Origin: an uncultured Eubacteriales bacterium
Lineage (GTDB): Bacteria > Bacillota > Clostridia > Christensenellales > Aristaeellaceae
Length of the DNA: 53,685 nt
Direction of reading: 5' to 3'
Assembly: GCA_902773895.1 (NCBI GenBank)
Contig: CACYGB010000021.1
Location: 1-53,685, forward strand
Shown here: one piece after another, positions 1 through 53,685 of the stretch
How positions within the stretch are numbered: the first letter of the stretch is position 1
Layout: each line of letters begins with the position of its first letter
The notes under the pieces: model-generated
Databases searched by the model: none
What the model saw: the letters and a program-made list of their open reading frames with translations, nothing else
What the model was told of the DNA's origin: nothing
Made by a program: the position numbers and the translations under genes

Positions 1-126
1 GGCGGTTTTTTGATTGGAGGATGCACAGGACATGGATTGAACTGGATGGCGTGCGCTCTGACGCGTGCCAAGGTACAATAGTAACCACGCCCTGGAAGCG
101 GATGAACCCGCTGGGCGAAAGACCCC

Positions 127-155
127 TTGATGATTTCCAGAATCTAAAGTATAAT
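127..155 (+). promoter_or_regulatory. Sigma-A type promoter for the first small ORF
   Basis: TTGATG (127-132) and a perfect TATAAT (150-155) are separated by 17 bp, about 50 bp before the ATG at 207. The stretch 1-126 holds the T-rich tail of an upstream terminator-like sequence at its very start and no gene that I can see. Confidence 0.7.
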
Positions 156-206
156 AAAGTTAAAGCAGGAATGCTTATTCGAACAAATCCATAAAGGAGA
201 GCGGAA

Positions 207-443
207 ATGTATTATCTTACGCCTGATCAGGAAAAAAAGCTGCGGGCAGCCGTCCCGCAGATTGATGCGCTTGTTGATTCCGGCGATATTATTCGCGTTC
301 GTGAAGTCGTTGGCGATCAAATCATATATACAATGGACGAGAACCAGGACCCAACCAAAGAAAGCATCGCATGGGAAAAAATCTATGACCGCGTAATTTT
401 TTATATGAAAGAAAAAAGCGGCGGCCCATTCGAAATCCAATAG
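207..443 (+). CDS. Small hypothetical protein (78 aa)
   Basis: I do not recognise this protein. It is 78 residues, charged, soluble-looking and without a signal peptide or membrane segment; the start is set by AAAGGAGA (193-200) before the ATG and a good promoter at 127-155. Its base composition is visibly more AT-rich than the genes from 0.9 kb on, as is the next ORF, which suggests both belong to an acquired patch whose rest lies left of the window. Just after its stop, another frame (about 443-499) reads IDRADDYVTACIESGLMRK and then a stop, which looks like decayed or frameshifted coding sequence. No function can be assigned; being a real gene is likely because of the promoter and ribosome binding site. 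Confidence 0.6.
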   Translation: MYYLTPDQEKKLRAAVPQIDALVDSGDIIRVREVVGDQIIYTMDENQDPTKESIAWEKIYDRVIFYMKEKSGGPFEIQ

Positions 444-573
444 GCATTGACCGTGCAGATGATTATGTTACGGCGTGTATTGAAAGCGGTCTTATGCGAA
501 AGTGAGATAAGGATTATACAAGCAACATGGAGCAATGTTACATTATGGAAGAATTGCTTGATAGGAGGAAAAA

Positions 574-777
574 ATGAAAGGGGCAATAAAGGACGCAATA
601 AACGAGATTATTCAAGAAGCCGATGAATGCAAAGAAAACGCCAATAGTGATTTTGAGCAAGGCAGGCTTCTTGGGCTTGCGGAAGCAATTACCATTTTTC
701 AAGATTGTTTTGCTGGTGACCCGGAAATCGGGGAGTTGATACCATTTGATGTCGACAGACGATACTTAATTAAGTAA
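574..777 (+). CDS. Small hypothetical protein (67 aa)
   Basis: A 67-residue acidic protein without signal peptide or membrane segment and with a mostly helical look (KGAIKDAINEIIQEADEC at the N terminus). TAGGAGG at 562-568 precedes the ATG with normal spacing, and a clean terminator follows 6 bp after the stop, so it behaves as a transcription-unit-terminal gene. The 130 bp between it and the previous ORF contains no promoter I trust, so the two may be cotranscribed. The style (very short, acidic, AT-rich, densely packed) resembles small phage or integrative-element proteins, but nothing in the sequence proves that. Confidence 0.6.
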   Translation: MKGAIKDAINEIIQEADECKENANSDFEQGRLLGLAEAITIFQDCFAGDPEIGELIPFDVDRRYLIK

Positions 778-783
778 AACAGT

Positions 784-806
784 AGCCGCCCGCAGGCGGC
801 TTTTTG
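784..806 (+). terminator. Rho-independent terminator
   Basis: Stem AGCCGCC/GGCGGCT with loop CGCA (784-801) followed by TTTTT. The end of this element, GGCGGCTTTTTGATTGG, is nearly the same as the first 17 bases of the window, so a similar terminator lies just left of the edge. Confidence 0.85.
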
Positions 807-923
807 ATTGGTAATGTACAGTTTTGGCCTGAACGTGTGCGGAAGACAGCCGCGTCAGCGCCGTGGAGCGTGCCCGGCAGCTTTTCCTTGGCCCGGCAGC
901 ATCCTGCCACGCGGAATCCGGGC

Positions 924-2093
924 TTATTTGTCCACCCGGAAAATACCGCATTTCAGGTACTGGGTTTCCGGGGCAGCCGGCAGGATGGGATGATCCCGGC
1001 CCTGGGTGCGGTACTCCACCTGGAACAATTGCACATGGGCGTCCCGGGCGGCGGACAGCACCACGTCCTTAAACTGCCCGGGCAGCATGTGCTGGCTGCA
1101 GGAGCAGGTGACCAGGAAGCCTCCGCTTTTCACCAGTTTCATGCCCCGCAGGTTGATTTCCTTATAGCCCCGGGCGGCAGCCTCCACCGCGGAACGGGAT
1201 TTGGTAAACGCCGGCGGGTCCAGGATCACCACGTCGTACTGCTCCCCGGCGGCGCACTGCTCCTTCAGGTAATCAAAGGCGTTGGCCGCCACAAACCGGA
1301 CGTTCTCAAAGCCGTTCAGCGCCGCGTTTTCCCGGGCAAAATCGCAGGCGAACTCGGAAATATCCACCCCGGTCACTTCCCTGGCGCCGTACCGGGCGGC
1401 ATGCAGGGCAAAGGACCCGGTGTGGGTGAAGCAATCCAGCACCCGGGCGTCCCGGACGAACGGCGCGATGGCGGCGCGGTTTTCCTTCTGGTCCAGGAAG
1501 AAGCCGGTTTTCTGGCCGTTTTTCACGTCCACCCAGAATTTCACGCCGTTTTCTTCCATCAGCACCCGGTCCGGCACGTCGCCCCGCAGGGTGCCGGTGA
1601 CCTGGGGCAGGCCCTCCAGCTCCCGCACCGGCACGTCGCCCCGCTCGTAGATCCCCACGGGGTGCACTTCCTCCATCAGCGCGTCGCAAATCGCGTCCTT
1701 GTACTTTTCCATGCCCAGGCACAGGCACTGCATCACCAGCACGCCGCCAAAGGCGTCCACGATCACCGCCGGCAGCCCGTCGGACTCGGCAAAAATCAGC
1801 CGGCAGGATTGCAGGTCGGCAAAACGGCGGCGGTACGCCACGGCGTCATGCACCCTCCGGCGGATGAACGCGTCGTCGATGGCTTCTTCCTTCCGGCTCA
1901 GGATGCGCAGGGCGATCTGGGAGGCGGGGTTATACACCGCCATGGCCAGAAACCTGCCGTTGGACGCGGTCACGCGCACGGTGTCGCCGGGGCGGGGATC
2001 GCCCTTGGAACGGGCGATGTCGCTGCGGAACACCCAGGGATGGCCGGACCAGACCCGCTTTTCCTTGCCGGGCAAAAGAATGATGTCGCTCAT
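924..2093 (-). CDS. rlmI: Class I 23S rRNA (cytosine-C5) methyltransferase, RlmI family
   Basis: A 389-residue SAM-dependent RNA methyltransferase. An N-terminal PUA-like domain (about 1-75, with KRVWSGHPWVFRSDI) is followed by the EEHEA-like middle domain and a Rossmann methyltransferase domain. Visible motifs are the SAM loop LDCFTHTGSFALHAA, the acidic motif near VTGVDIS, the catalytic-region DPPAFTKS and the cysteine-bearing TCSCSQHM. In E. coli RlmI methylates C1962 of 23S rRNA; orthology in detail is inferred. An upstream in-frame ATG at 2174 exists, but the start at 2093 is preceded by GAGAGG and begins with MSDIILLPGKEKRV as in the family. A hairpin follows the stop at 889-923 without a T-run. 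Confidence 0.9.
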   Translation of the reverse strand: MSDIILLPGKEKRVWSGHPWVFRSDIARSKGDPRPGDTVRVTASNGRFLAMAVYNPASQIALRILSRKEEAIDDAFIRRRVHDAVAYRRRFADLQSCRLIFAESDGLPAVIVDAFGGVLVMQCLCLGMEKYKDAICDALMEEVHPVGIYERGDVPVRELEGLPQVTGTLRGDVPDRVLMEENGVKFWVDVKNGQKTGFFLDQKENRAAIAPFVRDARVLDCFTHTGSFALHAARYGAREVTGVDISEFACDFARENAALNGFENVRFVAANAFDYLKEQCAAGEQYDVVILDPPAFTKSRSAVEAAARGYKEINLRGMKLVKSGGFLVTCSCSQHMLPGQFKDVVLSAARDAHVQLFQVEYRTQGRDHPILPAAPETQYLKCGIFRVDK

Positions 2094-2181
2094 AAATTGT
2101 GATTCCTCTCTTAATTCGTGTCGTTTTGGGTTTCGCGTTCGTGTTTTTCCTGTATTTGAAAGCGGGAATTCCATGGAACAT

Positions 2182-2210
2182 TTGCATTATAGCACAAATT
2201 GTCGTATAAT
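2182..2210 (+). promoter_or_regulatory. Promoter of the reductase/AMP-ligase-ACP-AOS operon
   Basis: TTGCAT (2182-2187), 17-bp spacer, TATAAT (2205-2210). On the opposite strand a TATAAT-like box (2186-2191) lies inside this spacer and could serve rlmI, so the two divergent promoters would overlap. Transcription from here starts near 2217 and excludes the in-frame ATG at 2215 as the reductase start. Confidence 0.8.
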
Positions 2211-2244
2211 AGAAATGATTTTTGCTTGCAAGGAGGCGGGCGCC

Positions 2245-3102
2245 GTGGACAAACAGGTGGTGTGGATCACCGGCTCTTCCAGCGGGCTGGGGCTGCACAC
2301 GGCCCGGGCGCTGGGAATGCACGGGTTCGACGTGATCGCCGGGGCCCGTTCCTTCGGCCAGGGCAAGGCGGTGGAGCACTGCCGCAGCCTGGGGCTGGAC
2401 GTGACGGACGACCGGAGCGTCGACGCGTTCGTTCAGCGGGCCCTGCAGCTTTCCGGTCCGCCGGACATCCTGGTGAACTGCGCCGGGATGCTGGTGCTGG
2501 GCAGCTGTGAAGAGTACAAAATCGACGAAATCCAACAGGTTCTGAACACCAATTTCCTGGGCCAGGTGCGCATGATCCAGCGGGTGCTGCCGCTGATGCG
2601 GGATAAGGGCAAAGGAAAAATCGTGAATTTTTCCTCCATCAACGGCCTGCTGGGCATCCCCTTCGAGGGCGCCTACACCGCCAGCAAGCACGCCATCGAG
2701 GGCTTTTCCGAATGCCTGGCCCTGGAGGTGAAGCCCTTTGGCATCCAGGTGATGCTGGTGGAGCCCGGGGATCATCAGTCCGGTTCCGCCGCCTACCGCC
2801 GCCATTCCGCCGGAATGGGGCCGGATTCCCCCTACAAGGCGGCCTTCGACACGGGAACGGGGGTCATCGCCTACGACGAGGGCCACGGCAGCGACCCGGA
2901 CGCGCTGGGCGAAAAAATCGCCCGGGTGCTGCGCCGCCGGCGCATTCCCAAGCGCCTGCGCATCGCCAAATTCGACCAGCGCCTGGCCGTGGTGCTGCAC
3001 GATCTGCTGCCCCCCTGGGGGTTTGAGCGGATCATCGGCTCCTACTACAAAAAAAGCAAAGGACCAAACCCTTTGAAAGAAAGAGGAACGAGGGATGAGT
3101 GA
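2245..3102 (+). CDS. Short-chain dehydrogenase/reductase, candidate 3-ketosphinganine-type reductase
   Basis: A 285-residue classical SDR, probably an NADPH-dependent ketone reductase. It shows the cofactor loop TGSSSGLG (residues 9-16), the NCAG motif, a serine-rich NFSSING strand and the catalytic Tyr144-x-x-x-Lys148 (YTASK). Start is a GTG with AAGGAGG 8 bp upstream; the promoter position rules out the ATG at 2215. The last 8 bp overlap the start of the AMP-ligase/ACP/AOS gene, implying translational coupling. The neighbour makes an alpha-amino ketone, and in eukaryotic and bacterial sphingolipid synthesis the step after the oxoamine synthase is reduction of exactly such a ketone by an SDR. 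Function in that pathway is inference from context; SDRs are too diverse to assign substrate by sequence. Confidence 0.85.
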   Translation: MDKQVVWITGSSSGLGLHTARALGMHGFDVIAGARSFGQGKAVEHCRSLGLDVTDDRSVDAFVQRALQLSGPPDILVNCAGMLVLGSCEEYKIDEIQQVLNTNFLGQVRMIQRVLPLMRDKGKGKIVNFSSINGLLGIPFEGAYTASKHAIEGFSECLALEVKPFGIQVMLVEPGDHQSGSAAYRRHSAGMGPDSPYKAAFDTGTGVIAYDEGHGSDPDALGEKIARVLRRRRIPKRLRIAKFDQRLAVVLHDLLPPWGFERIIGSYYKKSKGPNPLKERGTRDE

Positions 3103-6100
3103 AGTGCTGGCCCGCAGCCAAAAACTGCGGGAAAATATGTCGCTGCAAAATCTCTTTGAGCTGATCAGCGGCGACGAGGACCGGGTAGCCGCCCGGTACC
3201 TGGAAAAGGACGAAGAAAAAGCCATCACCTTCGGGGAATACCGCAAACAGGCCTTCGCCTGCGCCGCCGCGCTGCGCACCGCGCTGGGGGAAGGAAACAA
3301 GGGCAAATTCGTAGGCATCCAGTCCGACACCTGCCCGGAATACTTTTTCCTGTTCTGGGGCGTGATCGCCGCCGGCTACAACGCCGTGCTGATGGATTTC
3401 TCCCTGAACGACGAAATGACCTCCTACATCCTGGGCCAGGCCGGCGCCGTGGCCCTGATCACCAAGGCGAAACGGCCCCTGAACGTGAAGCAATTCACCA
3501 TCCAGGAAATGAAGGAAGCCCGGTTCGTGCCCTCCTTCCGGCCGGATTTCGGCAGCATGGTGGCCCTGTGCACCTCCGGCACCACCGACACCAGCCGGGT
3601 GTTCGTCTACAACGCCCAAGCGGTGTGCAGCCAGGTGCTCAACGCCGAAATGCTGTACCAGGCCAACAAGCGCATCATCTGCGACGAGCCACGGCGCAGC
3701 CTGGCCTTCCTGCCGTATCACCACGTTTTCGGCTTCATGGTGTGCCTGCAGTGGATCCATTTCCTGGGCTATGAAACGGTGTACCTGCACGACCGCAGCC
3801 CCAAGTGCATCCAGGAAACGGCCCAGCGCTTCCAGATCACCCATCTGATGGCGGTGCCGCTGCTGGCCAACAACCTGTGCGTGGCGCTGAACAAAAAGGT
3901 GGCCAAGGAAAGCCGCATGAAGCGGGCGGCGTTCAAAACGCTGCGGGGCCTGTCCCTGGGGCTGCAGTCCGTGGCGCCGGGCTTCGGGCTGGATTTTGCC
4001 CGGAACGTGCTGTTCAAGTCCATCGTCAGCCAGATCCTGGGGCCGGATGTGCGGTGCATCATCCTGGGCGGCAGCCATACCCCCAAGGAGCACATGCGCA
4101 CCCTCAGCGCCCTGGGCTATTTCACGGTGTCCGGCTTTGGCATGACGGAAACCGGCATCACCAGCGTGGAAACCAACATGAACGTGATCACCCGTACCTC
4201 CGGTTCCGTGGGCCGGCCCCTGGCCAGCGCCGAATACCGGGTGCAGAGCGACGGGGAAAAATCCAACCGCGGCGAAATGTACATCCGCGGCAACACCATC
4301 CACACCGGCCGCCTGGTGGACGGCCAGCTGCTGCCCCCGGCCCTGGACGACGAGGGCTGGTACCGCACCGGCGACGTGGTGCGCCTGGAAAAAGGCAGCC
4401 GCATGTACGTGGAAGGCCGCGCCAAGGACGTGATCATCAACGAATCCGGCGAAAACGTGTACCCCGACGAGATCGAGGACGCTTTCGGCGCCCTGGAAGG
4501 CGTGGAGCAGTTCTGCGTGCTGGGCGTAAAGGCCGCCAAAAAAGGGGAAAAGAACGGCCTGCTGTCCCACATTCCCCATCTGCCCGGCAAGAAAAAGGGC
4601 GTGGTGGATTACGAGGACATCACCCTGGTCATCAACGTGGGCCAGCACTTCAAGGACGACGCCTACATCGCCGGCCTGATGACCCAGGTGCGCAAAATCA
4701 ACGCTTCCCTGCCGTCCCTCAAGCGGGTCACCCGGGTGCTGGCCACGCCGGAGAGGTTCCAGACCGCCGGCGGCATCAAGGTCAAGCGCCTGGCGCTGAA
4801 AAAGGAAATCGAAGAAAACAAGCTGGCGTACCGGGATATCGACTTCAACCGCCGGGACGACAGCGCCGCCGAGGAAAAGCCCCTGGTGCAGGAGGAAAAA
4901 ACGCCCTCCGACCTGCAGCTGGAAGAAATCAAGCAGAAGGTGCGCCAGGTGTACGCCGAAACCCTGGACGTGCCTGCGGACCAGATCAAGGACGACGCCC
5001 ACTTTATCGACGACCTGGGCGGCGACAGCCTGCAGGTGCTGGGCATGAGCCTGAAAATCGAGGAACAGTTCAACGTGCTGATCCCCACCGAGGAATACGG
5101 AAAGTGCACCACCGTCAACGACCTGGCGGCGCTGCTGTACGCCCGGGTGCGGGGCAACGTGGCCTACGAAAATTCCCTGCCCCAGGACGACACCCCGGTG
5201 ACCCCCATCACCCGGTTCGAGGATTCGCCGGAATACCAGGCTTTCCAGAAGCGGCTGCATTCCCTGACCGACGCCGGCCAGGAGAACCCCTATTTCGTGG
5301 CCCACGATTCGCCGCTGCTGGACAAGAGCTATGTGGACAACCAGTGGATGCTGGACTTTGGCAGCTACAACTACATCGGCATGTCCGGCCGGGAGGAAAC
5401 CAAGGCCGCGGCCAAGGCGGCCATCGACAAGTACGGCACCTCCGCCTCCGGCAGCCGCCTGCTGGCCGGCGAAAAGACGCTGCATAAGGAACTGGAAGCC
5501 GAAATCGCCGACTGGAAGCACACCGAAACCGCGCTGGTGCTGGTGGGCGGCCATTCCACCAACGTCACCTGCGTGGGCAACTTCTGCGGCAAGGGCGACC
5601 TGATCGTCTACGACGCCATCGCCCACAACTCCATCGAGCAGGGCTGCCGCCTGTCCCAGGCGGTGGCAAAGCCCTTCCCCCACAACGACGTGCAGGCGCT
5701 GGACAGCATCCTGCGCACCCAGCGGCACAAGTTTGCCAAGGTGCTCATCGTCATCGAGGGCGCCTACTCCATGGACGGCGACATCGCGCCGGTGCCGGAA
5801 TTTGTGAAGCTGAAAAAGAAATACGGCTGCTTCCTGATGGTGGACGAGGCCCATTCCGCCTGCGTCATCGGCCAGAACGGCGGCGGCGTGGACGAATATT
5901 TCGGCCTGGCCCCCGACGACATCGACATCAAATACGGCACCCTGTCCAAGGGCCTGGGCACCTGCGGCGGCTACCTGGCCGGCAGCCACGCCATCATCGA
6001 CTACATGCGCTACAACCTGCCCGGCTTCGTGTTCTCCGTGGGCATTTCGCCGCCGCTGGCCGCCGCCAGCCTGGAGGCCATCCGCCTGCTGCGCCGGGAC

Positions 6101-6421
6101 CCCAGCATCATGGAGCGGATGCGCCGCAACATCCGCTGCTTCATGGAGGAGGCGCACAAGCGCAACCTGAACACCTGCCTGGCCGGGGAAACGGCCATCC
6201 TGCCCATCCTGGTGGGCAAGGACGAGGACGCCTGGGAACTGAGCAACCGCCTGCGGAAAAAGGGCGTGATCGTTCCCCCCGCCGTGTATCCCGCCGTGCC
6301 CAAGAACAAGGCCCGGCTCCGCTTCTGCGTGATCAGCGAGCATAAGCCGGAGGAAATCGTGGAAGCGCTGGATAAGCTGGTGGAATGCGCCAAAGAAGCG
6401 GGCATCCAGCTGCCGTCGTAA
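3095..6421 (+). CDS. Trifunctional fusion: acyl-AMP ligase, acyl carrier protein, alpha-oxoamine synthase
   Basis: A 1108-residue protein with three parts. Residues about 1-580 are an adenylate-forming ligase: CTSGTTDTSRV (about 159-169), GFGMTETG (about 347), YRTGD (about 423), GRAKDVI (about 441), and the C-terminal lysine region GGIKVKR (about 559). Residues about 605-690 are an acyl carrier domain with the phosphopantetheine serine at 645 in DDLGGDSL. Residues about 720-1108 are a PLP-dependent alpha-oxoamine synthase (serine palmitoyltransferase/KBL/BioF family): NYIGMS, AHNSIEQG, DEAHS with Asp917 and His920, and the Schiff-base lysine 952 in TLSKGLG. Predicted work: activate a fatty acid, load it on the fused ACP, condense it with an amino acid with loss of CO2 to an amino ketone. 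Whether the amino acid is serine is not decidable here. Cytosolic, cotranscribed with the upstream reductase. Confidence 0.88.
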   Translation: MSEVLARSQKLRENMSLQNLFELISGDEDRVAARYLEKDEEKAITFGEYRKQAFACAAALRTALGEGNKGKFVGIQSDTCPEYFFLFWGVIAAGYNAVLMDFSLNDEMTSYILGQAGAVALITKAKRPLNVKQFTIQEMKEARFVPSFRPDFGSMVALCTSGTTDTSRVFVYNAQAVCSQVLNAEMLYQANKRIICDEPRRSLAFLPYHHVFGFMVCLQWIHFLGYETVYLHDRSPKCIQETAQRFQITHLMAVPLLANNLCVALNKKVAKESRMKRAAFKTLRGLSLGLQSVAPGFGLDFARNVLFKSIVSQILGPDVRCIILGGSHTPKEHMRTLSALGYFTVSGFGMTETGITSVETNMNVITRTSGSVGRPLASAEYRVQSDGEKSNRGEMYIRGNTIHTGRLVDGQLLPPALDDEGWYRTGDVVRLEKGSRMYVEGRAKDVIINESGENVYPDEIEDAFGALEGVEQFCVLGVKAAKKGEKNGLLSHIPHLPGKKKGVVDYEDITLVINVGQHFKDDAYIAGLMTQVRKINASLPSLKRVTRVLATPERFQTAGGIKVKRLALKKEIEENKLAYRDIDFNRRDDSAAEEKPLVQEEKTPSDLQLEEIKQKVRQVYAETLDVPADQIKDDAHFIDDLGGDSLQVLGMSLKIEEQFNVLIPTEEYGKCTTVNDLAALLYARVRGNVAYENSLPQDDTPVTPITRFEDSPEYQAFQKRLHSLTDAGQENPYFVAHDSPLLDKSYVDNQWMLDFGSYNYIGMSGREETKAAAKAAIDKYGTSASGSRLLAGEKTLHKELEAEIADWKHTETALVLVGGHSTNVTCVGNFCGKGDLIVYDAIAHNSIEQGCRLSQAVAKPFPHNDVQALDSILRTQRHKFAKVLIVIEGAYSMDGDIAPVPEFVKLKKKYGCFLMVDEAHSACVIGQNGGGVDEYFGLAPDDIDIKYGTLSKGLGTCGGYLAGSHAIIDYMRYNLPGFVFSVGISPPLAAASLEAIRLLRRDPSIMERMRRNIRCFMEEAHKRNLNTCLAGETAILPILVGKDEDAWELSNRLRKKGVIVPPAVYPAVPKNKARLRFCVISEHKPEEIVEALDKLVECAKEAGIQLPS

Positions 6422-6437
6422 AAACAACGCAAAATAA

Positions 6438-6479
6438 AAAACTGCCGTGCCTGATTGCGCACGGCAGTTTTCTTTTTGT
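6438..6479. terminator. Bidirectional terminator between convergent genes
   Basis: A 13-bp stem (6438-6450 with 6459-6471), flanked by an A-rich side on the left and TCTTTTTG on the right, so it can stop transcripts from both sides. Confidence 0.85.
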
Positions 6480-7325
6480 TCAGGAAAACAGCAGCCGGGC
6501 CGCGTTTTCCCCCAGAATCCCAGCCTTTTCCCCATCGGTCAGGGGCAGCGCCCGGAACTGCTCCAGATAAGCTGCCTGATCGCTCCAGGGGCTGTCGGTG
6601 CCGAAGAGCACCCGGTCCGCGCCGAACAGGCGCACCAGCCCCACAAAGGAGGCGGGGCTGAGCATGCGCAGCTCCTTCTGCGTGCGCAGCTTCCCGTCGC
6701 CGTTGGGCGTCATCACGCCCAGGGAAAAGGACGTGTCCAGCAGTACCGGCGTATCGGGCAGCAGGCGTTCCACCTGCTCCCAGCAGCGCCAGCCGCCCAT
6801 GTGGGCCAGCACCAGGGTGGCCTGCGGCACGGCGTCCACCGCCCGGCGGATCTTTTCCGGGGCGGCCTGCTCCGCGCCGGGCAGCCCCACATCCAGGCCG
6901 GCGTGGGTCACCACCATCATATCCAGCGCCGCTGCTGTCTTCAGAATCCGCAAATAGCGGGGATCGTCCATGGCCACGCCCTGGTAGGGCGGATGCACCT
7001 TGACACCCTTGATCCCCGCGGCCCGCAGCCGTTCCATTTCCCGCTCCGGGTCCGGATAATCCGGGTGCATGCCGCCCAGGGAAAGCAGGCACCGCTTCTC
7101 ACCGTTCAGGCGGATGGCGGCGTCGTTGATGTGGGGCACCTGCCGCGGGCTGGTGGCCACCGGCAGCACCAGGGACCAGGCGATCCCGGCGCGCAGCATG
7201 GAAGCGCGCAGGCCTTCCGCCGTCCCGTCGGAAAAGGGCCGGGTGTGGGACGCCGCCTGCAGCTTGTCCACCGCCGTCCGGGCGATGGCGTCCGGAAAGG
7301 TGTGGGTATGAAAATCAATGATCAT
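6480..7325 (-). CDS. Amidohydrolase family protein (metal-dependent hydrolase)
   Basis: A 281-residue TIM-barrel hydrolase of the amidohydrolase-2/ACMSD-like type. The N terminus MIIDFHTHTFPD carries the first metal-ligand pair HxH; VHPPYQG, VTHAGLD and LAHMGGW supply the later histidines; LFGTDSPWSD supplies the C-terminal barrel aspartate. The family hydrolyses or decarboxylates cyclic and aromatic carboxylic substrates; the substrate here is unknown. The start lies 9 bp after the stop of the leucine-rich-repeat gene, whose TGA overlaps the Shine-Dalgarno (TGAGGACG), so the two are translated from one mRNA. No signal peptide, so it is cytosolic even though its partner is exported. Confidence 0.85.
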   Translation of the reverse strand: MIIDFHTHTFPDAIARTAVDKLQAASHTRPFSDGTAEGLRASMLRAGIAWSLVLPVATSPRQVPHINDAAIRLNGEKRCLLSLGGMHPDYPDPEREMERLRAAGIKGVKVHPPYQGVAMDDPRYLRILKTAAALDMMVVTHAGLDVGLPGAEQAAPEKIRRAVDAVPQATLVLAHMGGWRCWEQVERLLPDTPVLLDTSFSLGVMTPNGDGKLRTQKELRMLSPASFVGLVRLFGADRVLFGTDSPWSDQAAYLEQFRALPLTDGEKAGILGENAARLLFS

Positions 7326-7334
7326 CGCACGTCC

Positions 7335-8381
7335 TCATTTGGTTTTGGTGGGCAGCGGCTGGTCAAAGGGAATCCAGCGGTTGTGGTACAGGCACCAGCG
7401 GAAATGGTTGTAGCGGCTGTGCTGCCGCCATTCCTGGGTGATGTCTTCCCCCATGGACTGCACCTTGCAGCCGGGATGCAGCTTTTTGAAGCGGTTGATT
7501 TCCGTCTGCCGCAGCCCGCTGCAGCGCAGCACCCACAGCCGCTCCAGGGATTTCACCTTGTCCAGGCCCTTCAGGCTGGTAATCTTGGTATTGGAAATGT
7601 TCAGGTCCAGCAGCTCCCGGCAATGGGACAGGGGAGAAAGATCCGTCACCTTCGTGGTAAACAATTCCAGGTATTTCAGGTGCTTCATGCCGCTCAGCGG
7701 CGTCAGGTCGGAAACGTGGCTGCACGCCGCGATGAGCACCTCCAGGTCCTTCAGGTTGGCCAGGAAATCCAGGCTGTACAGGTTGTTGTGCCCCAGATCC
7801 AGCACCTTCAGGTATTTGCACGCCCCCAGCACCTCGCACTCCGCGGCGGTCAGGCGCGTACAGGTCTGATCCTTGATCAAGGTGGAAAACGCAACGTCCA
7901 GGCTGGACAGGCTGTATTCATGGATCCGGATGGCGAACAGGAAATCCACCTTCGGGTACTTTTTCACCAGGCTGACCATGGTTTTGTATGGCGGGATCGG
8001 CGCGCCGTACAGGTTGATTTTTGTACACTGCGGGCAGATTTTCACGATGGCCTCCAGGTCCTGCCGGGCCGGCCGCGCCGTGATTTTGCGCAGATCGACC
8101 GTCTTGCTCTTCCGGGTAAAGGCGCACCCCTGCCAGGTGGTGGAAAAAGAAAAGTCTGCATTTTTCGGCAGCGCCTTTTGCAGGTTCAGCAGCTGCACGG
8201 GCGTAAAACGCACGCTGCCCAGATCCAGCGTCCTGGGCTTGTTTTTCTTCACGTAGGACAGCGCCTGGGCATAGTTTTTCAGGTTCACCTTCTCCGCGGC
8301 CCGGGCGCACGGCGCGCAAAATGCCAGCGCGGCCCCCATAGCCAGGAAGCAAATCAGCATCAACGCGTGTTTTTTGGCCAT
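7335..8381 (-). CDS. Secreted leucine-rich-repeat protein
   Basis: A 348-residue exported protein. Residues 1-28 form a signal peptide (hydrophobic core LICFLAMGAALAF, likely cleavage after CARA). From about 85 to 300 there are leucine-rich repeats of the internalin-like kind, clearest in LKVLDLGHNNLYSLDFL, LTPLSGMKHLKYLEL, LSPLSHCRELLDLNIS and LKGLDKVKSLERLWV. There is no LPXTG, lipobox or membrane anchor, so it is probably secreted or loosely surface-bound. AAGGAGC precedes the ATG. The role is probably protein binding at the cell surface; ligand unknown. It heads a two-gene unit with the amidohydrolase. Confidence 0.85.
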   Translation of the reverse strand: MAKKHALMLICFLAMGAALAFCAPCARAAEKVNLKNYAQALSYVKKNKPRTLDLGSVRFTPVQLLNLQKALPKNADFSFSTTWQGCAFTRKSKTVDLRKITARPARQDLEAIVKICPQCTKINLYGAPIPPYKTMVSLVKKYPKVDFLFAIRIHEYSLSSLDVAFSTLIKDQTCTRLTAAECEVLGACKYLKVLDLGHNNLYSLDFLANLKDLEVLIAACSHVSDLTPLSGMKHLKYLELFTTKVTDLSPLSHCRELLDLNISNTKITSLKGLDKVKSLERLWVLRCSGLRQTEINRFKKLHPGCKVQSMGEDITQEWRQHSRYNHFRWCLYHNRWIPFDQPLPTKTK

Positions 8382-8449
8382 ACACGGCTCCTTTTGCCTT
8401 CCCTCCGCAGGATCCCCGTTCCCCGCCGGAAGCTTTTGTTTTCTGCCCG

Positions 8450-8478
8450 ATTATAGCAAATTCCCCGGCTGTTGTAAA
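8450..8478 (-). promoter_or_regulatory. Promoter of the LRR/amidohydrolase unit
   Basis: Reading on the minus strand: TTTACA (8473-8478), 17-bp spacer, TATAAT (8450-8455). Confidence 0.8.
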
Positions 8479-8490
8479 TGTTCCGGGCCG

Positions 8491-8519
8491 AAAAACGCGG
8501 CGTACTTTCCGTACGCCGC
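8491..8519 (-). terminator. Terminator of the symporter gene
   Basis: Nine-bp stem GCGGCGTAC/GTACGCCGC (8497-8505, 8511-8519) followed on the minus strand by five T (8491-8495). Confidence 0.85.
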
Positions 8520-8539
8520 TGGAAATGGGAGCCCTTCGC

Positions 8540-10099
8540 TTATTCCGCGTCGCCCAGGGCTTCCGTCTGCTTGACCAGCACTTTTTTATTGTAGCAGGAG
8601 AACGCGCTGTCCACCAGCTGCCGGTCCGGCGCTTTCGTGAAAAGGCTCACCGCCGGCACGATCACCAGCCCTGCCAGCATGCAGAAGGCGCCGGCGTTGA
8701 TGGGAGACTGCAAAAGCACGGGGAAGCTGGGGCGAAGGAAAATGTTCAGGATCATCACCGCCGTGGAGAAAATGAAGCTGACCCAGCAGCTTGCCTGCGT
8801 GGTGTGCTTCCAGTACAGGCCGTACAGGAACGGCGCCAGGAAAGCCCCGGCCAGGGCGCCCCAGCTGACGCCCATCAGCTGCGCGATGAAGGTGACGTTG
8901 GAGCGGTACTGCACGATGGCCAGCACCACGGAAATGGCGATGAACACCACGATCAGGCTGCGCATGATGCGCACCTGCTTCTTTTCATCCATGTCCTTGA
9001 CGATGTTCCCCTTGAGGAAATCCAGCGTCAGGGTAGAGGAGGAAGCCAGCACCAGGGAGGACAGCGTGCTCATGGAGGCGGACAGCACCAGGATCACCAC
9101 CACCGCGATGAGCACCTCGCTCAGGTTGCCCAGCATGGCCGGGATCACCGCGTCGAAGCCGCCCATCGGGGTGCCCGCTTCGGTGACGCCCACCTCGGCG
9201 GTAAACAGCCGGCCGAAGCCGCCCAGGAAGTAGCAGCCGCCGGCCACAACGAGGGCAAACACCGTGGAAATGATCATGCCCTTGCTGACGGCGCTTTCAC
9301 TTTTGATGGCGTAGAACTTCTGCACCATCTGGGGCAGCCCCCAGGTGCCCAGGGAAGTCAGGATGACGACGCCCAGCAGGTTCAGCGGGTCCGGGCCGAA
9401 AAAGGAATTGAAGATGCCCGGCACGCTGGATACGTTGGCGTCCTCCACCTGGGCCAGGCCGTTCAGGGAAGCAATGAAACCGCCCTTGCTGCCCAGCACC
9501 GCCGCGATCACCGCCACGATGCCGAAAATCATGATGATGCCCTGGATGAAGTCGTTGATAGCGGTGGCCATGTAGCCGCCGGCAATCACGTAAATGCCCG
9601 TCAGCACCGCCATCACGATGACGCAGACGGAATAGTCAATGTTGAACGCCATGCCAAACAGCCGGCTCAACCCGTTGTACAAGCTGGCGGTATAGGGGAT
9701 CAGAAAAATGAAAATGATGGCGGAGGCGGCAATTTTCAGCGATTTGCTGCCGAACCGCTTGCCGAAAAATTCCGGCATGGTGGCGCTGGACAGATGCTGG
9801 GTCATGATGCGGGTGCGGCGGCCCAGCACGGCCCACGCCAGCAGCGAGCCCACCAGCGCGTTGCCGATGCCCACCCAGGTGGCGGCAATGCCGTATTTCC
9901 AGCCGAACTGGCCGGCATATCCCACAAAAATTACCGCGGAAAAATAAGAGGTCCCGTACGCGAACGCCGTCAGCCAAGGCCCTACCGCCCTTCCGCCCAG
10001 CACAAAACCGTCCACATTGGTGGCGTTTTTCCTGCAATACAGGCCGATGCCCACCATAAGCCCGAAAAAGATCACCAGCATCAGCAGTTTGATCACCAT
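8540..10099 (-). CDS. Sodium:solute symporter (SSS family)
   Basis: A 519-residue integral membrane protein with about 13 hydrophobic segments. The N-terminal part has the family pattern of Na+/proline-Na+/pantothenate symporters: VDGFVLGGRAVGPWLTAFAYGTSYFSAV, a GW(K)YGIAATWVGIGNAL segment and YVIAGGYMATAINDFIQG, and the Na+-site region VLVLSASMSTLSSLVLASSS. It imports a small organic solute with Na+; substrate (proline, pantothenate, other carboxylates) is not resolved by sequence. It is monocistronic, with its own promoter, a large palindrome over that promoter, and its own terminator, so it is probably controlled by a specific repressor that is not encoded next to it. Confidence 0.88.
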   Translation of the reverse strand: MVIKLLMLVIFFGLMVGIGLYCRKNATNVDGFVLGGRAVGPWLTAFAYGTSYFSAVIFVGYAGQFGWKYGIAATWVGIGNALVGSLLAWAVLGRRTRIMTQHLSSATMPEFFGKRFGSKSLKIAASAIIFIFLIPYTASLYNGLSRLFGMAFNIDYSVCVIVMAVLTGIYVIAGGYMATAINDFIQGIIMIFGIVAVIAAVLGSKGGFIASLNGLAQVEDANVSSVPGIFNSFFGPDPLNLLGVVILTSLGTWGLPQMVQKFYAIKSESAVSKGMIISTVFALVVAGGCYFLGGFGRLFTAEVGVTEAGTPMGGFDAVIPAMLGNLSEVLIAVVVILVLSASMSTLSSLVLASSSTLTLDFLKGNIVKDMDEKKQVRIMRSLIVVFIAISVVLAIVQYRSNVTFIAQLMGVSWGALAGAFLAPFLYGLYWKHTTQASCWVSFIFSTAVMILNIFLRPSFPVLLQSPINAGAFCMLAGLVIVPAVSLFTKAPDRQLVDSAFSCYNKKVLVKQTEALGDAE

Positions 10100-10143
10100 A
10101 AGCCTTCATCCCTTCTCCAGGCGAACCATCCGGTTCTCCCATT

Positions 10144-10190
10144 ATTGCTTTGACGCGTTAAAGTGTAACGCATAAAAGCAATAAAGTCAA
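10144..10190 (-). promoter_or_regulatory. Symporter promoter overlapped by a 39-bp dyad operator
   Basis: On the minus strand TTGACT (10185-10190), 17-bp spacer, TACACT (10162-10167). Centred on the -10 box is an interrupted palindrome: ATTGCTTT (10144-10151) with AAAGCAAT (10175-10182), and GCGTT (10155-10159) with AACGC (10167-10171). This is a strong candidate repressor site. Confidence 0.7.
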
Positions 10191-10220
10191 GAGGGTTTTG
10201 GAAAAAAATCAGCAAAAAAC

Positions 10221-10252
10221 CGACAATTGAAACCGCGCCTGCGACAATTGAA
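10221..10252 (+). repeat. Direct repeat CGACAATTGAA, 21-bp period
   Basis: Two copies at 10221-10231 and 10242-10252, spaced exactly two helical turns and ending just upstream of the -35 at 10263. Placement suggests an activator or regulator site for the small membrane protein gene, or a second operator for the divergent symporter. Confidence 0.55.
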
Positions 10253-10262
10253 CCCCTTCCTC

Positions 10263-10290
10263 TTGCGGATCCGTCCGGGTTTGCTATGAT
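10263..10290 (+). promoter_or_regulatory. Promoter of the 60-aa membrane protein
   Basis: TTGCGG (10263-10268), 16-bp spacer, TATGAT (10285-10290). Confidence 0.65.
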
Positions 10291-10329
10291 ATTCCCGTAC
10301 CCGGAACCCAAGGAAAGGAGGATCCCGAA

Positions 10330-10512
10330 ATGATGATGTATCCCTTCGGCCGCCGTTGGCGCCGCCGCTGCTTTGGCCTGAATCCGCTGCTGGTTTCCCT
10401 GTTCAGCGGCTGGCTGCTTATCCGCTCCCGGGCGGATGGATCTGGACGCCGCCGGAGCGGCCTGTGGACCTTCCTGCTGATCCTGCTGCTGATCCGCCCG
10501 TTCTTCTTCTGA
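10330..10512 (+). CDS. Small arginine-rich membrane protein (60 aa)
   Basis: A 60-residue protein with a strongly basic N terminus (GRRWRRRC), a first hydrophobic stretch LNPLLVSLFSGWLLI, a basic middle (RADGSGRRRSG) and a second hydrophobic stretch LWTFLLILLLI ending in FFF. It looks like a two-helix membrane peptide. AAGGAAAGGAGG (10312-10323) gives an unusually strong ribosome binding site, and it has its own promoter, which argues it is real in spite of its size. It could be a toxin-like or regulatory membrane peptide; I see no antisense RNA or partner that would prove this. A weak hairpin follows at 10519-10541 and a strong terminator at 10607. Confidence 0.6.
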   Translation: MMMYPFGRRWRRRCFGLNPLLVSLFSGWLLIRSRADGSGRRRSGLWTFLLILLLIRPFFF

Positions 10513-10606
10513 CCCCGTGCCGCCGGAAACGCGGCGGTTTCTCCGATCCCCGGCGGTTTTGCCGCGCACGTCCTTGATCCATCCCCGGGGTTTGCCGACC
10601 GCCTGG

Positions 10607-10636
10607 CCTGCCGGAAAAAATTCCGGCAGGTTTTTT
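10607..10636 (+). terminator. Terminator before the GntR operon
   Basis: Ten-bp stem CCTGCCGGAA/TTCCGGCAGG with an AAAA loop, followed by six T. It isolates the GntR operon from the small membrane protein gene. Confidence 0.9.
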
Positions 10637-10647
10637 GCGAAAAGGGG

Positions 10648-10691
10648 TTGACAAGCTGCGTGACATAGTGTATTATTCGCATAGTGCACTA
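10648..10691 (+). promoter_or_regulatory. GntR-ABC operon promoter with putative autoregulatory operator
   Basis: Perfect TTGACA (10648-10653), 17-bp spacer, TATTAT (10671-10676). TAGTGTATTA (10666-10675) overlaps the -10 and the perfect palindrome TAGTGCACTA (10682-10691) lies at the transcription start, the two copies 16 bp apart. This is where an autoregulating YtrA-type GntR repressor would bind. Confidence 0.7.
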
Positions 10692-10711
10692 AGTCATTCA
10701 AGGAGGAGCCC

Positions 10712-11065
10712 ATGCAGTTTGATCCCATGACCCCCATCTGGCTGCAGGTCATGACGGCCATCCAGACGGACATTGTAACCGGGAAAAGGCAGCCTGGGGA
10801 AAAACTGCCGGGCGGACGGGATTTGGCGCTGGAATTTTCCATCAATCCCAACACCGCCGCCCGGGTGTATCAGGAACTGGAAAAAGAAGGGCTGTGCGAA
10901 ACCCGGCGCGGTCTGGGCACATTTGTGACCGGAAACCGGGACCGCATCCTGGCGCTGCGGCACGCCATGGCCCGTCAGGCGGTGCGCCAGTGCCGCCAAA
11001 CCCTGCGCAGCCTGGGCGTCGCCCGGGACGAAGCCATTCAAATGATGTTGGAGGAGGATAATTGA
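10712..11065 (+). CDS. GntR-family transcriptional regulator, YtrA subfamily
   Basis: A 117-residue regulator. Residues about 5-75 form the winged helix-turn-helix (PIWLQVMTAIQTDIVTGKRQPGEKLPGGRDLA, then INPNTAARVYQELEKEGL and the wing ETRRGLGTFV). Only about 40 residues follow, the short two-helix C terminus that defines the YtrA subfamily. Members repress linked ABC transporter operons and respond to cell-wall antibiotics or similar signals; the ligand here is not readable. AAGGAGG precedes the ATG. It is the first gene of an operon with an ATPase (1 bp gap) and a permease, and palindromic sites over the promoter suggest autorepression. Confidence 0.9.
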   Translation: MQFDPMTPIWLQVMTAIQTDIVTGKRQPGEKLPGGRDLALEFSINPNTAARVYQELEKEGLCETRRGLGTFVTGNRDRILALRHAMARQAVRQCRQTLRSLGVARDEAIQMMLEEDN

Positions 11066-11066
11066 T

Positions 11067-11765
11067 ATGCTGGAAAGCAAAGCGGTAACCAAACTGTTCG
11101 GCGCCAAAACCGCCGTGGATCATATCAGCCTGAAGCTGGAAAAGGGGCATGTGTACGCCATGCTGGGCCCCAACGGCAGCGGCAAAACCACCTGGATGAA
11201 AATGGCGGCCGGGCTGATCAAGCCCACCAGCGGCGAAGTGCGTTTCCTGGATGTGCCGGTGAACATCGACAGCCGCCGGCACGTGGCCTATATGTCCACC
11301 GAGCCCTACTTCTACGCCTGGATGACGGTGAAGGACGTTGGGAAATACTACAGCGACTTTTTCCAGGATTTTTCCTATTCCCGCTATCAGGATCTGCTGC
11401 GGCGCATGGAATTGACTGAGGATATGAAGACCCGTTCCCTGTCCTCCGGTATGATGGCCAAGCTGAAAATCGCCGTCACCATGGCCCGGGACGCCCAGGT
11501 GTATATGCTGGACGAGCCCTTCAACGGCATCGACCTGCTGGCCCGGGACGAGATCCGCGCCTGCATCCTGGAATACGCCACGGAAGATAAGCTGCTGCTG
11601 CTGTCCAGCCACCTGGTGGAAGAAATGGAAGCCATTGCCGACCGGGCCGTGTTCATCCGCCAGGGCCAGCTGGTGGAATGCGTGGACCTGGAAGAAATGC
11701 GCGGCGAAAAGGGCGTATCCATGGCCGACCGGTATCGGGAAATTTACGCACATACGGAGGGCTGA
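11067..11765 (+). CDS. ABC transporter ATP-binding protein
   Basis: A 232-residue ATPase subunit. Walker A is GPNGSGKTT (about 34-42), the signature is degenerate (LSSGMMAKLKIA rather than LSGGQ), Walker B is VYMLDEPFNGID and the H-loop is LLSSHLVEEME. It starts 1 bp after the GntR stop with the GGAGG of the end of gntR as ribosome binding site. It pairs with the following permease, as in ytr-type and other drug/bacitracin-like exporters of Bacillota. The direction and substrate of transport are inferred only: efflux of, or sensing of, membrane-active compounds is the usual role for this operon type. Confidence 0.9.
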   Translation: MLESKAVTKLFGAKTAVDHISLKLEKGHVYAMLGPNGSGKTTWMKMAAGLIKPTSGEVRFLDVPVNIDSRRHVAYMSTEPYFYAWMTVKDVGKYYSDFFQDFSYSRYQDLLRRMELTEDMKTRSLSSGMMAKLKIAVTMARDAQVYMLDEPFNGIDLLARDEIRACILEYATEDKLLLLSSHLVEEMEAIADRAVFIRQGQLVECVDLEEMRGEKGVSMADRYREIYAHTEG

Positions 11766-11769
11766 CACC

Positions 11770-12516
11770 ATGAAGCATCTGATGAAATATGAGTTTCGCA
11801 AAACCCTGATCGCCAAGCTGATCATCCTGGGCACCACGGCGGTGCTGGAAATCCTGTTCCTGATCGGGCTGTACACCAAGCACGACTCCCTGGCGGGCTA
11901 CAGCACCATCATGCTGACCATGCTGGCCTTCGGCGGGGTGCTGTTCATCGGCTTGCAGAGCGTTATGACCCTGCACCGGGATATGAACACCAAGCAGAGC
12001 TACATGCTCTTTATGACGCCCAACAGCAGCTACAAAATCCTGGGCGCCAAGGTGCTGGAAAACGGGCTGTCCATCCTGATGGCCGGCACCTTCTTCTTCG
12101 CCCTGGGCATGCTGGACATCAGCCTGGCCCTGGCCAAATTCGGCCGGCTGGACGAACTGCGGAAGTTTTTCCAGGACCTGGTCAGCGCCTTCAACGAAAA
12201 TATCCAGCTGGACGCCCCGTCCCTGGCCAGCCTGACCTTCAGTTTGCTGGCCGCCTGGATCGCCACCGTCACCGCCGCTTTCCTGGCCGACGTGATTTCC
12301 GCCGCCCTGCTCAACGGCAAACGGTTCAACGGCGTGGTCACCTTCCTGCTGTTCCTGGTCTTCAACTTCTGCTGCGCGTGGGTGCAGAACAAAGCCACCG
12401 CGTCCATCGCCAGCTACCAGACCACGTTCCTGGTGCAGGGCGCCATCGCGCTGGCCTTCTCGGTGCTCATGTATTTCGTCACCGCCAGGATTATGGAAGA
12501 CAAGCTGAGCGTGTAA
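11770..12516 (+). CDS. ABC transporter permease subunit
   Basis: A 248-residue membrane protein with about six hydrophobic segments (for example LIAKLIILGTTAVLEILFLIGLY, IMLTMLAFGGVLFIGLQSVM, and the last, ALAFSVLMYFVTARIME). The N terminus MKHLMKYEFRKTL is the short cytosolic helix typical of ABC-2-like exporters. It follows the ATPase gene by 4 bp, so the two are one exporter under the GntR regulator. No substrate can be deduced. Confidence 0.85.
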   Translation: MKHLMKYEFRKTLIAKLIILGTTAVLEILFLIGLYTKHDSLAGYSTIMLTMLAFGGVLFIGLQSVMTLHRDMNTKQSYMLFMTPNSSYKILGAKVLENGLSILMAGTFFFALGMLDISLALAKFGRLDELRKFFQDLVSAFNENIQLDAPSLASLTFSLLAAWIATVTAAFLADVISAALLNGKRFNGVVTFLLFLVFNFCCAWVQNKATASIASYQTTFLVQGAIALAFSVLMYFVTARIMEDKLSV

Positions 12517-12526
12517 GCCTTCCTCT

Positions 12527-12557
12527 CCCCGTCCTTTCCCGAGGATCGGGGATTTTT
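12527..12557 (+). terminator. Terminator of the GntR-ABC operon
   Basis: Stem built from TCCCCG-TCC and GGAT-CGGGGA followed by TTTTT; slightly imperfect. Confidence 0.65.
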
Positions 12558-12558
12558 C

Positions 12559-12588
12559 TTGCCCTTTTTCCCGGATCTGTGGTATAAT
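12559..12588 (+). promoter_or_regulatory. Promoter of the cytidylate-kinase-like gene
   Basis: TTGCCC (12559-12564), 18-bp spacer, TATAAT (12583-12588). Confidence 0.7.
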
Positions 12589-12625
12589 GAATCAGCAGGA
12601 AAAAATAGAAAACGGAGGTTTCCTT

Positions 12626-13243
12626 ATGCATATCATCACCATCAGCCGTGAATTCGGCAGCGGCGGCCGGGAACTGGGCAAGCGCCTGGCTGATCAGCTG
12701 GGATACCGGTACTACGACCGGGAAATCATTTCCGCCATCTCGGAACGCAGCCATATGGACAGCAATTATGTGGAAAATGCCCTGGAAAAACCCGTGTGGC
12801 AGATGCCGTCGCCTACCTTCCGCCATTCCTTCGCGGTGCCCGGCCTGTTCCAGACAGAGCAGCTGAACCTGCTTTTGGAGCAGCGGGACGTGCTGGAAGA
12901 CATTGCCAAAAAGGGCGAGGACTGCGTCATCGTGGGCCGCAACGCCGACGTGGTGCTCAGCGAGTACAGCCCGCTCAGCCTGTTCGTCTGCGCCGATATG
13001 GAGGCCAAGCTGCGCCGGTGCCGGGAACGCGCCGCCCAGGAGGAGCAGCTGACCGATAAGCAAATGATGCAGAAAATCAAATCCATCGACAGGAACCGCG
13101 CCAAGGTGCGGGAAATGATCACCGGCAGCAAGTGGGGCGACCGCGCCGCCTATGACTTGATCATCAATACCTCCGGCTGGAATCTGAAGGAATTGACCCC
13201 CGCCGTGGCCGATTTCGCCCAGCGCTGGTTTGCCCGCACCTGA
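12626..13243 (+). CDS. Cytidylate kinase-like family protein
   Basis: A 205-residue P-loop protein of the cytidylate-kinase-like family. It begins HIITISREFGSGGRELGKRLADQLG, where GSGGRELGK is the nucleotide-binding loop, continues with YYDREII (LID/nucleotide region), and has a VIVGRNADVVL strand and an arginine-rich lid (RRCRERAAQ). These proteins are common in Clostridia and differ from true Cmk, which is longer; the substrate is not established. The longer in-frame ATG at 12587 sits on the -10 box and is not used; ACGGAGG precedes 12626. Monocistronic. Confidence 0.85.
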   Translation: MHIITISREFGSGGRELGKRLADQLGYRYYDREIISAISERSHMDSNYVENALEKPVWQMPSPTFRHSFAVPGLFQTEQLNLLLEQRDVLEDIAKKGEDCVIVGRNADVVLSEYSPLSLFVCADMEAKLRRCRERAAQEEQLTDKQMMQKIKSIDRNRAKVREMITGSKWGDRAAYDLIINTSGWNLKELTPAVADFAQRWFART

Positions 13244-13264
13244 CAGGCTTCTTGGAAAGAACGT

Positions 13265-13796
13265 CGGGGGCTTCTTCAGCCCCCGAACCCCCGAACCAGG
13301 ACCCGCCGGGTCCTGGACCTCTCCTTGGCGATGCTGCGCACTTGAAAAAACAAACAGTATGCGCCTGGAACTTTCTGTTTCGACATGAAAACTCCAGGCA
13401 ACAAAAACGCGGGGGCTTCTTCAGCCCCCGAACCCCCGAATCAGGACCCGCCGGGTCCTGATTTTCTCCTTGGCGATGCTGCGCGCTCGGAATAACGGAC
13501 AATATGCGCCTGGAGCTTTTGAGGATGCCAGGAGAGCTCCTGGGCAACAGAAAAGGCTGGGGATTTCCGAGAAAACAAGCTTTCTTGTTTTTCGGGAAAT
13601 CCCCAGCCTTTTTCCTGTGCGCTGGCGCACAGGCGGGCCGGCTTAGCCGGCCTGCCCGGGAGCGGCAGGTTTTCGTTTCCTCTGCTGCTGTGGCGAATTG
13701 CATGAAAAGAAAATCACGCAATATCCGCAATGGATGGGGTCCGGGGAGGATCATCCTCCCCGGCGGAGCCTGGGGCAGCGCCCCAGCGTTCCCCCC
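13265..13796. repeat. Composite multi-hairpin intergenic repeat, copy A
   Basis: A 0.53-kb non-coding block between two convergent genes. Parts in order: two tandem about 145-bp units starting at 13265 and 13410, each opening with the CGGGGGCTTCTTCAGCCCCCG hairpin and an ACCCGCCGGGT hairpin and containing CTTGGCGATGCTGC; a long hairpin (13551-13613) whose arms run from AAAAGGCTGGGGATTTCC to its complement; two GC hairpins (13615-13660); a spacer; and two palindromes (CCGGGGAGGAT/ATCCTCCCCGG and CTGGGGC/GCCCCAG, 13740-13786) that abut the stop of the lyase. Copies B and C share the whole order. The 13551-13613 hairpin has an A-tract before and a T-tract after and should terminate in both directions. 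Confidence 0.85.
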
Positions 13797-14831
13797 TTAC
13801 CTTGCGTCCAGAGCCTCCATCAGTTCTGCGATGTTTTCCTCGGTGGTGGCCCAGCTGGTGGCAAAGCGCACCACCGCGTGTTCCGCGTCGTACGGGCACC
13901 AATAAGAAAAGCGCACCCGTTCCCGGAGGCGGGCCATTTCCGCCAGCGGCAGCACAACGAACTGCTGATTGGTGGGCGAATCCAGGTAAAAGCGATATCC
14001 GCGGGCGGCAAACCCGGCCTTGAGCAATTCCGCCATCTCGATGGCATGGCGGCTGATGGAAAAATACAAATCATCGGTGAACAGCGTATCAAACTGCACG
14101 CCCAGCAGCCGGCCCTTGGCCGTCAGGGCGCCGTGCTGCTTCACGTGGGTGAAAAAATGCCGGGGCGCGCCGTGCCGGGGAAACACCACCGCTTCGCCGC
14201 ACAAGGCGCCCACCTTGGTGCCGCCGATATAAAACACATCCGTCAGGCGGGCAATATCCGGCAGCGTCACGTCGGTATTCCGGCTCATCAGGCCGTAGCC
14301 CAGCCGGGCGCCGTCCAGAAACAGTGGCAGATGATACGCCGAGCACACCCGGCGCAGATCCTCCAGCTGCCCGCGGGAATAGAGGGTGCCGAATTCCGTG
14401 GGATGGGAAATGTACACAGCGCCGGGCTGCACCATATGATCGCAGGTAGGGTCGCCGTAAAAGGCCTTCAGCCACGCTTCCAGATCCCCGGCGTCCAGCC
14501 TGCCGGCCCGGTGCGGCAACGTCAGCACCTTGTGGGCCGTGCCCTCGATGGCGCCCGCCTCATGCACGCTGACGTGGCCCGTATCGGCGGCCAGCACGCC
14601 CTCCGTGGTTCCCAGCAGGGCGGACAGCACCGTCAGGTTGGCCTGGGTGCCGCCGGACAGAAAGAAAACGTCAGCCTCGGGATCCCGGCACGCCGCGCGG
14701 ATCTTCTCCTTCGCGCTGCGGCTGTACGCATCCTCGCCGTAACCGGGCTGCTGCACCCGGTTGGTTTCCGCCAGCCGCTGCAGGATTTTTTCATGCGCGC
14801 CTTCGGAATAATCATTTTCAAACGAAAGCAT
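13797..14831 (-). CDS. Threonine aldolase/beta-eliminating lyase family PLP enzyme
   Basis: A 344-residue fold-type I PLP enzyme. Signs of the low-specificity L-threonine aldolase family are the N-terminal FENDYSEGAHEKIL, GYGEDAYS, FLSGGTQANL, the cofactor-binding LFLDGARLGYGL with the conserved aspartate, and the Schiff-base lysine in YIGGTKVG. It would cleave L-threonine or L-allo-threonine to glycine and acetaldehyde, or act on a related beta-hydroxy amino acid. GGAAGGAG precedes the ATG. It lies downstream of psuG on the same strand, with a hairpin terminator between them, and its 3' end touches composite repeat A. Confidence 0.88.
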   Translation of the reverse strand: MLSFENDYSEGAHEKILQRLAETNRVQQPGYGEDAYSRSAKEKIRAACRDPEADVFFLSGGTQANLTVLSALLGTTEGVLAADTGHVSVHEAGAIEGTAHKVLTLPHRAGRLDAGDLEAWLKAFYGDPTCDHMVQPGAVYISHPTEFGTLYSRGQLEDLRRVCSAYHLPLFLDGARLGYGLMSRNTDVTLPDIARLTDVFYIGGTKVGALCGEAVVFPRHGAPRHFFTHVKQHGALTAKGRLLGVQFDTLFTDDLYFSISRHAIEMAELLKAGFAARGYRFYLDSPTNQQFVVLPLAEMARLRERVRFSYWCPYDAEHAVVRFATSWATTEENIAELMEALDAR

Positions 14832-14848
14832 TTCTGTTTTCTCCTTCC

Positions 14849-14885
14849 AAAAAGGCAGGGAAGCCCGCGGCCTCTCTGCCTTTTT
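14849..14885. terminator. Terminator between psuG and the lyase gene
   Basis: Ten-bp stem AAAAAGGCAG/CTGCCTTTTT spanning 14849-14885; the A and T ends make it usable on either strand, here for psuG. Confidence 0.75.
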
Positions 14886-14886
14886 C

Positions 14887-15798
<912 letters not shown>

Positions 15799-15864
15799 AC
15801 AGACTTCCTCCTTCAACAGAAAGGGGCGGATGCACTCCGCCCTGTTGATTTCATTTGCTTTTCT

Positions 15865-15893
15865 ATTATATGCGCAGAGCCCGCGCCGGTCAA
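15865..15893 (-). promoter_or_regulatory. psuG promoter
   Basis: Minus strand: TTGACC (15888-15893), 17-bp spacer, TATAAT (15865-15870). Confidence 0.8.
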
Positions 15894-15940
15894 GAGCGTT
15901 TTCCGTCCGCCGGCGCATCTTTTGCCCCGGCGCTTTTCCC

Positions 15941-18211
15941 TTACAGCAGATTCCGCTGGATCTTGCCGCTGATGGTTTTGGGCAGCTCTTCCCGGAACAC
16001 CACGATGCGGGGATACTTGTAGGGCGCGGTGCGCTGCTTGACGTAGTTCTGGATTTCCTTTTTCAGTTCTTCGGTGCCTTCCTTGCCCTTCACCAGCACG
16101 ATGCTGGCCTTCACCACCTGGCCGCGCACGGGGTCGGGAGCGGCGGAAACGCCGCACTCCAGCACATAAGGCAGCTCCATGATAACAGATTCGATTTCAA
16201 ACGGCCCAATGCGGTAGCCGGAGGACTTGATCAGGTCGTCCACCCGGCCCACGTACCAGTAGTAGCCGTCCTCGTCCTTCCAGGCGGTGTCGCCGGTGTG
16301 GTACAGGCCGTCGGGATGGCTGTTGTCCTGGCCCAGATACCCCAGATACAGGCCGCAGGCGGGCTTGCCGTCGCCCAGGCGGATCACGATTTCGCCGGTT
16401 TCACCGGTAGGCACGGGCTTGCCGTCCTTGTCCACCAGGTCCACGTCAAACAGCGGCGAAGGCTTGCCCATGGAGCCGGGCTTGGGCGCCATGCCCACCA
16501 AATTGCCGATGGACAGGGTGGTTTCCGTCTGGCCGAAGCCCTCCATCAGCGAAAGGCCCGTGGCCTTCTGGAACTGATAGAACACTTCGGGATTCAGCGC
16601 TTCGCCGGCGATGGTGGCATGCCGGATGGAGCTCAGGTCGTACTTGCTCAGATCCTCCTTGATCAGCATGCGGTACATGGTGGGCGGCGCGCAGAAGGTG
16701 GTGATGTCGTACTTTTTGAACAGGGGCAGGATCTGGTCGGCGTGGAACCGCTCAAAGTCATAGACGAACACCGGCGCTTCGCACAGCCACTGGCCGTACA
16801 GTTTGCCCCACAGGGCCTTGCCCCAGCCGGTGTCGGAAATGGTCAGGTGCAATTTGCCCGGCACCACGCAGTGCCAGTAGCGGGCCGTGATGTAATGGCC
16901 CAGGGGATAGGTGTGGCTGTGGGCCACCAGTTTGGGGTAGCCGGTGGTGCCGGAGGTAAAGAACATCACCATGGGATAGCTTCCGCTGGGCGTTTCCTCC
17001 GTACGGGCAAAGCGGGAGGAGAACGCCTCGAAATCGGCGTCAAAGTCGTGCCAGCCTTCCCGGCTGGCGCCGCACAGGATCAGCGTTTTCACGGAGGGGC
17101 ACTTGGGCAGCGCCTCCTCCACGTGCTCCGCCGCCTTGCCGTAGCCGGTGCACAGCACGGCGCTGACCTCCGCCTTGTTGAAGCGGTATTCATAATCGTG
17201 GGCCAGCAATTGATCGGTAGCCGGGATGGCGATGGCGCCGATCTTGCACAGGGCCAGCATGCTGAGCCAGAAGTGGTACTGCCGGCGCAGCACCACCAGC
17301 ACCTTGTCGCCCTTTTTGATGCCCAGGGAGCGGAAATAATTGGCGGTGCGGTTGGACTGCTTTTTCATATCCCGGAAGGTGAAGCGCCGCTCGTACTGAT
17401 CCTTGTCCAAATGCAGCATGGCCAGGGCGTCGGGCTTACGTTCCGCCAGTTCGTCCACCACGTCGAAGGCGAAATTGAACTTTTCCAGGTTGGAGAAGGA
17501 TACGTCCTTCAGCGCGCCGCGCTCATCCTCCACTGTATGCACGAACCGGTCGGCTACCAGGGCTTCCTCCACCGGCATGCTGGCCTTGATGGTCTGCATC
17601 ACCTGGCGCTCTTCCGTTTCTTCGCCGGGCAGCACCACCGCCAGGAACACGCAGTCGCGCCCTTCCGCGGCGATCATGCCGTGGGGCGTGGCGGAATCGT
17701 AGTAAATGGAATCGCCTTCCCGCAGCAATTCGATATGCTCGCCCACCTGCACCTTCATGGCGCCCTGCAGGATGTAATCGAACTCCTGGCCGGAGTGGGT
17801 GGTGGTATGGATGGGCTTGTCCTGCAGATCGGGCTCGTAGGAATAGCGCACGAAATACGGCTCCGAAATCTTCTTGCGGAACATGGGCGCCAGGTTGCGG
17901 ATGTCGATGCCGTGCTCCCGGGCGGTCACTTCGCCGGCGCCCTTGCGGGTAATGGTGTAGGACGACAGCTGCGCGCTGCGGCCTTCCATCAGGTCGATCA
18001 TTTCCACCTTGAAGGTCAGGGCGCACTTGTGCAGGAAGGTAAAGGGCAGATCCAGCCTGCCTTCCTCATAGGCGCGGTACGTATCCACGTCCACGTCGGT
18101 CATCCGGGCCATTTCCTCCAGCGAATACCCGCTGATTTCCCGCAGATCCCGGATACGGGCCGCCACCTCGCGCACCTGCTCGGGGATATGCTGTGCCTGC
18201 TTCACATCCAT
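15941..18211 (-). CDS. XRE-cupin-acyl-CoA synthetase fusion (AMP-forming)
   Basis: A 756-residue protein. Residues about 10-70 are an XRE-type helix-turn-helix (LREISGYSLEEMARMTDVDVDTYRAYEEGR), about 110-190 a cupin (HSGQEFDYILQGAMKV, GDSIYYDSATPHGMIA), and about 240-756 an AMP-forming acyl-CoA synthetase close to the medium-chain/ACSM type: FFTSGTTGYPK (417-427), GFGQTETTLS, YHTGD, GRVDDLIKSSGYRIGPFEIE and the C-terminal lysine in PKTISGKIQRN. It should activate a short, branched or aromatic carboxylic acid to its CoA ester; the HTH-cupin half may sense the same ligand. AGGAGGAAT precedes the ATG. The gene is controlled by a T-box leader, so its expression follows uncharged tRNA. The acid is not known. 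Confidence 0.9.
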   Translation of the reverse strand: MDVKQAQHIPEQVREVAARIRDLREISGYSLEEMARMTDVDVDTYRAYEEGRLDLPFTFLHKCALTFKVEMIDLMEGRSAQLSSYTITRKGAGEVTAREHGIDIRNLAPMFRKKISEPYFVRYSYEPDLQDKPIHTTTHSGQEFDYILQGAMKVQVGEHIELLREGDSIYYDSATPHGMIAAEGRDCVFLAVVLPGEETEERQVMQTIKASMPVEEALVADRFVHTVEDERGALKDVSFSNLEKFNFAFDVVDELAERKPDALAMLHLDKDQYERRFTFRDMKKQSNRTANYFRSLGIKKGDKVLVVLRRQYHFWLSMLALCKIGAIAIPATDQLLAHDYEYRFNKAEVSAVLCTGYGKAAEHVEEALPKCPSVKTLILCGASREGWHDFDADFEAFSSRFARTEETPSGSYPMVMFFTSGTTGYPKLVAHSHTYPLGHYITARYWHCVVPGKLHLTISDTGWGKALWGKLYGQWLCEAPVFVYDFERFHADQILPLFKKYDITTFCAPPTMYRMLIKEDLSKYDLSSIRHATIAGEALNPEVFYQFQKATGLSLMEGFGQTETTLSIGNLVGMAPKPGSMGKPSPLFDVDLVDKDGKPVPTGETGEIVIRLGDGKPACGLYLGYLGQDNSHPDGLYHTGDTAWKDEDGYYWYVGRVDDLIKSSGYRIGPFEIESVIMELPYVLECGVSAAPDPVRGQVVKASIVLVKGKEGTEELKKEIQNYVKQRTAPYKYPRIVVFREELPKTISGKIQRNLL

Positions 18212-18236
18212 GGTGATTCCTCCTGTCCGGGGCGAT

Positions 18237-18535
18237 AAAAAAGCCCGCCCCAAAGTCGATGTCGCTTTGAGACGAGCTGATGTTTTCTCAACCCGCGGTA
18301 CCACTCAAATTGCGCTTTTCAGCGTCGCTCTGCCGGCTCGTGTTCCAAGCCTGCGGCCTTGACGCGGCCGATACGGAAGACGATTACTTCCCGCTTTCCA
18401 AACGGGGTTCACCGCTTCGGCTCAGAAGGGATGGGCTTGTGGAAAGAGAATCTGCTGCCGGTTTTCAGCTGCCCCGGCTCTCTGGAAGCAGCGCGCTTTC
18501 CGCCGTCTTCGTCATCGCCTTTGCTTATGAAATTA
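18237..18535 (-). ncRNA. T-box riboswitch leader of the acyl-CoA synthetase gene
   Basis: Read on the minus strand. The T-box core is GAGTGGTACCGCGGGTT (complement of 18290-18306). Upstream are Stem I landmarks: GATGACGAAGACG pairing with CGTCTTC, then AGAGAGCCGGGGCAGCTGAAAACCGG, which has the AG-bulge and GNUG distal-loop features, and CTGAGC. Downstream is the terminator: a 14-bp stem (18265-18278 with 18242-18255), loop of 9, then six T (18237-18242). tRNA aminoacylation would decide between antitermination and termination. I could not read the specifier codon with confidence; one fold leaves GAA-GUA-A beside the basal helix, which would be valine, but the Stem I fold is not certain. Confidence 0.93.
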
Positions 18536-18540
18536 CGTGT

Positions 18541-20231
<1,691 letters not shown>

Positions 20232-20245
20232 CGGCAAACGCAAAC

Positions 20246-20276
20246 ACAGCCGCAGGATTCCTGCGGCTGTTTCCTT
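20246..20276 (+). terminator. Terminator of the GH51 gene
   Basis: Ten-bp stem ACAGCCGCAG/CTGCGGCTGT (20246-20255, 20261-20270) followed by TTCCTTTT. Confidence 0.8.
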
Positions 20277-20283
20277 TTGAAAT

Positions 20284-20308
20284 GAAAAAACCCGCCACAA
20301 AGCGGGTT
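20284..20308 (-). terminator. Terminator of rpsT
   Basis: Minus strand: stem AAACCCGC/GCGGGTTT and a T-run from the A-tract at 20284-20289. Confidence 0.85.
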
Positions 20309-20325
20309 TGGCGCTCAGGAAGAGC

Positions 20326-20589
20326 TTACGCGTTGACCTTGTTCAGGGCCTTGGCCAGGCGGGCCTTTTTGCGGTTGGCGGTATTCTTATGCAGAATGCC
20401 CTTGGCCGCCGCTTTATCGATAGCGGAGGTGGTGGCGCTCAGTTGCGCGCTGGCGGGGGCGACACCCTCATTCAGTGCGACCTGATACTTCTTGATGGCA
20501 GTCTTAACGCCCGTCTTCACCATACGATTCCGCAGGTTCTTTTTCTCGCTCACCTTCACACGCTTCATGGCGGATTTGATGTTCGGCAA
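20326..20589 (-). CDS. rpsT: 30S ribosomal protein S20
   Basis: An 87-residue basic protein matching S20 over its whole length: MPNIKSAMKRVKVSEKKNLRN at the N terminus, the central helical hairpin, and GILHKNTANRKKARLAKALN near the end. It binds 16S rRNA early in 30S assembly. The start codon is TTG (20589-20587), with GGAGG 9 bp upstream; S20 genes often use non-ATG starts, which is linked to feedback control of translation. Monocistronic, with its own promoter and terminator. Confidence 0.97.
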   Translation of the reverse strand: MPNIKSAMKRVKVSEKKNLRNRMVKTGVKTAIKKYQVALNEGVAPASAQLSATTSAIDKAAAKGILHKNTANRKKARLAKALNKVNA

Positions 20590-20616
20590 CTTCCTTCACC
20601 TCCTCACGGATTCTTC

Positions 20617-20633
20617 ATGCTGATAATCAGCAT
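20617..20633 (-). promoter_or_regulatory. 17-nt perfect palindrome in the S20 leader
   Basis: ATGCTGAT-A-ATCAGCAT lies between the predicted transcription start (about 20632) and the Shine-Dalgarno, so the rpsT mRNA begins with a hairpin. Possible target for S20 autoregulation or mRNA stabilisation. Confidence 0.5.
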
Positions 20634-20638
20634 CGGTT

Positions 20639-20667
20639 ATTTTAGCATAAGGGAGGAAAAAACGCAA
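20639..20667 (-). promoter_or_regulatory. rpsT promoter
   Basis: Minus strand: TTGCGT (20662-20667), 17-bp spacer, TAAAAT (20639-20644). Confidence 0.75.
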
Positions 20668-20731
20668 GCATTTTTTCACGATTTTTTTTATTTTTTTGTC
20701 TTCCGGCTGAAAAAGAAAGCAAAAATGACGC

Positions 20732-20760
20732 TTGTGGCTGAATTTTGACCATGTTATAAT
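20732..20760 (+). promoter_or_regulatory. Promoter of the small phosphatase gene
   Basis: TTGTGG (20732-20737), 17-bp spacer, TATAAT (20755-20760). Confidence 0.7.
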
Positions 20761-20788
20761 GGGGAAAAAGAGGCGAGGAGGGCCCAAC

Positions 20789-21184
20789 ATGATCCTGTTT
20801 GTCTGCACCGGCAACACCTGCCGCAGTCCACTGGCGGCGGCGCTGGCGAAAGCCCGCGGCGTCAGCGCCGATTCCGCCGGCCTGGTGGTCGCGATGGGCA
20901 GCCCCGCCGCGGCGTATGCCGTGCGGTCCGCCGCCCGGCGGGGAGCCGACCTGAGCGGGCATCGGGCAAAGCCCGTAACCGCGGCGCTGATCGACGGCGC
21001 CGAATGCGTGTACACCATGACGAAAGGACAGGCCTTCCGGCTGCGCTCCCTGTTTCCCGAGCACTGGGAAAAGATCCGGGCGCTCCGTCCCGAGGTGCCC
21101 GACCCTTACGGCGGGGAGGAGGAGGATTACGAGCTGTGCGCCGAAAGAATCCTCACCGCGCTGAAAAATGCCGGAATCCTGTAA
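20789..21184 (+). CDS. Low-molecular-weight protein phosphatase
   Basis: A 131-residue enzyme of the low-molecular-weight protein-tyrosine/arginine phosphatase family (YwlE/Wzb-like). The P-loop is at the very N terminus, Cys6-TGNTC-Arg12-S (C-x5-R), and the catalytic acid is the aspartate of VPDPYGG. The family dephosphorylates phosphotyrosine or phosphoarginine; the TGNTCRS loop with Thr after the loop Asn is the form seen in arginine phosphatases such as YwlE, but that reading is inference. In many Bacillota this gene lies near rpiB/sua5; here it is followed by birA behind its own promoter. GAGGAGGG precedes the ATG at 20789. Confidence 0.88.
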   Translation: MILFVCTGNTCRSPLAAALAKARGVSADSAGLVVAMGSPAAAYAVRSAARRGADLSGHRAKPVTAALIDGAECVYTMTKGQAFRLRSLFPEHWEKIRALRPEVPDPYGGEEEDYELCAERILTALKNAGIL

Positions 21185-21191
21185 CAGCCCC

Positions 21192-21220
21192 TTGGCAGCC
21201 GTTTGGAAAAACAGTATAAT
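21192..21220 (+). promoter_or_regulatory. birA promoter
   Basis: TTGGCA (21192-21197), 17-bp spacer, TATAAT (21215-21220). It decides the birA start: an ATG at 21168 would be upstream of the transcript. Confidence 0.8.
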
Positions 21221-21242
21221 AAGAACGAAGGGGGATGACGGG

Positions 21243-22010
21243 GTGGAGGATCTGTGCGTTGGGGACGTTAAAGCGTCGCTGCGGGCCGTGTGCGGCGCTC
21301 AAATCACGATCCAGGCGGAAGAAACGGTGGATTCCACCAACCTGCGCCTGAAGGAGTGGAGCCGCCAGGGCCGCATCCGTGCCCCGTACCTGCTTTGCGC
21401 CGGCTGTCAAACGGCGGGCCGGGGGCGGCTGGGCCGCGCCTTCATTTCCCCGCCGGATACCGGACTGTACATGAGCCTGCTGGCGGACGGAAGCGGCGAG
21501 CCGGGGCGGATCACCGTGCTGGCCGCCGTGGCGGTCTGCCGCGCCATAGAGGATCTGACGCCCCTGCGGCCCAAAATCAAGTGGGTCAACGACCTGTTCG
21601 TCCGGGGCCGGAAGGTGTGCGGCATCCTGGCGGAAAAAACCGAAAACGGCGTGATCATCGGCATCGGCGTCAACGTGCGCACGCCTCCCGGGGGCTTTCC
21701 GGCGGAAGCGGGCGTCGCCGGCGCCCTGGACGCGGACGTCAGCCGCTCCCGGCTGGCCGGCCGCATCGCCGGCTATCTGCTGCGCGGCCTTGCGCACCTC
21801 CGGGACCCCGCCATTCTGGACGCCTACCGGCAGCGCATGCCCCTGATCGGCCGGGAAATTTCCTATGCGCGGCAGGGGCAAACAAAAAACGCCCGCGTTA
21901 CGGGCGTCAGCGACGACGGCGGCCTGATGATTGACGGCCCGGACGGGCCGGACGTGCTGCGCAGCGGGGAAATCTCCCTGGGCAGTCAGTCCTTTGCCGG
22001 TTTGGAATAA
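21243..22010 (+). CDS. birA: Biotin--[acetyl-CoA-carboxylase] ligase, monofunctional
   Basis: A 255-residue biotin protein ligase that attaches biotin to the carrier lysine of carboxylases through biotinyl-AMP. Seen: VDSTNLRLKEW, the biotinyl-AMP loop GCQTAGRGRLGR, the active-site KWVNDLFV and catalytic lysine region RKVCGILAE, GIGVNV, and a short C-terminal SH3-like domain. There is no N-terminal helix-turn-helix, so unlike E. coli BirA it is not a repressor. GTG start at 21243 with AAGGGGG upstream, chosen because the promoter TATAAT at 21215 lies inside the longer open frame. Its 3' end overlaps the convergent queH by 25 bp. Confidence 0.9.
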   Translation: MEDLCVGDVKASLRAVCGAQITIQAEETVDSTNLRLKEWSRQGRIRAPYLLCAGCQTAGRGRLGRAFISPPDTGLYMSLLADGSGEPGRITVLAAVAVCRAIEDLTPLRPKIKWVNDLFVRGRKVCGILAEKTENGVIIGIGVNVRTPPGGFPAEAGVAGALDADVSRSRLAGRIAGYLLRGLAHLRDPAILDAYRQRMPLIGREISYARQGQTKNARVTGVSDDGGLMIDGPDGPDVLRSGEISLGSQSFAGLE

Positions 22011-22591
22011 AGGCAGCCGCAGTAATCCTGGCGGTATAATTCATATTCCCGGGACAGCTGCAGGGACCTCAGATAGCCGTTCTTCTTTTTGAAATCGGCC
22101 ATCAGATACCGGATGCCGTATTCCTCCCCCACGCGCTGGCCGATGCGGTTGATGGCGTCGGCGTTTTTGTGGGGGCTGACGGACAGCGTGGTGGTAAAGT
22201 ATTCAAAGCCATGCGCTTTGGCCTGCCGGGCGGTGTATTCCAGCCGCAGGGCAAAGCAGCGCAGGCACCGGGCGCCTCCCTCTTTTTCCTGGGCCATGGC
22301 CGGGGCAAACGCCTCGAAGGCCGCGTGATCGTAGGGACAGGGAAGGAACTTTACCTGCCCGGGCAGCAGGGACAGCAATCGCTTTTGCTCGGAAAGCCGG
22401 TGAAGGTACTCCCCCTCCGGCTCGATGTTGGGGTTGTAGTACAGCAGCGTCACGTCAAAGGCTTCCACCAGCCTTTCCAGCACCGCGCTGGAGCAGGGGC
22501 CGCAGCAGCTGTGCAGCAGCAGCGGGGCCTTCCTCCCGTTCAGGCGGGCGATTTCCGCTTCCATTTCCCGCTGGTAATTTCGTTTTTCCAT
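21986..22591 (-). CDS. queH: Epoxyqueuosine reductase QueH
   Basis: A 201-residue DUF208 protein, the QueH type of epoxyqueuosine reductase that completes queuosine synthesis in tRNA and replaces QueG in many anaerobes. The cysteine ligands for its metal centres are visible: HSCCGPCSS near residue 30, CLRCFALRL in the middle and YCGCLYS at the C terminus. The start at 22591 (MEKRNY) has GAGG at proper distance; the ATG at 22600 sits directly on the GAGG. No other queuosine gene is in the window. The gene converges on and overlaps birA by 25 bp without space for a terminator. Confidence 0.92.
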   Translation of the reverse strand: MEKRNYQREMEAEIARLNGRKAPLLLHSCCGPCSSAVLERLVEAFDVTLLYYNPNIEPEGEYLHRLSEQKRLLSLLPGQVKFLPCPYDHAAFEAFAPAMAQEKEGGARCLRCFALRLEYTARQAKAHGFEYFTTTLSVSPHKNADAINRIGQRVGEEYGIRYLMADFKKKNGYLRSLQLSREYELYRQDYCGCLYSKPAKD

Positions 22592-22633
22592 TGGAAACAT
22601 CCTCTATTTTCTCACGAAGGAGATCGTTGATCC

Positions 22634-23467
22634 ATGCGCGATGTTATGATCCGCAACTGGGACGAACTGCAATCCGCCATTTTCGACGGCGTATGGGACG
22701 CAGACATCCTCCGCTACCGGGACAACCGGGTCTACCGCGGCATGAGCGACCGGGACTGGGGCCTGGTGCCCAGCCTGAACAGGGCCTGCGCCCACGACAT
22801 GACGCTGGAAAAGCAGATGCTGCGTTCCTTCAAAAAATACGGCTATGCCGATCTGCAGCACGTGGCTTCCTTCTGGCAGCTGCTGGCCATGGCCCAGCAA
22901 TACGGCCTGCCCACGCGATTGCTGGACTGGACGTACTCCCCCCTGGTGGCGGCCCACTTTGCCACGGAGGATCAGGAATCCTACGACCGGGACGGCATCA
23001 TCTGGTGCGCCCACATCGACCGCATCAACCGCCAGCTGCCCGACAACCTGAAAACCATGCTGCGGGCGGAGCGGGGCAACATCTTCACCATGGAAATGCT
23101 GGACCGGATCGGGGGAAATTTCGACGCGCTGCAGGAAATCTCCTCCCAGCCCTACGCCCTGTTTTTTGAGCCGGCCAGCGCCGTCAACCGCATCGCCAAC
23201 CAGTACGCCCTGTTTTCCCTGTGCTCTGATCCCCTGGTGACCATCAGCGATCTGCCCGGCACCGCCGACGCCTTCCGCCGCATCATCATTCCCGCGGAGG
23301 TGAAGCTGGAGATCCGGGACAAGCTGGATTACATCAATATTTCCGAGCGCATGATCTATCCCGGCCTGGACGGCATCTGCAAATGGATCACCCGCCGTTA
23401 CGCCGCCCTGGGCCCCAAATACAACCGCAAGCACAGCGAAACGCCGTCCTCCGGGCGGCAGGAATAA
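22634..23467 (+). CDS. FRG domain-containing protein
   Basis: A 277-residue soluble protein with an FRG domain in residues about 5-130. Visible signature parts are VYRGMSDRDWGLVPSL (33-48; the Arg-Gly gives the family its name), then QQYGLPTRLLDWTYSPLVAAHFA. The C-terminal half, with EPASAVNRIANQYALFSL, also matches the family. The biochemical role of FRG proteins is unknown; they occur as stand-alone genes, in phages and in defence-associated loci. Here it sits immediately upstream (16 bp) of rph-rdgB with its own AAGGAGA, so it is probably cotranscribed with RNA/nucleotide housekeeping genes, which does not look like a defence island. Confidence 0.85.
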   Translation: MRDVMIRNWDELQSAIFDGVWDADILRYRDNRVYRGMSDRDWGLVPSLNRACAHDMTLEKQMLRSFKKYGYADLQHVASFWQLLAMAQQYGLPTRLLDWTYSPLVAAHFATEDQESYDRDGIIWCAHIDRINRQLPDNLKTMLRAERGNIFTMEMLDRIGGNFDALQEISSQPYALFFEPASAVNRIANQYALFSLCSDPLVTISDLPGTADAFRRIIIPAEVKLEIRDKLDYINISERMIYPGLDGICKWITRRYAALGPKYNRKHSETPSSGRQE

Positions 23468-23483
23468 GAGGAGGAAGATCATT

Positions 23484-24803
23484 ATGATGGCCCGTTCCGA
23501 TCATCGGGAGCCCAACGAACTGAGGCCCTGCAGCATCCTGGTGGACTTTGTCGGCACCGCCGACGGCAGCTGCCTGATCAGTACCGGCGGCACACGGGTG
23601 ATCTGCACCGCTTCCGTGGAAGAAACGGTGCCGCCCTTTCTGAAGGGCCGGGGGCAGGGATGGCTGACGGCGGAATACGCCATGCTGCCCGCGTCCACGG
23701 GCCGCCGCAAAGCCCGGGACGGCGTGAAAAAGGACGGCCGCAGCGTGGAAATCAGCCGGCTGATCGGCCGCGCCCTGCGCCAGGCGGTGGACCGCCGTTT
23801 TCTGGGTGAGCGCACCATCACCATCGACTGCGACGTGCTGGAAGCGGACGGCGGCACCCGCACCGCTTCCATCACCGGCGGCTTCGTGGCCCTGACCTGT
23901 GCCATTGACAAGCTGATCCGCCAGGGCAAACTGGCCGAATCGCCCATCGTGCACCAGGTGGCCGCCGTCAGCGCCGGCATCGTGGAGGACGTGCCCTGCC
24001 TGGATCTGTGCTACACCGAGGACAGCACGGCCCAGACGGACATGAATTTCGTCATGGATGAAACCGGCGCCTTCATCGAGCTGCAGGGCACCGGCGAAGG
24101 GCGGGCCTTCACCCGCGCCGAGCTTACGCAGATCCTGGCCCTGGGCGAAAAGGGCATCCGGGAGCTGCAGCAGAAGCAGCGGGAAGCCCTGGGCCGCCGG
24201 GCGGAGCTGATCGAGCCCCGGCGCACCATCGTTATCGCCAGCAACAACGCCCACAAGATCATGGAGATTTCCGAAATGCTGGACGATCGTTTCCGGGTGC
24301 TGTCCATGCGGGAAGCGGGCTTTGAGGAAGACATTGACGAAAACGGCGCCACCTTTGAGGAAAACGCGATCATCAAAGCCAGGGCCGTCATGAAGGCCAC
24401 CGGCTTCACCGCCCTGGCGGACGACAGCGGCCTGTCCGTGGACGCTCTGGACGGCGAACCGGGCGTGCACTCCGCCCGTTATGCCGGCGTGCACGGGGAC
24501 GACCGGGCCAACAACGACCTGCTGATCCAAAAAATGGCCGACGTGCCGGCGGAAGACCGCACAGCCCAGTTCGTATGCGCCATGGCCCTGGCCCTGCCCA
24601 ACGGGGAGATCCGCACCAGCGAAGGCACCTGCCCCGGCGTGATCACCTTTACCCCCCGGGGCAGCGGCGGTTTCGGGTACGATCCGTACTTTGAATACCT
24701 TAGCGGCGAAACCTTTGCCGAAATGGCCCAGGAGGAAAAGAACCGCATCAGCCACCGGGCCCACGCCATGCAGAACATGCTGCCGCTGCTGGAGGATCTG
24801 TAA
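23484..24803 (+). CDS. rph-rdgB: Bifunctional RNase PH / XTP-dITP pyrophosphatase (RdgB/HAM1)
   Basis: A 439-residue fusion. Residues about 1-240 are RNase PH, a phosphorolytic 3'-5' exonuclease that trims tRNA ends: RPCSILVDFVGTADGSCLIS, GWLTAEYAMLPAST, GRSVEISRLIGRALR and the phosphate/metal site EADGGTRTASITGG, DLCYTEDSTAQTDMNFV. Residues about 247-439 are the house-cleaning nucleotidase: IASNNAHKIMEIS, the active-site FEENAIIKA, LADDSGLSVDALDG, GFGYDPYF and SHRAHA. It hydrolyses XTP, dITP and ITP. The two enzymes are adjacent genes in many Bacillota; here they are one polypeptide. The next gene starts 2 bp later, as in the common rph-rdgB-yfcE order. Confidence 0.95.
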   Translation: MMARSDHREPNELRPCSILVDFVGTADGSCLISTGGTRVICTASVEETVPPFLKGRGQGWLTAEYAMLPASTGRRKARDGVKKDGRSVEISRLIGRALRQAVDRRFLGERTITIDCDVLEADGGTRTASITGGFVALTCAIDKLIRQGKLAESPIVHQVAAVSAGIVEDVPCLDLCYTEDSTAQTDMNFVMDETGAFIELQGTGEGRAFTRAELTQILALGEKGIRELQQKQREALGRRAELIEPRRTIVIASNNAHKIMEISEMLDDRFRVLSMREAGFEEDIDENGATFEENAIIKARAVMKATGFTALADDSGLSVDALDGEPGVHSARYAGVHGDDRANNDLLIQKMADVPAEDRTAQFVCAMALALPNGEIRTSEGTCPGVITFTPRGSGGFGYDPYFEYLSGETFAEMAQEEKNRISHRAHAMQNMLPLLEDL

Positions 24804-24805
24804 AA

Positions 24806-25270
24806 ATGCGCATCGGTGTCCTCAGCGATTCCCACGGCTTCACCGGTAGGCTCAGCACCGTGCTGATGGTGCTGGAAGCGGAGCACAAGCCCCTGGACGC
24901 CCTGATCCACCTGGGCGACGGATATTACGATTTGCAGGACCTGGGTGCCGAATTGCCCCCGGTCTATCAGGTGGCCGGCAACTGCGACCATTTCTGCAGC
25001 GATACGCTGAACATCGTCACCCTGTCCAACGCCCGCCTGCTGCTGACCCACGGGCACTACCAGCACGTGAAAAGCGGCACAGACGATTTGCTGGCCCTGG
25101 CTATTTCGGAAAAGGCCCACGCCGCCCTGTACGGCCACACCCACTGCCCCAAAATGGAATGGAAAAACGGCATCCTGCTGCTCAATCCCGGCGCGGCCAT
25201 GGACGGCAAATACGCCGTGCTGACCATCAACCGCCTGGGCGCCGTGGAGGCCGAACTGTGCAGCCTGTAG
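24806..25270 (+). CDS. YfcE-type metallophosphoesterase
   Basis: A 154-residue calcineurin-like phosphoesterase. All metal-binding motifs are present: SDSHG (8-12), HLGDGYYD, AGNCD, LTHGHY and GHTHCP. Enzymes of this group act on phosphodiesters and are active with Mn2+; the physiological substrate is not settled. It lies 2 bp after rph-rdgB, in the same operon. Confidence 0.92.
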   Translation: MRIGVLSDSHGFTGRLSTVLMVLEAEHKPLDALIHLGDGYYDLQDLGAELPPVYQVAGNCDHFCSDTLNIVTLSNARLLLTHGHYQHVKSGTDDLLALAISEKAHAALYGHTHCPKMEWKNGILLLNPGAAMDGKYAVLTINRLGAVEAELCSL

Positions 25271-25282
25271 TTTTTCATAAAG

Positions 25283-25326
25283 AAAGCCCCGCAGCCGGAG
25301 TATTTCCGCCGGCCGCGGGGCTTTTC
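25283..25326. terminator. Bidirectional terminator between yfcE-type gene and msrA
   Basis: Stem AAAGCCCCGC/GCGGGGCTTT with a nested CCGG pairing; T-runs on either strand. Confidence 0.85.
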
Positions 25327-25334
25327 CCTGTTTT

Positions 25335-25802
25335 TCAGAAATGAATGTGGCAATAGCCGTCCGGATGCTTTTCCAGGTATTTTTGATGGTATTCCTCGGC
25401 GGGATAGAAGTTTTCCAGCGGCTGATGCTCCACGGCCAGGGGCTGATCGTACCGCGCCGCCAGCGCGTGCAGCGCCTCGTCGATCACCGGCGCGTCCTCT
25501 ATCTGGGTATAATAAATCCCGGTGCGGTACTGGATGCCGGTGTCCTCGCCCTGGTGGTTGACGGCGGTGGGGTCGATCACCGAAAAATACTTTTCCAGCA
25601 GCGTCCGCAACGGCAGCACGGCGGGATCGTAATCCACCTTCACCGTTTCGGCATGGCCGGCATGGGCCTTGACCTGCTCGTAGCTGGGATGCGCAATGGG
25701 GCCGTTGGCGTAGCCCACCTCTGTGCCGCATACGCCGGGCAGCAAATCGAAATATTTCTGGCAGCCCCAAAAGCAGCCGCCGGCCAGATAAATGGTTTTC
25801 AT
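25335..25802 (-). CDS. msrA: Peptide-methionine (S)-S-oxide reductase
   Basis: A 155-residue MsrA, which reduces the S epimer of methionine sulfoxide in proteins and free. The catalytic GCFWG is at residues 9-13 (Cys10); EVGYANG, YEQVKAHAGHAE, DPTAVNHQGEDTGIQYRTGIYY and a late cysteine in GYCHIHF follow the family. It starts 4 bp after the stop of the GAF-type free-methionine reductase, so both stereoisomers are covered by a single two-gene unit; no msrB is present here. Confidence 0.96.
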   Translation of the reverse strand: MKTIYLAGGCFWGCQKYFDLLPGVCGTEVGYANGPIAHPSYEQVKAHAGHAETVKVDYDPAVLPLRTLLEKYFSVIDPTAVNHQGEDTGIQYRTGIYYTQIEDAPVIDEALHALAARYDQPLAVEHQPLENFYPAEEYHQKYLEKHPDGYCHIHF

Positions 25803-25806
25803 GGGT

Positions 25807-26262
25807 TCAATCCTCCAGAATCAGGGCGTTTTCCAGGATCCGGGCAAATTCCTCCAGCCCGGCCTGGTCGTTCTCGTCAAAGCGGCTGTAAAACGGACTG
25901 TCCAGGTCCATGACGCCGATCACCCGGCCGTTTTGCCGCAGCGGAATCACAATTTCGGCGTTGGACGCGCTGTCGCAGGCGATGTGGCCGGGAAACGCGT
26001 GCACGTCGTCCACCCGCTGGGTGGCATTTTGCTGCCACGCGGCGCCGCACACCCCCTTGCCGGGCGCGATACGGATGCAGGCCACGTTGCCCTGGAACGG
26101 CCCCAGCAGCAGTTCGTCCCTGCGCACCAGGTAAAATCCGGCCCAGTTCAAATGGGGCAGGGAATGGTACAGCAGGGCGGCGGCGTTGGAAAGCAGCGGC
26201 ACGTAACGCCGCTCCTCCCGGGCCAAAGACGCCAGCTGTTGGTGAAGAATGGTGTAATCCAT
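25807..26262 (-). CDS. msrC: Free methionine-(R)-sulfoxide reductase (GAF domain, fRMsr)
   Basis: A 151-residue GAF-domain protein. It matches fRMsr by NWAGFYL, LLLGPFQGNVACIRI, GKGVCGAAW and HIACDSASNAEIVIPL, and these carry the three cysteines used for catalysis and resolution. It reduces free methionine (R)-sulfoxide. Start at 26262 with AAGGAAGGAA upstream; the longer open frame is spurious. First gene of the pair with msrA. Confidence 0.93.
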   Translation of the reverse strand: MDYTILHQQLASLAREERRYVPLLSNAAALLYHSLPHLNWAGFYLVRRDELLLGPFQGNVACIRIAPGKGVCGAAWQQNATQRVDDVHAFPGHIACDSASNAEIVIPLRQNGRVIGVMDLDSPFYSRFDENDQAGLEEFARILENALILED

Positions 26263-26340
26263 GGGCGCATTCCTTCCTTTCCGCCCTATTGTACGCCAAA
26301 ATGCGGCCCTTGTAAATATTTGAAAACAATCGGGGGCAGA

Positions 26341-27283
26341 ATGGAAGGGAACGGAAAGGGGGCGGCGGCGCTGCTGGAAGGAAGCCTGATCCTGCTGTTT
26401 GCGGTGCTGATCACGCCCGTCAAGGCCGGCGCGGTCCTGTCCGCCGACCCCGGCACGGTCCGGGGACGGTTCGGCCTGCTGGTCTGGGGCTGGCGGCTGC
26501 AGAAGGATTTTTCCTGGCAGCAAGACAAGCCCCCACGCCTGCCTGTCCGGCGGAAAGGCAGAAGCGTGCTGCCTGCGCTGCGCCTGCTGCAAAAAGCGGT
26601 CCGCGCCGGATGGATCCGTCTGCACGGCGCCGTCCGCGTAAACGTAGGAATGAACGACGCCGCCGCTGCCGCCCTGCTTACGGGGCTTTTGCGCATCCTG
26701 GGCGGCGCCGTACCGGGGCTGCGCCTGTCCGCGTCGCCCCGGTTGGGCCAGCTGGGCGATCGGGTGCTGAACAACAAAAACAGGCTGCTCTCCGCCTATC
26801 CCGGGGCAGTCGGCGTGAAAACAGGGGACACCAAAGCAGCCGGCCTGTGCCTGGTGTTCGCGGCGGAGCGGGACGGCCTGGCCCTGATCGGCGTCGTGCT
26901 CAACTGCCCCGACTGGTTCGATACCGCCGCCGCCATGCTGGACAGGGGCTTTGACGCCTGGCAGATGGTCACCGTGCCGGGGAAGGACGAAACCGTCCGG
27001 CAGATCCCGGTCACCGGCGGCATCCAGGACAGCGTGCGGGCACTGGCCCTGCAGGACGTATCGGCCCTGGTAAAGACGGACAGCTGGCCGGACCTGGTGC
27101 TGGCCCTGCCGGACAGTCTGCCCGCCAGGGTGGAAAAAGGACAGGTCATCGGCAGCGCATCCCTGGCGGACCAGGGGGGAAACACTGGTCACCGTGCCGC
27201 TGTACGCCGCGGAATCGGTGCCGCAAAGCAGCTTTCGCTTCCTCTTCGCCCGGATCGGTGCGCAATGGCTTCTGGGCCGGTAA
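26341..27283 (+). pseudogene. DUF2953::D-alanyl-D-alanine carboxypeptidase (dacF-like) chimeric remnant
   Basis: The first about 125 codons resemble a DUF2953 protein: an N-terminal hydrophobic stretch, FGLLVWGWR, and the characteristic VNVGMNDAAAAALLTGLLRI. From about 26760 the sequence becomes the C-terminal part of a DacF-type penicillin-binding protein: LNNKNRLLSAYPGAVGVKTGDTKAAG with the third active-site motif KTG, GVVLNCPDWFD, then its C-terminal beta domain. The catalytic SxxK and SxN motifs and most of DUF2953 are missing. In addition a run of six G (27174-27179) shifts the frame; one G less would restore VTVPLYAAESVPQSSFRFLFARIGAQWLLGR and a stop at 27281-27283. No good promoter or Shine-Dalgarno precedes it. 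I read this as a deletion scar plus a frameshift. Confidence 0.8.
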
Positions 27284-27358
27284 GGCGCTGTCCCTGCTGT
27301 GGGCCGCTGCCGGCGCCGCCATGTGGCTGGCGGAAAAAAGAGGATATGACGCATTTCA

Positions 27359-27391
27359 GGACGCGGGAGAGTCATCCGCGTCCTTGTTTTT
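27359..27391 (+). terminator. Terminator after the pseudogene
   Basis: Stem GGACGCGG/CCGCGTCC (27359-27366, 27376-27383) followed by TTGTTTTT. Confidence 0.8.
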
Positions 27392-27412
27392 CCATTGGTT
27401 TTATGGTATGCT
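27384..27412 (+). promoter_or_regulatory. rluB promoter
   Basis: TTGTTT (27384-27389), 17-bp spacer, TATGCT (27407-27412). Confidence 0.6.
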
Positions 27413-27477
27413 GGTCAAAAGGCCCCAGCGCCTTTTCCCGGCGGGCAGCCGGACAGCATCAACGGAGGAAAGGCATC

Positions 27478-28185
27478 ATGCGTTTACAGAAATACATGGC
27501 GGAATGCGGCGTGGCCAGCCGCCGGAAAGCGGAAGAAATGATCGCCGCCGGCCAGGTGACGGTGAACGGCACCGTGGTCACCCAGATGGGCACCCAAGTA
27601 GAGGAAGGCGACGAGGTGCGCGTGGACGGCCGCGTCATCCGCCCCGAAGCGGAAAAACGCTATATTATCTATCATAAGCCCGCTGGAGAAGTGACCACCG
27701 TCAGCGACCCGGAGGGCCGCACCTGCGTGCTGGACCACTTCCGGGATTTTCCCGTGCGGCTGTACCCCGTGGGCCGGCTGGATTACGACAGCGAAGGGCT
27801 GCTGCTGCTGACCAACGACGGGGCGCTGACGGAGCGGATGCTGCACCCCAGCCACCAGGTGGACAAAACCTACCTGGCCCGGGTCACCGGCAGCGTTTCG
27901 CTGGACAGCGTGCGGCAGCTGCGCCAGGGCGTGCTGCTGGACGACCACAAAACCTCCCCGGCCAAGGTGCGCGTCATCAAGCTGGAAACCTTCGCCACCC
28001 AGGTGCTGGTCACCATTCACGAGGGCCGCAACCGCCAGGTGCGCCGCATGTTCGAAGCGGTGGGCCACCAGGTGCTGCAATTGAGGCGGGTGAAATTCGG
28101 CCCCCTGGAGCTGGGTGACCTGCCCCGGGGCCAATGGCGCGAACTGACCGGCGAAGAACTGCGCAAACTGCAGGCGTACCTGTAA
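27478..28185 (+). CDS. rluB: 23S rRNA pseudouridine synthase, RluB family
   Basis: A 235-residue pseudouridine synthase. An S4 RNA-binding domain (1-60, RLQKYMAECGVASRRKAEEMI) precedes the catalytic domain with the signature YPVGRLDYDSEGLLLLTNDG carrying the catalytic aspartate, KTYLARV, and IHEGRNRQVRRM. RluB modifies U2605 of E. coli 23S rRNA; related paralogs (RluE/RluF/RsuA) cannot be excluded. ACGGAGGAAA precedes the ATG. In sporulating Clostridia this gene commonly follows dacF/spm genes, in keeping with the dacF remnant upstream. Cotranscribed with mnmM 12 bp downstream. Confidence 0.92.
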   Translation: MRLQKYMAECGVASRRKAEEMIAAGQVTVNGTVVTQMGTQVEEGDEVRVDGRVIRPEAEKRYIIYHKPAGEVTTVSDPEGRTCVLDHFRDFPVRLYPVGRLDYDSEGLLLLTNDGALTERMLHPSHQVDKTYLARVTGSVSLDSVRQLRQGVLLDDHKTSPAKVRVIKLETFATQVLVTIHEGRNRQVRRMFEAVGHQVLQLRRVKFGPLELGDLPRGQWRELTGEELRKLQAYL

Positions 28186-28197
28186 GGCGGCGGCGCA

Positions 28198-28767
28198 ATG
28201 GCAGCGTATGAACTGAAATCCGCCCGGTACCTGGCGGCGGAAGTATTGGAAAAATGCCTGCGCCCCGGCGATACAGCCGTGGACGCCACCATGGGCAACG
28301 GCCACGACACCCTGGCGCTGTGCCGCCTGGTGGGCCCCCAGGGCACGGTTTATGCCTTTGACATTCAGGCCGCCGCCGTGGAAAACACCCGGAAGCGGCT
28401 GGAAGAAGCAGGCGTTTCCCGGCAGGCGCATTTATTCTGCCTGGGCCACGAGCATATGGCAGAGCGCGTAGATGAGCCGGTGGACGCCGCGGTCTTCAAC
28501 CTGGGCTGGCTTCCCGGGGGCGATCACAGCGTCACCACCCACTGGGAAACCACCAAAGCCGCCATCGGGGCGGCGCTGTCGCTGCTGAAAAAAAGCGGCG
28601 TGCTGGTGATCTGCGCCTATCCCGGCCACGCCGAAGGCGACCGGGAACGCCTGGCGCTGACGGAATTCCTGTCCGGCCTGCGGCCCCAGAATTTCAACGT
28701 GCTGCACCAGCGCTTCCTCAACGCCGGCCCCGGCGCCCCGGAATGTTTTGTGGTTCAGAAGCAATGA
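28198..28767 (+). CDS. mnmM: tRNA (mnm5s2U34)-methyltransferase, MnmM/YtqB family
   Basis: A 189-residue class I SAM methyltransferase formerly annotated as rRNA methylase (YtqB). Motif I is VDATMGNGHDTLAL (29-42), followed by VYAFDIQ and the catalytic-region FNLGWLPGGDHSVTT, which is typical of this family, then ICAYPGHAEGDRE. The B. subtilis homologue methylates nm5s2U at the tRNA wobble position; assignment here is by family. It follows rluB closely, making a small RNA-modification unit. Confidence 0.88.
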   Translation: MAAYELKSARYLAAEVLEKCLRPGDTAVDATMGNGHDTLALCRLVGPQGTVYAFDIQAAAVENTRKRLEEAGVSRQAHLFCLGHEHMAERVDEPVDAAVFNLGWLPGGDHSVTTHWETTKAAIGAALSLLKKSGVLVICAYPGHAEGDRERLALTEFLSGLRPQNFNVLHQRFLNAGPGAPECFVVQKQ

Positions 28768-28797
28768 GGTGGTCCGCACGGCCTGCGACGGCTAAAG

Positions 28798-28876
28798 CCG
28801 CTTGCCCGTGCTTCTTAAGCAATTTGCCCGGCCGCCGCTTGCCCGCAGACCATCATTGACTGCGCGCCGCTTGCCC
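28798..28876 (+). repeat. Short repeat CCGCTTGCCC, three copies
   Basis: Copies at 28798-28807, 28835-28844 and 28867-28876 in the 196-bp gap between mnmM and the SH3-like gene; the last forms one arm region of the terminator. Otherwise I see no gene in the gap. Confidence 0.5.
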
Positions 28877-28900
28877 TGACATGAAAGCGGCGTGTTTTTT
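28865..28900 (+). terminator. Terminator of the rluB-mnmM unit
   Basis: Stem CGCCGCT/AGCGGCG (28865-28871, 28886-28892) followed by TGTTTTTT. Confidence 0.8.
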
Positions 28901-28963
28901 CTGGCGTTCTGTAACAATTCGCGTGTTTCCCCTGTCTATACAAGAGAAGAAGGGAGCGATTCC

Positions 28964-30574
28964 ATGAAGAAATTGGCCATGATCCTGACAGTATGCCTGC
29001 TGCTTTTCGGCGCTTCTGCCCTGGCGGACGCGGCAAAACCCCGCCTGCCCGCGGGCGATTTTGCCGAAATAGACGTTTCGCTTTCCCCCGGAAAGACCTG
29101 GCCGGTCTACACGGGGCCCGGTCTGCTGCATCCCCAGGCCAACGCCGGCAAGGCCAAAGTGAGCACCAACGGCTGGGTGCAGGTGATCGGCGTTGACAAC
29201 GGCCGGCTGATGGTGCAGTATGCCGTCAGCGACACCCGCTTGCGGATCGGCTGGATCGACACCGACGCGCTGGCGGACGGGGAATGGCAGCACGCCCGGC
29301 TGTACGCCCATCTGAACGCGCTGGCCTGGCATCCCTGCCACACGGTAACGTATGCCGCCCTGACCGACGACCCGCTGCTGAGCCGGGATACCGTAATCCG
29401 TTTGCAGGAGAACACGCCCCTGTACTACCTGGGCCGCCTGGGGGACTGGGCGTACGTGGAGCACAGCGAGGGCGGCGCCCCGGCGTGCGGCTTCGTGCCC
29501 TGTGAGGCCATCGCGCTGGATCCCGTCGATGTGGACAGCCACCCCTATTTCCGCTTTGCGGCGGATTTTCTGGAAAACGCCGGCATCGAGGCGGAGCCCC
29601 GGGGCATTGAACCGGCGCGTTATTTTGATGCCAACAGCGCCACCATCCACTTCGACCTGAAGAACGGAGGCACGTTCCGGGCGTATTACTTTGGCGGCGA
29701 CTTCAACGAAGCGCTGATGAAAACGAGCTTTAACTGGACCATCGAAAACTGCACCGACGAGGACCTGGGCAAGTACCTGACCGCCGCCCTGCAATTGCTG
29801 GCTGACGTGGAAAACGGCGCCATGGACCAGGCGGAAAACTGGTACGACGCGGCGGAAGCCCGGCGGGTCCTTGTCAGCAACGGCCTGCTGTATCACGATT
29901 ATTTGGGCGAGCAGGGAGTGCGGGTGCTGCTGCGCCAGCTGGCCGCCCATGACGGCAGCGACGCGCTGAACAGCCTGCGGGCCCGGCTGGCTTCCCGTCT
30001 TCTGGGCGTGCGGGACAAAACGGGCGTGGACCCGGCCCTGGGCTGCGCCTGGTACGACGCCCTGCGCCTGGCACAGCAGGACGATCTGCCCCCTGTGGAC
30101 GCCGCCGTGTATGAGCCCGACCCCGTGATCCGCGCCGCCGAAAACCAGCTGATCGCCCGGTACGCCGCCGAATGTAACGGCTTCTACGACACCCCGGAAT
30201 ACGACCAGAGCAAGGGCACGTTCCTGGTGTCCCTGCAGGTGTGCCAGCGCAGGGATGCGGACGACAGCGTAACCCTGTGGGCCGGACATACCCGGGTTCA
30301 GCTGGCCCTGTACGACGGCACGGACATTAAGGAAATCAGCAGCGCGGCCTATCCCCTGCGCCTGACGCTGCGGAAAAATGCCGACGGCGGCTGGCAGCTG
30401 ACCGATGTGACCGAGCCCGGCGACGGAGAGGACTACTGGCCTGGCATCGTGGCGCTGTGCGACGGGGACGAAGCCCTGGCGGAACGGCTGGCTGAAACCG
30501 ACAGCGGCATCAGTGATGCTATTGCCCAGTACTTTTCCTCCGCAGGCTATCCGGATGCAAAGATCATGAATTGA
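28964..30574 (+). CDS. Secreted protein with SH3-like repeats
   Basis: A 536-residue exported protein with a signal peptide in 1-22 (MKKLAMILTVCLLLFGASALA). Two bacterial SH3-like segments are suggested: residues about 38-105 (WPVYTGPGLLHPQANAGKAKVS to GWIDTDAL) and about 130-190 (LQENTPLYYLGRLGDWAYVEH to CGFVPCEAI). The rest, rich in acidic residues and with a repeated-looking helical middle, is not a family I recognise. No enzyme motif and no wall anchor are visible. AAGGGAGC precedes the ATG at 28964. Its 3' end abuts composite repeat B. Surface or periplasm-like role in peptidoglycan or ligand binding is plausible only. Confidence 0.7.
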   Translation: MKKLAMILTVCLLLFGASALADAAKPRLPAGDFAEIDVSLSPGKTWPVYTGPGLLHPQANAGKAKVSTNGWVQVIGVDNGRLMVQYAVSDTRLRIGWIDTDALADGEWQHARLYAHLNALAWHPCHTVTYAALTDDPLLSRDTVIRLQENTPLYYLGRLGDWAYVEHSEGGAPACGFVPCEAIALDPVDVDSHPYFRFAADFLENAGIEAEPRGIEPARYFDANSATIHFDLKNGGTFRAYYFGGDFNEALMKTSFNWTIENCTDEDLGKYLTAALQLLADVENGAMDQAENWYDAAEARRVLVSNGLLYHDYLGEQGVRVLLRQLAAHDGSDALNSLRARLASRLLGVRDKTGVDPALGCAWYDALRLAQQDDLPPVDAAVYEPDPVIRAAENQLIARYAAECNGFYDTPEYDQSKGTFLVSLQVCQRRDADDSVTLWAGHTRVQLALYDGTDIKEISSAAYPLRLTLRKNADGGWQLTDVTEPGDGEDYWPGIVALCDGDEALAERLAETDSGISDAIAQYFSSAGYPDAKIMN

Positions 30575-30579
30575 GAAGG

Positions 30580-31247
30580 CGCTGGAGGGACCGCTGGGGC
30601 GCTGCCCCAGACCCTGCCGGGGAGGATGATCCTCCCCGGACCCCATCCATTGCGGATGGTATAAGACTTATTTTCCAAGCTGTGTGCCGCAGCGGCGAAT
30701 GGAGTGAAGAACTGACGCTCCCGGGCAGGCCGGCTTTGCCGGCCCGCCTGTGCGCAAGCGCACAGGGAAAAGGCTGGGAATTTTCCGAAAAACAAGCTCG
30801 CTTGTTTTCTCGGAAATCCCCAGCCTTTTCTTTTGCCCGGGAGCTCTCCTGGCGTTATCGAAAGCATCAGGCGCATGCTGTTTGTTTTTTAATTTGCTGT
30901 ATCGCCAGAGCGGGTCCAGGGACGAACCGCAGGCAACCGCCTGTGGCGGATGCTTTGCCTGCGGTGAGATCAACCGAAACAAGCAATCTCCCCTGTGGGG
31001 AGTTGCGCCGAAACAAGCAATCTCCCCTGTGGGGAGTTGCGCCGATTGAGGTTGCGGACCAATGTCCCTGGTTCAGGGGTTCGGGGGCTGAAGAAGCCCC
31101 CGGTCTCTTCGTCGCCCGGAAGCTCCCCAGTTGTCCTAAAGCTTCAGGCGCGTATTGTCTGTTATTCCAAGTTTGCAGCATCGCCAGGGCAGGTCCAGGA
31201 CCCGGCGGGTCCTGGTTCGGGGGTTTGGGGGCTGAAGAAGCCCCCGA
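30580..31247. repeat. Composite multi-hairpin intergenic repeat, copy B (inverted)
   Basis: Same modules as copies A and C in reverse order and orientation: GC palindromes first (CTGGGGC and CCGGGGAGGAT types, 30592-30640), spacer sharing AAGACTTATTTTCCAAGCTGTGTGCCGC-type sequence with copy C, GC hairpins (30721-30766), the long hairpin (30768-30830), then two 144-bp-spaced units with GGGGGCTGAAGAAGCCCCC at 31083 and 31227. Between these lies an extra insert with a nested hairpin (30926-30965) and a 34-bp tandem duplication. It separates the SH3-like gene from the convergent isomerase gene. Confidence 0.85.
30977..31044. repeat. Perfect 34-bp tandem duplication inside copy B
   Basis: Units at 30977-31010 and 31011-31044 are identical; each contains the small palindrome CTCCCCTGTGGGGAG. 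Absent from copies A and C. Confidence 0.9.
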
Positions 31248-31285
31248 TTCCTTCGTCCTGCCGGAAGCCCCGGCAGTTTCTTCCT

Positions 31286-32188
31286 TTACACAGCCGCCCA
31301 GATCCGCTTGGCGTTGGAAAGGCTGACGGCGCAGGCGTAGGGCGCGCTTTCCAGGCCTTCGAATTCGATGGCGATATCGCCGTCGTATCCGGCGGATTTC
31401 AGGGAGCGCAGCACGTCGTCAATATCCAGGTCGCCCTGGCCCAGGATGGCGCCGCGCAGGTACTTGCCGCCCCGGGAGCGGAACCAGCTGCCCGCGCAGT
31501 CAAACTGGGTGGCGTCGCCGGGGTCCCGGGTGCGGATATAGAAATCCTTCAGGTGCACCATCCGGGTGATGCCCGCCAGCTGCCGGGCCGCCACGGACGC
31601 GTCCTCATCCACGCAGACCACGTTGCCGGTATCCAGCAGCAGGCCGTAATTATCATCCCCAACCGCGCGCAGGATGCGCTCCACCCGGTCGCAGCCGTTG
31701 GCAAAAAAGCCGTGGTTTTCGATGAGCACGGTCACGCCCAGCGCTTTCCCGTACCGGGCCGTTTCCCGGGCCGCTTCGGCCATAACCGGCAGCCAGCGGT
31801 CAAAATCCGCCGGCGTATTGGAATTCTGCGGACGGCGGAAGCCCGCCACGTCATGCCGCATCCGGGGCACGCCCAGCGCCGCGGCAATATCAATTTCGTG
31901 CTTCACCCGGGCGATTTCCTTTTCCAGGGCTTCCCCTTCCCGGCAAAAGTCCGCCAGCACCGAATAATTCACCAGCGGGATCCCGGCGTCCGCCGCCTGC
32001 CGGCGCACAGCGGCAATGGCCGCGTCGTCGATTTTTCCCGTGTCCGGGTCATCAAAGCGGAAAGCAAAGGGCACCAATTCCATGCACTCAGCGCCCTGCC
32101 GGGCGGACCATTCGATCACATCCCGCAGCGTCATCCGTCCGGCCCTGATTTCCCCGTCCAAAGAATACGAACTGAATCCGATCCGCAT
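31286..32188 (-). CDS. Sugar phosphate isomerase/epimerase family protein (AP endonuclease 2 fold)
   Basis: A 300-residue TIM-barrel protein of the xylose-isomerase-like/AP-endonuclease-2 family. It begins RIGFSSYSLDGEI and shows metal-ligand regions CMELVPF, LIENHGFFANG, GLLLDTGNVVCVDED, MVHLKDFYI and, at the C terminus, IAIEFEGLE. Such proteins isomerise or epimerise sugars or inositol derivatives; the substrate is not deducible. GGGAGGTG precedes the ATG at 32188. It is a lone gene here; another member of the same broad family heads the ABC importer operon at 42.3-43.2 kb. Confidence 0.85.
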   Translation of the reverse strand: MRIGFSSYSLDGEIRAGRMTLRDVIEWSARQGAECMELVPFAFRFDDPDTGKIDDAAIAAVRRQAADAGIPLVNYSVLADFCREGEALEKEIARVKHEIDIAAALGVPRMRHDVAGFRRPQNSNTPADFDRWLPVMAEAARETARYGKALGVTVLIENHGFFANGCDRVERILRAVGDDNYGLLLDTGNVVCVDEDASVAARQLAGITRMVHLKDFYIRTRDPGDATQFDCAGSWFRSRGGKYLRGAILGQGDLDIDDVLRSLKSAGYDGDIAIEFEGLESAPYACAVSLSNAKRIWAAV

Positions 32189-32337
32189 CAGGGGCACCTC
32201 CCATGTTTTTTTCCAGTATACCACAAACCGCTTCCGGGCAAAAGAGCCGATTTTTCACCGCGTCCCTTTTCCGCGCCCGGACGGCGGTTTTTCCTCTGTT
32301 TCCGGGAAAATGGCCGGCAATTGGCCCGTTTCCCCCG

Positions 32338-32366
32338 TTGCGCCAAAGCGCCGATTGTGGTATTAT
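32338..32366 (+). promoter_or_regulatory. argS operon promoter
   Basis: TTGCGC (32338-32343), 17-bp spacer, TATTAT (32361-32366). Confidence 0.7.
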
Positions 32367-32408
32367 AAGCTGTATTTTTATTTTGGTGTTTGGGAGGAAT
32401 CGGATTCC

Positions 32409-34121
32409 ATGGACATGAAACAGCGCATTGCTGATTTGGCGGCGGAAATGCTGCATACCGCTTTCCCAGAGGCGGAAAACCTGCCGGATGATCTGGCGGC
32501 CCTGCTGGAGGTTCCTCCGGACCCTGCCCTGGGGGATTACGCGTTTCCCTGCTTCAAGCTGAGCCGCGCGCTGCGCATGGGCCCGCCTGCCATCGCCCAG
32601 AAGATGGCCGCCGCCGACGCGCATCCCGAGGTGGCCCGGGTGGAATGTGTGGGCGGTTACCTGAACTTCTTTTTCAACCGGGAAAATTTCGCCCGGGAAC
32701 TGCTTTCCGCCATTCTGGCAGACCCCGAAAAATGGGGCGCCGGCGACGAAGGCAGCGGCAAAACCGTGTGCATGGATTATTCCAGCATCAACATCGCCAA
32801 GCGCTTTCATTTGGGCCATCTGAGCACCACCGTGATCGGCAACAGCCTGAAACGCATCTACGATTTCCGGGGCTGGAAAACGGTGAGCATCAACCATCTG
32901 GGCGATTGGGGCACCCAATTTGGCAAAATGATCTGCGCCTACAAAAAATGGGGCGACAAGGAAAAGGTGGAACAGGGCGGCGTGGACGAAATGACCCGCC
33001 TGTACGTGCGTTTCAACAAAGAAGCGGCGGAAAACCCCGCCCTGGAGGACGAAGGCAGGGCCTGGTTCAAACGAATCGAAGACGGCGATCCGGAAGCCCT
33101 GGAAATCTTCCAGTGGTTCAAGGAAGTGACCCTGCGGGACGCCATGAAGGTGTACGACGTGCTGGACGTGCATTTTGACAGCTACGCCGGAGAATCCTTT
33201 TATGCGGACAAAACCGGCCGGGTGGTGCAGGAATTGCAGGACAAGGGCCTGCTGAAAGATTCCGACGGCGCCAAGATCGTGGATCTGGAAGCATACGGCA
33301 TGCCGCCCTGCCTGATCCTGAAATCCGACGGCGCCACGCTGTACCACACCCGGGACATCGCCGCCGCCATTTACCGCAAGGAAACCTATCATTTCGATCA
33401 GAGCCTGTACATCGTGGCGTACCAGCAGGATCTGCACTTCAAGCAATTGTTCAAGGTACTGGAGCTGATGGGCTACGACTGGGCCAAGGACCAGTGCAAG
33501 CACGTATCCTTCGGCATGGTGTCCTACGAAGGCCAGGCCATGGCCACCCGCTCAGGGCACGTGGTGCTGCTGGACGAATTGCTCACCCGGGCCCAGGAAA
33601 AGGCCCTGGACATCATCAACGAAAAATCCCCCAACCTGGAAAACAAGGAAGAAGTGGCCCGGCAGGTGGGCGTGGGCGCCGTGGTGTACGCCACGCTGCA
33701 GAACAACCGCATCAAGGACATCGACTTCTGGTGGGACCGGGCACTGAATTTTGACGGGGAAACCGGGCCCTACGTGCAATACACCCACGCCCGGTGCGGC
33801 TCGGTTCTGCGCAAAGCACCGGACGAGCTGCCGTCCCCCAATTACGCCGCCCTGACCGACGACGAAGCCCAGGCGCTGCTGCGGCTTCTGTCCCGTTTCC
33901 CGGAGACGGTGCAGGAGGCGGCGCTGCGCAACGAGCCTTCCATGGTGACCCGCGCCACCACCGAAATCGCCAAAGCCTACAACAAGTATTACTATGAACA
34001 CCGGATCCTGGACGAGGACGCCGCCGCCACCGCGGCCCGCATCGACCTGACAAAGGCCTGCAAACAGGTGATCAAAACCGGGCTGTACCTGATCGGCGTG
34101 CACGCGCCGGAGCGTATGTAA
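32409..34121 (+). CDS. argS: Arginyl-tRNA synthetase
   Basis: A 570-residue class I synthetase. It shows the N-terminal additional domain with FPCFKLSRALRMGP and VGGYLNFF, the HIGH-type motif as NIAKRFHLGHL, GDWGTQFGKMI, and the KMSKS-equivalent MATRSG, then the anticodon-binding C-terminal helices ending GLYLIGVHAPERM as in the family. It charges tRNA-Arg. GGGAGG precedes the ATG at 32409 (MDMKQR); the upstream open frame is spurious because the promoter lies inside it. No T-box is visible in its short leader. Probably first gene of a unit with dapF, dapL and purA. Confidence 0.97.
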   Translation: MDMKQRIADLAAEMLHTAFPEAENLPDDLAALLEVPPDPALGDYAFPCFKLSRALRMGPPAIAQKMAAADAHPEVARVECVGGYLNFFFNRENFARELLSAILADPEKWGAGDEGSGKTVCMDYSSINIAKRFHLGHLSTTVIGNSLKRIYDFRGWKTVSINHLGDWGTQFGKMICAYKKWGDKEKVEQGGVDEMTRLYVRFNKEAAENPALEDEGRAWFKRIEDGDPEALEIFQWFKEVTLRDAMKVYDVLDVHFDSYAGESFYADKTGRVVQELQDKGLLKDSDGAKIVDLEAYGMPPCLILKSDGATLYHTRDIAAAIYRKETYHFDQSLYIVAYQQDLHFKQLFKVLELMGYDWAKDQCKHVSFGMVSYEGQAMATRSGHVVLLDELLTRAQEKALDIINEKSPNLENKEEVARQVGVGAVVYATLQNNRIKDIDFWWDRALNFDGETGPYVQYTHARCGSVLRKAPDELPSPNYAALTDDEAQALLRLLSRFPETVQEAALRNEPSMVTRATTEIAKAYNKYYYEHRILDEDAAATAARIDLTKACKQVIKTGLYLIGVHAPERM

Positions 34122-34169
34122 CCATTTTCCCCTGCGCAACATAGGAAAAACCGAAGGGAGGCGGCGTCC

Positions 34170-35006
34170 ATGCGTTTTACCAAAATGCACGGGATCGGAA
34201 ACGACTATCTGTTTGTCAATTGTTTTGAAGAAGTGGTGCGGGATCCGTCCCGCATGGCCATTGTGATGAGCAAGCCGCACTTTGGCGCAGGCAGCGACGG
34301 CCTGGTGCTGATCGAACCGGCGGAGAGCGCGGATTTCGGCATGCGCATCTTCAATTCCGACGGCAGCGAAGCCGAAATGTGCGGCAACGCCATCCGCTGC
34401 ATCGGCAAATATGTGTATGAACGCGGCCTGACGGACAAAACGGAAATCACCGTGTCCACCAAGGGCGGCCTGAAGCAATTGTGGCTGACGCTGGAGGATG
34501 GCAAGGTGTCCCGGGTCAGGGCCGATATGGGCACGCCGGAATTGAATCCGCAATTGATCCCCGTGGATCTGCCCGGGGAAATGGTGCTGCAGCACCGGCT
34601 GCAAATCATGGGGCAAACCTGGTTCATCACCTGCGTCAATATGGGCAACCCCCATGCCGTGCTGTTCGTGCGGGACCCGGAGGTGATCGACCTGCCCACC
34701 ATCGGCCCCATGATCGAGCATCATCCCCTGTTTCCCCGGCGCACCAATGTGGAATTCGTCCGGGTGATCGACCGGGGCATCCTGCAAATGCGGGTGTGGG
34801 AACGCGGCGCCGGGGAAACCCTGGCCTGCGGAACCGGCGCCTGCGCGTCCCTGGTGGCGGCGGTATTGGCCGGCCTCAGCGACCGCACCGTACAAATGAA
34901 GCTTTCCGGCGGCAATTTGCAATTGCACTGGAGCGCGGAAGACAACCATGTGTACCAGTCCGGCCCCGCGTCGTTCGTATACGACGGGGAATGGCTGGGA
35001 GACTGA
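34170..35006 (+). CDS. dapF: Diaminopimelate epimerase
   Basis: A 278-residue cofactor-independent epimerase that converts LL- to meso-diaminopimelate for lysine and peptidoglycan. [16 protein letters not shown] opens the protein; the two catalytic cysteines are in EMCGNAIRC and [16 protein letters not shown] and ERGAGET are also in place. GGGAGGCGG precedes the ATG. It is followed directly by dapL, giving the last two steps of the aminotransferase variant of the DAP pathway. Confidence 0.97.
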
Positions 35007-35044
35007 ACCCATCACCAAACGAAAAAACAAATGGGAGGACCTTC

Positions 35045-36253
35045 ATGAACATCAATACGCATTTGGCCACGATGCCTGCCGGGTACCTGTTTGCGGAAGT
35101 CGCCAAGCGGGTGAAGGCCTATCAGGCGGAAAATCCGCAATCTTCCCTGCTGCGCCTGGGCATCGGCGACGTGACCCGGCCCCTGTGCCGCGCCGCGGTG
35201 GACGCCATGAAAAAAGCCGCGGACGAAATGGGCACCTTTGAGGGCTTCCACGGCTACGGACCCGACTTTGGCTATGACTTCCTGATCGACGCCATCATCG
35301 CCGGGGATTACACGGCCCGGGGCATCGACATCGGCCGGGACGAGGTGTTCATTTCCGACGGCGCCAAAACGGACGTGGGCAACCTGCAGGAGCTGTTTGC
35401 CGCCGACGCCCGCATCGCCGTCACCGACCCGGTGTATCCGGTGTATGTGGATTCCAACGCCATGGCCGGCCGGCTGGGTACCTACCAGGGGGGCAAATGG
35501 TCCAACCTGATTTACCTGCCCACCAACGCCGAAAACGGCTTTGTGCCGCCGCTGCCCCGGGAAAAAGCCGACGTCATCTACCTGTGCTACCCCAACAACC
35601 CCACCGGCACGGTGCTGACCAAGGATCAATTGAAGGTGTTTGTGGATTACGCCCTGGCCAATGATTCGCTGATCATTTTTGACGCCGCATACAAGGCGTT
35701 CATTACCGACGACAGCATTCCCCGCAGCATCTACGAGGTGCCCGGCGCCCGGCAGTGCGCCATCGAGTGCTGCTCCTTCTCCAAAACCGCCGGCTTTACC
35801 GGCACGCGCTGCGCCTACACCGTGATCCCCCGGGATCTGGCCTTCTCCGGCGGCAATTTCAACAAAATGTGGGGCCGCCGCCAGGCCACCAAAATGAACG
35901 GCGTATCCTACCCCGTGCAGCGGGCCGCCGCAGCGGTGTACAGCCCCGAGGGGCAGGAGCAGATCATGGAAAGCATCCGCTATTACCACGAAAACGCCCG
36001 GGTGATCCGCGAAGGGCTGCAAAAAGCCGGCGTCGGCGTGTACGGCGGCGTGCATTCCCCCTACGTGTGGATGAAGACGCCGGGCGATATGAAGAGCTGG
36101 GATTTCTTCGACCTTCTGCTGCGCAAGGCCAACGTGGTGGGCACGCCGGGCGAAGGCTTCGGCCCCTGCGGCGAAGGCTACTTCCGCCTGACGGCCTTCA
36201 ACACCCTGGAAAACACCCGGGCCGCCGTGGAGCGCGTGGTGAAGGTGCTGTAA
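35045..36253 (+). CDS. dapL: LL-diaminopimelate aminotransferase
   Basis: A 402-residue class I/II PLP aminotransferase that makes LL-diaminopimelate from tetrahydrodipicolinate and glutamate, bypassing DapC/D/E. Diagnostic stretches: [11 protein letters not shown], the substrate loop [54 protein letters not shown] and the Schiff-base lysine in [19 protein letters not shown] precedes the ATG at 35045. DapL is characteristic of chlamydiae, plants and several anaerobic Clostridia, which fits the host guess. Confidence 0.97.
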
Positions 36254-36300
36254 AAAGCGAAGAAGGGGACAATGACAATTACACAGGAGGATCTTTTACC

Positions 36301-37575
36301 ATGGTTCGTGCAATCGTAGGCGCCAACTGGGGCGACGAGGGAAAGGGCAAAATCACCGACATGCTGGCGCAGGAAAGCGACATCGTGATCCGCTTTCAGG
36401 GAGGCGCCAACGCCGGCCATACCATCATCAACGAATACGGCAAGTTCGCGCTGCATCTGCTGCCCTCCGGCGTGTGCCATCAGCACGTGATGAACGTCAT
36501 CGGCCCCGGCGTGGCGCTGGATATCGAGGCGCTGCTGAACGAACTGAAAACCGTAACGGACCGCGGCCTGCCCATGCCGCACCTGATGATTTCCGACCGG
36601 GTGCAGGTGCTGATGGAATACCATGTGGCCTTCGACTGCTATGAGGAGGAACGGCTGGGCAAGGCCTCCTTCGGCTCCACCAAGTCCGGCATCGCGCCGT
36701 TCTATGGCGATAAATACATGAAAATCGGCGTGCAGCTGTGCCAGATGCTGGACAAGGATATTCTGCACGCCCGGCTGGAAAACGCCGCCAAGCTGAAAAA
36801 CGCCATGCTGCAGAACCTGTACCACAAGCCCCTGCTGAACGTGGACCAGCTGACGGAAAAATACTACGCCCTGGCCAAGCAGATCGAGCCCATGGTAGGC
36901 GACGTGGCCCAGTACCTGCATAAGGCTGTAAAGGAAAACAAGAAAATCCTGCTGGAAGGCCAGCTGGGCACCCTGCGGGACCCGGATCACGGCATTTTCC
37001 CCTTCACCACGTCCTCTTCGCCCCTGGCGGGCTTCGGCATGGTGGGCGCCGGCCTGCCGCCTACCGCCTTTGAACAGGTGATCGCCGTAACGAAAGCCTA
37101 TTCCTCCTGCGTCGGCGCCGGCCCCTTCACCACCGAACTGTTCGGCGACGAAGCGGAAGAACTGCGCAAGCGCGGCGGCGACGCCGGCGAATACGGCGCT
37201 AAGACGGGCCGCCCCCGCCGGGTCGGCTGGTTCGATGCCGTGGCTACCCGCTACGGCTGCATGATGCAGGGCGCCACCGACTGCGTAATGACCAACCTGG
37301 ACGTGCTGGGCTACCTGGATGAAATCAAGGTGTGCGTCGCCTATGAAATCGACGGCAAACAGGTGAAGGATTTCCCCGTCACGCCGCTGGTGGAAAAAGC
37401 CAAACCGGTGTACGTCACCCTGCCCGGCTGGAAGCAGGATATCCGGGGCATCACCCGGTATCAGGATCTGCCCGAAAAATGCCGCGCATATGTGGAATTC
37501 ATCGAAAAAGAAATCGACTGCCCGCTGACCATGCTGTCCAACGGCCCCAAGCGGGAAGAAATTATTTACCGGTAA
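36301..37575 (+). CDS. purA: Adenylosuccinate synthetase
   Basis: A 424-residue GTP-dependent enzyme that joins IMP and aspartate on the way to AMP. Seen are the GTP loop GANWGDEGKGKITD (8-21), GGANAGHT, LLPSGV, GKASFGSTKSGIAP, LLEGQLGTLRDPDHG, the aspartate loop region GEYGAKTGRPRRVGWFD and TNLDVLGYLD. It is slightly different from the E. coli type in the SGI(A)P loop but all catalytic residues are present. ACAGGAGGATC precedes the ATG. Last gene before composite repeat C. Confidence 0.96.
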   Translation: MVRAIVGANWGDEGKGKITDMLAQESDIVIRFQGGANAGHTIINEYGKFALHLLPSGVCHQHVMNVIGPGVALDIEALLNELKTVTDRGLPMPHLMISDRVQVLMEYHVAFDCYEEERLGKASFGSTKSGIAPFYGDKYMKIGVQLCQMLDKDILHARLENAAKLKNAMLQNLYHKPLLNVDQLTEKYYALAKQIEPMVGDVAQYLHKAVKENKKILLEGQLGTLRDPDHGIFPFTTSSSPLAGFGMVGAGLPPTAFEQVIAVTKAYSSCVGAGPFTTELFGDEAEELRKRGGDAGEYGAKTGRPRRVGWFDAVATRYGCMMQGATDCVMTNLDVLGYLDEIKVCVAYEIDGKQVKDFPVTPLVEKAKPVYVTLPGWKQDIRGITRYQDLPEKCRAYVEFIEKEIDCPLTMLSNGPKREEIIYR

Positions 37576-37632
37576 AAGAAGGATATGCCGGGGGTTTTCA
37601 GGAAAACAAGAGCTTTCGGCAGCACGAAGATG

Positions 37633-38160
37633 CGGGGGCTTCTTCAGCCCCCGCACCCCCGAACCAGGACCCGCCGGTCCCTGGACCCATCTTGGCGATA
37701 CTGCAAATTTGAAATAATAAGCAATATGCGCCTGAAACTTTCTGCGTCGACAAGAGAGCTCCCGGGCAACAGGGACGCAGAGGCTTCTTCAGCCCCCAGA
37801 CCCCCGAACCAGGGACCGCCGGTCCCTGGACCCATCTTGGCGATACTGCAAACTTGAAATAACAAACAATGTGCGCCCGGAACTTTCTGTATCGACAAGA
37901 GAGCTCCCGGGCAACAGAAAAGGCTGGGGATTTCCGAGAAAACAAGCGAGCTTGTTTTTCGGGAAATCCCCAGCCTTTTCCCTGTGCGCTTGCGTACAGG
38001 CGGGCCGGCAAAGCCGGCCTGCCCGGAAGCGGCGTGTTTTCGTTCTCTCTGCTGCTGCGGCACACAGCTTGGAAAATAAGTCTTACATCATCCGCAAGTG
38101 GCGGGGCCCGGGGAGGATCATCCTCCCCGGCGGGGTCTGGGGCAGCGCCCCGGCGTTCTC
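37633..38160. repeat. Composite multi-hairpin intergenic repeat, copy C
   Basis: Same order and strand as copy A: two tandem units of 145 bp (GGGGGCTTCTTCAGCCCCC at 37634 and its variant at 37779), the long A/T-flanked hairpin (37917-37980), GC hairpins (37982-38026), spacer, and the two terminal palindromes (38107-38154) abutting the stop of the ABC ATPase gene. The spacer sequence around 38059-38095 is closer to copy B than to copy A. It fills the gap between convergent purA and the ABC operon. Confidence 0.85.
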
Positions 38161-38162
38161 CT

Positions 38163-39254
<1,092 letters not shown>

Positions 39255-39255
39255 A

Positions 39256-41082
39256 TCAGCCACCCACTCCCTTATCAATCGACGCGCCGGTCAGTTTGTT
39301 CACGGTAAAGTTCACCAGCAGCACCACAAGGATGATCAGCAGGTTGATGGCGTTGCCGAACTGGGCCCAGCCCTTTTCGGAATACTGCATCAGCATGGTG
39401 GTCAGGATGGTATTGCTGGTGGGCACCAGCAGCACGAACAGGCTCAGTTCCCGCATGCAGGACACCATGGGCAGCAGGTAGCCGCTGAGGAAGCTGGACT
39501 TCTGGATGGGGAAAATGACGCGGATCATGCGTTTCCACCAAGGCACGCCGGTGATCAGGGCAGCCTCCTCAATTTCGCCGGACAGCTGCAGCATGGCGTT
39601 GACGCCGGAGCGGGACGCGAACGGCAGGTATTTCACCGAGCCGACCAGCCCCAGCAGCAGGAAGCCCCGCAGCCACGGGATCTTGGAGGACATGGCCAGA
39701 TAAATGGCACCGAACGCCAGGGAAGGCATCAGATAGGGGAAGAAGGACAGGCTGTTCACCCAGGAAGCCAGGCGGCTGCCCCGGCGCTTGGCCACGCCGT
39801 AGCCCACCAGGATGCCGCAGGTGCCGGCCACCAATGCGCAGGTAACAGCCAGGCCCAGGCTGTAGCCCAGCGCGTTCCACACCTTGGGGTTCAGCAGGAT
39901 GCCGGTGGAGTCGCCCTGGTCCAGCCGCTCAGACAAATTGGTGCCGATCCAGAAATCCAGCGTCATGTTGCTGGGGGAATAATCCCCGGCCTTGATGATG
40001 ATGGATTCCATGGCGAAGGTGACCAGCGGCACCACAGCCACCAGCAGCAGGATGACCACCAGGATCACGGCCACCGGCCGGTTGGCCTTGCCCAGGTTGA
40101 TTTTGCTGATCTGGCCGGACTTGCCGGTGACGGTGGTGAATTGCTTGCGGCTGTTGGTGACCCGCTGGTTCAACAGCAGGATGGCCACGCCGAAAAGGAT
40201 CATCACACCCACGATGATGTAAGCCTGGCCGGGGTAGCTGTCCATCAGGGATTTCATTTTGGTGCTCAGCACGTAATACCGCACGGGAGAGCCCAGGAAC
40301 ACCGGCACGGAGTAGGCGCTCATGGAACTGGCGAACACCAGCAGGAAGGTGGACAGCATGGCGGGCTTCACAATGGGCAGGGTAATTTTCCGGATGATGC
40401 GCCCGCGGCCTGTTTTCAGGATGGTGGCCGCCTCCTCCAGGTTGGCGTCCATGTTGCGCAGGATGCCGCCGATGAGGATGTAAGCGAACGGCGCGTAATG
40501 CAGCCCCAGCACCAGGGCGATGGGGAACGCCCCGTACACGAACCATTCCGGCATGTACACCCCGAACACGGAGGCCATGATGCCGTTGGACGTCTTCAGG
40601 CCGATGTTCACATTCTTGAAGAACGTTTCCCAGAACAGCGCCAGGGTCCAGGAGGGCATGATGTAGGGAAACGTGAACACAGCGGAAACGAACTTTTTGT
40701 ATTTCAGGTTGGTGCGGGTCACCAGGAAGGCCACCACGCCGCCGAACAGGATGGCGATGACAGAGGACGCCACGGACACCAGCAGCGTGTTCAGAAACGG
40801 CTGGTAAAACTGAATCCAGCTGTAATCATTTTCCGCCGTGGCAAACAGGCGCTGGAAATGGTACAGCGACAGGCTGCCCGCCGGCAGCCTGGCCGCCCGG
40901 GCTTCGCGGCCCACGTGGATGGTGACGGTTTCCGTCAGCATGGAAAGCAGCGGATACAGCGTCAGCACCGCCAGCGTCGCCAGGAAAATCAGCAGGATAA
41001 TGTTGGCCGGCTTGCTCAGCCAGGCGCGCACCCTGCCCTTCATCCGGTTCATCCGGACGTTCTGGGTCCGGGCCTGATCCAT
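39256..41082 (-). CDS. ABC importer permease, fused double domain (FbpB type)
   Basis: A 608-residue permease with 12 hydrophobic segments, made of two homologous halves of about 300 residues joined in one chain, as in FbpB/AfuB-type transporters. Each half holds an EAA loop: EEAATILKTGRGRIIRKITLPIVKP in the first and EEAALITGVPWWKRMIRVIFPI in the second. It forms the membrane channel for the substrate delivered by the binding protein encoded upstream. GGGAGGAG precedes the ATG at 41082. Confidence 0.93.
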   Translation of the reverse strand: MDQARTQNVRMNRMKGRVRAWLSKPANIILLIFLATLAVLTLYPLLSMLTETVTIHVGREARAARLPAGSLSLYHFQRLFATAENDYSWIQFYQPFLNTLLVSVASSVIAILFGGVVAFLVTRTNLKYKKFVSAVFTFPYIMPSWTLALFWETFFKNVNIGLKTSNGIMASVFGVYMPEWFVYGAFPIALVLGLHYAPFAYILIGGILRNMDANLEEAATILKTGRGRIIRKITLPIVKPAMLSTFLLVFASSMSAYSVPVFLGSPVRYYVLSTKMKSLMDSYPGQAYIIVGVMILFGVAILLLNQRVTNSRKQFTTVTGKSGQISKINLGKANRPVAVILVVILLLVAVVPLVTFAMESIIIKAGDYSPSNMTLDFWIGTNLSERLDQGDSTGILLNPKVWNALGYSLGLAVTCALVAGTCGILVGYGVAKRRGSRLASWVNSLSFFPYLMPSLAFGAIYLAMSSKIPWLRGFLLLGLVGSVKYLPFASRSGVNAMLQLSGEIEEAALITGVPWWKRMIRVIFPIQKSSFLSGYLLPMVSCMRELSLFVLLVPTSNTILTTMLMQYSEKGWAQFGNAINLLIILVVLLVNFTVNKLTGASIDKGVGG

Positions 41083-41124
41083 TCAGACTCCTCCCTTCGG
41101 GAAAAAGCGTACAGATACAAAATC

Positions 41125-41152
41125 GGCGGGACGGGCTGAACCGTCCCGCCGG
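41125..41152 (-). terminator. Intra-operon stem-loop between binding protein and permease
   Basis: Perfect 11-bp stem CGGCGGGACGG/CCGTCCCGCCG with a 6-nt loop and only ATTTT behind it on the minus strand. It is likely a partial terminator or 3'-end stabiliser giving more binding protein than permease. Confidence 0.65.
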
Positions 41153-41174
41153 CGAAATGGCTGCCGTCAGGAAA

Positions 41175-42317
41175 TCACCGCTGGCAGTGCTGCAGGATGA
41201 AGTCTTCCACTTCAAAGCTGTCCAGGATGTAATCCGCGTCTTCCATCACCAGGTTGTCCTTCCACACGTCGATGGTCAGGTCGCCCTCGTTCACCGTGAT
41301 GGCCGGGTTGGGGGAATAGGCGCCGATGCTCTTGCCCCAGGGCTTGAAGCCGTCCTGGGTCATCAGGTATTCGATGAACAGCATGGCGGTGTAGGGCCGG
41401 GTGGCTTTGGTGTTGATCATGGTGTACATGGGATACATGAAGCCCGCGAAGGGGTTCACGGCGTAGCCGTTGGCGGAAGCGTCATACTGGGCCACGGTCA
41501 GGTTGTCCGTCAGCACGGAGGAGGAGCGCAGCTTGCTGAGCACGAACAGGCCGATCTTGCCCGCGGCCGTTTCCTGGCTCACTTCTTCCGCGATGGAGGT
41601 GTCGGATTTGCCGAAAGTCACGTTGTCCAGGAATTCCGCCACCCACTTGTAGCCGGCATTCTTGTACTCGCCCAGGCTGATGTCCTCGCCCTTCCATTCC
41701 TTGTAGGCGGCGGCCAGTTTTTCAGCCCATTCTTCCTTGGTGCACATCACCAGGAAGTTCATGTTCACCTTTTCGCTTTCGGGATTCTTGAAAATCACGT
41801 TGCCTTTCATTTCAGGGGCGGTCAGTTCCCACACGTTCTTGATGGCGGGCACGCTGTCACCCAGGTTGTTGTAAATGAAAAGCTTGTTGATATACTGGTG
41901 CACCAGCGCGGGCTGCTGGTCCGCTTCGTCCAGCACATCCTTCACTTCGGCCGGCACAAAGTTCAGCACCAGGCCCTCGGCGATGGCGTCGGTCAGCTGG
42001 GCGCCGTCCTGGATCATCACCATGTCCGCCGCCGCGCCGCCGTTTTCGTTGCGCAGCTTGGTGTAGATTTCCTGGTCCTTCAGGTTGTTGGATTCAAAGG
42101 GAATGTCGTAGAGCTTGGCAAATTCTTCCGCGGCGGTGGAAATGCGGCTGGTGTTGCCGTACACCACGAAGGTGCCGCTTTCCGCCTTGGCCTTTTCCAC
42201 CAGCGCGTCATGGGTCAGGGCCTGGCCGGCCTCGATGTCGGCCGCCACATCCGCCAGTGCGGGAACGGCGCACAGCACCATCACCAGCGCCAGGGCAAGA
42301 GACAGAAACTTTTTCAT
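41175..42317 (-). CDS. Extracellular solute-binding protein (ferric/sugar-phosphate type)
   Basis: A 380-residue exported binding protein with a signal peptide (MKKFLSLALALVMVLCAVPALA, cleavage near residue 22) and no lipobox cysteine after the cleavage site, unusual for a Gram-positive binding protein. The mature part has FVVYGNTSRISTAAEEFAKLYDI and ADMVMIQDGAQL, resembling the FbpA/AfuA cluster of periplasmic binding proteins. The tyrosine pair used for ferric iron is not evident to me, and the operon includes a sugar-phosphate-isomerase-like gene, so a sugar phosphate or related organic anion is as likely as iron. AAGGAGG precedes the ATG and overlaps the stop of that isomerase gene. Confidence 0.85.
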   Translation of the reverse strand: MKKFLSLALALVMVLCAVPALADVAADIEAGQALTHDALVEKAKAESGTFVVYGNTSRISTAAEEFAKLYDIPFESNNLKDQEIYTKLRNENGGAAADMVMIQDGAQLTDAIAEGLVLNFVPAEVKDVLDEADQQPALVHQYINKLFIYNNLGDSVPAIKNVWELTAPEMKGNVIFKNPESEKVNMNFLVMCTKEEWAEKLAAAYKEWKGEDISLGEYKNAGYKWVAEFLDNVTFGKSDTSIAEEVSQETAAGKIGLFVLSKLRSSSVLTDNLTVAQYDASANGYAVNPFAGFMYPMYTMINTKATRPYTAMLFIEYLMTQDGFKPWGKSIGAYSPNPAITVNEGDLTIDVWKDNLVMEDADYILDSFEVEDFILQHCQR

Positions 42318-42320
42318 GGT

Positions 42321-43160
42321 TCAATCCTCCTTGTTTGATGAAACGTTATCTTCTACGCCTTCCTGGGCGTAAAAATCCTTTTCCGCCTGCTTCAGGCAGG
42401 CCTGCAGCCGGCTGTACGCCTTCTCCAAGTATTCTTCCAGCGTCCAGGGCTTTTCCCCCGGCAGCGGCGCGTAGCGGGATTCCAGGTTGTATTCCGTCGC
42501 GTTCAGCCTCCGCAGCCGCAGGAACACCCGCCGAAGATCCACCAGGCCCTCGCCTATCAGCCGGTGCTCATCCTCGGCGCCGTGATTATCGTGCAGATGG
42601 GTGGTCACCAGCCGGCTGCCGAACAGGGCGAGGGGATCCTCCCCCGGGGTGAAGCAGTTGGCGTGGCCGCAGTCAAAGCAAAAGCCCAGGCGCGGGGACG
42701 CGATGCGGTCCAGCAGATACCGGTTGTAGCGCAGGTACCGCGTGTTTTCCAGGGCGATGTTCACGCCGTATTTTTCCCCGGCCTCCGCCGCGCGGGAAAA
42801 CCGGCGCAGCCCCGTTTCATTGGGCTCCGGCGTCAGGTTCCGCCGGGTGGTATGCACCACCATGTGCGCCACGCCGCGCTCCCCGGCTTCCCGGACGGCC
42901 TGCAAAAGCTGCTTTTCCAGCGCGTCCCCCGCTTCGCCTTCCCGCCAGAGATCCATCATCCGCTCCTGGGGGAAATGCGCCGTGCGGACCGCCAGGCCCA
43001 AACGGATGATTTCGTCGTACCGCGCGCAGGCGCTCTTTCCTTTTTCTTCCTGCCAATGGATCATCACGGCGTCAAACCCCGCGTTTTTCACGGCGCGAAG
43101 CTGACTTTCTTCTCCGATCCGGGAAAAACCAAAGGGAAAATCATGCCCGCATGATGACAT
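42321..43160 (-). CDS. Sugar phosphate isomerase/epimerase family protein, first gene of the ABC operon
   Basis: A 279-residue TIM-barrel protein of the AP-endonuclease-2-like family. Metal-ligand regions are AHFPQER, MVVHTTRR, IALENTRYL, GFCFDCGHANCF, THLHDNHGAEDEH and a late YNLESRY. The stop overlaps the ribosome binding site of the binding-protein gene, so the two are tightly coupled. Its place at the head of an uptake operon suggests it processes the imported compound. The substrate is unknown. Confidence 0.85.
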   Translation of the reverse strand: MSSCGHDFPFGFSRIGEESQLRAVKNAGFDAVMIHWQEEKGKSACARYDEIIRLGLAVRTAHFPQERMMDLWREGEAGDALEKQLLQAVREAGERGVAHMVVHTTRRNLTPEPNETGLRRFSRAAEAGEKYGVNIALENTRYLRYNRYLLDRIASPRLGFCFDCGHANCFTPGEDPLALFGSRLVTTHLHDNHGAEDEHRLIGEGLVDLRRVFLRLRRLNATEYNLESRYAPLPGEKPWTLEEYLEKAYSRLQACLKQAEKDFYAQEGVEDNVSSNKED

Positions 43161-43193
43161 ATTTTGTGAACCTCTGCTGTTTCTTGCTTATCA

Positions 43194-43221
43194 TATATAT
43201 TTTAGCATCATTTTCTGTCAA
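43194..43221 (-). promoter_or_regulatory. ABC operon promoter
   Basis: Minus strand: perfect TTGACA (43216-43221), 16-bp spacer, TATATA (43194-43199). Confidence 0.7.
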
Positions 43222-43255
43222 AATCAACCCTTGACGCCCGGTTTTTCCTTTATAC

Positions 43256-43289
43256 AAAAAAGCAGACCATCCTGCGGATGATCTGCTTG
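43256..43289 (-). terminator. Terminator of dnaJ
   Basis: Stem AAGCAGA-CATCC/GGATG-TCTGCTT with a T-run at 43256-43261 on the minus strand. Confidence 0.85.
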
Positions 43290-43306
43290 CGCGCCCGGTT
43301 CAGACA

Positions 43307-44443
43307 TCAGGCGTTGAAAATATCCTTCATTTTGTCCAGGAAGCTCTTGCGGCCTTCGTATTCCTTGCCGCTTGTGATCTCGTCAAACTGGCGCAGCAGT
43401 TCCTTTTGCTTTTCGTTCAGCCGCTTGGGCACCTCCACCCGTACATGCAGGATCAGGTCGCCCCGGTACGTGCCGCGCAGCTGCTGGATGCCCTGGCCCT
43501 TGATGCGGAACTCGGCGTCGTTCTGGGTGCCCTCCGGGATGTGGAAGGTGGTTTTGCCGCCGCCCAGGGTAGGCACTTCGATGTCGGCGCCCAGGGCCGC
43601 CTGGGTAAAGGAAATGGGCATATCCAGATGCAGATTGGTGCCGTCCCGGCGGAACAGCTTGTGGGGCCGGACCGTGATCTGGATGTACAGATCGCCGTTG
43701 GGGCCGCCGTTGCGGCCCGGCTCGCCCTGGCCGTTCATCACGATGGTCTGGCCGTTGTCGATGCCCGCGGGCACCTTCACAGACGCCGTACGGCGGCGGC
43801 GCAGCCGGCCGCTGCCCGCGCAGGCGCTGCATTTATCGGTGACCACCTTGCCGGTGCCGCCGCAGGTGGAACAGGTGCGCACCGTAACCATAAAGCCGCT
43901 GGACATACGCACCTGACCCGTGCCTTTGCAGGTGGGGCACGTTTTGGGCTGGGTGCCGGGCTTGGCGCCGGTGCCATGGCAGGTGTCGCAGGTTTCGTTG
44001 CGCGTGAATTCAAAGGATTTTTCGCAGCCAAACGCCGCTTCCTCAAAGCTGATGCGCAGTTCGTAGCGCAGGTCGTTTCCCTGCTGGGGCGCGTTGCGCC
44101 GCTGGGCCGCGCCCATACCGCCGCCGCCGAACAGCTGGTCGAAAATATCGCCCATGCCGCCAAAGCCGCTGAAATCAAAGCCGCCCATACCGCCGGCTCC
44201 GCCAAAGCCGCCGGCCTGCGGCCCGTCGAAGCCGAACTGGTCGTACCGGGCCCGCTTTTCCGGGTCGGACAGCACCTCGTTGGCCTCGTTCAGCTCCTTG
44301 AAGCGCTCCTCGGCCTGCTTGTCGTTGGGATGCAGGTCCGGGTGGCATTCCTTGGCCATTTTCCGGTAGGCCTTTTTGATGTCCTCGGCGGAAGCGTTCT
44401 TGTCGACGCCCAGCACCTCGTAATAATCGCGTTTTGTTGCCAT
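43307..44443 (-). CDS. dnaJ: Chaperone protein DnaJ
   Basis: A 378-residue type I J-protein. J domain 1-70 with the HPD motif in KECHPDLHP, a Gly/Phe-rich linker ([18 protein letters not shown]), four CxxCxGxG zinc repeats ([32 protein letters not shown]) and the C-terminal substrate-binding beta domains. It delivers clients to DnaK and stimulates its ATPase. It belongs to the hrcA-grpE-dnaK-dnaJ order but is separated from dnaK by a secreted-protein gene and a strong terminator. Confidence 0.97.
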
Positions 44444-44477
44444 TGTTTCCTCAACTCACAATTTCTTGGGGTTCGTA

Positions 44478-45122
44478 TTATTGCCACGGAACGTAAAACC
44501 GGCGGATGGTGGCCAGATTGCCTTCGCCGTCAAAAACCACATAGACATTATTGGCGCAAAGCCCAACCGTGAACGCTTCTTCCGCCCCGGATGAACGGAG
44601 CTCATTTACCAGTTCTTCCGCGCTATGCACGGCAGGAAGCTCCAATTCGTTCCCGGTTTCTGCGTCTATCCCATCCAGGAAAAGCAAAGATGGGACGATC
44701 GGGCACTCGATCACGGCGAAAGCATTCCATAAACAGTCATCCTCCGTCACCATCCTGGTGTAATCGCCATCTTTGTTTTGGAAGAAAAACAAATCATCCC
44801 CGTTGATAAAAACCGTGCTGCACCATGCATCATCATAGGAAATCGATTCGATCCTGATTTCCTGTCCGCCGGTATAGATGCTGTCGCCCATCCGAAGGGC
44901 AGCCATGTCTTCCGCAGAAAACTTTTCCGGGGCGATCAGCTCCACGGTCAAGGTGTTGCTGTCCTGATTATACTTCAGGATGCGGGCGTAGGATGCTGTC
45001 TTTTCCAAATGATCCGTGTTGACCTCGATGGCCAGGGCGGTGATCACGTCAGCGGAGGCCATGGAACAAAGAAGCAGAGAAAAAACCATCGCAAGAGCGA
45101 TGAAAGCGGATAGCTTTTTCAT
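44478..45122 (-). CDS. Hypothetical secreted protein inserted between dnaK and dnaJ
   Basis: A 214-residue protein with a signal peptide (MKKLSAFIALAMVFSLLLCSMASA, cleavage near 24). The mature part is acidic and beta-rich (ILKYNQDSNTLTVELIAPEKF, DSIYTGGQEIRIESISYDD) and matches no family I know. The start is the second of two nearby ATGs (45122), 7 nt after GGAGG; 45128 is too close. Codon use is more AT-rich than that of dnaK and dnaJ. Between it and dnaK lie a 20-bp-stem terminator and a repeat element, and I see no clear promoter, so the gene looks like an insertion into the operon. Confidence 0.75.
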   Translation of the reverse strand: MKKLSAFIALAMVFSLLLCSMASADVITALAIEVNTDHLEKTASYARILKYNQDSNTLTVELIAPEKFSAEDMAALRMGDSIYTGGQEIRIESISYDDAWCSTVFINGDDLFFFQNKDGDYTRMVTEDDCLWNAFAVIECPIVPSLLFLDGIDAETGNELELPAVHSAEELVNELRSSGAEEAFTVGLCANNVYVVFDGEGNLATIRRFYVPWQ

Positions 45123-45147
45123 ATTCATTCCTCCGTTTCTGCGTGTT

Positions 45148-45205
45148 TCGTGACACCTCATCCGGTGCTTCGCGTCACCTTCCCCTCCTAAGGAGAAGGC
45201 TATTT
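45148..45205 (-). repeat. Dispersed palindromic element (CACCTCATCCG...CCTTCCCCTCC type)
   Basis: Contains GTGACACC...GCGTCAC inverted arms and the CCTTCCCCTCCTAAGGAGAAGG hairpin. It resembles a miniature palindromic repeat that I recall from many gut Clostridia genomes; identity is from memory. It lies in the leader of the inserted secreted-protein gene. Confidence 0.55.
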
Positions 45206-45258
45206 TTCCAGCAATCATCCTGCGAAAGGCTTTCAAGGGGGCTTTCTTGGAAAGGGGT

Positions 45259-45303
45259 CTGGGGAAAACCATTCTTTGGCCTTCAAAGAATGGTTTTCCC
45301 CAG
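45259..45303 (-). terminator. Long-stem hairpin after dnaK
   Basis: A perfect 20-bp stem (CTGGGGAAAACCATTCTTTG with its complement at 45283-45302) and 5-nt loop. No long T-run follows, so it may act as a strong 3' stabiliser as well as a terminator. Confidence 0.65.
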
Positions 45304-45321
45304 AAATATCTATCCCGTTAC

Positions 45322-47788
<2,467 letters not shown>

Positions 47789-47791
47789 TTT

Positions 47792-48814
47792 TTATTCCCC
47801 CAGCAAATCGCTCAGGACGCCGCCCACAGCGCTCAGGGCGGACAGCACCCGGCTGTAGGGCATTCTGGTGGGCCCGATGACCCCCACGAAGCCCTTGTGG
47901 CCGCTGCCGACCCGGTAGGAGGCGGTGACCACGGAGCAGTCGGCCATTTCGGGCAGCCCCGTTTCCGGGCCGATCCGCACGCTGAAGGCGTCGCCGCTGC
48001 CGGACAGCAGCTGCATCAGCCGCTCCTTTTTCTCCAGCACGCTCAGGAACGCCCGCGCCTTATCCACGTCGGAATACTCCGGGTAGTTCAGGATGTTGTG
48101 GCTGCCGCCCACGGTGACTGTGTCGGTGGCGGACTGCTTTGCCATCTGGGACGCCAGATCGGCAATGCCCTGCAGCACCTGTGTGTCCCCGTCGCTTTGC
48201 CGGGCGTAGGCGCCCAGCATTTCCTGCACTTCCTGCAGTGTTTTGCCGGACAGCCTTTCCGTCAGCATCCGGGAAATGGCATACAGCGCGTCGCCGTCCA
48301 GTTTTTCCGACACGCGGATCACCGTGTCGCGGATGGCGCCGGTGTCGGTGACGATCACCAGCAGGGCCGCGCCCCGGGGCATCGGCACCAGCTGCAGGCA
48401 GCTGACCCGCAGCTCCAGCTGCTTGGGCATCATCACCACCGCGGTGTAGCGCGTGATTTCGGAGATGGCCTGGGCCGCCGTGGTGATCACGTCCTCCATC
48501 TGCCGCACCCGCTGGGAAAAGTAAGCCCGGGCGGCGGCGTCCTGGGGCACCCTGCGGCCGGAAAGCAATTCGTCCACATACAGACGGTACGCCTTCACGC
48601 TGGGCACGCGGCCGGCGGATACGTGGGGCTGGGCCAGATAGCCCAGCTCCTCCAGATCGCTCATTTCGTTGCGGATGGTGGCGCTGGAAAGGCTGGTTTC
48701 ATACTTGCGGGAAATGGTGCGGCTGCCCACCGGCATGGCCGTCAGGACATAGTCCTGAATAATGGCCCGCAGGATCCGTTCTTTCCGGGCGTCGATTTCC
48801 AGAGGATGATCCAC
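47792..48814 (-). CDS. hrcA: Heat-inducible transcription repressor HrcA
   Basis: A 340-residue repressor. N-terminal winged helix (ERILRAIIQDYVLTAMPVGSRTISRKYETSLSSATIRNEMSDLEELGYLAQPHVSAGRVPS) followed by a GAF-like dimerisation domain. It binds CIRCE and is kept active by GroEL. It represses its own operon through the perfect CIRCE element 26 bp upstream of the start. Confidence 0.97.
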   Translation of the reverse strand: MDHPLEIDARKERILRAIIQDYVLTAMPVGSRTISRKYETSLSSATIRNEMSDLEELGYLAQPHVSAGRVPSVKAYRLYVDELLSGRRVPQDAAARAYFSQRVRQMEDVITTAAQAISEITRYTAVVMMPKQLELRVSCLQLVPMPRGAALLVIVTDTGAIRDTVIRVSEKLDGDALYAISRMLTERLSGKTLQEVQEMLGAYARQSDGDTQVLQGIADLASQMAKQSATDTVTVGGSHNILNYPEYSDVDKARAFLSVLEKKERLMQLLSGSGDAFSVRIGPETGLPEMADCSVVTASYRVGSGHKGFVGVIGPTRMPYSRVLSALSAVGGVLSDLLGE

Positions 48815-48839
48815 GCGGCATCCGCTCCTTTCCGTTTTG

Positions 48840-48866
48840 TTAGCACTCTCGCTCGTTGAGTGCTAA
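48840..48866 (-). promoter_or_regulatory. CIRCE operator
   Basis: Perfect TTAGCACTC-N9-GAGTGCTAA (48840-48848, 48858-48866) just downstream of the hrcA -10, in the untranslated leader. Confidence 0.98.
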
Positions 48867-48877
48867 CTTACGGTGAT

Positions 48878-48906
48878 AGGATAGCACCTTTCCCGCGGGA
48901 TGTCAA
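48878..48906 (-). promoter_or_regulatory. hrcA-grpE-dnaK promoter
   Basis: Minus strand: perfect TTGACA (48901-48906), 17-bp spacer, TATCCT (48878-48883). Confidence 0.85.
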
Positions 48907-48953
48907 TAGGCTGGCAAAAAATATTTTCTTCCCGCATATTTTGACGAAAAAGC

Positions 48954-48982
48954 GTGACATTTGCCCCGTTCATCATTATAAT
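48954..48982 (+). promoter_or_regulatory. degV promoter
   Basis: GTGACA (48954-48959), 17-bp spacer, TATAAT (48977-48982). It gives a leader of about 135 nt. Confidence 0.75.
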
Positions 48983-48988
48983 AGGACA

Positions 48989-49117
48989 GGAAAACGAAGG
49001 ACCTGCGTCCGAACGAAGGGACAGGACGGAAGGAGCCGCTTCCATCCGGGCCGGCAGCCCGGCCGCCGGTTATGGGAAACCGGCACGGCAGAAGCCTGTC
49101 CCCAAAATAACAGGAGG
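48989..49117 (+). ncRNA. Structured leader RNA of degV, candidate riboswitch
   Basis: After a small hairpin GGAC-CTGC-GTCC (49000-49010), an 8-bp closing helix GGGACAGG (49018-49025) with CCTGTCCC (49095-49102) surrounds three perfect helices: GGAAG/CTTCC (49028-49043), CCGGGC/GCCCGG (49046-49062) and GCCGGTT/AACCGGC (49065-49084). The 3' strand of the closing helix (CCTGT, 49095-49099) can instead pair with ACAGG (49110-49114) in the ribosome binding site ACAGGAGG. No known riboswitch consensus fits that I can recognise. Confidence 0.6.
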
Positions 49118-49125
49118 AAAACTGC

Positions 49126-49998
49126 ATGGCTTTCTGGATCGTAACCGACGCCGCGTGCGATTTGCCCCAGGCGTATGTGGAAAAAGAAGAAAACATCACC
49201 ATCATGCCCATGGTGTACCGGATGGACGGGGTGGATCACCCCTGCACCCTGGGCGACGACAGCACCTGGCACCCCTTCTATGAAGCGCTGCGCGCCGGCA
49301 AGGTAGCCACCACGGCCCAGGTCAGCGCCGCCGAATACCAAAAAACCTTCCGGGAGCTGGCACGCCAGGGCCACGAGATCCTGTGCATCGTGTTTTCCTC
49401 CGGCCTCAGCGGCACCTACCAGGCCGCCCTGCTGGCCCAGGAAATGGTGCTGGAAGAAATGCCCGGCGCGAAGATCCTGGTGGTGGATTCCCTGTGCGCC
49501 TCCGCCGGCCAGGGGCTGTTTGTGCACTACGCCCTGCAAAAGCGGAAGGAAGGCCTGTCCGCCGAGGAAACCGCGCAGTGGCTCATCGATCACCGGCAGC
49601 AGTTCGTGCACTGGTTCACGGTGGACGATCTGGCCACCCTCAAACGCGGCGGCCGGGTCAGCGCCACGGCGGCCTTCATGGGCAGCATGCTGAAAATCAA
49701 ACCCATCCTGCATGTGAATTACGAGGGCAAGCTGATCCCCCGGGAAAAGGTGCAGGGCCGGAAAAAATCCCTGAAGGTGCTGGCGGAAAAGGTCAGCGAG
49801 CTGGCCGTTCCCAAGGAAGGGCAGACCCTGTTCATCGGCCACGGCGACTGCCGGGAGGATGCCGAATATACCCTGGAATACCTGAAAAGCCTGGGCTTTA
49901 AGCCCAAGGAAGTGCTCATCACCGCCATCGGCGCCATCATCGGCGCCCATTCCGGCCCCGGCACCCTGGCCTTGTTCTTCCTGGGCGAGGAGCGCTGA
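49126..49998 (+). CDS. DegV family protein (fatty-acid-binding, FakB-like)
   Basis: A 290-residue DegV protein. The N-terminal half has AFWIVTDAACDLP and the loop CIVFSSGLSGTYQAA; the C-terminal half has VDDLATLKRGGRVSATAAFMGSMLKIKPIL, a typical stretch, and GAIIGAHSGPGTLALFFLG. Family members bind a fatty acid between two domains, and some (FakB) present it to the kinase FakA for entry into phospholipids. No FakA is in the window. CAGGAGGAAAA precedes the ATG. The gene is preceded by an unusually structured leader and is monocistronic. Confidence 0.92.
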   Translation: MAFWIVTDAACDLPQAYVEKEENITIMPMVYRMDGVDHPCTLGDDSTWHPFYEALRAGKVATTAQVSAAEYQKTFRELARQGHEILCIVFSSGLSGTYQAALLAQEMVLEEMPGAKILVVDSLCASAGQGLFVHYALQKRKEGLSAEETAQWLIDHRQQFVHWFTVDDLATLKRGGRVSATAAFMGSMLKIKPILHVNYEGKLIPREKVQGRKKSLKVLAEKVSELAVPKEGQTLFIGHGDCREDAEYTLEYLKSLGFKPKEVLITAIGAIIGAHSGPGTLALFFLGEER

Positions 49999-50031
49999 AG
50001 CCCTCCGCCATAAAACCGGGTAAATCCCCGC

Positions 50032-50089
50032 AAAAAAATCCGGCGTTCTCGGCCGAAAGCTCTGCTTTCTCCGAAAACGCCGGTTTTTT
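50032..50089. terminator. Bidirectional terminator between degV and the CotH-type gene
   Basis: Thirteen-bp stem with one mismatch (50040-50052 with 50071-50083), inner GAAAGC/GCTTTC hairpin, A-tract on the left and T-tract on the right. Confidence 0.85.
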
Positions 50090-50097
50090 CTGCCGGA

Positions 50098-52446
50098 TCA
50101 GTACCGGATATTGGGGAAGTACTCCTTCATCCGCTCGTCACTGAGATTGAAAAATTTCTTCGTTTCCTGCACCAGCACGGTGCGCCGGTCGTAATTCCCG
50201 TTTTTGATGAACAGCCTGATGCCGGTGATGGCCTTGTTCCACGCGCCCATGGTGGATTTCCAGCGTGCCTGGCTGAAGGCCATATCGTGCTTCACTTCGT
50301 TGTTCAGCCGGTTCAGGATCTTTGTCACCCGCTCCGGCGTGAAGGTATTGTTCATATGGTACACAAACCGTGCCAGGAACGCCTTGCGGAAGGAAGCGTT
50401 TTTCAGCAGGGAGAAAATCACCAGGTTGTTGTGCTTTTCTTCCTCATACAGGCGGTAGGTGTACTTGTTCATGGAGATCTCTTTTTTCTGGAAAGACCAG
50501 TCCATGTCGTAATTCACCAGATGCCACCGGGTATCCGGCCCCTTGCGGGAACGCACGAAGTGGATGTTGGGCGTATCGGAATCGCCGGTATAGGGCCGCC
50601 AGATGAAGTAGTCGATAAAGCTGTCCACATTCAGCCGCGCCGCCACATATTCATAGGCGTCCTGATCAGCCAGGTTATGCTTCCTGCAGTAATCCATCAG
50701 CGCCAGCCAATCCTTGTTGCTGCCGGCCTTGGTTTCCTTTTCATTATAGATGATGTCCACGGCGTTCTCGTCGCCGCCCAGGTGGTTGACCACGAAGTTC
50801 TCGTTCACATGCTCCCGCATATAATACACGCCGTAATATTCCCCGCCGATAAACAGGTTCACGGGCCGGTAATGCTGGTAGAGCACATCCTCCGCCACCC
50901 CGGCGCCGATGGCGGTGCCAAACACGTCGTGCATGGGGTTGCCCGTGGTGCCCACGCGGAACACGAAGGAGTCGAAGCTGGTCACGTCCAGGTCATCAAA
51001 CGCCTTCACATCCACGGTGCTCTGGCCATATTTGCCGCGGAACTTTACCTTCCAGCCCCGGTTGGGCCGGGGGCGGGAGGTCTGGCCCGCGATGCCAAAG
51101 CCGCAGTCCAGGGAAAACAGCGTTTTCCCGTTGGCCTGGATGAAGGTAATGTTGGCCGGCACTTCCAGATCCTTGTCGTCCACGTTGTTCAGCAGGCCGT
51201 AGGAACGGTTGGTCATGTAGCTGCGGTCCACGGTAATGAACACGCTGGGCAGGGTATATTTGGCCGTGTCAAAGCGGTAGACCGCGGTGACGATCCTGGA
51301 TTTCAGCGATCCTTTGGGAATGGCGATGACCCGCAGCGTGGTGGAGCCGCTGATCCTGATGGGCTTGGTATACTGGGTGCTTTTCCCGGTGGGGATGCTG
51401 CCGTCGGTGGTGTAGTAGAAGGGGCCGTCGCCGGTGATCTTCACGGTGAAGGCCTTTTTATGGCCGCCGGAGGAGGAAACGGACAGCGTAGGCTCCTTGG
51501 CCAGTTTGCTGTACACCGTGCCGGTGTTGACGCTGCCCATGGTGGCCTTGGCAAAATACCCCGTCACCCCGTTCCTGCGGCCGTAAGCGGTGTCCAGCGG
51601 CAGCGGCGGAATGTTCAGCACGTCCACCACCTTTCCTTTGCTGGTGGACAGGTACACCTGCTCCCCCTTGGAGGACAGGCTGAACCCGGTGCAGCGGGAA
51701 TCGCGCTTGGTGTCGGTGCAAAAGACGGTGTAGTATTCCCCCGGCTTGAGCACCACGTTGGGCAGGCGGTATTTCTTCAGGCTTTTCTTGCTGTCGGACA
51801 GGTAGTAATTGGACAGTTGGATATTTCCCTTGCCGGCGTTGTACAGTTCCAGCATATCCGAACCCGGTATATTCCGGTTGACCGACGCGCGGAAATTGGC
51901 GCTGACGGCCTCGCTGATGGTCAGGCCGACGCGCACCTTGTTGTACCAGGAGGCGGCGCCTTTGGCGGTGTTCGCATAACCGGGCGAGGGGATGTAGCCC
52001 ATCCCGGCGCTGCGGTTCCACACCTGGCCCGTGCCCGCGGGCACGGTGATCTTGTCCACCCGGGCGCCGTCCTTATCCAGGATCTCCGCGGTGAAGCCGG
52101 ATTTGGACAGCTTGGGGTACTTTTTCCCGTCGCACACCAGCACGTAGTATTTGCCGGCCTTCAGCGTCACGGCGGGCAGCTGGGCCGTTTTGTTTTTCAC
52201 CTTCAGGGTGTAATTCTTCAGGTTCACGCTTTCTTCGCCGTAATTGTAGATTTCCAGATAATCCTGAAAATCCAGCGTCCACACGAAATCATTGTCGGCG
52301 CAGGCTTCCGTGATGCGCAGCGTCGCCTTTTTTTCTTCGTCCTTGGGGGCGCTTTCCGCGGCGGTATTTTCCGCCCCGGCGCTCCATGCGAACAGCATTC
52401 CCCAGATTCCGATCAGCAGCACGATCCACGGCCAGCGTTTTTTCAT
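50098..52446 (-). CDS. Secreted lamin-tail / CotH kinase family protein
   Basis: A 782-residue exported protein with a signal peptide ([21 protein letters not shown], about 4-25). Two lamin-tail domains follow (about 42-150 with [20 protein letters not shown]; about 175-300 with [22 protein letters not shown]), then a chitobiase C-terminal-like segment (about 330-400, [20 protein letters not shown]), then a CotH kinase domain (about 405-760) with [20 protein letters not shown] and [16 protein letters not shown]. CotH proteins of spore coats are protein kinases; secreted LTD-CotH proteins of Clostridia have unknown roles and are often linked to surface or cellulosome-like proteins. No dockerin or anchor is visible here. 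Confidence 0.9.
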
Positions 52447-52480
52447 GGTTTTCTCCTCAAATCTGCCAAAATACCTGCCT

Positions 52481-52509
52481 ACTATACCATATCAAAGGAA
52501 GAAAGGCAA
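52481..52509 (-). promoter_or_regulatory. Promoter of the LTD/CotH gene
   Basis: Minus strand: TTGCCT (52504-52509), 17-bp spacer, TATAGT (52481-52486). Confidence 0.75.
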
Positions 52510-52597
52510 GCGACGGCGCTGGGTTTGCCCCCGTTTTGTCCGATTTTCCCGCGGGCAAAAACCGCGTCGGCGGGCAGAAATTGCCCCGGCGGAGGGG

Positions 52598-52626
52598 TTG
52601 TCAAATGGAGGGAATTTGGGTATAAT
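52598..52626 (+). promoter_or_regulatory. gap promoter
   Basis: TTGTCA (52598-52603), 17-bp spacer, TATAAT (52621-52626); AAGGAGG at 52663-52669 precedes the start. Confidence 0.85.
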
Positions 52627-52678
52627 ATGGATTGGTAATTGTTTACCTGCCAATGTACATTGCAAGGAGGAGTTTCCC

Positions 52679-53685
52679 ATGGTGAAAGTTGCTATTAACG
52701 GTTTCGGCCGCATCGGCCGCCTGGCTTTCCGGCAGATGTTCGGTGCCGAAGGCTACGACGTGGTCGCCATCAACGACCTGACCAGCCCCGCGATGCTGGC
52801 TCACCTGCTCAAGTATGACACCGCCCAGAAGGGCTACTGCGGCGTGATCGGCGAAAACAAGCACACCGTCGAAGCCACCGAAAATTCCATCATCGTGGAT
52901 GGCAAGGAAATCCGCATCTACGCTGAAAAGGACGCCAACAACTGCCCCTGGAAGGCCCTGGACGTGGACGTGGTGCTGGAATGCACCGGCTTCTACACCA
53001 GCAAGGAAAAGAGCCAGGCCCACATCAACGCCGGCGCCAAGAAGGTCGTTATCTCCGCTCCCGCGGGCAACGATCTGCCCACCATCGTGTACAACGTGAA
53101 CCACAACACCCTGACCAAGGAAGACACCATCATCTCCGCCGCCAGCTGCACCACCAACTGCCTGGCCCCCATGACCAAGGCGCTGAATGACGCGTATCCC
53201 ATCGTCAGCGGCATCATGACCACCGTTCACGCTTACACCGGCGACCAGATGATCCTGGACGGCCCCCATCGGAAGGGCGACCTGCAGCGTGCCCGTGCCG
53301 GCGCCGCCAACATCGTGCCCAACTCCACCGGCGCTGCCAAGGCCATCGGCCTGGTCATCCCCGAACTGAACGGCAAGCTGATCGGCTCCGCTCAGCGCGT
53401 GCCCGTGCCCACCGGCTCCACCACCATCCTGGTGGCCGTCGTCAAGGGCAAGGACATTACCAAGGATTCCATCAACGCCGCCATGAAGGCGCAGTCCTCT
53501 GAATCCTTCGGCTACACCACCGAAAAGCTGGTGTCCAGCGACATCATCGGCATGACCTACGGCTCCCTGTTCGATGCCAACCAGACCATGGTCACCAAGA
53601 TCGACGACGAAACCGCTCAGGTGCAGGTCGTTGCCTGGTATGACAACGAGAACAGCTACACCAGCCAGATGGTCCGCACCATCAA
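52679..53685 (+). CDS. gap: Glyceraldehyde-3-phosphate dehydrogenase, type I (3' end outside the window)
   Basis: 335 codons are in the window, which is almost the entire protein; only the last residues are missing. NAD-binding N terminus [18 protein letters not shown], then INDL, the active-site [13 protein letters not shown] with the catalytic cysteine, the histidine in [27 protein letters not shown] and WYDNENSY near the end. It converts glyceraldehyde 3-phosphate to 1,3-bisphosphoglycerate with NAD+ and phosphate in glycolysis. The promoter and ribosome binding site are close to consensus and the codon use looks strongly optimised, as expected for a highly expressed gene. Confidence 0.98.

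Follow-up and report, generated by a model that had tools for sequence, protein, structure and literature searches.

Candidate genes for long-chain base synthesis in Christensenellales: a fused acyl-AMP ligase, acyl carrier and alpha-oxoamine synthase with an adjoining SDR

Described systems and the present locus

Known or likely sphingolipid makers are found in Bacteroidetes, Chlorobi and Proteobacteria and, among Gram-positive bacteria, in Actinobacteria, and bacterial sphingolipids affect host lipid metabolism and defence (PMC12134224). In Caulobacter and other Rhodobacteria, the route from free fatty acid uses a dedicated acyl-ACP synthetase (AasR), a dedicated ACP (AcpR) and serine palmitoyltransferase (SPT), encoded by three separate genes; a predicted dehydrogenase/epimerase is held responsible for the reduction, which may follow N-acylation, and E. 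coli BL21 is reported to have sphingolipid genes as well (PMC9386255). The SgaAB(C) cluster of Pseudomonas fluorescens MYb115 produces PKS-derived sphingolipids, and an SDR in the cluster was proposed as KDS reductase; PfSgaB has SPT activity and uses L-serine almost exclusively, over alanine and glycine (PMC12134224). Proteins with AMP-binding, carrier and alpha-oxoamine synthase (AOS) domains, termed A-CP-PLP2, were listed in 2013 from Microscilla marina (A1ZVW4) and Blastopirellula marina (A3ZWL3) without product or function (PMC3870968). In BioWF fusions an acid-activating enzyme is likewise joined to an AOS, but the BioW domain yields a CoA thioester in the biotin pathway and a carrier domain is not among the parts described (PMC9544090).

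We analyzed a window of 53,685 nucleotides (contig CACYGB010000021.1) from an uncultured Eubacteriales bacterium of the order Christensenellales, the close relatives of which are rumen dwellers. One protein encoded here is predicted from its domains to combine the three functions of the Caulobacter enzymes. It differs from the Sga system, where a separate iterative PKS makes the acyl chain and the AOS has neither a ligase nor a carrier domain attached; an iterative type I PKS is not among the ORFs flanking the fused gene, and the acyl chain would be supplied by its own ligase and carrier domains. The Pfam domain order is the same as in A1ZVW4 and A3ZWL3, the hosts of which belong to other phyla, and these proteins are likened to ours by domain order alone. 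This order itself has been known since 2013, without a function.

The fused gene and the SDR gene

The fused gene (3095..6421, forward strand) starts with ATG and encodes 1108 amino acids. Its product contains an AMP-binding (acyl-AMP ligase) domain (residues 28-403, 3176..4303; Pfam AMP-binding, E 3e-40), an acyl carrier domain (residues 614-681, 4934..5137; Pfam PP-binding, E 8e-14) and an AOS domain (residues 745-1105, 5327..6409; Pfam Aminotran_1_2 at residues 752-1095, E 9e-48), all on the forward strand and each with a Pfam match above the gathering cut-off. The codon of Ser645 in the carrier domain lies at 5027-5029, and the AOS domain carries His844, Asp917, His920, Lys952 and Arg1076. 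Among 43 full-length fused rows, the window counted in, Ser645, Asp917, His920 and Arg1076 are conserved in all and Lys952 in 41; the PLP lysine has been lost in the distant fused relatives L084 and L085. The ligase domain has the AMP-ligase motifs and the catalytic lysine of an acyl-ACP synthetase: motifs A5, A7 and A8 are kept, A3 is atypical (TSGTTDTSR), and the A10-like Lys562, located beyond the Pfam match, is invariant in 17 rows. A structure model of the full fused protein was set aside because of its low confidence on a shallow 17-row alignment (mean pLDDT 63, pTM 0.43).

The SDR gene (2245..3102, forward strand) starts with GTG, encodes 285 amino acids and is preceded by the ribosome binding site AAGGAGG (2230..2236, forward strand), which was read from the sequence. 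It overlaps the fused gene by 8 bp (3095-3102). A sequence-only reading of this DNA had given the coordinates, the overlap and the residues Ser645, Lys952, Asp917 and His920 exactly. It had also assigned one promoter to the pair, and one sigma70-like match is indeed present (TTTGCA-18-TATAAT, 2181..2210, forward strand, 10 of 12 matches), but shuffled sequences contain 0.8 such matches on average, about as many; a single promoter is therefore only suggested. The same holds at the other end, where a terminator-like hairpin of 13 pairs follows the fused gene (6438..6471, forward strand) and the number of terminator-like sites is not above chance (seven found, 6.2 in shuffles). The ORFs flanking the pair, read by eye from the ORF list, are methyltransferase-like and amidohydrolase-like.

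An antisense ORF of 1167 amino acids overlaps the fused gene. A chance antisense frame or an assembly artefact was rejected as explanation, since GC at the three codon positions of the fused gene (0.62, 0.39 and 0.88), its dN/dS and its relatives all favour the forward strand. The dN/dS of 0.11-0.19 against four close relatives indicates that the fused gene evolves under purifying selection. The fusion is present in 27 of the 28 other genomes of the genus (in three as pieces cut by contig ends) and was found in three families of the order, a recurrence that speaks against an assembly accident.

The SDR matches Pfam adh_short (E 9e-44) and contains the cofactor motif TGSSSGLG (GxxxGxG) and the catalytic motif YTASK (YxxxK). 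It is a predicted 3-keto-long-chain-base reductase: its top match among 18,950 models is NF049977, 3-ketodihydrosphingosine reductase (KdsR), although the score of 223 bits stays below the cut-off of 400. KdsR is also the top model for two SDRs of this bacterial family that adjoin SPT-like genes (L101 and L102). At the threshold used NF049977 also finds matches in B. subtilis, L. lactis and H. volcanii and none in the Bacteroides control, so the model is not specific at this threshold. SDRs next to fused genes and those next to SPT-like genes share only about 30% identity.

Relationships and active site of the AOS domain

In the careful tree, the fused AOS is sister to PKS- and capsule-associated AOS (support 100/99), and a 98/94 split of this unrooted tree puts fused AOS and SPT apart from BioF, KBL and ThAOS. 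The unrooted order in the quick tree is identical, with a support of 93 for the BioF/KBL/ThAOS side. The SPT and KBL clades (100/100 each) both leave out the fused AOS. The quick tree included the long branches (LCB2a, E. coli BioF, one Streptomyces row and L084/L085); for the careful tree 22 of 86 rows were dropped (two long-branch, two degenerate fused and 18 thinned by hand) and E. coli BioF was retained. Excluded from both are L026, L029, L092 and four duplicate entries, and both lack HemA, CqsA, cysteate AOS and proteobacterial SPT. Within this sampling, the expectation that the AOS would not cluster with BioF or KBL was borne out.

The sister group includes an AOS of Sinorhizobium meliloti (L105), in what we take to be the RkpG/RkpH region, which also adjoins an SDR; this AOS is unfused, capsule genes and the gene for a large multidomain protein accompany it, and its SDR is of another subfamily. 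PfSgaB is represented in the tree by a Pseudomonas stand-in (L108), through which AOS of the type found in the SgaAB(C) cluster are seen to form the sister group of the fused AOS. The SDR of the L108 cluster is likewise of another subfamily, and KdsR is not the best model for either the Pseudomonas or the S. meliloti SDR. The L108 SDR lies six locus-tag steps from the PKS, the spacing also given for PfSgaA and PfSgaC (PMC12134224).

None of the NCBIfam AOS models reaches its own cut-off on the fused protein: bioF scores highest with 335 bits (cut-off 426), and SPT (NF047600) has 290 (640) and KBL 288 (460). The bioF score and the existence of BioWF fusions (PMC9544090) would fit a BioW-BioF-like biotin enzyme, or else a KBL of the threonine pathway, fused to extra domains. 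We regard this as hardly credible, since the tree places the fused AOS away from both BioF and KBL and matches to biotin genes are absent: 120 family genomes contain no BioB match with an E-value up to 1e-60, and the host's own genome (84% complete) none to BioA. A BioF or BioWF role was thus rejected on the missing BioB and BioA matches together with the tree, a KBL role on the tree; the lack of a biotin context agrees with the sequence-only reading. Membership in classical SPT was rejected by score and tree as well, though the function is likely the same. By sequence comparison, the fused AOS is thus assigned to neither BioF, KBL nor classical SPT.

Lys952, Asp917, His844, His920 and Arg1076 occupy the catalytic positions of SPT and are shared with the classical Sphingobacterium enzyme (3a2b), in which Asn52 stands in place of the Tyr of the fused AOS. 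This residue, Tyr758, is shared with the PKS group and plant LCB2a; BioF, KBL and bacterial SPT have Asn at the position. Ser785 corresponds to Gly in BioF, and these two positions set the fused AOS apart from BioF. Ser787, Thr949 and Ser951 are compatible with SPT but also occur in the clostridial BioF row compared and are therefore not discriminating. SPT-like genes of the same family and order are 33-38% identical to the fused AOS, form their own clade and are unfused; they adjoin an SDR at several loci of the order, KdsR-like where tested. A Nostoc SPT-like AOS yielded no ketosphinganine (PMC8895605), which warns against naming by similarity.

Among solved structures SPT 3a2b is the best match (216 bits), with ThAOS close behind. 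The cysteate acyltransferase 28eh is also among these relatives, and 3-ketocapnine reductase resembles KDSR. The AOS might accordingly join the acyl chain to cysteate and the SDR act as 3-ketocapnine reductase, an enzyme described in PMC11211663, giving a sulfonolipid of the capnine type. This is very unlikely in our view, as 28eh scores 162 bits, well under 3a2b.

Distribution and predicted pathway

Among 120 family genomes, 40 have the fused AOS, 18 a standalone AOS (encoded with neither a ligase nor a carrier domain) and 16 a classical SPT-like enzyme, and these never occur together. A KdsR-like SDR is present in 68 of 74 genomes with any of the three AOS types versus 11 of 46 without (26 of 29 versus 6 of 21 when counted by genus); the counts of exclusivity and co-occurrence ignore kinship among the genomes. 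The reductase had been described as coupled to the fusion. Of the 40 family genomes that have the fusion, 24 have the two genes side by side, a pattern of joint inheritance more than of strict coupling.

The fused protein is probably a self-contained 3-keto-long-chain-base synthase, the product of which would be reduced by the SDR. The ligase domain would activate free fatty acid with ATP and load it onto the phosphopantetheine that Ser645 of the protein's own carrier domain bears. Condensation of this acyl thioester with an amino acid, for which L-serine is the most likely candidate, would follow in the AOS domain and give a 3-ketosphinganine-like base with loss of CO2, and the SDR encoded just upstream would convert the ketone to a sphinganine-like 2-amino-1,3-diol. 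One polypeptide would thereby cover the roles of AasR, AcpR and SPT, which are separate in Proteobacteria. The sphingoid-base product proposed earlier is supported by the position outside BioF and KBL, the lack of biotin gene matches, the grouping with PKS/capsule AOS, a kind with an SPT-active Pseudomonas member, and KdsR as top SDR model. The conserved domains and catalytic residues, Tyr758 and Ser785, the distribution of the three AOS types with KdsR-like SDRs and the Caulobacter precedent also speak for this pathway. Against it stand the model scores below cut-off, the unspecific KdsR model, the dissimilar SDRs, Asn in bacterial SPT at the place of Tyr758, the lost PLP lysine of L084 and L085 and the 18 genomes with standalone AOS. 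Domains, catalytic residues, conservation, phylogeny and co-occurrence are shown here; we infer the acyl chain, serine, the direction of reduction, any later N-acylation or head group and the end lipid.

Serine is presumed, and alanine, glycine or cysteate could take its place. With alanine or glycine, the same machine would make 1-deoxysphinganine-like or simple amino-ketone lipids, which the SDR would turn into amino alcohols with a membrane or signalling role. The pocket residues do not prove serine, and a promiscuous AOS has a precedent in the BioWF fusion, which takes alanine, serine and glycine (PMC9544090). This variant nevertheless seems unlikely: PfSgaB, from a PKS-AOS cluster like those of the sister group, nearly excludes both amino acids (PMC12134224), and fused AOS and SPT-like genes replace each other across the family.

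We see even chances for a wider proposal, in which relatives of Christensenellaceae among the Clostridia of rumen and gut make sphingolipids and have so far gone unrecognised as producers. In much of one family, a single protein with some 1100 residues would start the pathway and turn free fatty acid and serine into 3-ketosphinganine, channelled on its own carrier without a released intermediate. Fusion, trimmed standalone AOS and classical SPT would be interchangeable starters, and the long-chain base a conserved lipid of these bacteria. If so, widespread rumen and gut Clostridia would join the sphingolipid makers, and surveys relying on classical SPT would miss the fused form, as none of the 120 family genomes passes the cut-off of the SPT model NF047600. 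The compact gene pair would allow long-chain bases to be made from free fatty acid by a portable route, and a layout of domains that had no function when it was listed in 2013 would become directly testable. We found no paper on sphingolipids in Christensenellales among the open-licence literature, which does not imply their absence from print.

The closest AOS relatives are located in PKS and capsule clusters, as would suit an amino-ketone or amino alcohol that serves as diffusible antibiotic or signal and not as membrane lipid precursor. Such a specialised metabolite is improbable given the near-universal presence of the fusion in the genus (27 of 28 others); in addition, no recurrent transporter, regulator or tailoring gene was seen in the genus loci, where the crude gene calling gave antisense frames in place of some genes. 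A larger gene cluster was likewise rejected: under the same crude calling, the neighbours seen to recur in the genus are the SDR gene and one divergent gene of methyltransferase-like type. Genes were called at 63 loci, and 7 of these have a relative of the window's methyltransferase-like gene (924-2174). In another genus, an AraC-like regulator, identified by eye, lies upstream of the fusion at two loci (L066 and L071).

The gene pair in the window

The window is contig 21 of a draft genome (2.43 Mb, 137 contigs, 84% complete). An SDR gene (2245-3102, forward strand, GTG start at 2245), preceded by the sequence AAGGAGG at 2230-2236, overlaps with its final 8 bases the start of a gene encoding a fused protein of 1108 residues (3095-6421, forward strand, ATG start). 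A Pfam search detected the domains AMP-binding (residues 28-403), PP-binding (614-681) and Aminotran_1_2 (752-1095), corresponding to an AMP-ligase, an acyl carrier and an alpha-oxoamine synthase (AOS). The sequence-only reading had proposed that this pair is an operon turning a fatty acid and an amino acid into a sphingoid-like amino-alcohol; Ser645, Lys952, Asp917 and His920 of the fused protein were recovered at the positions that it gave. It had also assigned one promoter to the pair. A single sigma70-like site is indeed located upstream (2181-2210, forward strand), but such sites are no commoner than in shuffled sequence, and the same is true for the class of the terminator-like hairpin found downstream (6438-6471, forward strand). 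The host genome contains one match to the phosphopantetheinyl transferase family ACPS. An antisense reading frame of 1167 amino acids (3032-6535, reverse strand), longer than the fused gene opposite it, is probably a by-product of high third-position GC.

Divergent to the SDR gene lies a gene that by eye is methyltransferase-like (924-2174, reverse strand); of the 63 loci with gene calls, seven contain a relative of it, and each of these seven bears the fusion. Further downstream, a 787-amino-acid reading frame (15941-18304, reverse strand) resembles by eye a regulator domain combined with a cupin-like stretch and an AMP-ligase, and its first residues look similar to those of a reading frame (L102:5362-7683) near a pair of serine palmitoyltransferase (SPT)-like and SDR genes in a relative.

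Kinship of the AOS domain and the predicted product

The AOS part scored below every NCBIfam cut-off (bioF 335 of 426 bits, gly_Cac_T_rel 303 of 535, SPT-CFB 290 of 640, KBL 288 of 460), and the closest solved structures are the Sphingobacterium SPT (216 bits) and ThAOS (215 bits). Its best matches in plasmid records, where annotation reveals the setting, are mostly PKS- or capsule-associated; they include a Planktothrix PKS (48%), Paraburkholderia, Pseudomonas and Sinorhizobium sequences and a Streptomyces carrier-AOS protein. Two unrooted trees were calculated, a careful one with 64 rows and a quick one with 86. In the careful tree the fused, standalone and carrier-AOS forms build one group (support 100/99) with the PKS/capsule AOS as its sister (support for the pair likewise 100/99); BioF, KBL, ThAOS and similar proteins are separated from SPT and the fused/PKS pair by a split with 98/94 support. 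The quick tree reproduces this unrooted order and supports the BioF/KBL side with 93. Whether SPT or the fused/PKS pair branched off first depends on where the root lies.

Positions contacting PLP-serine in an SPT crystal structure (PMC10196870) were compared. Tyr758 of the fused AOS replaces the Asn of the crystal-structure SPT, BioF and KBL, and Tyr is also present in plant LCB2a and the PKS group. Ser787, Thr949 and Ser951 are common to the fused AOS and SPT, the E. coli BioF and KBL having Gly at the last position. Since a clostridial BioF row also has these three residues, only Tyr758 and Ser785 separate the fused AOS from BioF. No ketosphinganine was formed by a Nostoc AOS that has SPT-like residues, and the authors placed this protein in a separate cyanobacterial group, which they took for BioF (PMC8895605); thus, residues alone do not settle function. 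A biotin role was rejected: 120 family genomes gave no BioB match (threshold E up to 1e-60), with a search that was positive in 7 of 14 controls. BioA was not found in the host draft.

Within the PKS-associated kind, PfSgaB, an AOS adjoining an iterative PKS, is reported to condense acyl-CoA with L-serine, alanine and glycine being virtually unused, and an SDR of its cluster, PfSgaC, has been proposed as ketone reductase (Peters et al., 2025, PMC12134224). The Pseudomonas PKS-AOS cluster L108 contains PKS, AOS and SDR at the locus-tag spacing published for the PfSga cluster and was therefore taken as its stand-in, on likeness of layout. In Rhodobacteria a dedicated acyl-ACP synthetase is described to load a dedicated ACP, which feeds SPT (Padilla-Gomez et al., 2022, PMC9386255), whereas the fused protein carries domains for all three functions in one chain. 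We are highly confident that the fused protein makes an acyl amino-ketone from a fatty acid and an amino acid. Serine as this amino acid, together with reduction of the product by the SDR, is as a joint claim a probable reading; use of the predicted product as a membrane sphingolipid by the host is evenly balanced.

What we call new is a predicted long-chain-base starter that is one polypeptide, has an AOS of the PKS-associated kind and occurs in Bacillota. A table from 2013 includes Microscilla and Blastopirellula proteins with the domain order AMP-binding, carrier, AOS, in entries giving no product (PMC3870968), and the Gram-positive candidates named by Peters et al. are Actinobacteria (PMC12134224). 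No report on sphingolipid genes in this Clostridia group was found in open-licence literature.

The SDR and its co-occurrence with AOS genes

The best model for the SDR is NF049977 (3-ketodihydrosphingosine reductase; 223 bits, runner-up PRK06179 with 195). It is also the top model for the SDRs adjoining one fusion (L022) and on the contig of another (L078), and for those adjoining two SPT-like genes (L101, L102). Because the score is below the cut-off of 400 and the Sinorhizobium and Pseudomonas cluster SDRs have other best models, the name 3-ketodihydrosphingosine reductase is a best guess, backed by context. Of the loci fetched, 41 contain a fusion preceded by at least 900 bp of sequence; in 27 of these the SDR gene is its immediate upstream neighbour.

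In 120 family genomes from 50 genera AOS genes were sorted, each being checked by coverage, tree or best hit. Fused AOS were present in 40 genomes, standalone relatives in 18 and classical SPT-like ones in 16, and two kinds never occurred together; fusions cut by contig ends in two genomes (G070, G073) are outside these counts. KdsR-like SDRs (matching NF049977 at E up to 1e-48) were found in 39/40, 15/18 and 14/16 of these genomes, respectively, compared to 11 of the 46 remaining genomes, G070 belonging to these 11 and G073 to the 35 without; Fisher's test gave 1e-14, with no correction for kinship. Counted by genus, 26 of 29 with AOS have the SDR versus 6 of 21 without (p 1.3e-5). In the 40 fusion genomes it is located directly upstream (24), on the same contig 8 kb off (1) or elsewhere (14), and in one it was not found. 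The reductase thus accompanies the synthase also where the two genes are unlinked, an argument for a single pathway; that the three AOS kinds exclude one another speaks for one shared product. Against this, the model at the same threshold matches three control genomes and misses the Bacteroides control, and SDRs beside fused and beside SPT-like synthases share only about 30% identity. The 19 standalone loci yielded no carrier domain and a single weak ligase match (L147, 27% over 165 residues).

Spread of the fusion and related loci

A scan of species genomes yielded 29 loci. Eighteen span ligase to AOS, and in one of these a contig end removes the first 25 residues; contig ends truncate four more, and the remaining seven match the ligase or carrier part only. 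The records that bear a name belong to Clostridia; many come from rumen or gut and some from other sources, and their labels include one Christensenella and one Christensenellaceae. The fusion is present in 27 of 28 other genomes of the genus, in three (G009, G014, G017) as contig-cut pieces only; G003 is the sole one in which it was not found. Among the matches listed for an order-wide sample of 396 genomes, families f1, f21 and f31 show full-length fusions and f6 shows cut pieces. The phylum sample (398 genomes) added no full-length fusion among the matches listed, but a carrier-AOS didomain in two genomes of one family and a ligase-carrier didomain in one genome. None of the plasmid records searched covers 80% of the fused protein.

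All 43 full-length rows keep Ser645, Asp917, His920 and Arg1076, and 41 of them keep Lys952. Compared with ligase and carrier, the AOS shows the highest conservation in 15 of the 17 rows printed (L022: 80%, ligase 60%). Comparison with four relatives gave a dN/dS of 0.11-0.19 for the fused gene; for the SDR gene, compared with one relative, the value was 0.17. The two Lys952 exceptions, L084:7971-11165 (G357) and L085:7971-11165 (G298), retain ligase and carrier but lack this PLP lysine; GSLCGAFG replaces GTLSKGLG, and their AOS is decayed or repurposed.

Standalone AOS (L086, L087, L098, L141-L148) share 68-74% identity with the AOS part of the fused protein; the quick tree requires two changes, suggesting two separate losses. 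In six loci of the same order of Clostridia (L101, L102, L134, L135, L139, L140) an SPT-like gene is directly followed by an SDR gene, the KdsR-like model having been tested on L101 and L102; these loci would represent a second, classical-looking route in Clostridia. Six further loci (L088, L089, L093, L096, L032, L033) match the ligase-carrier part only (about residues 1-688; Pfam content checked for L088 and L032). Directly 5' of each of the two carrier-AOS didomains (55-56% identical; L094:7264-9512, G849; L095:7269-9500, G545) lies a CDP-alcohol phosphatidyltransferase gene (PF01066), a possible head-group enzyme.
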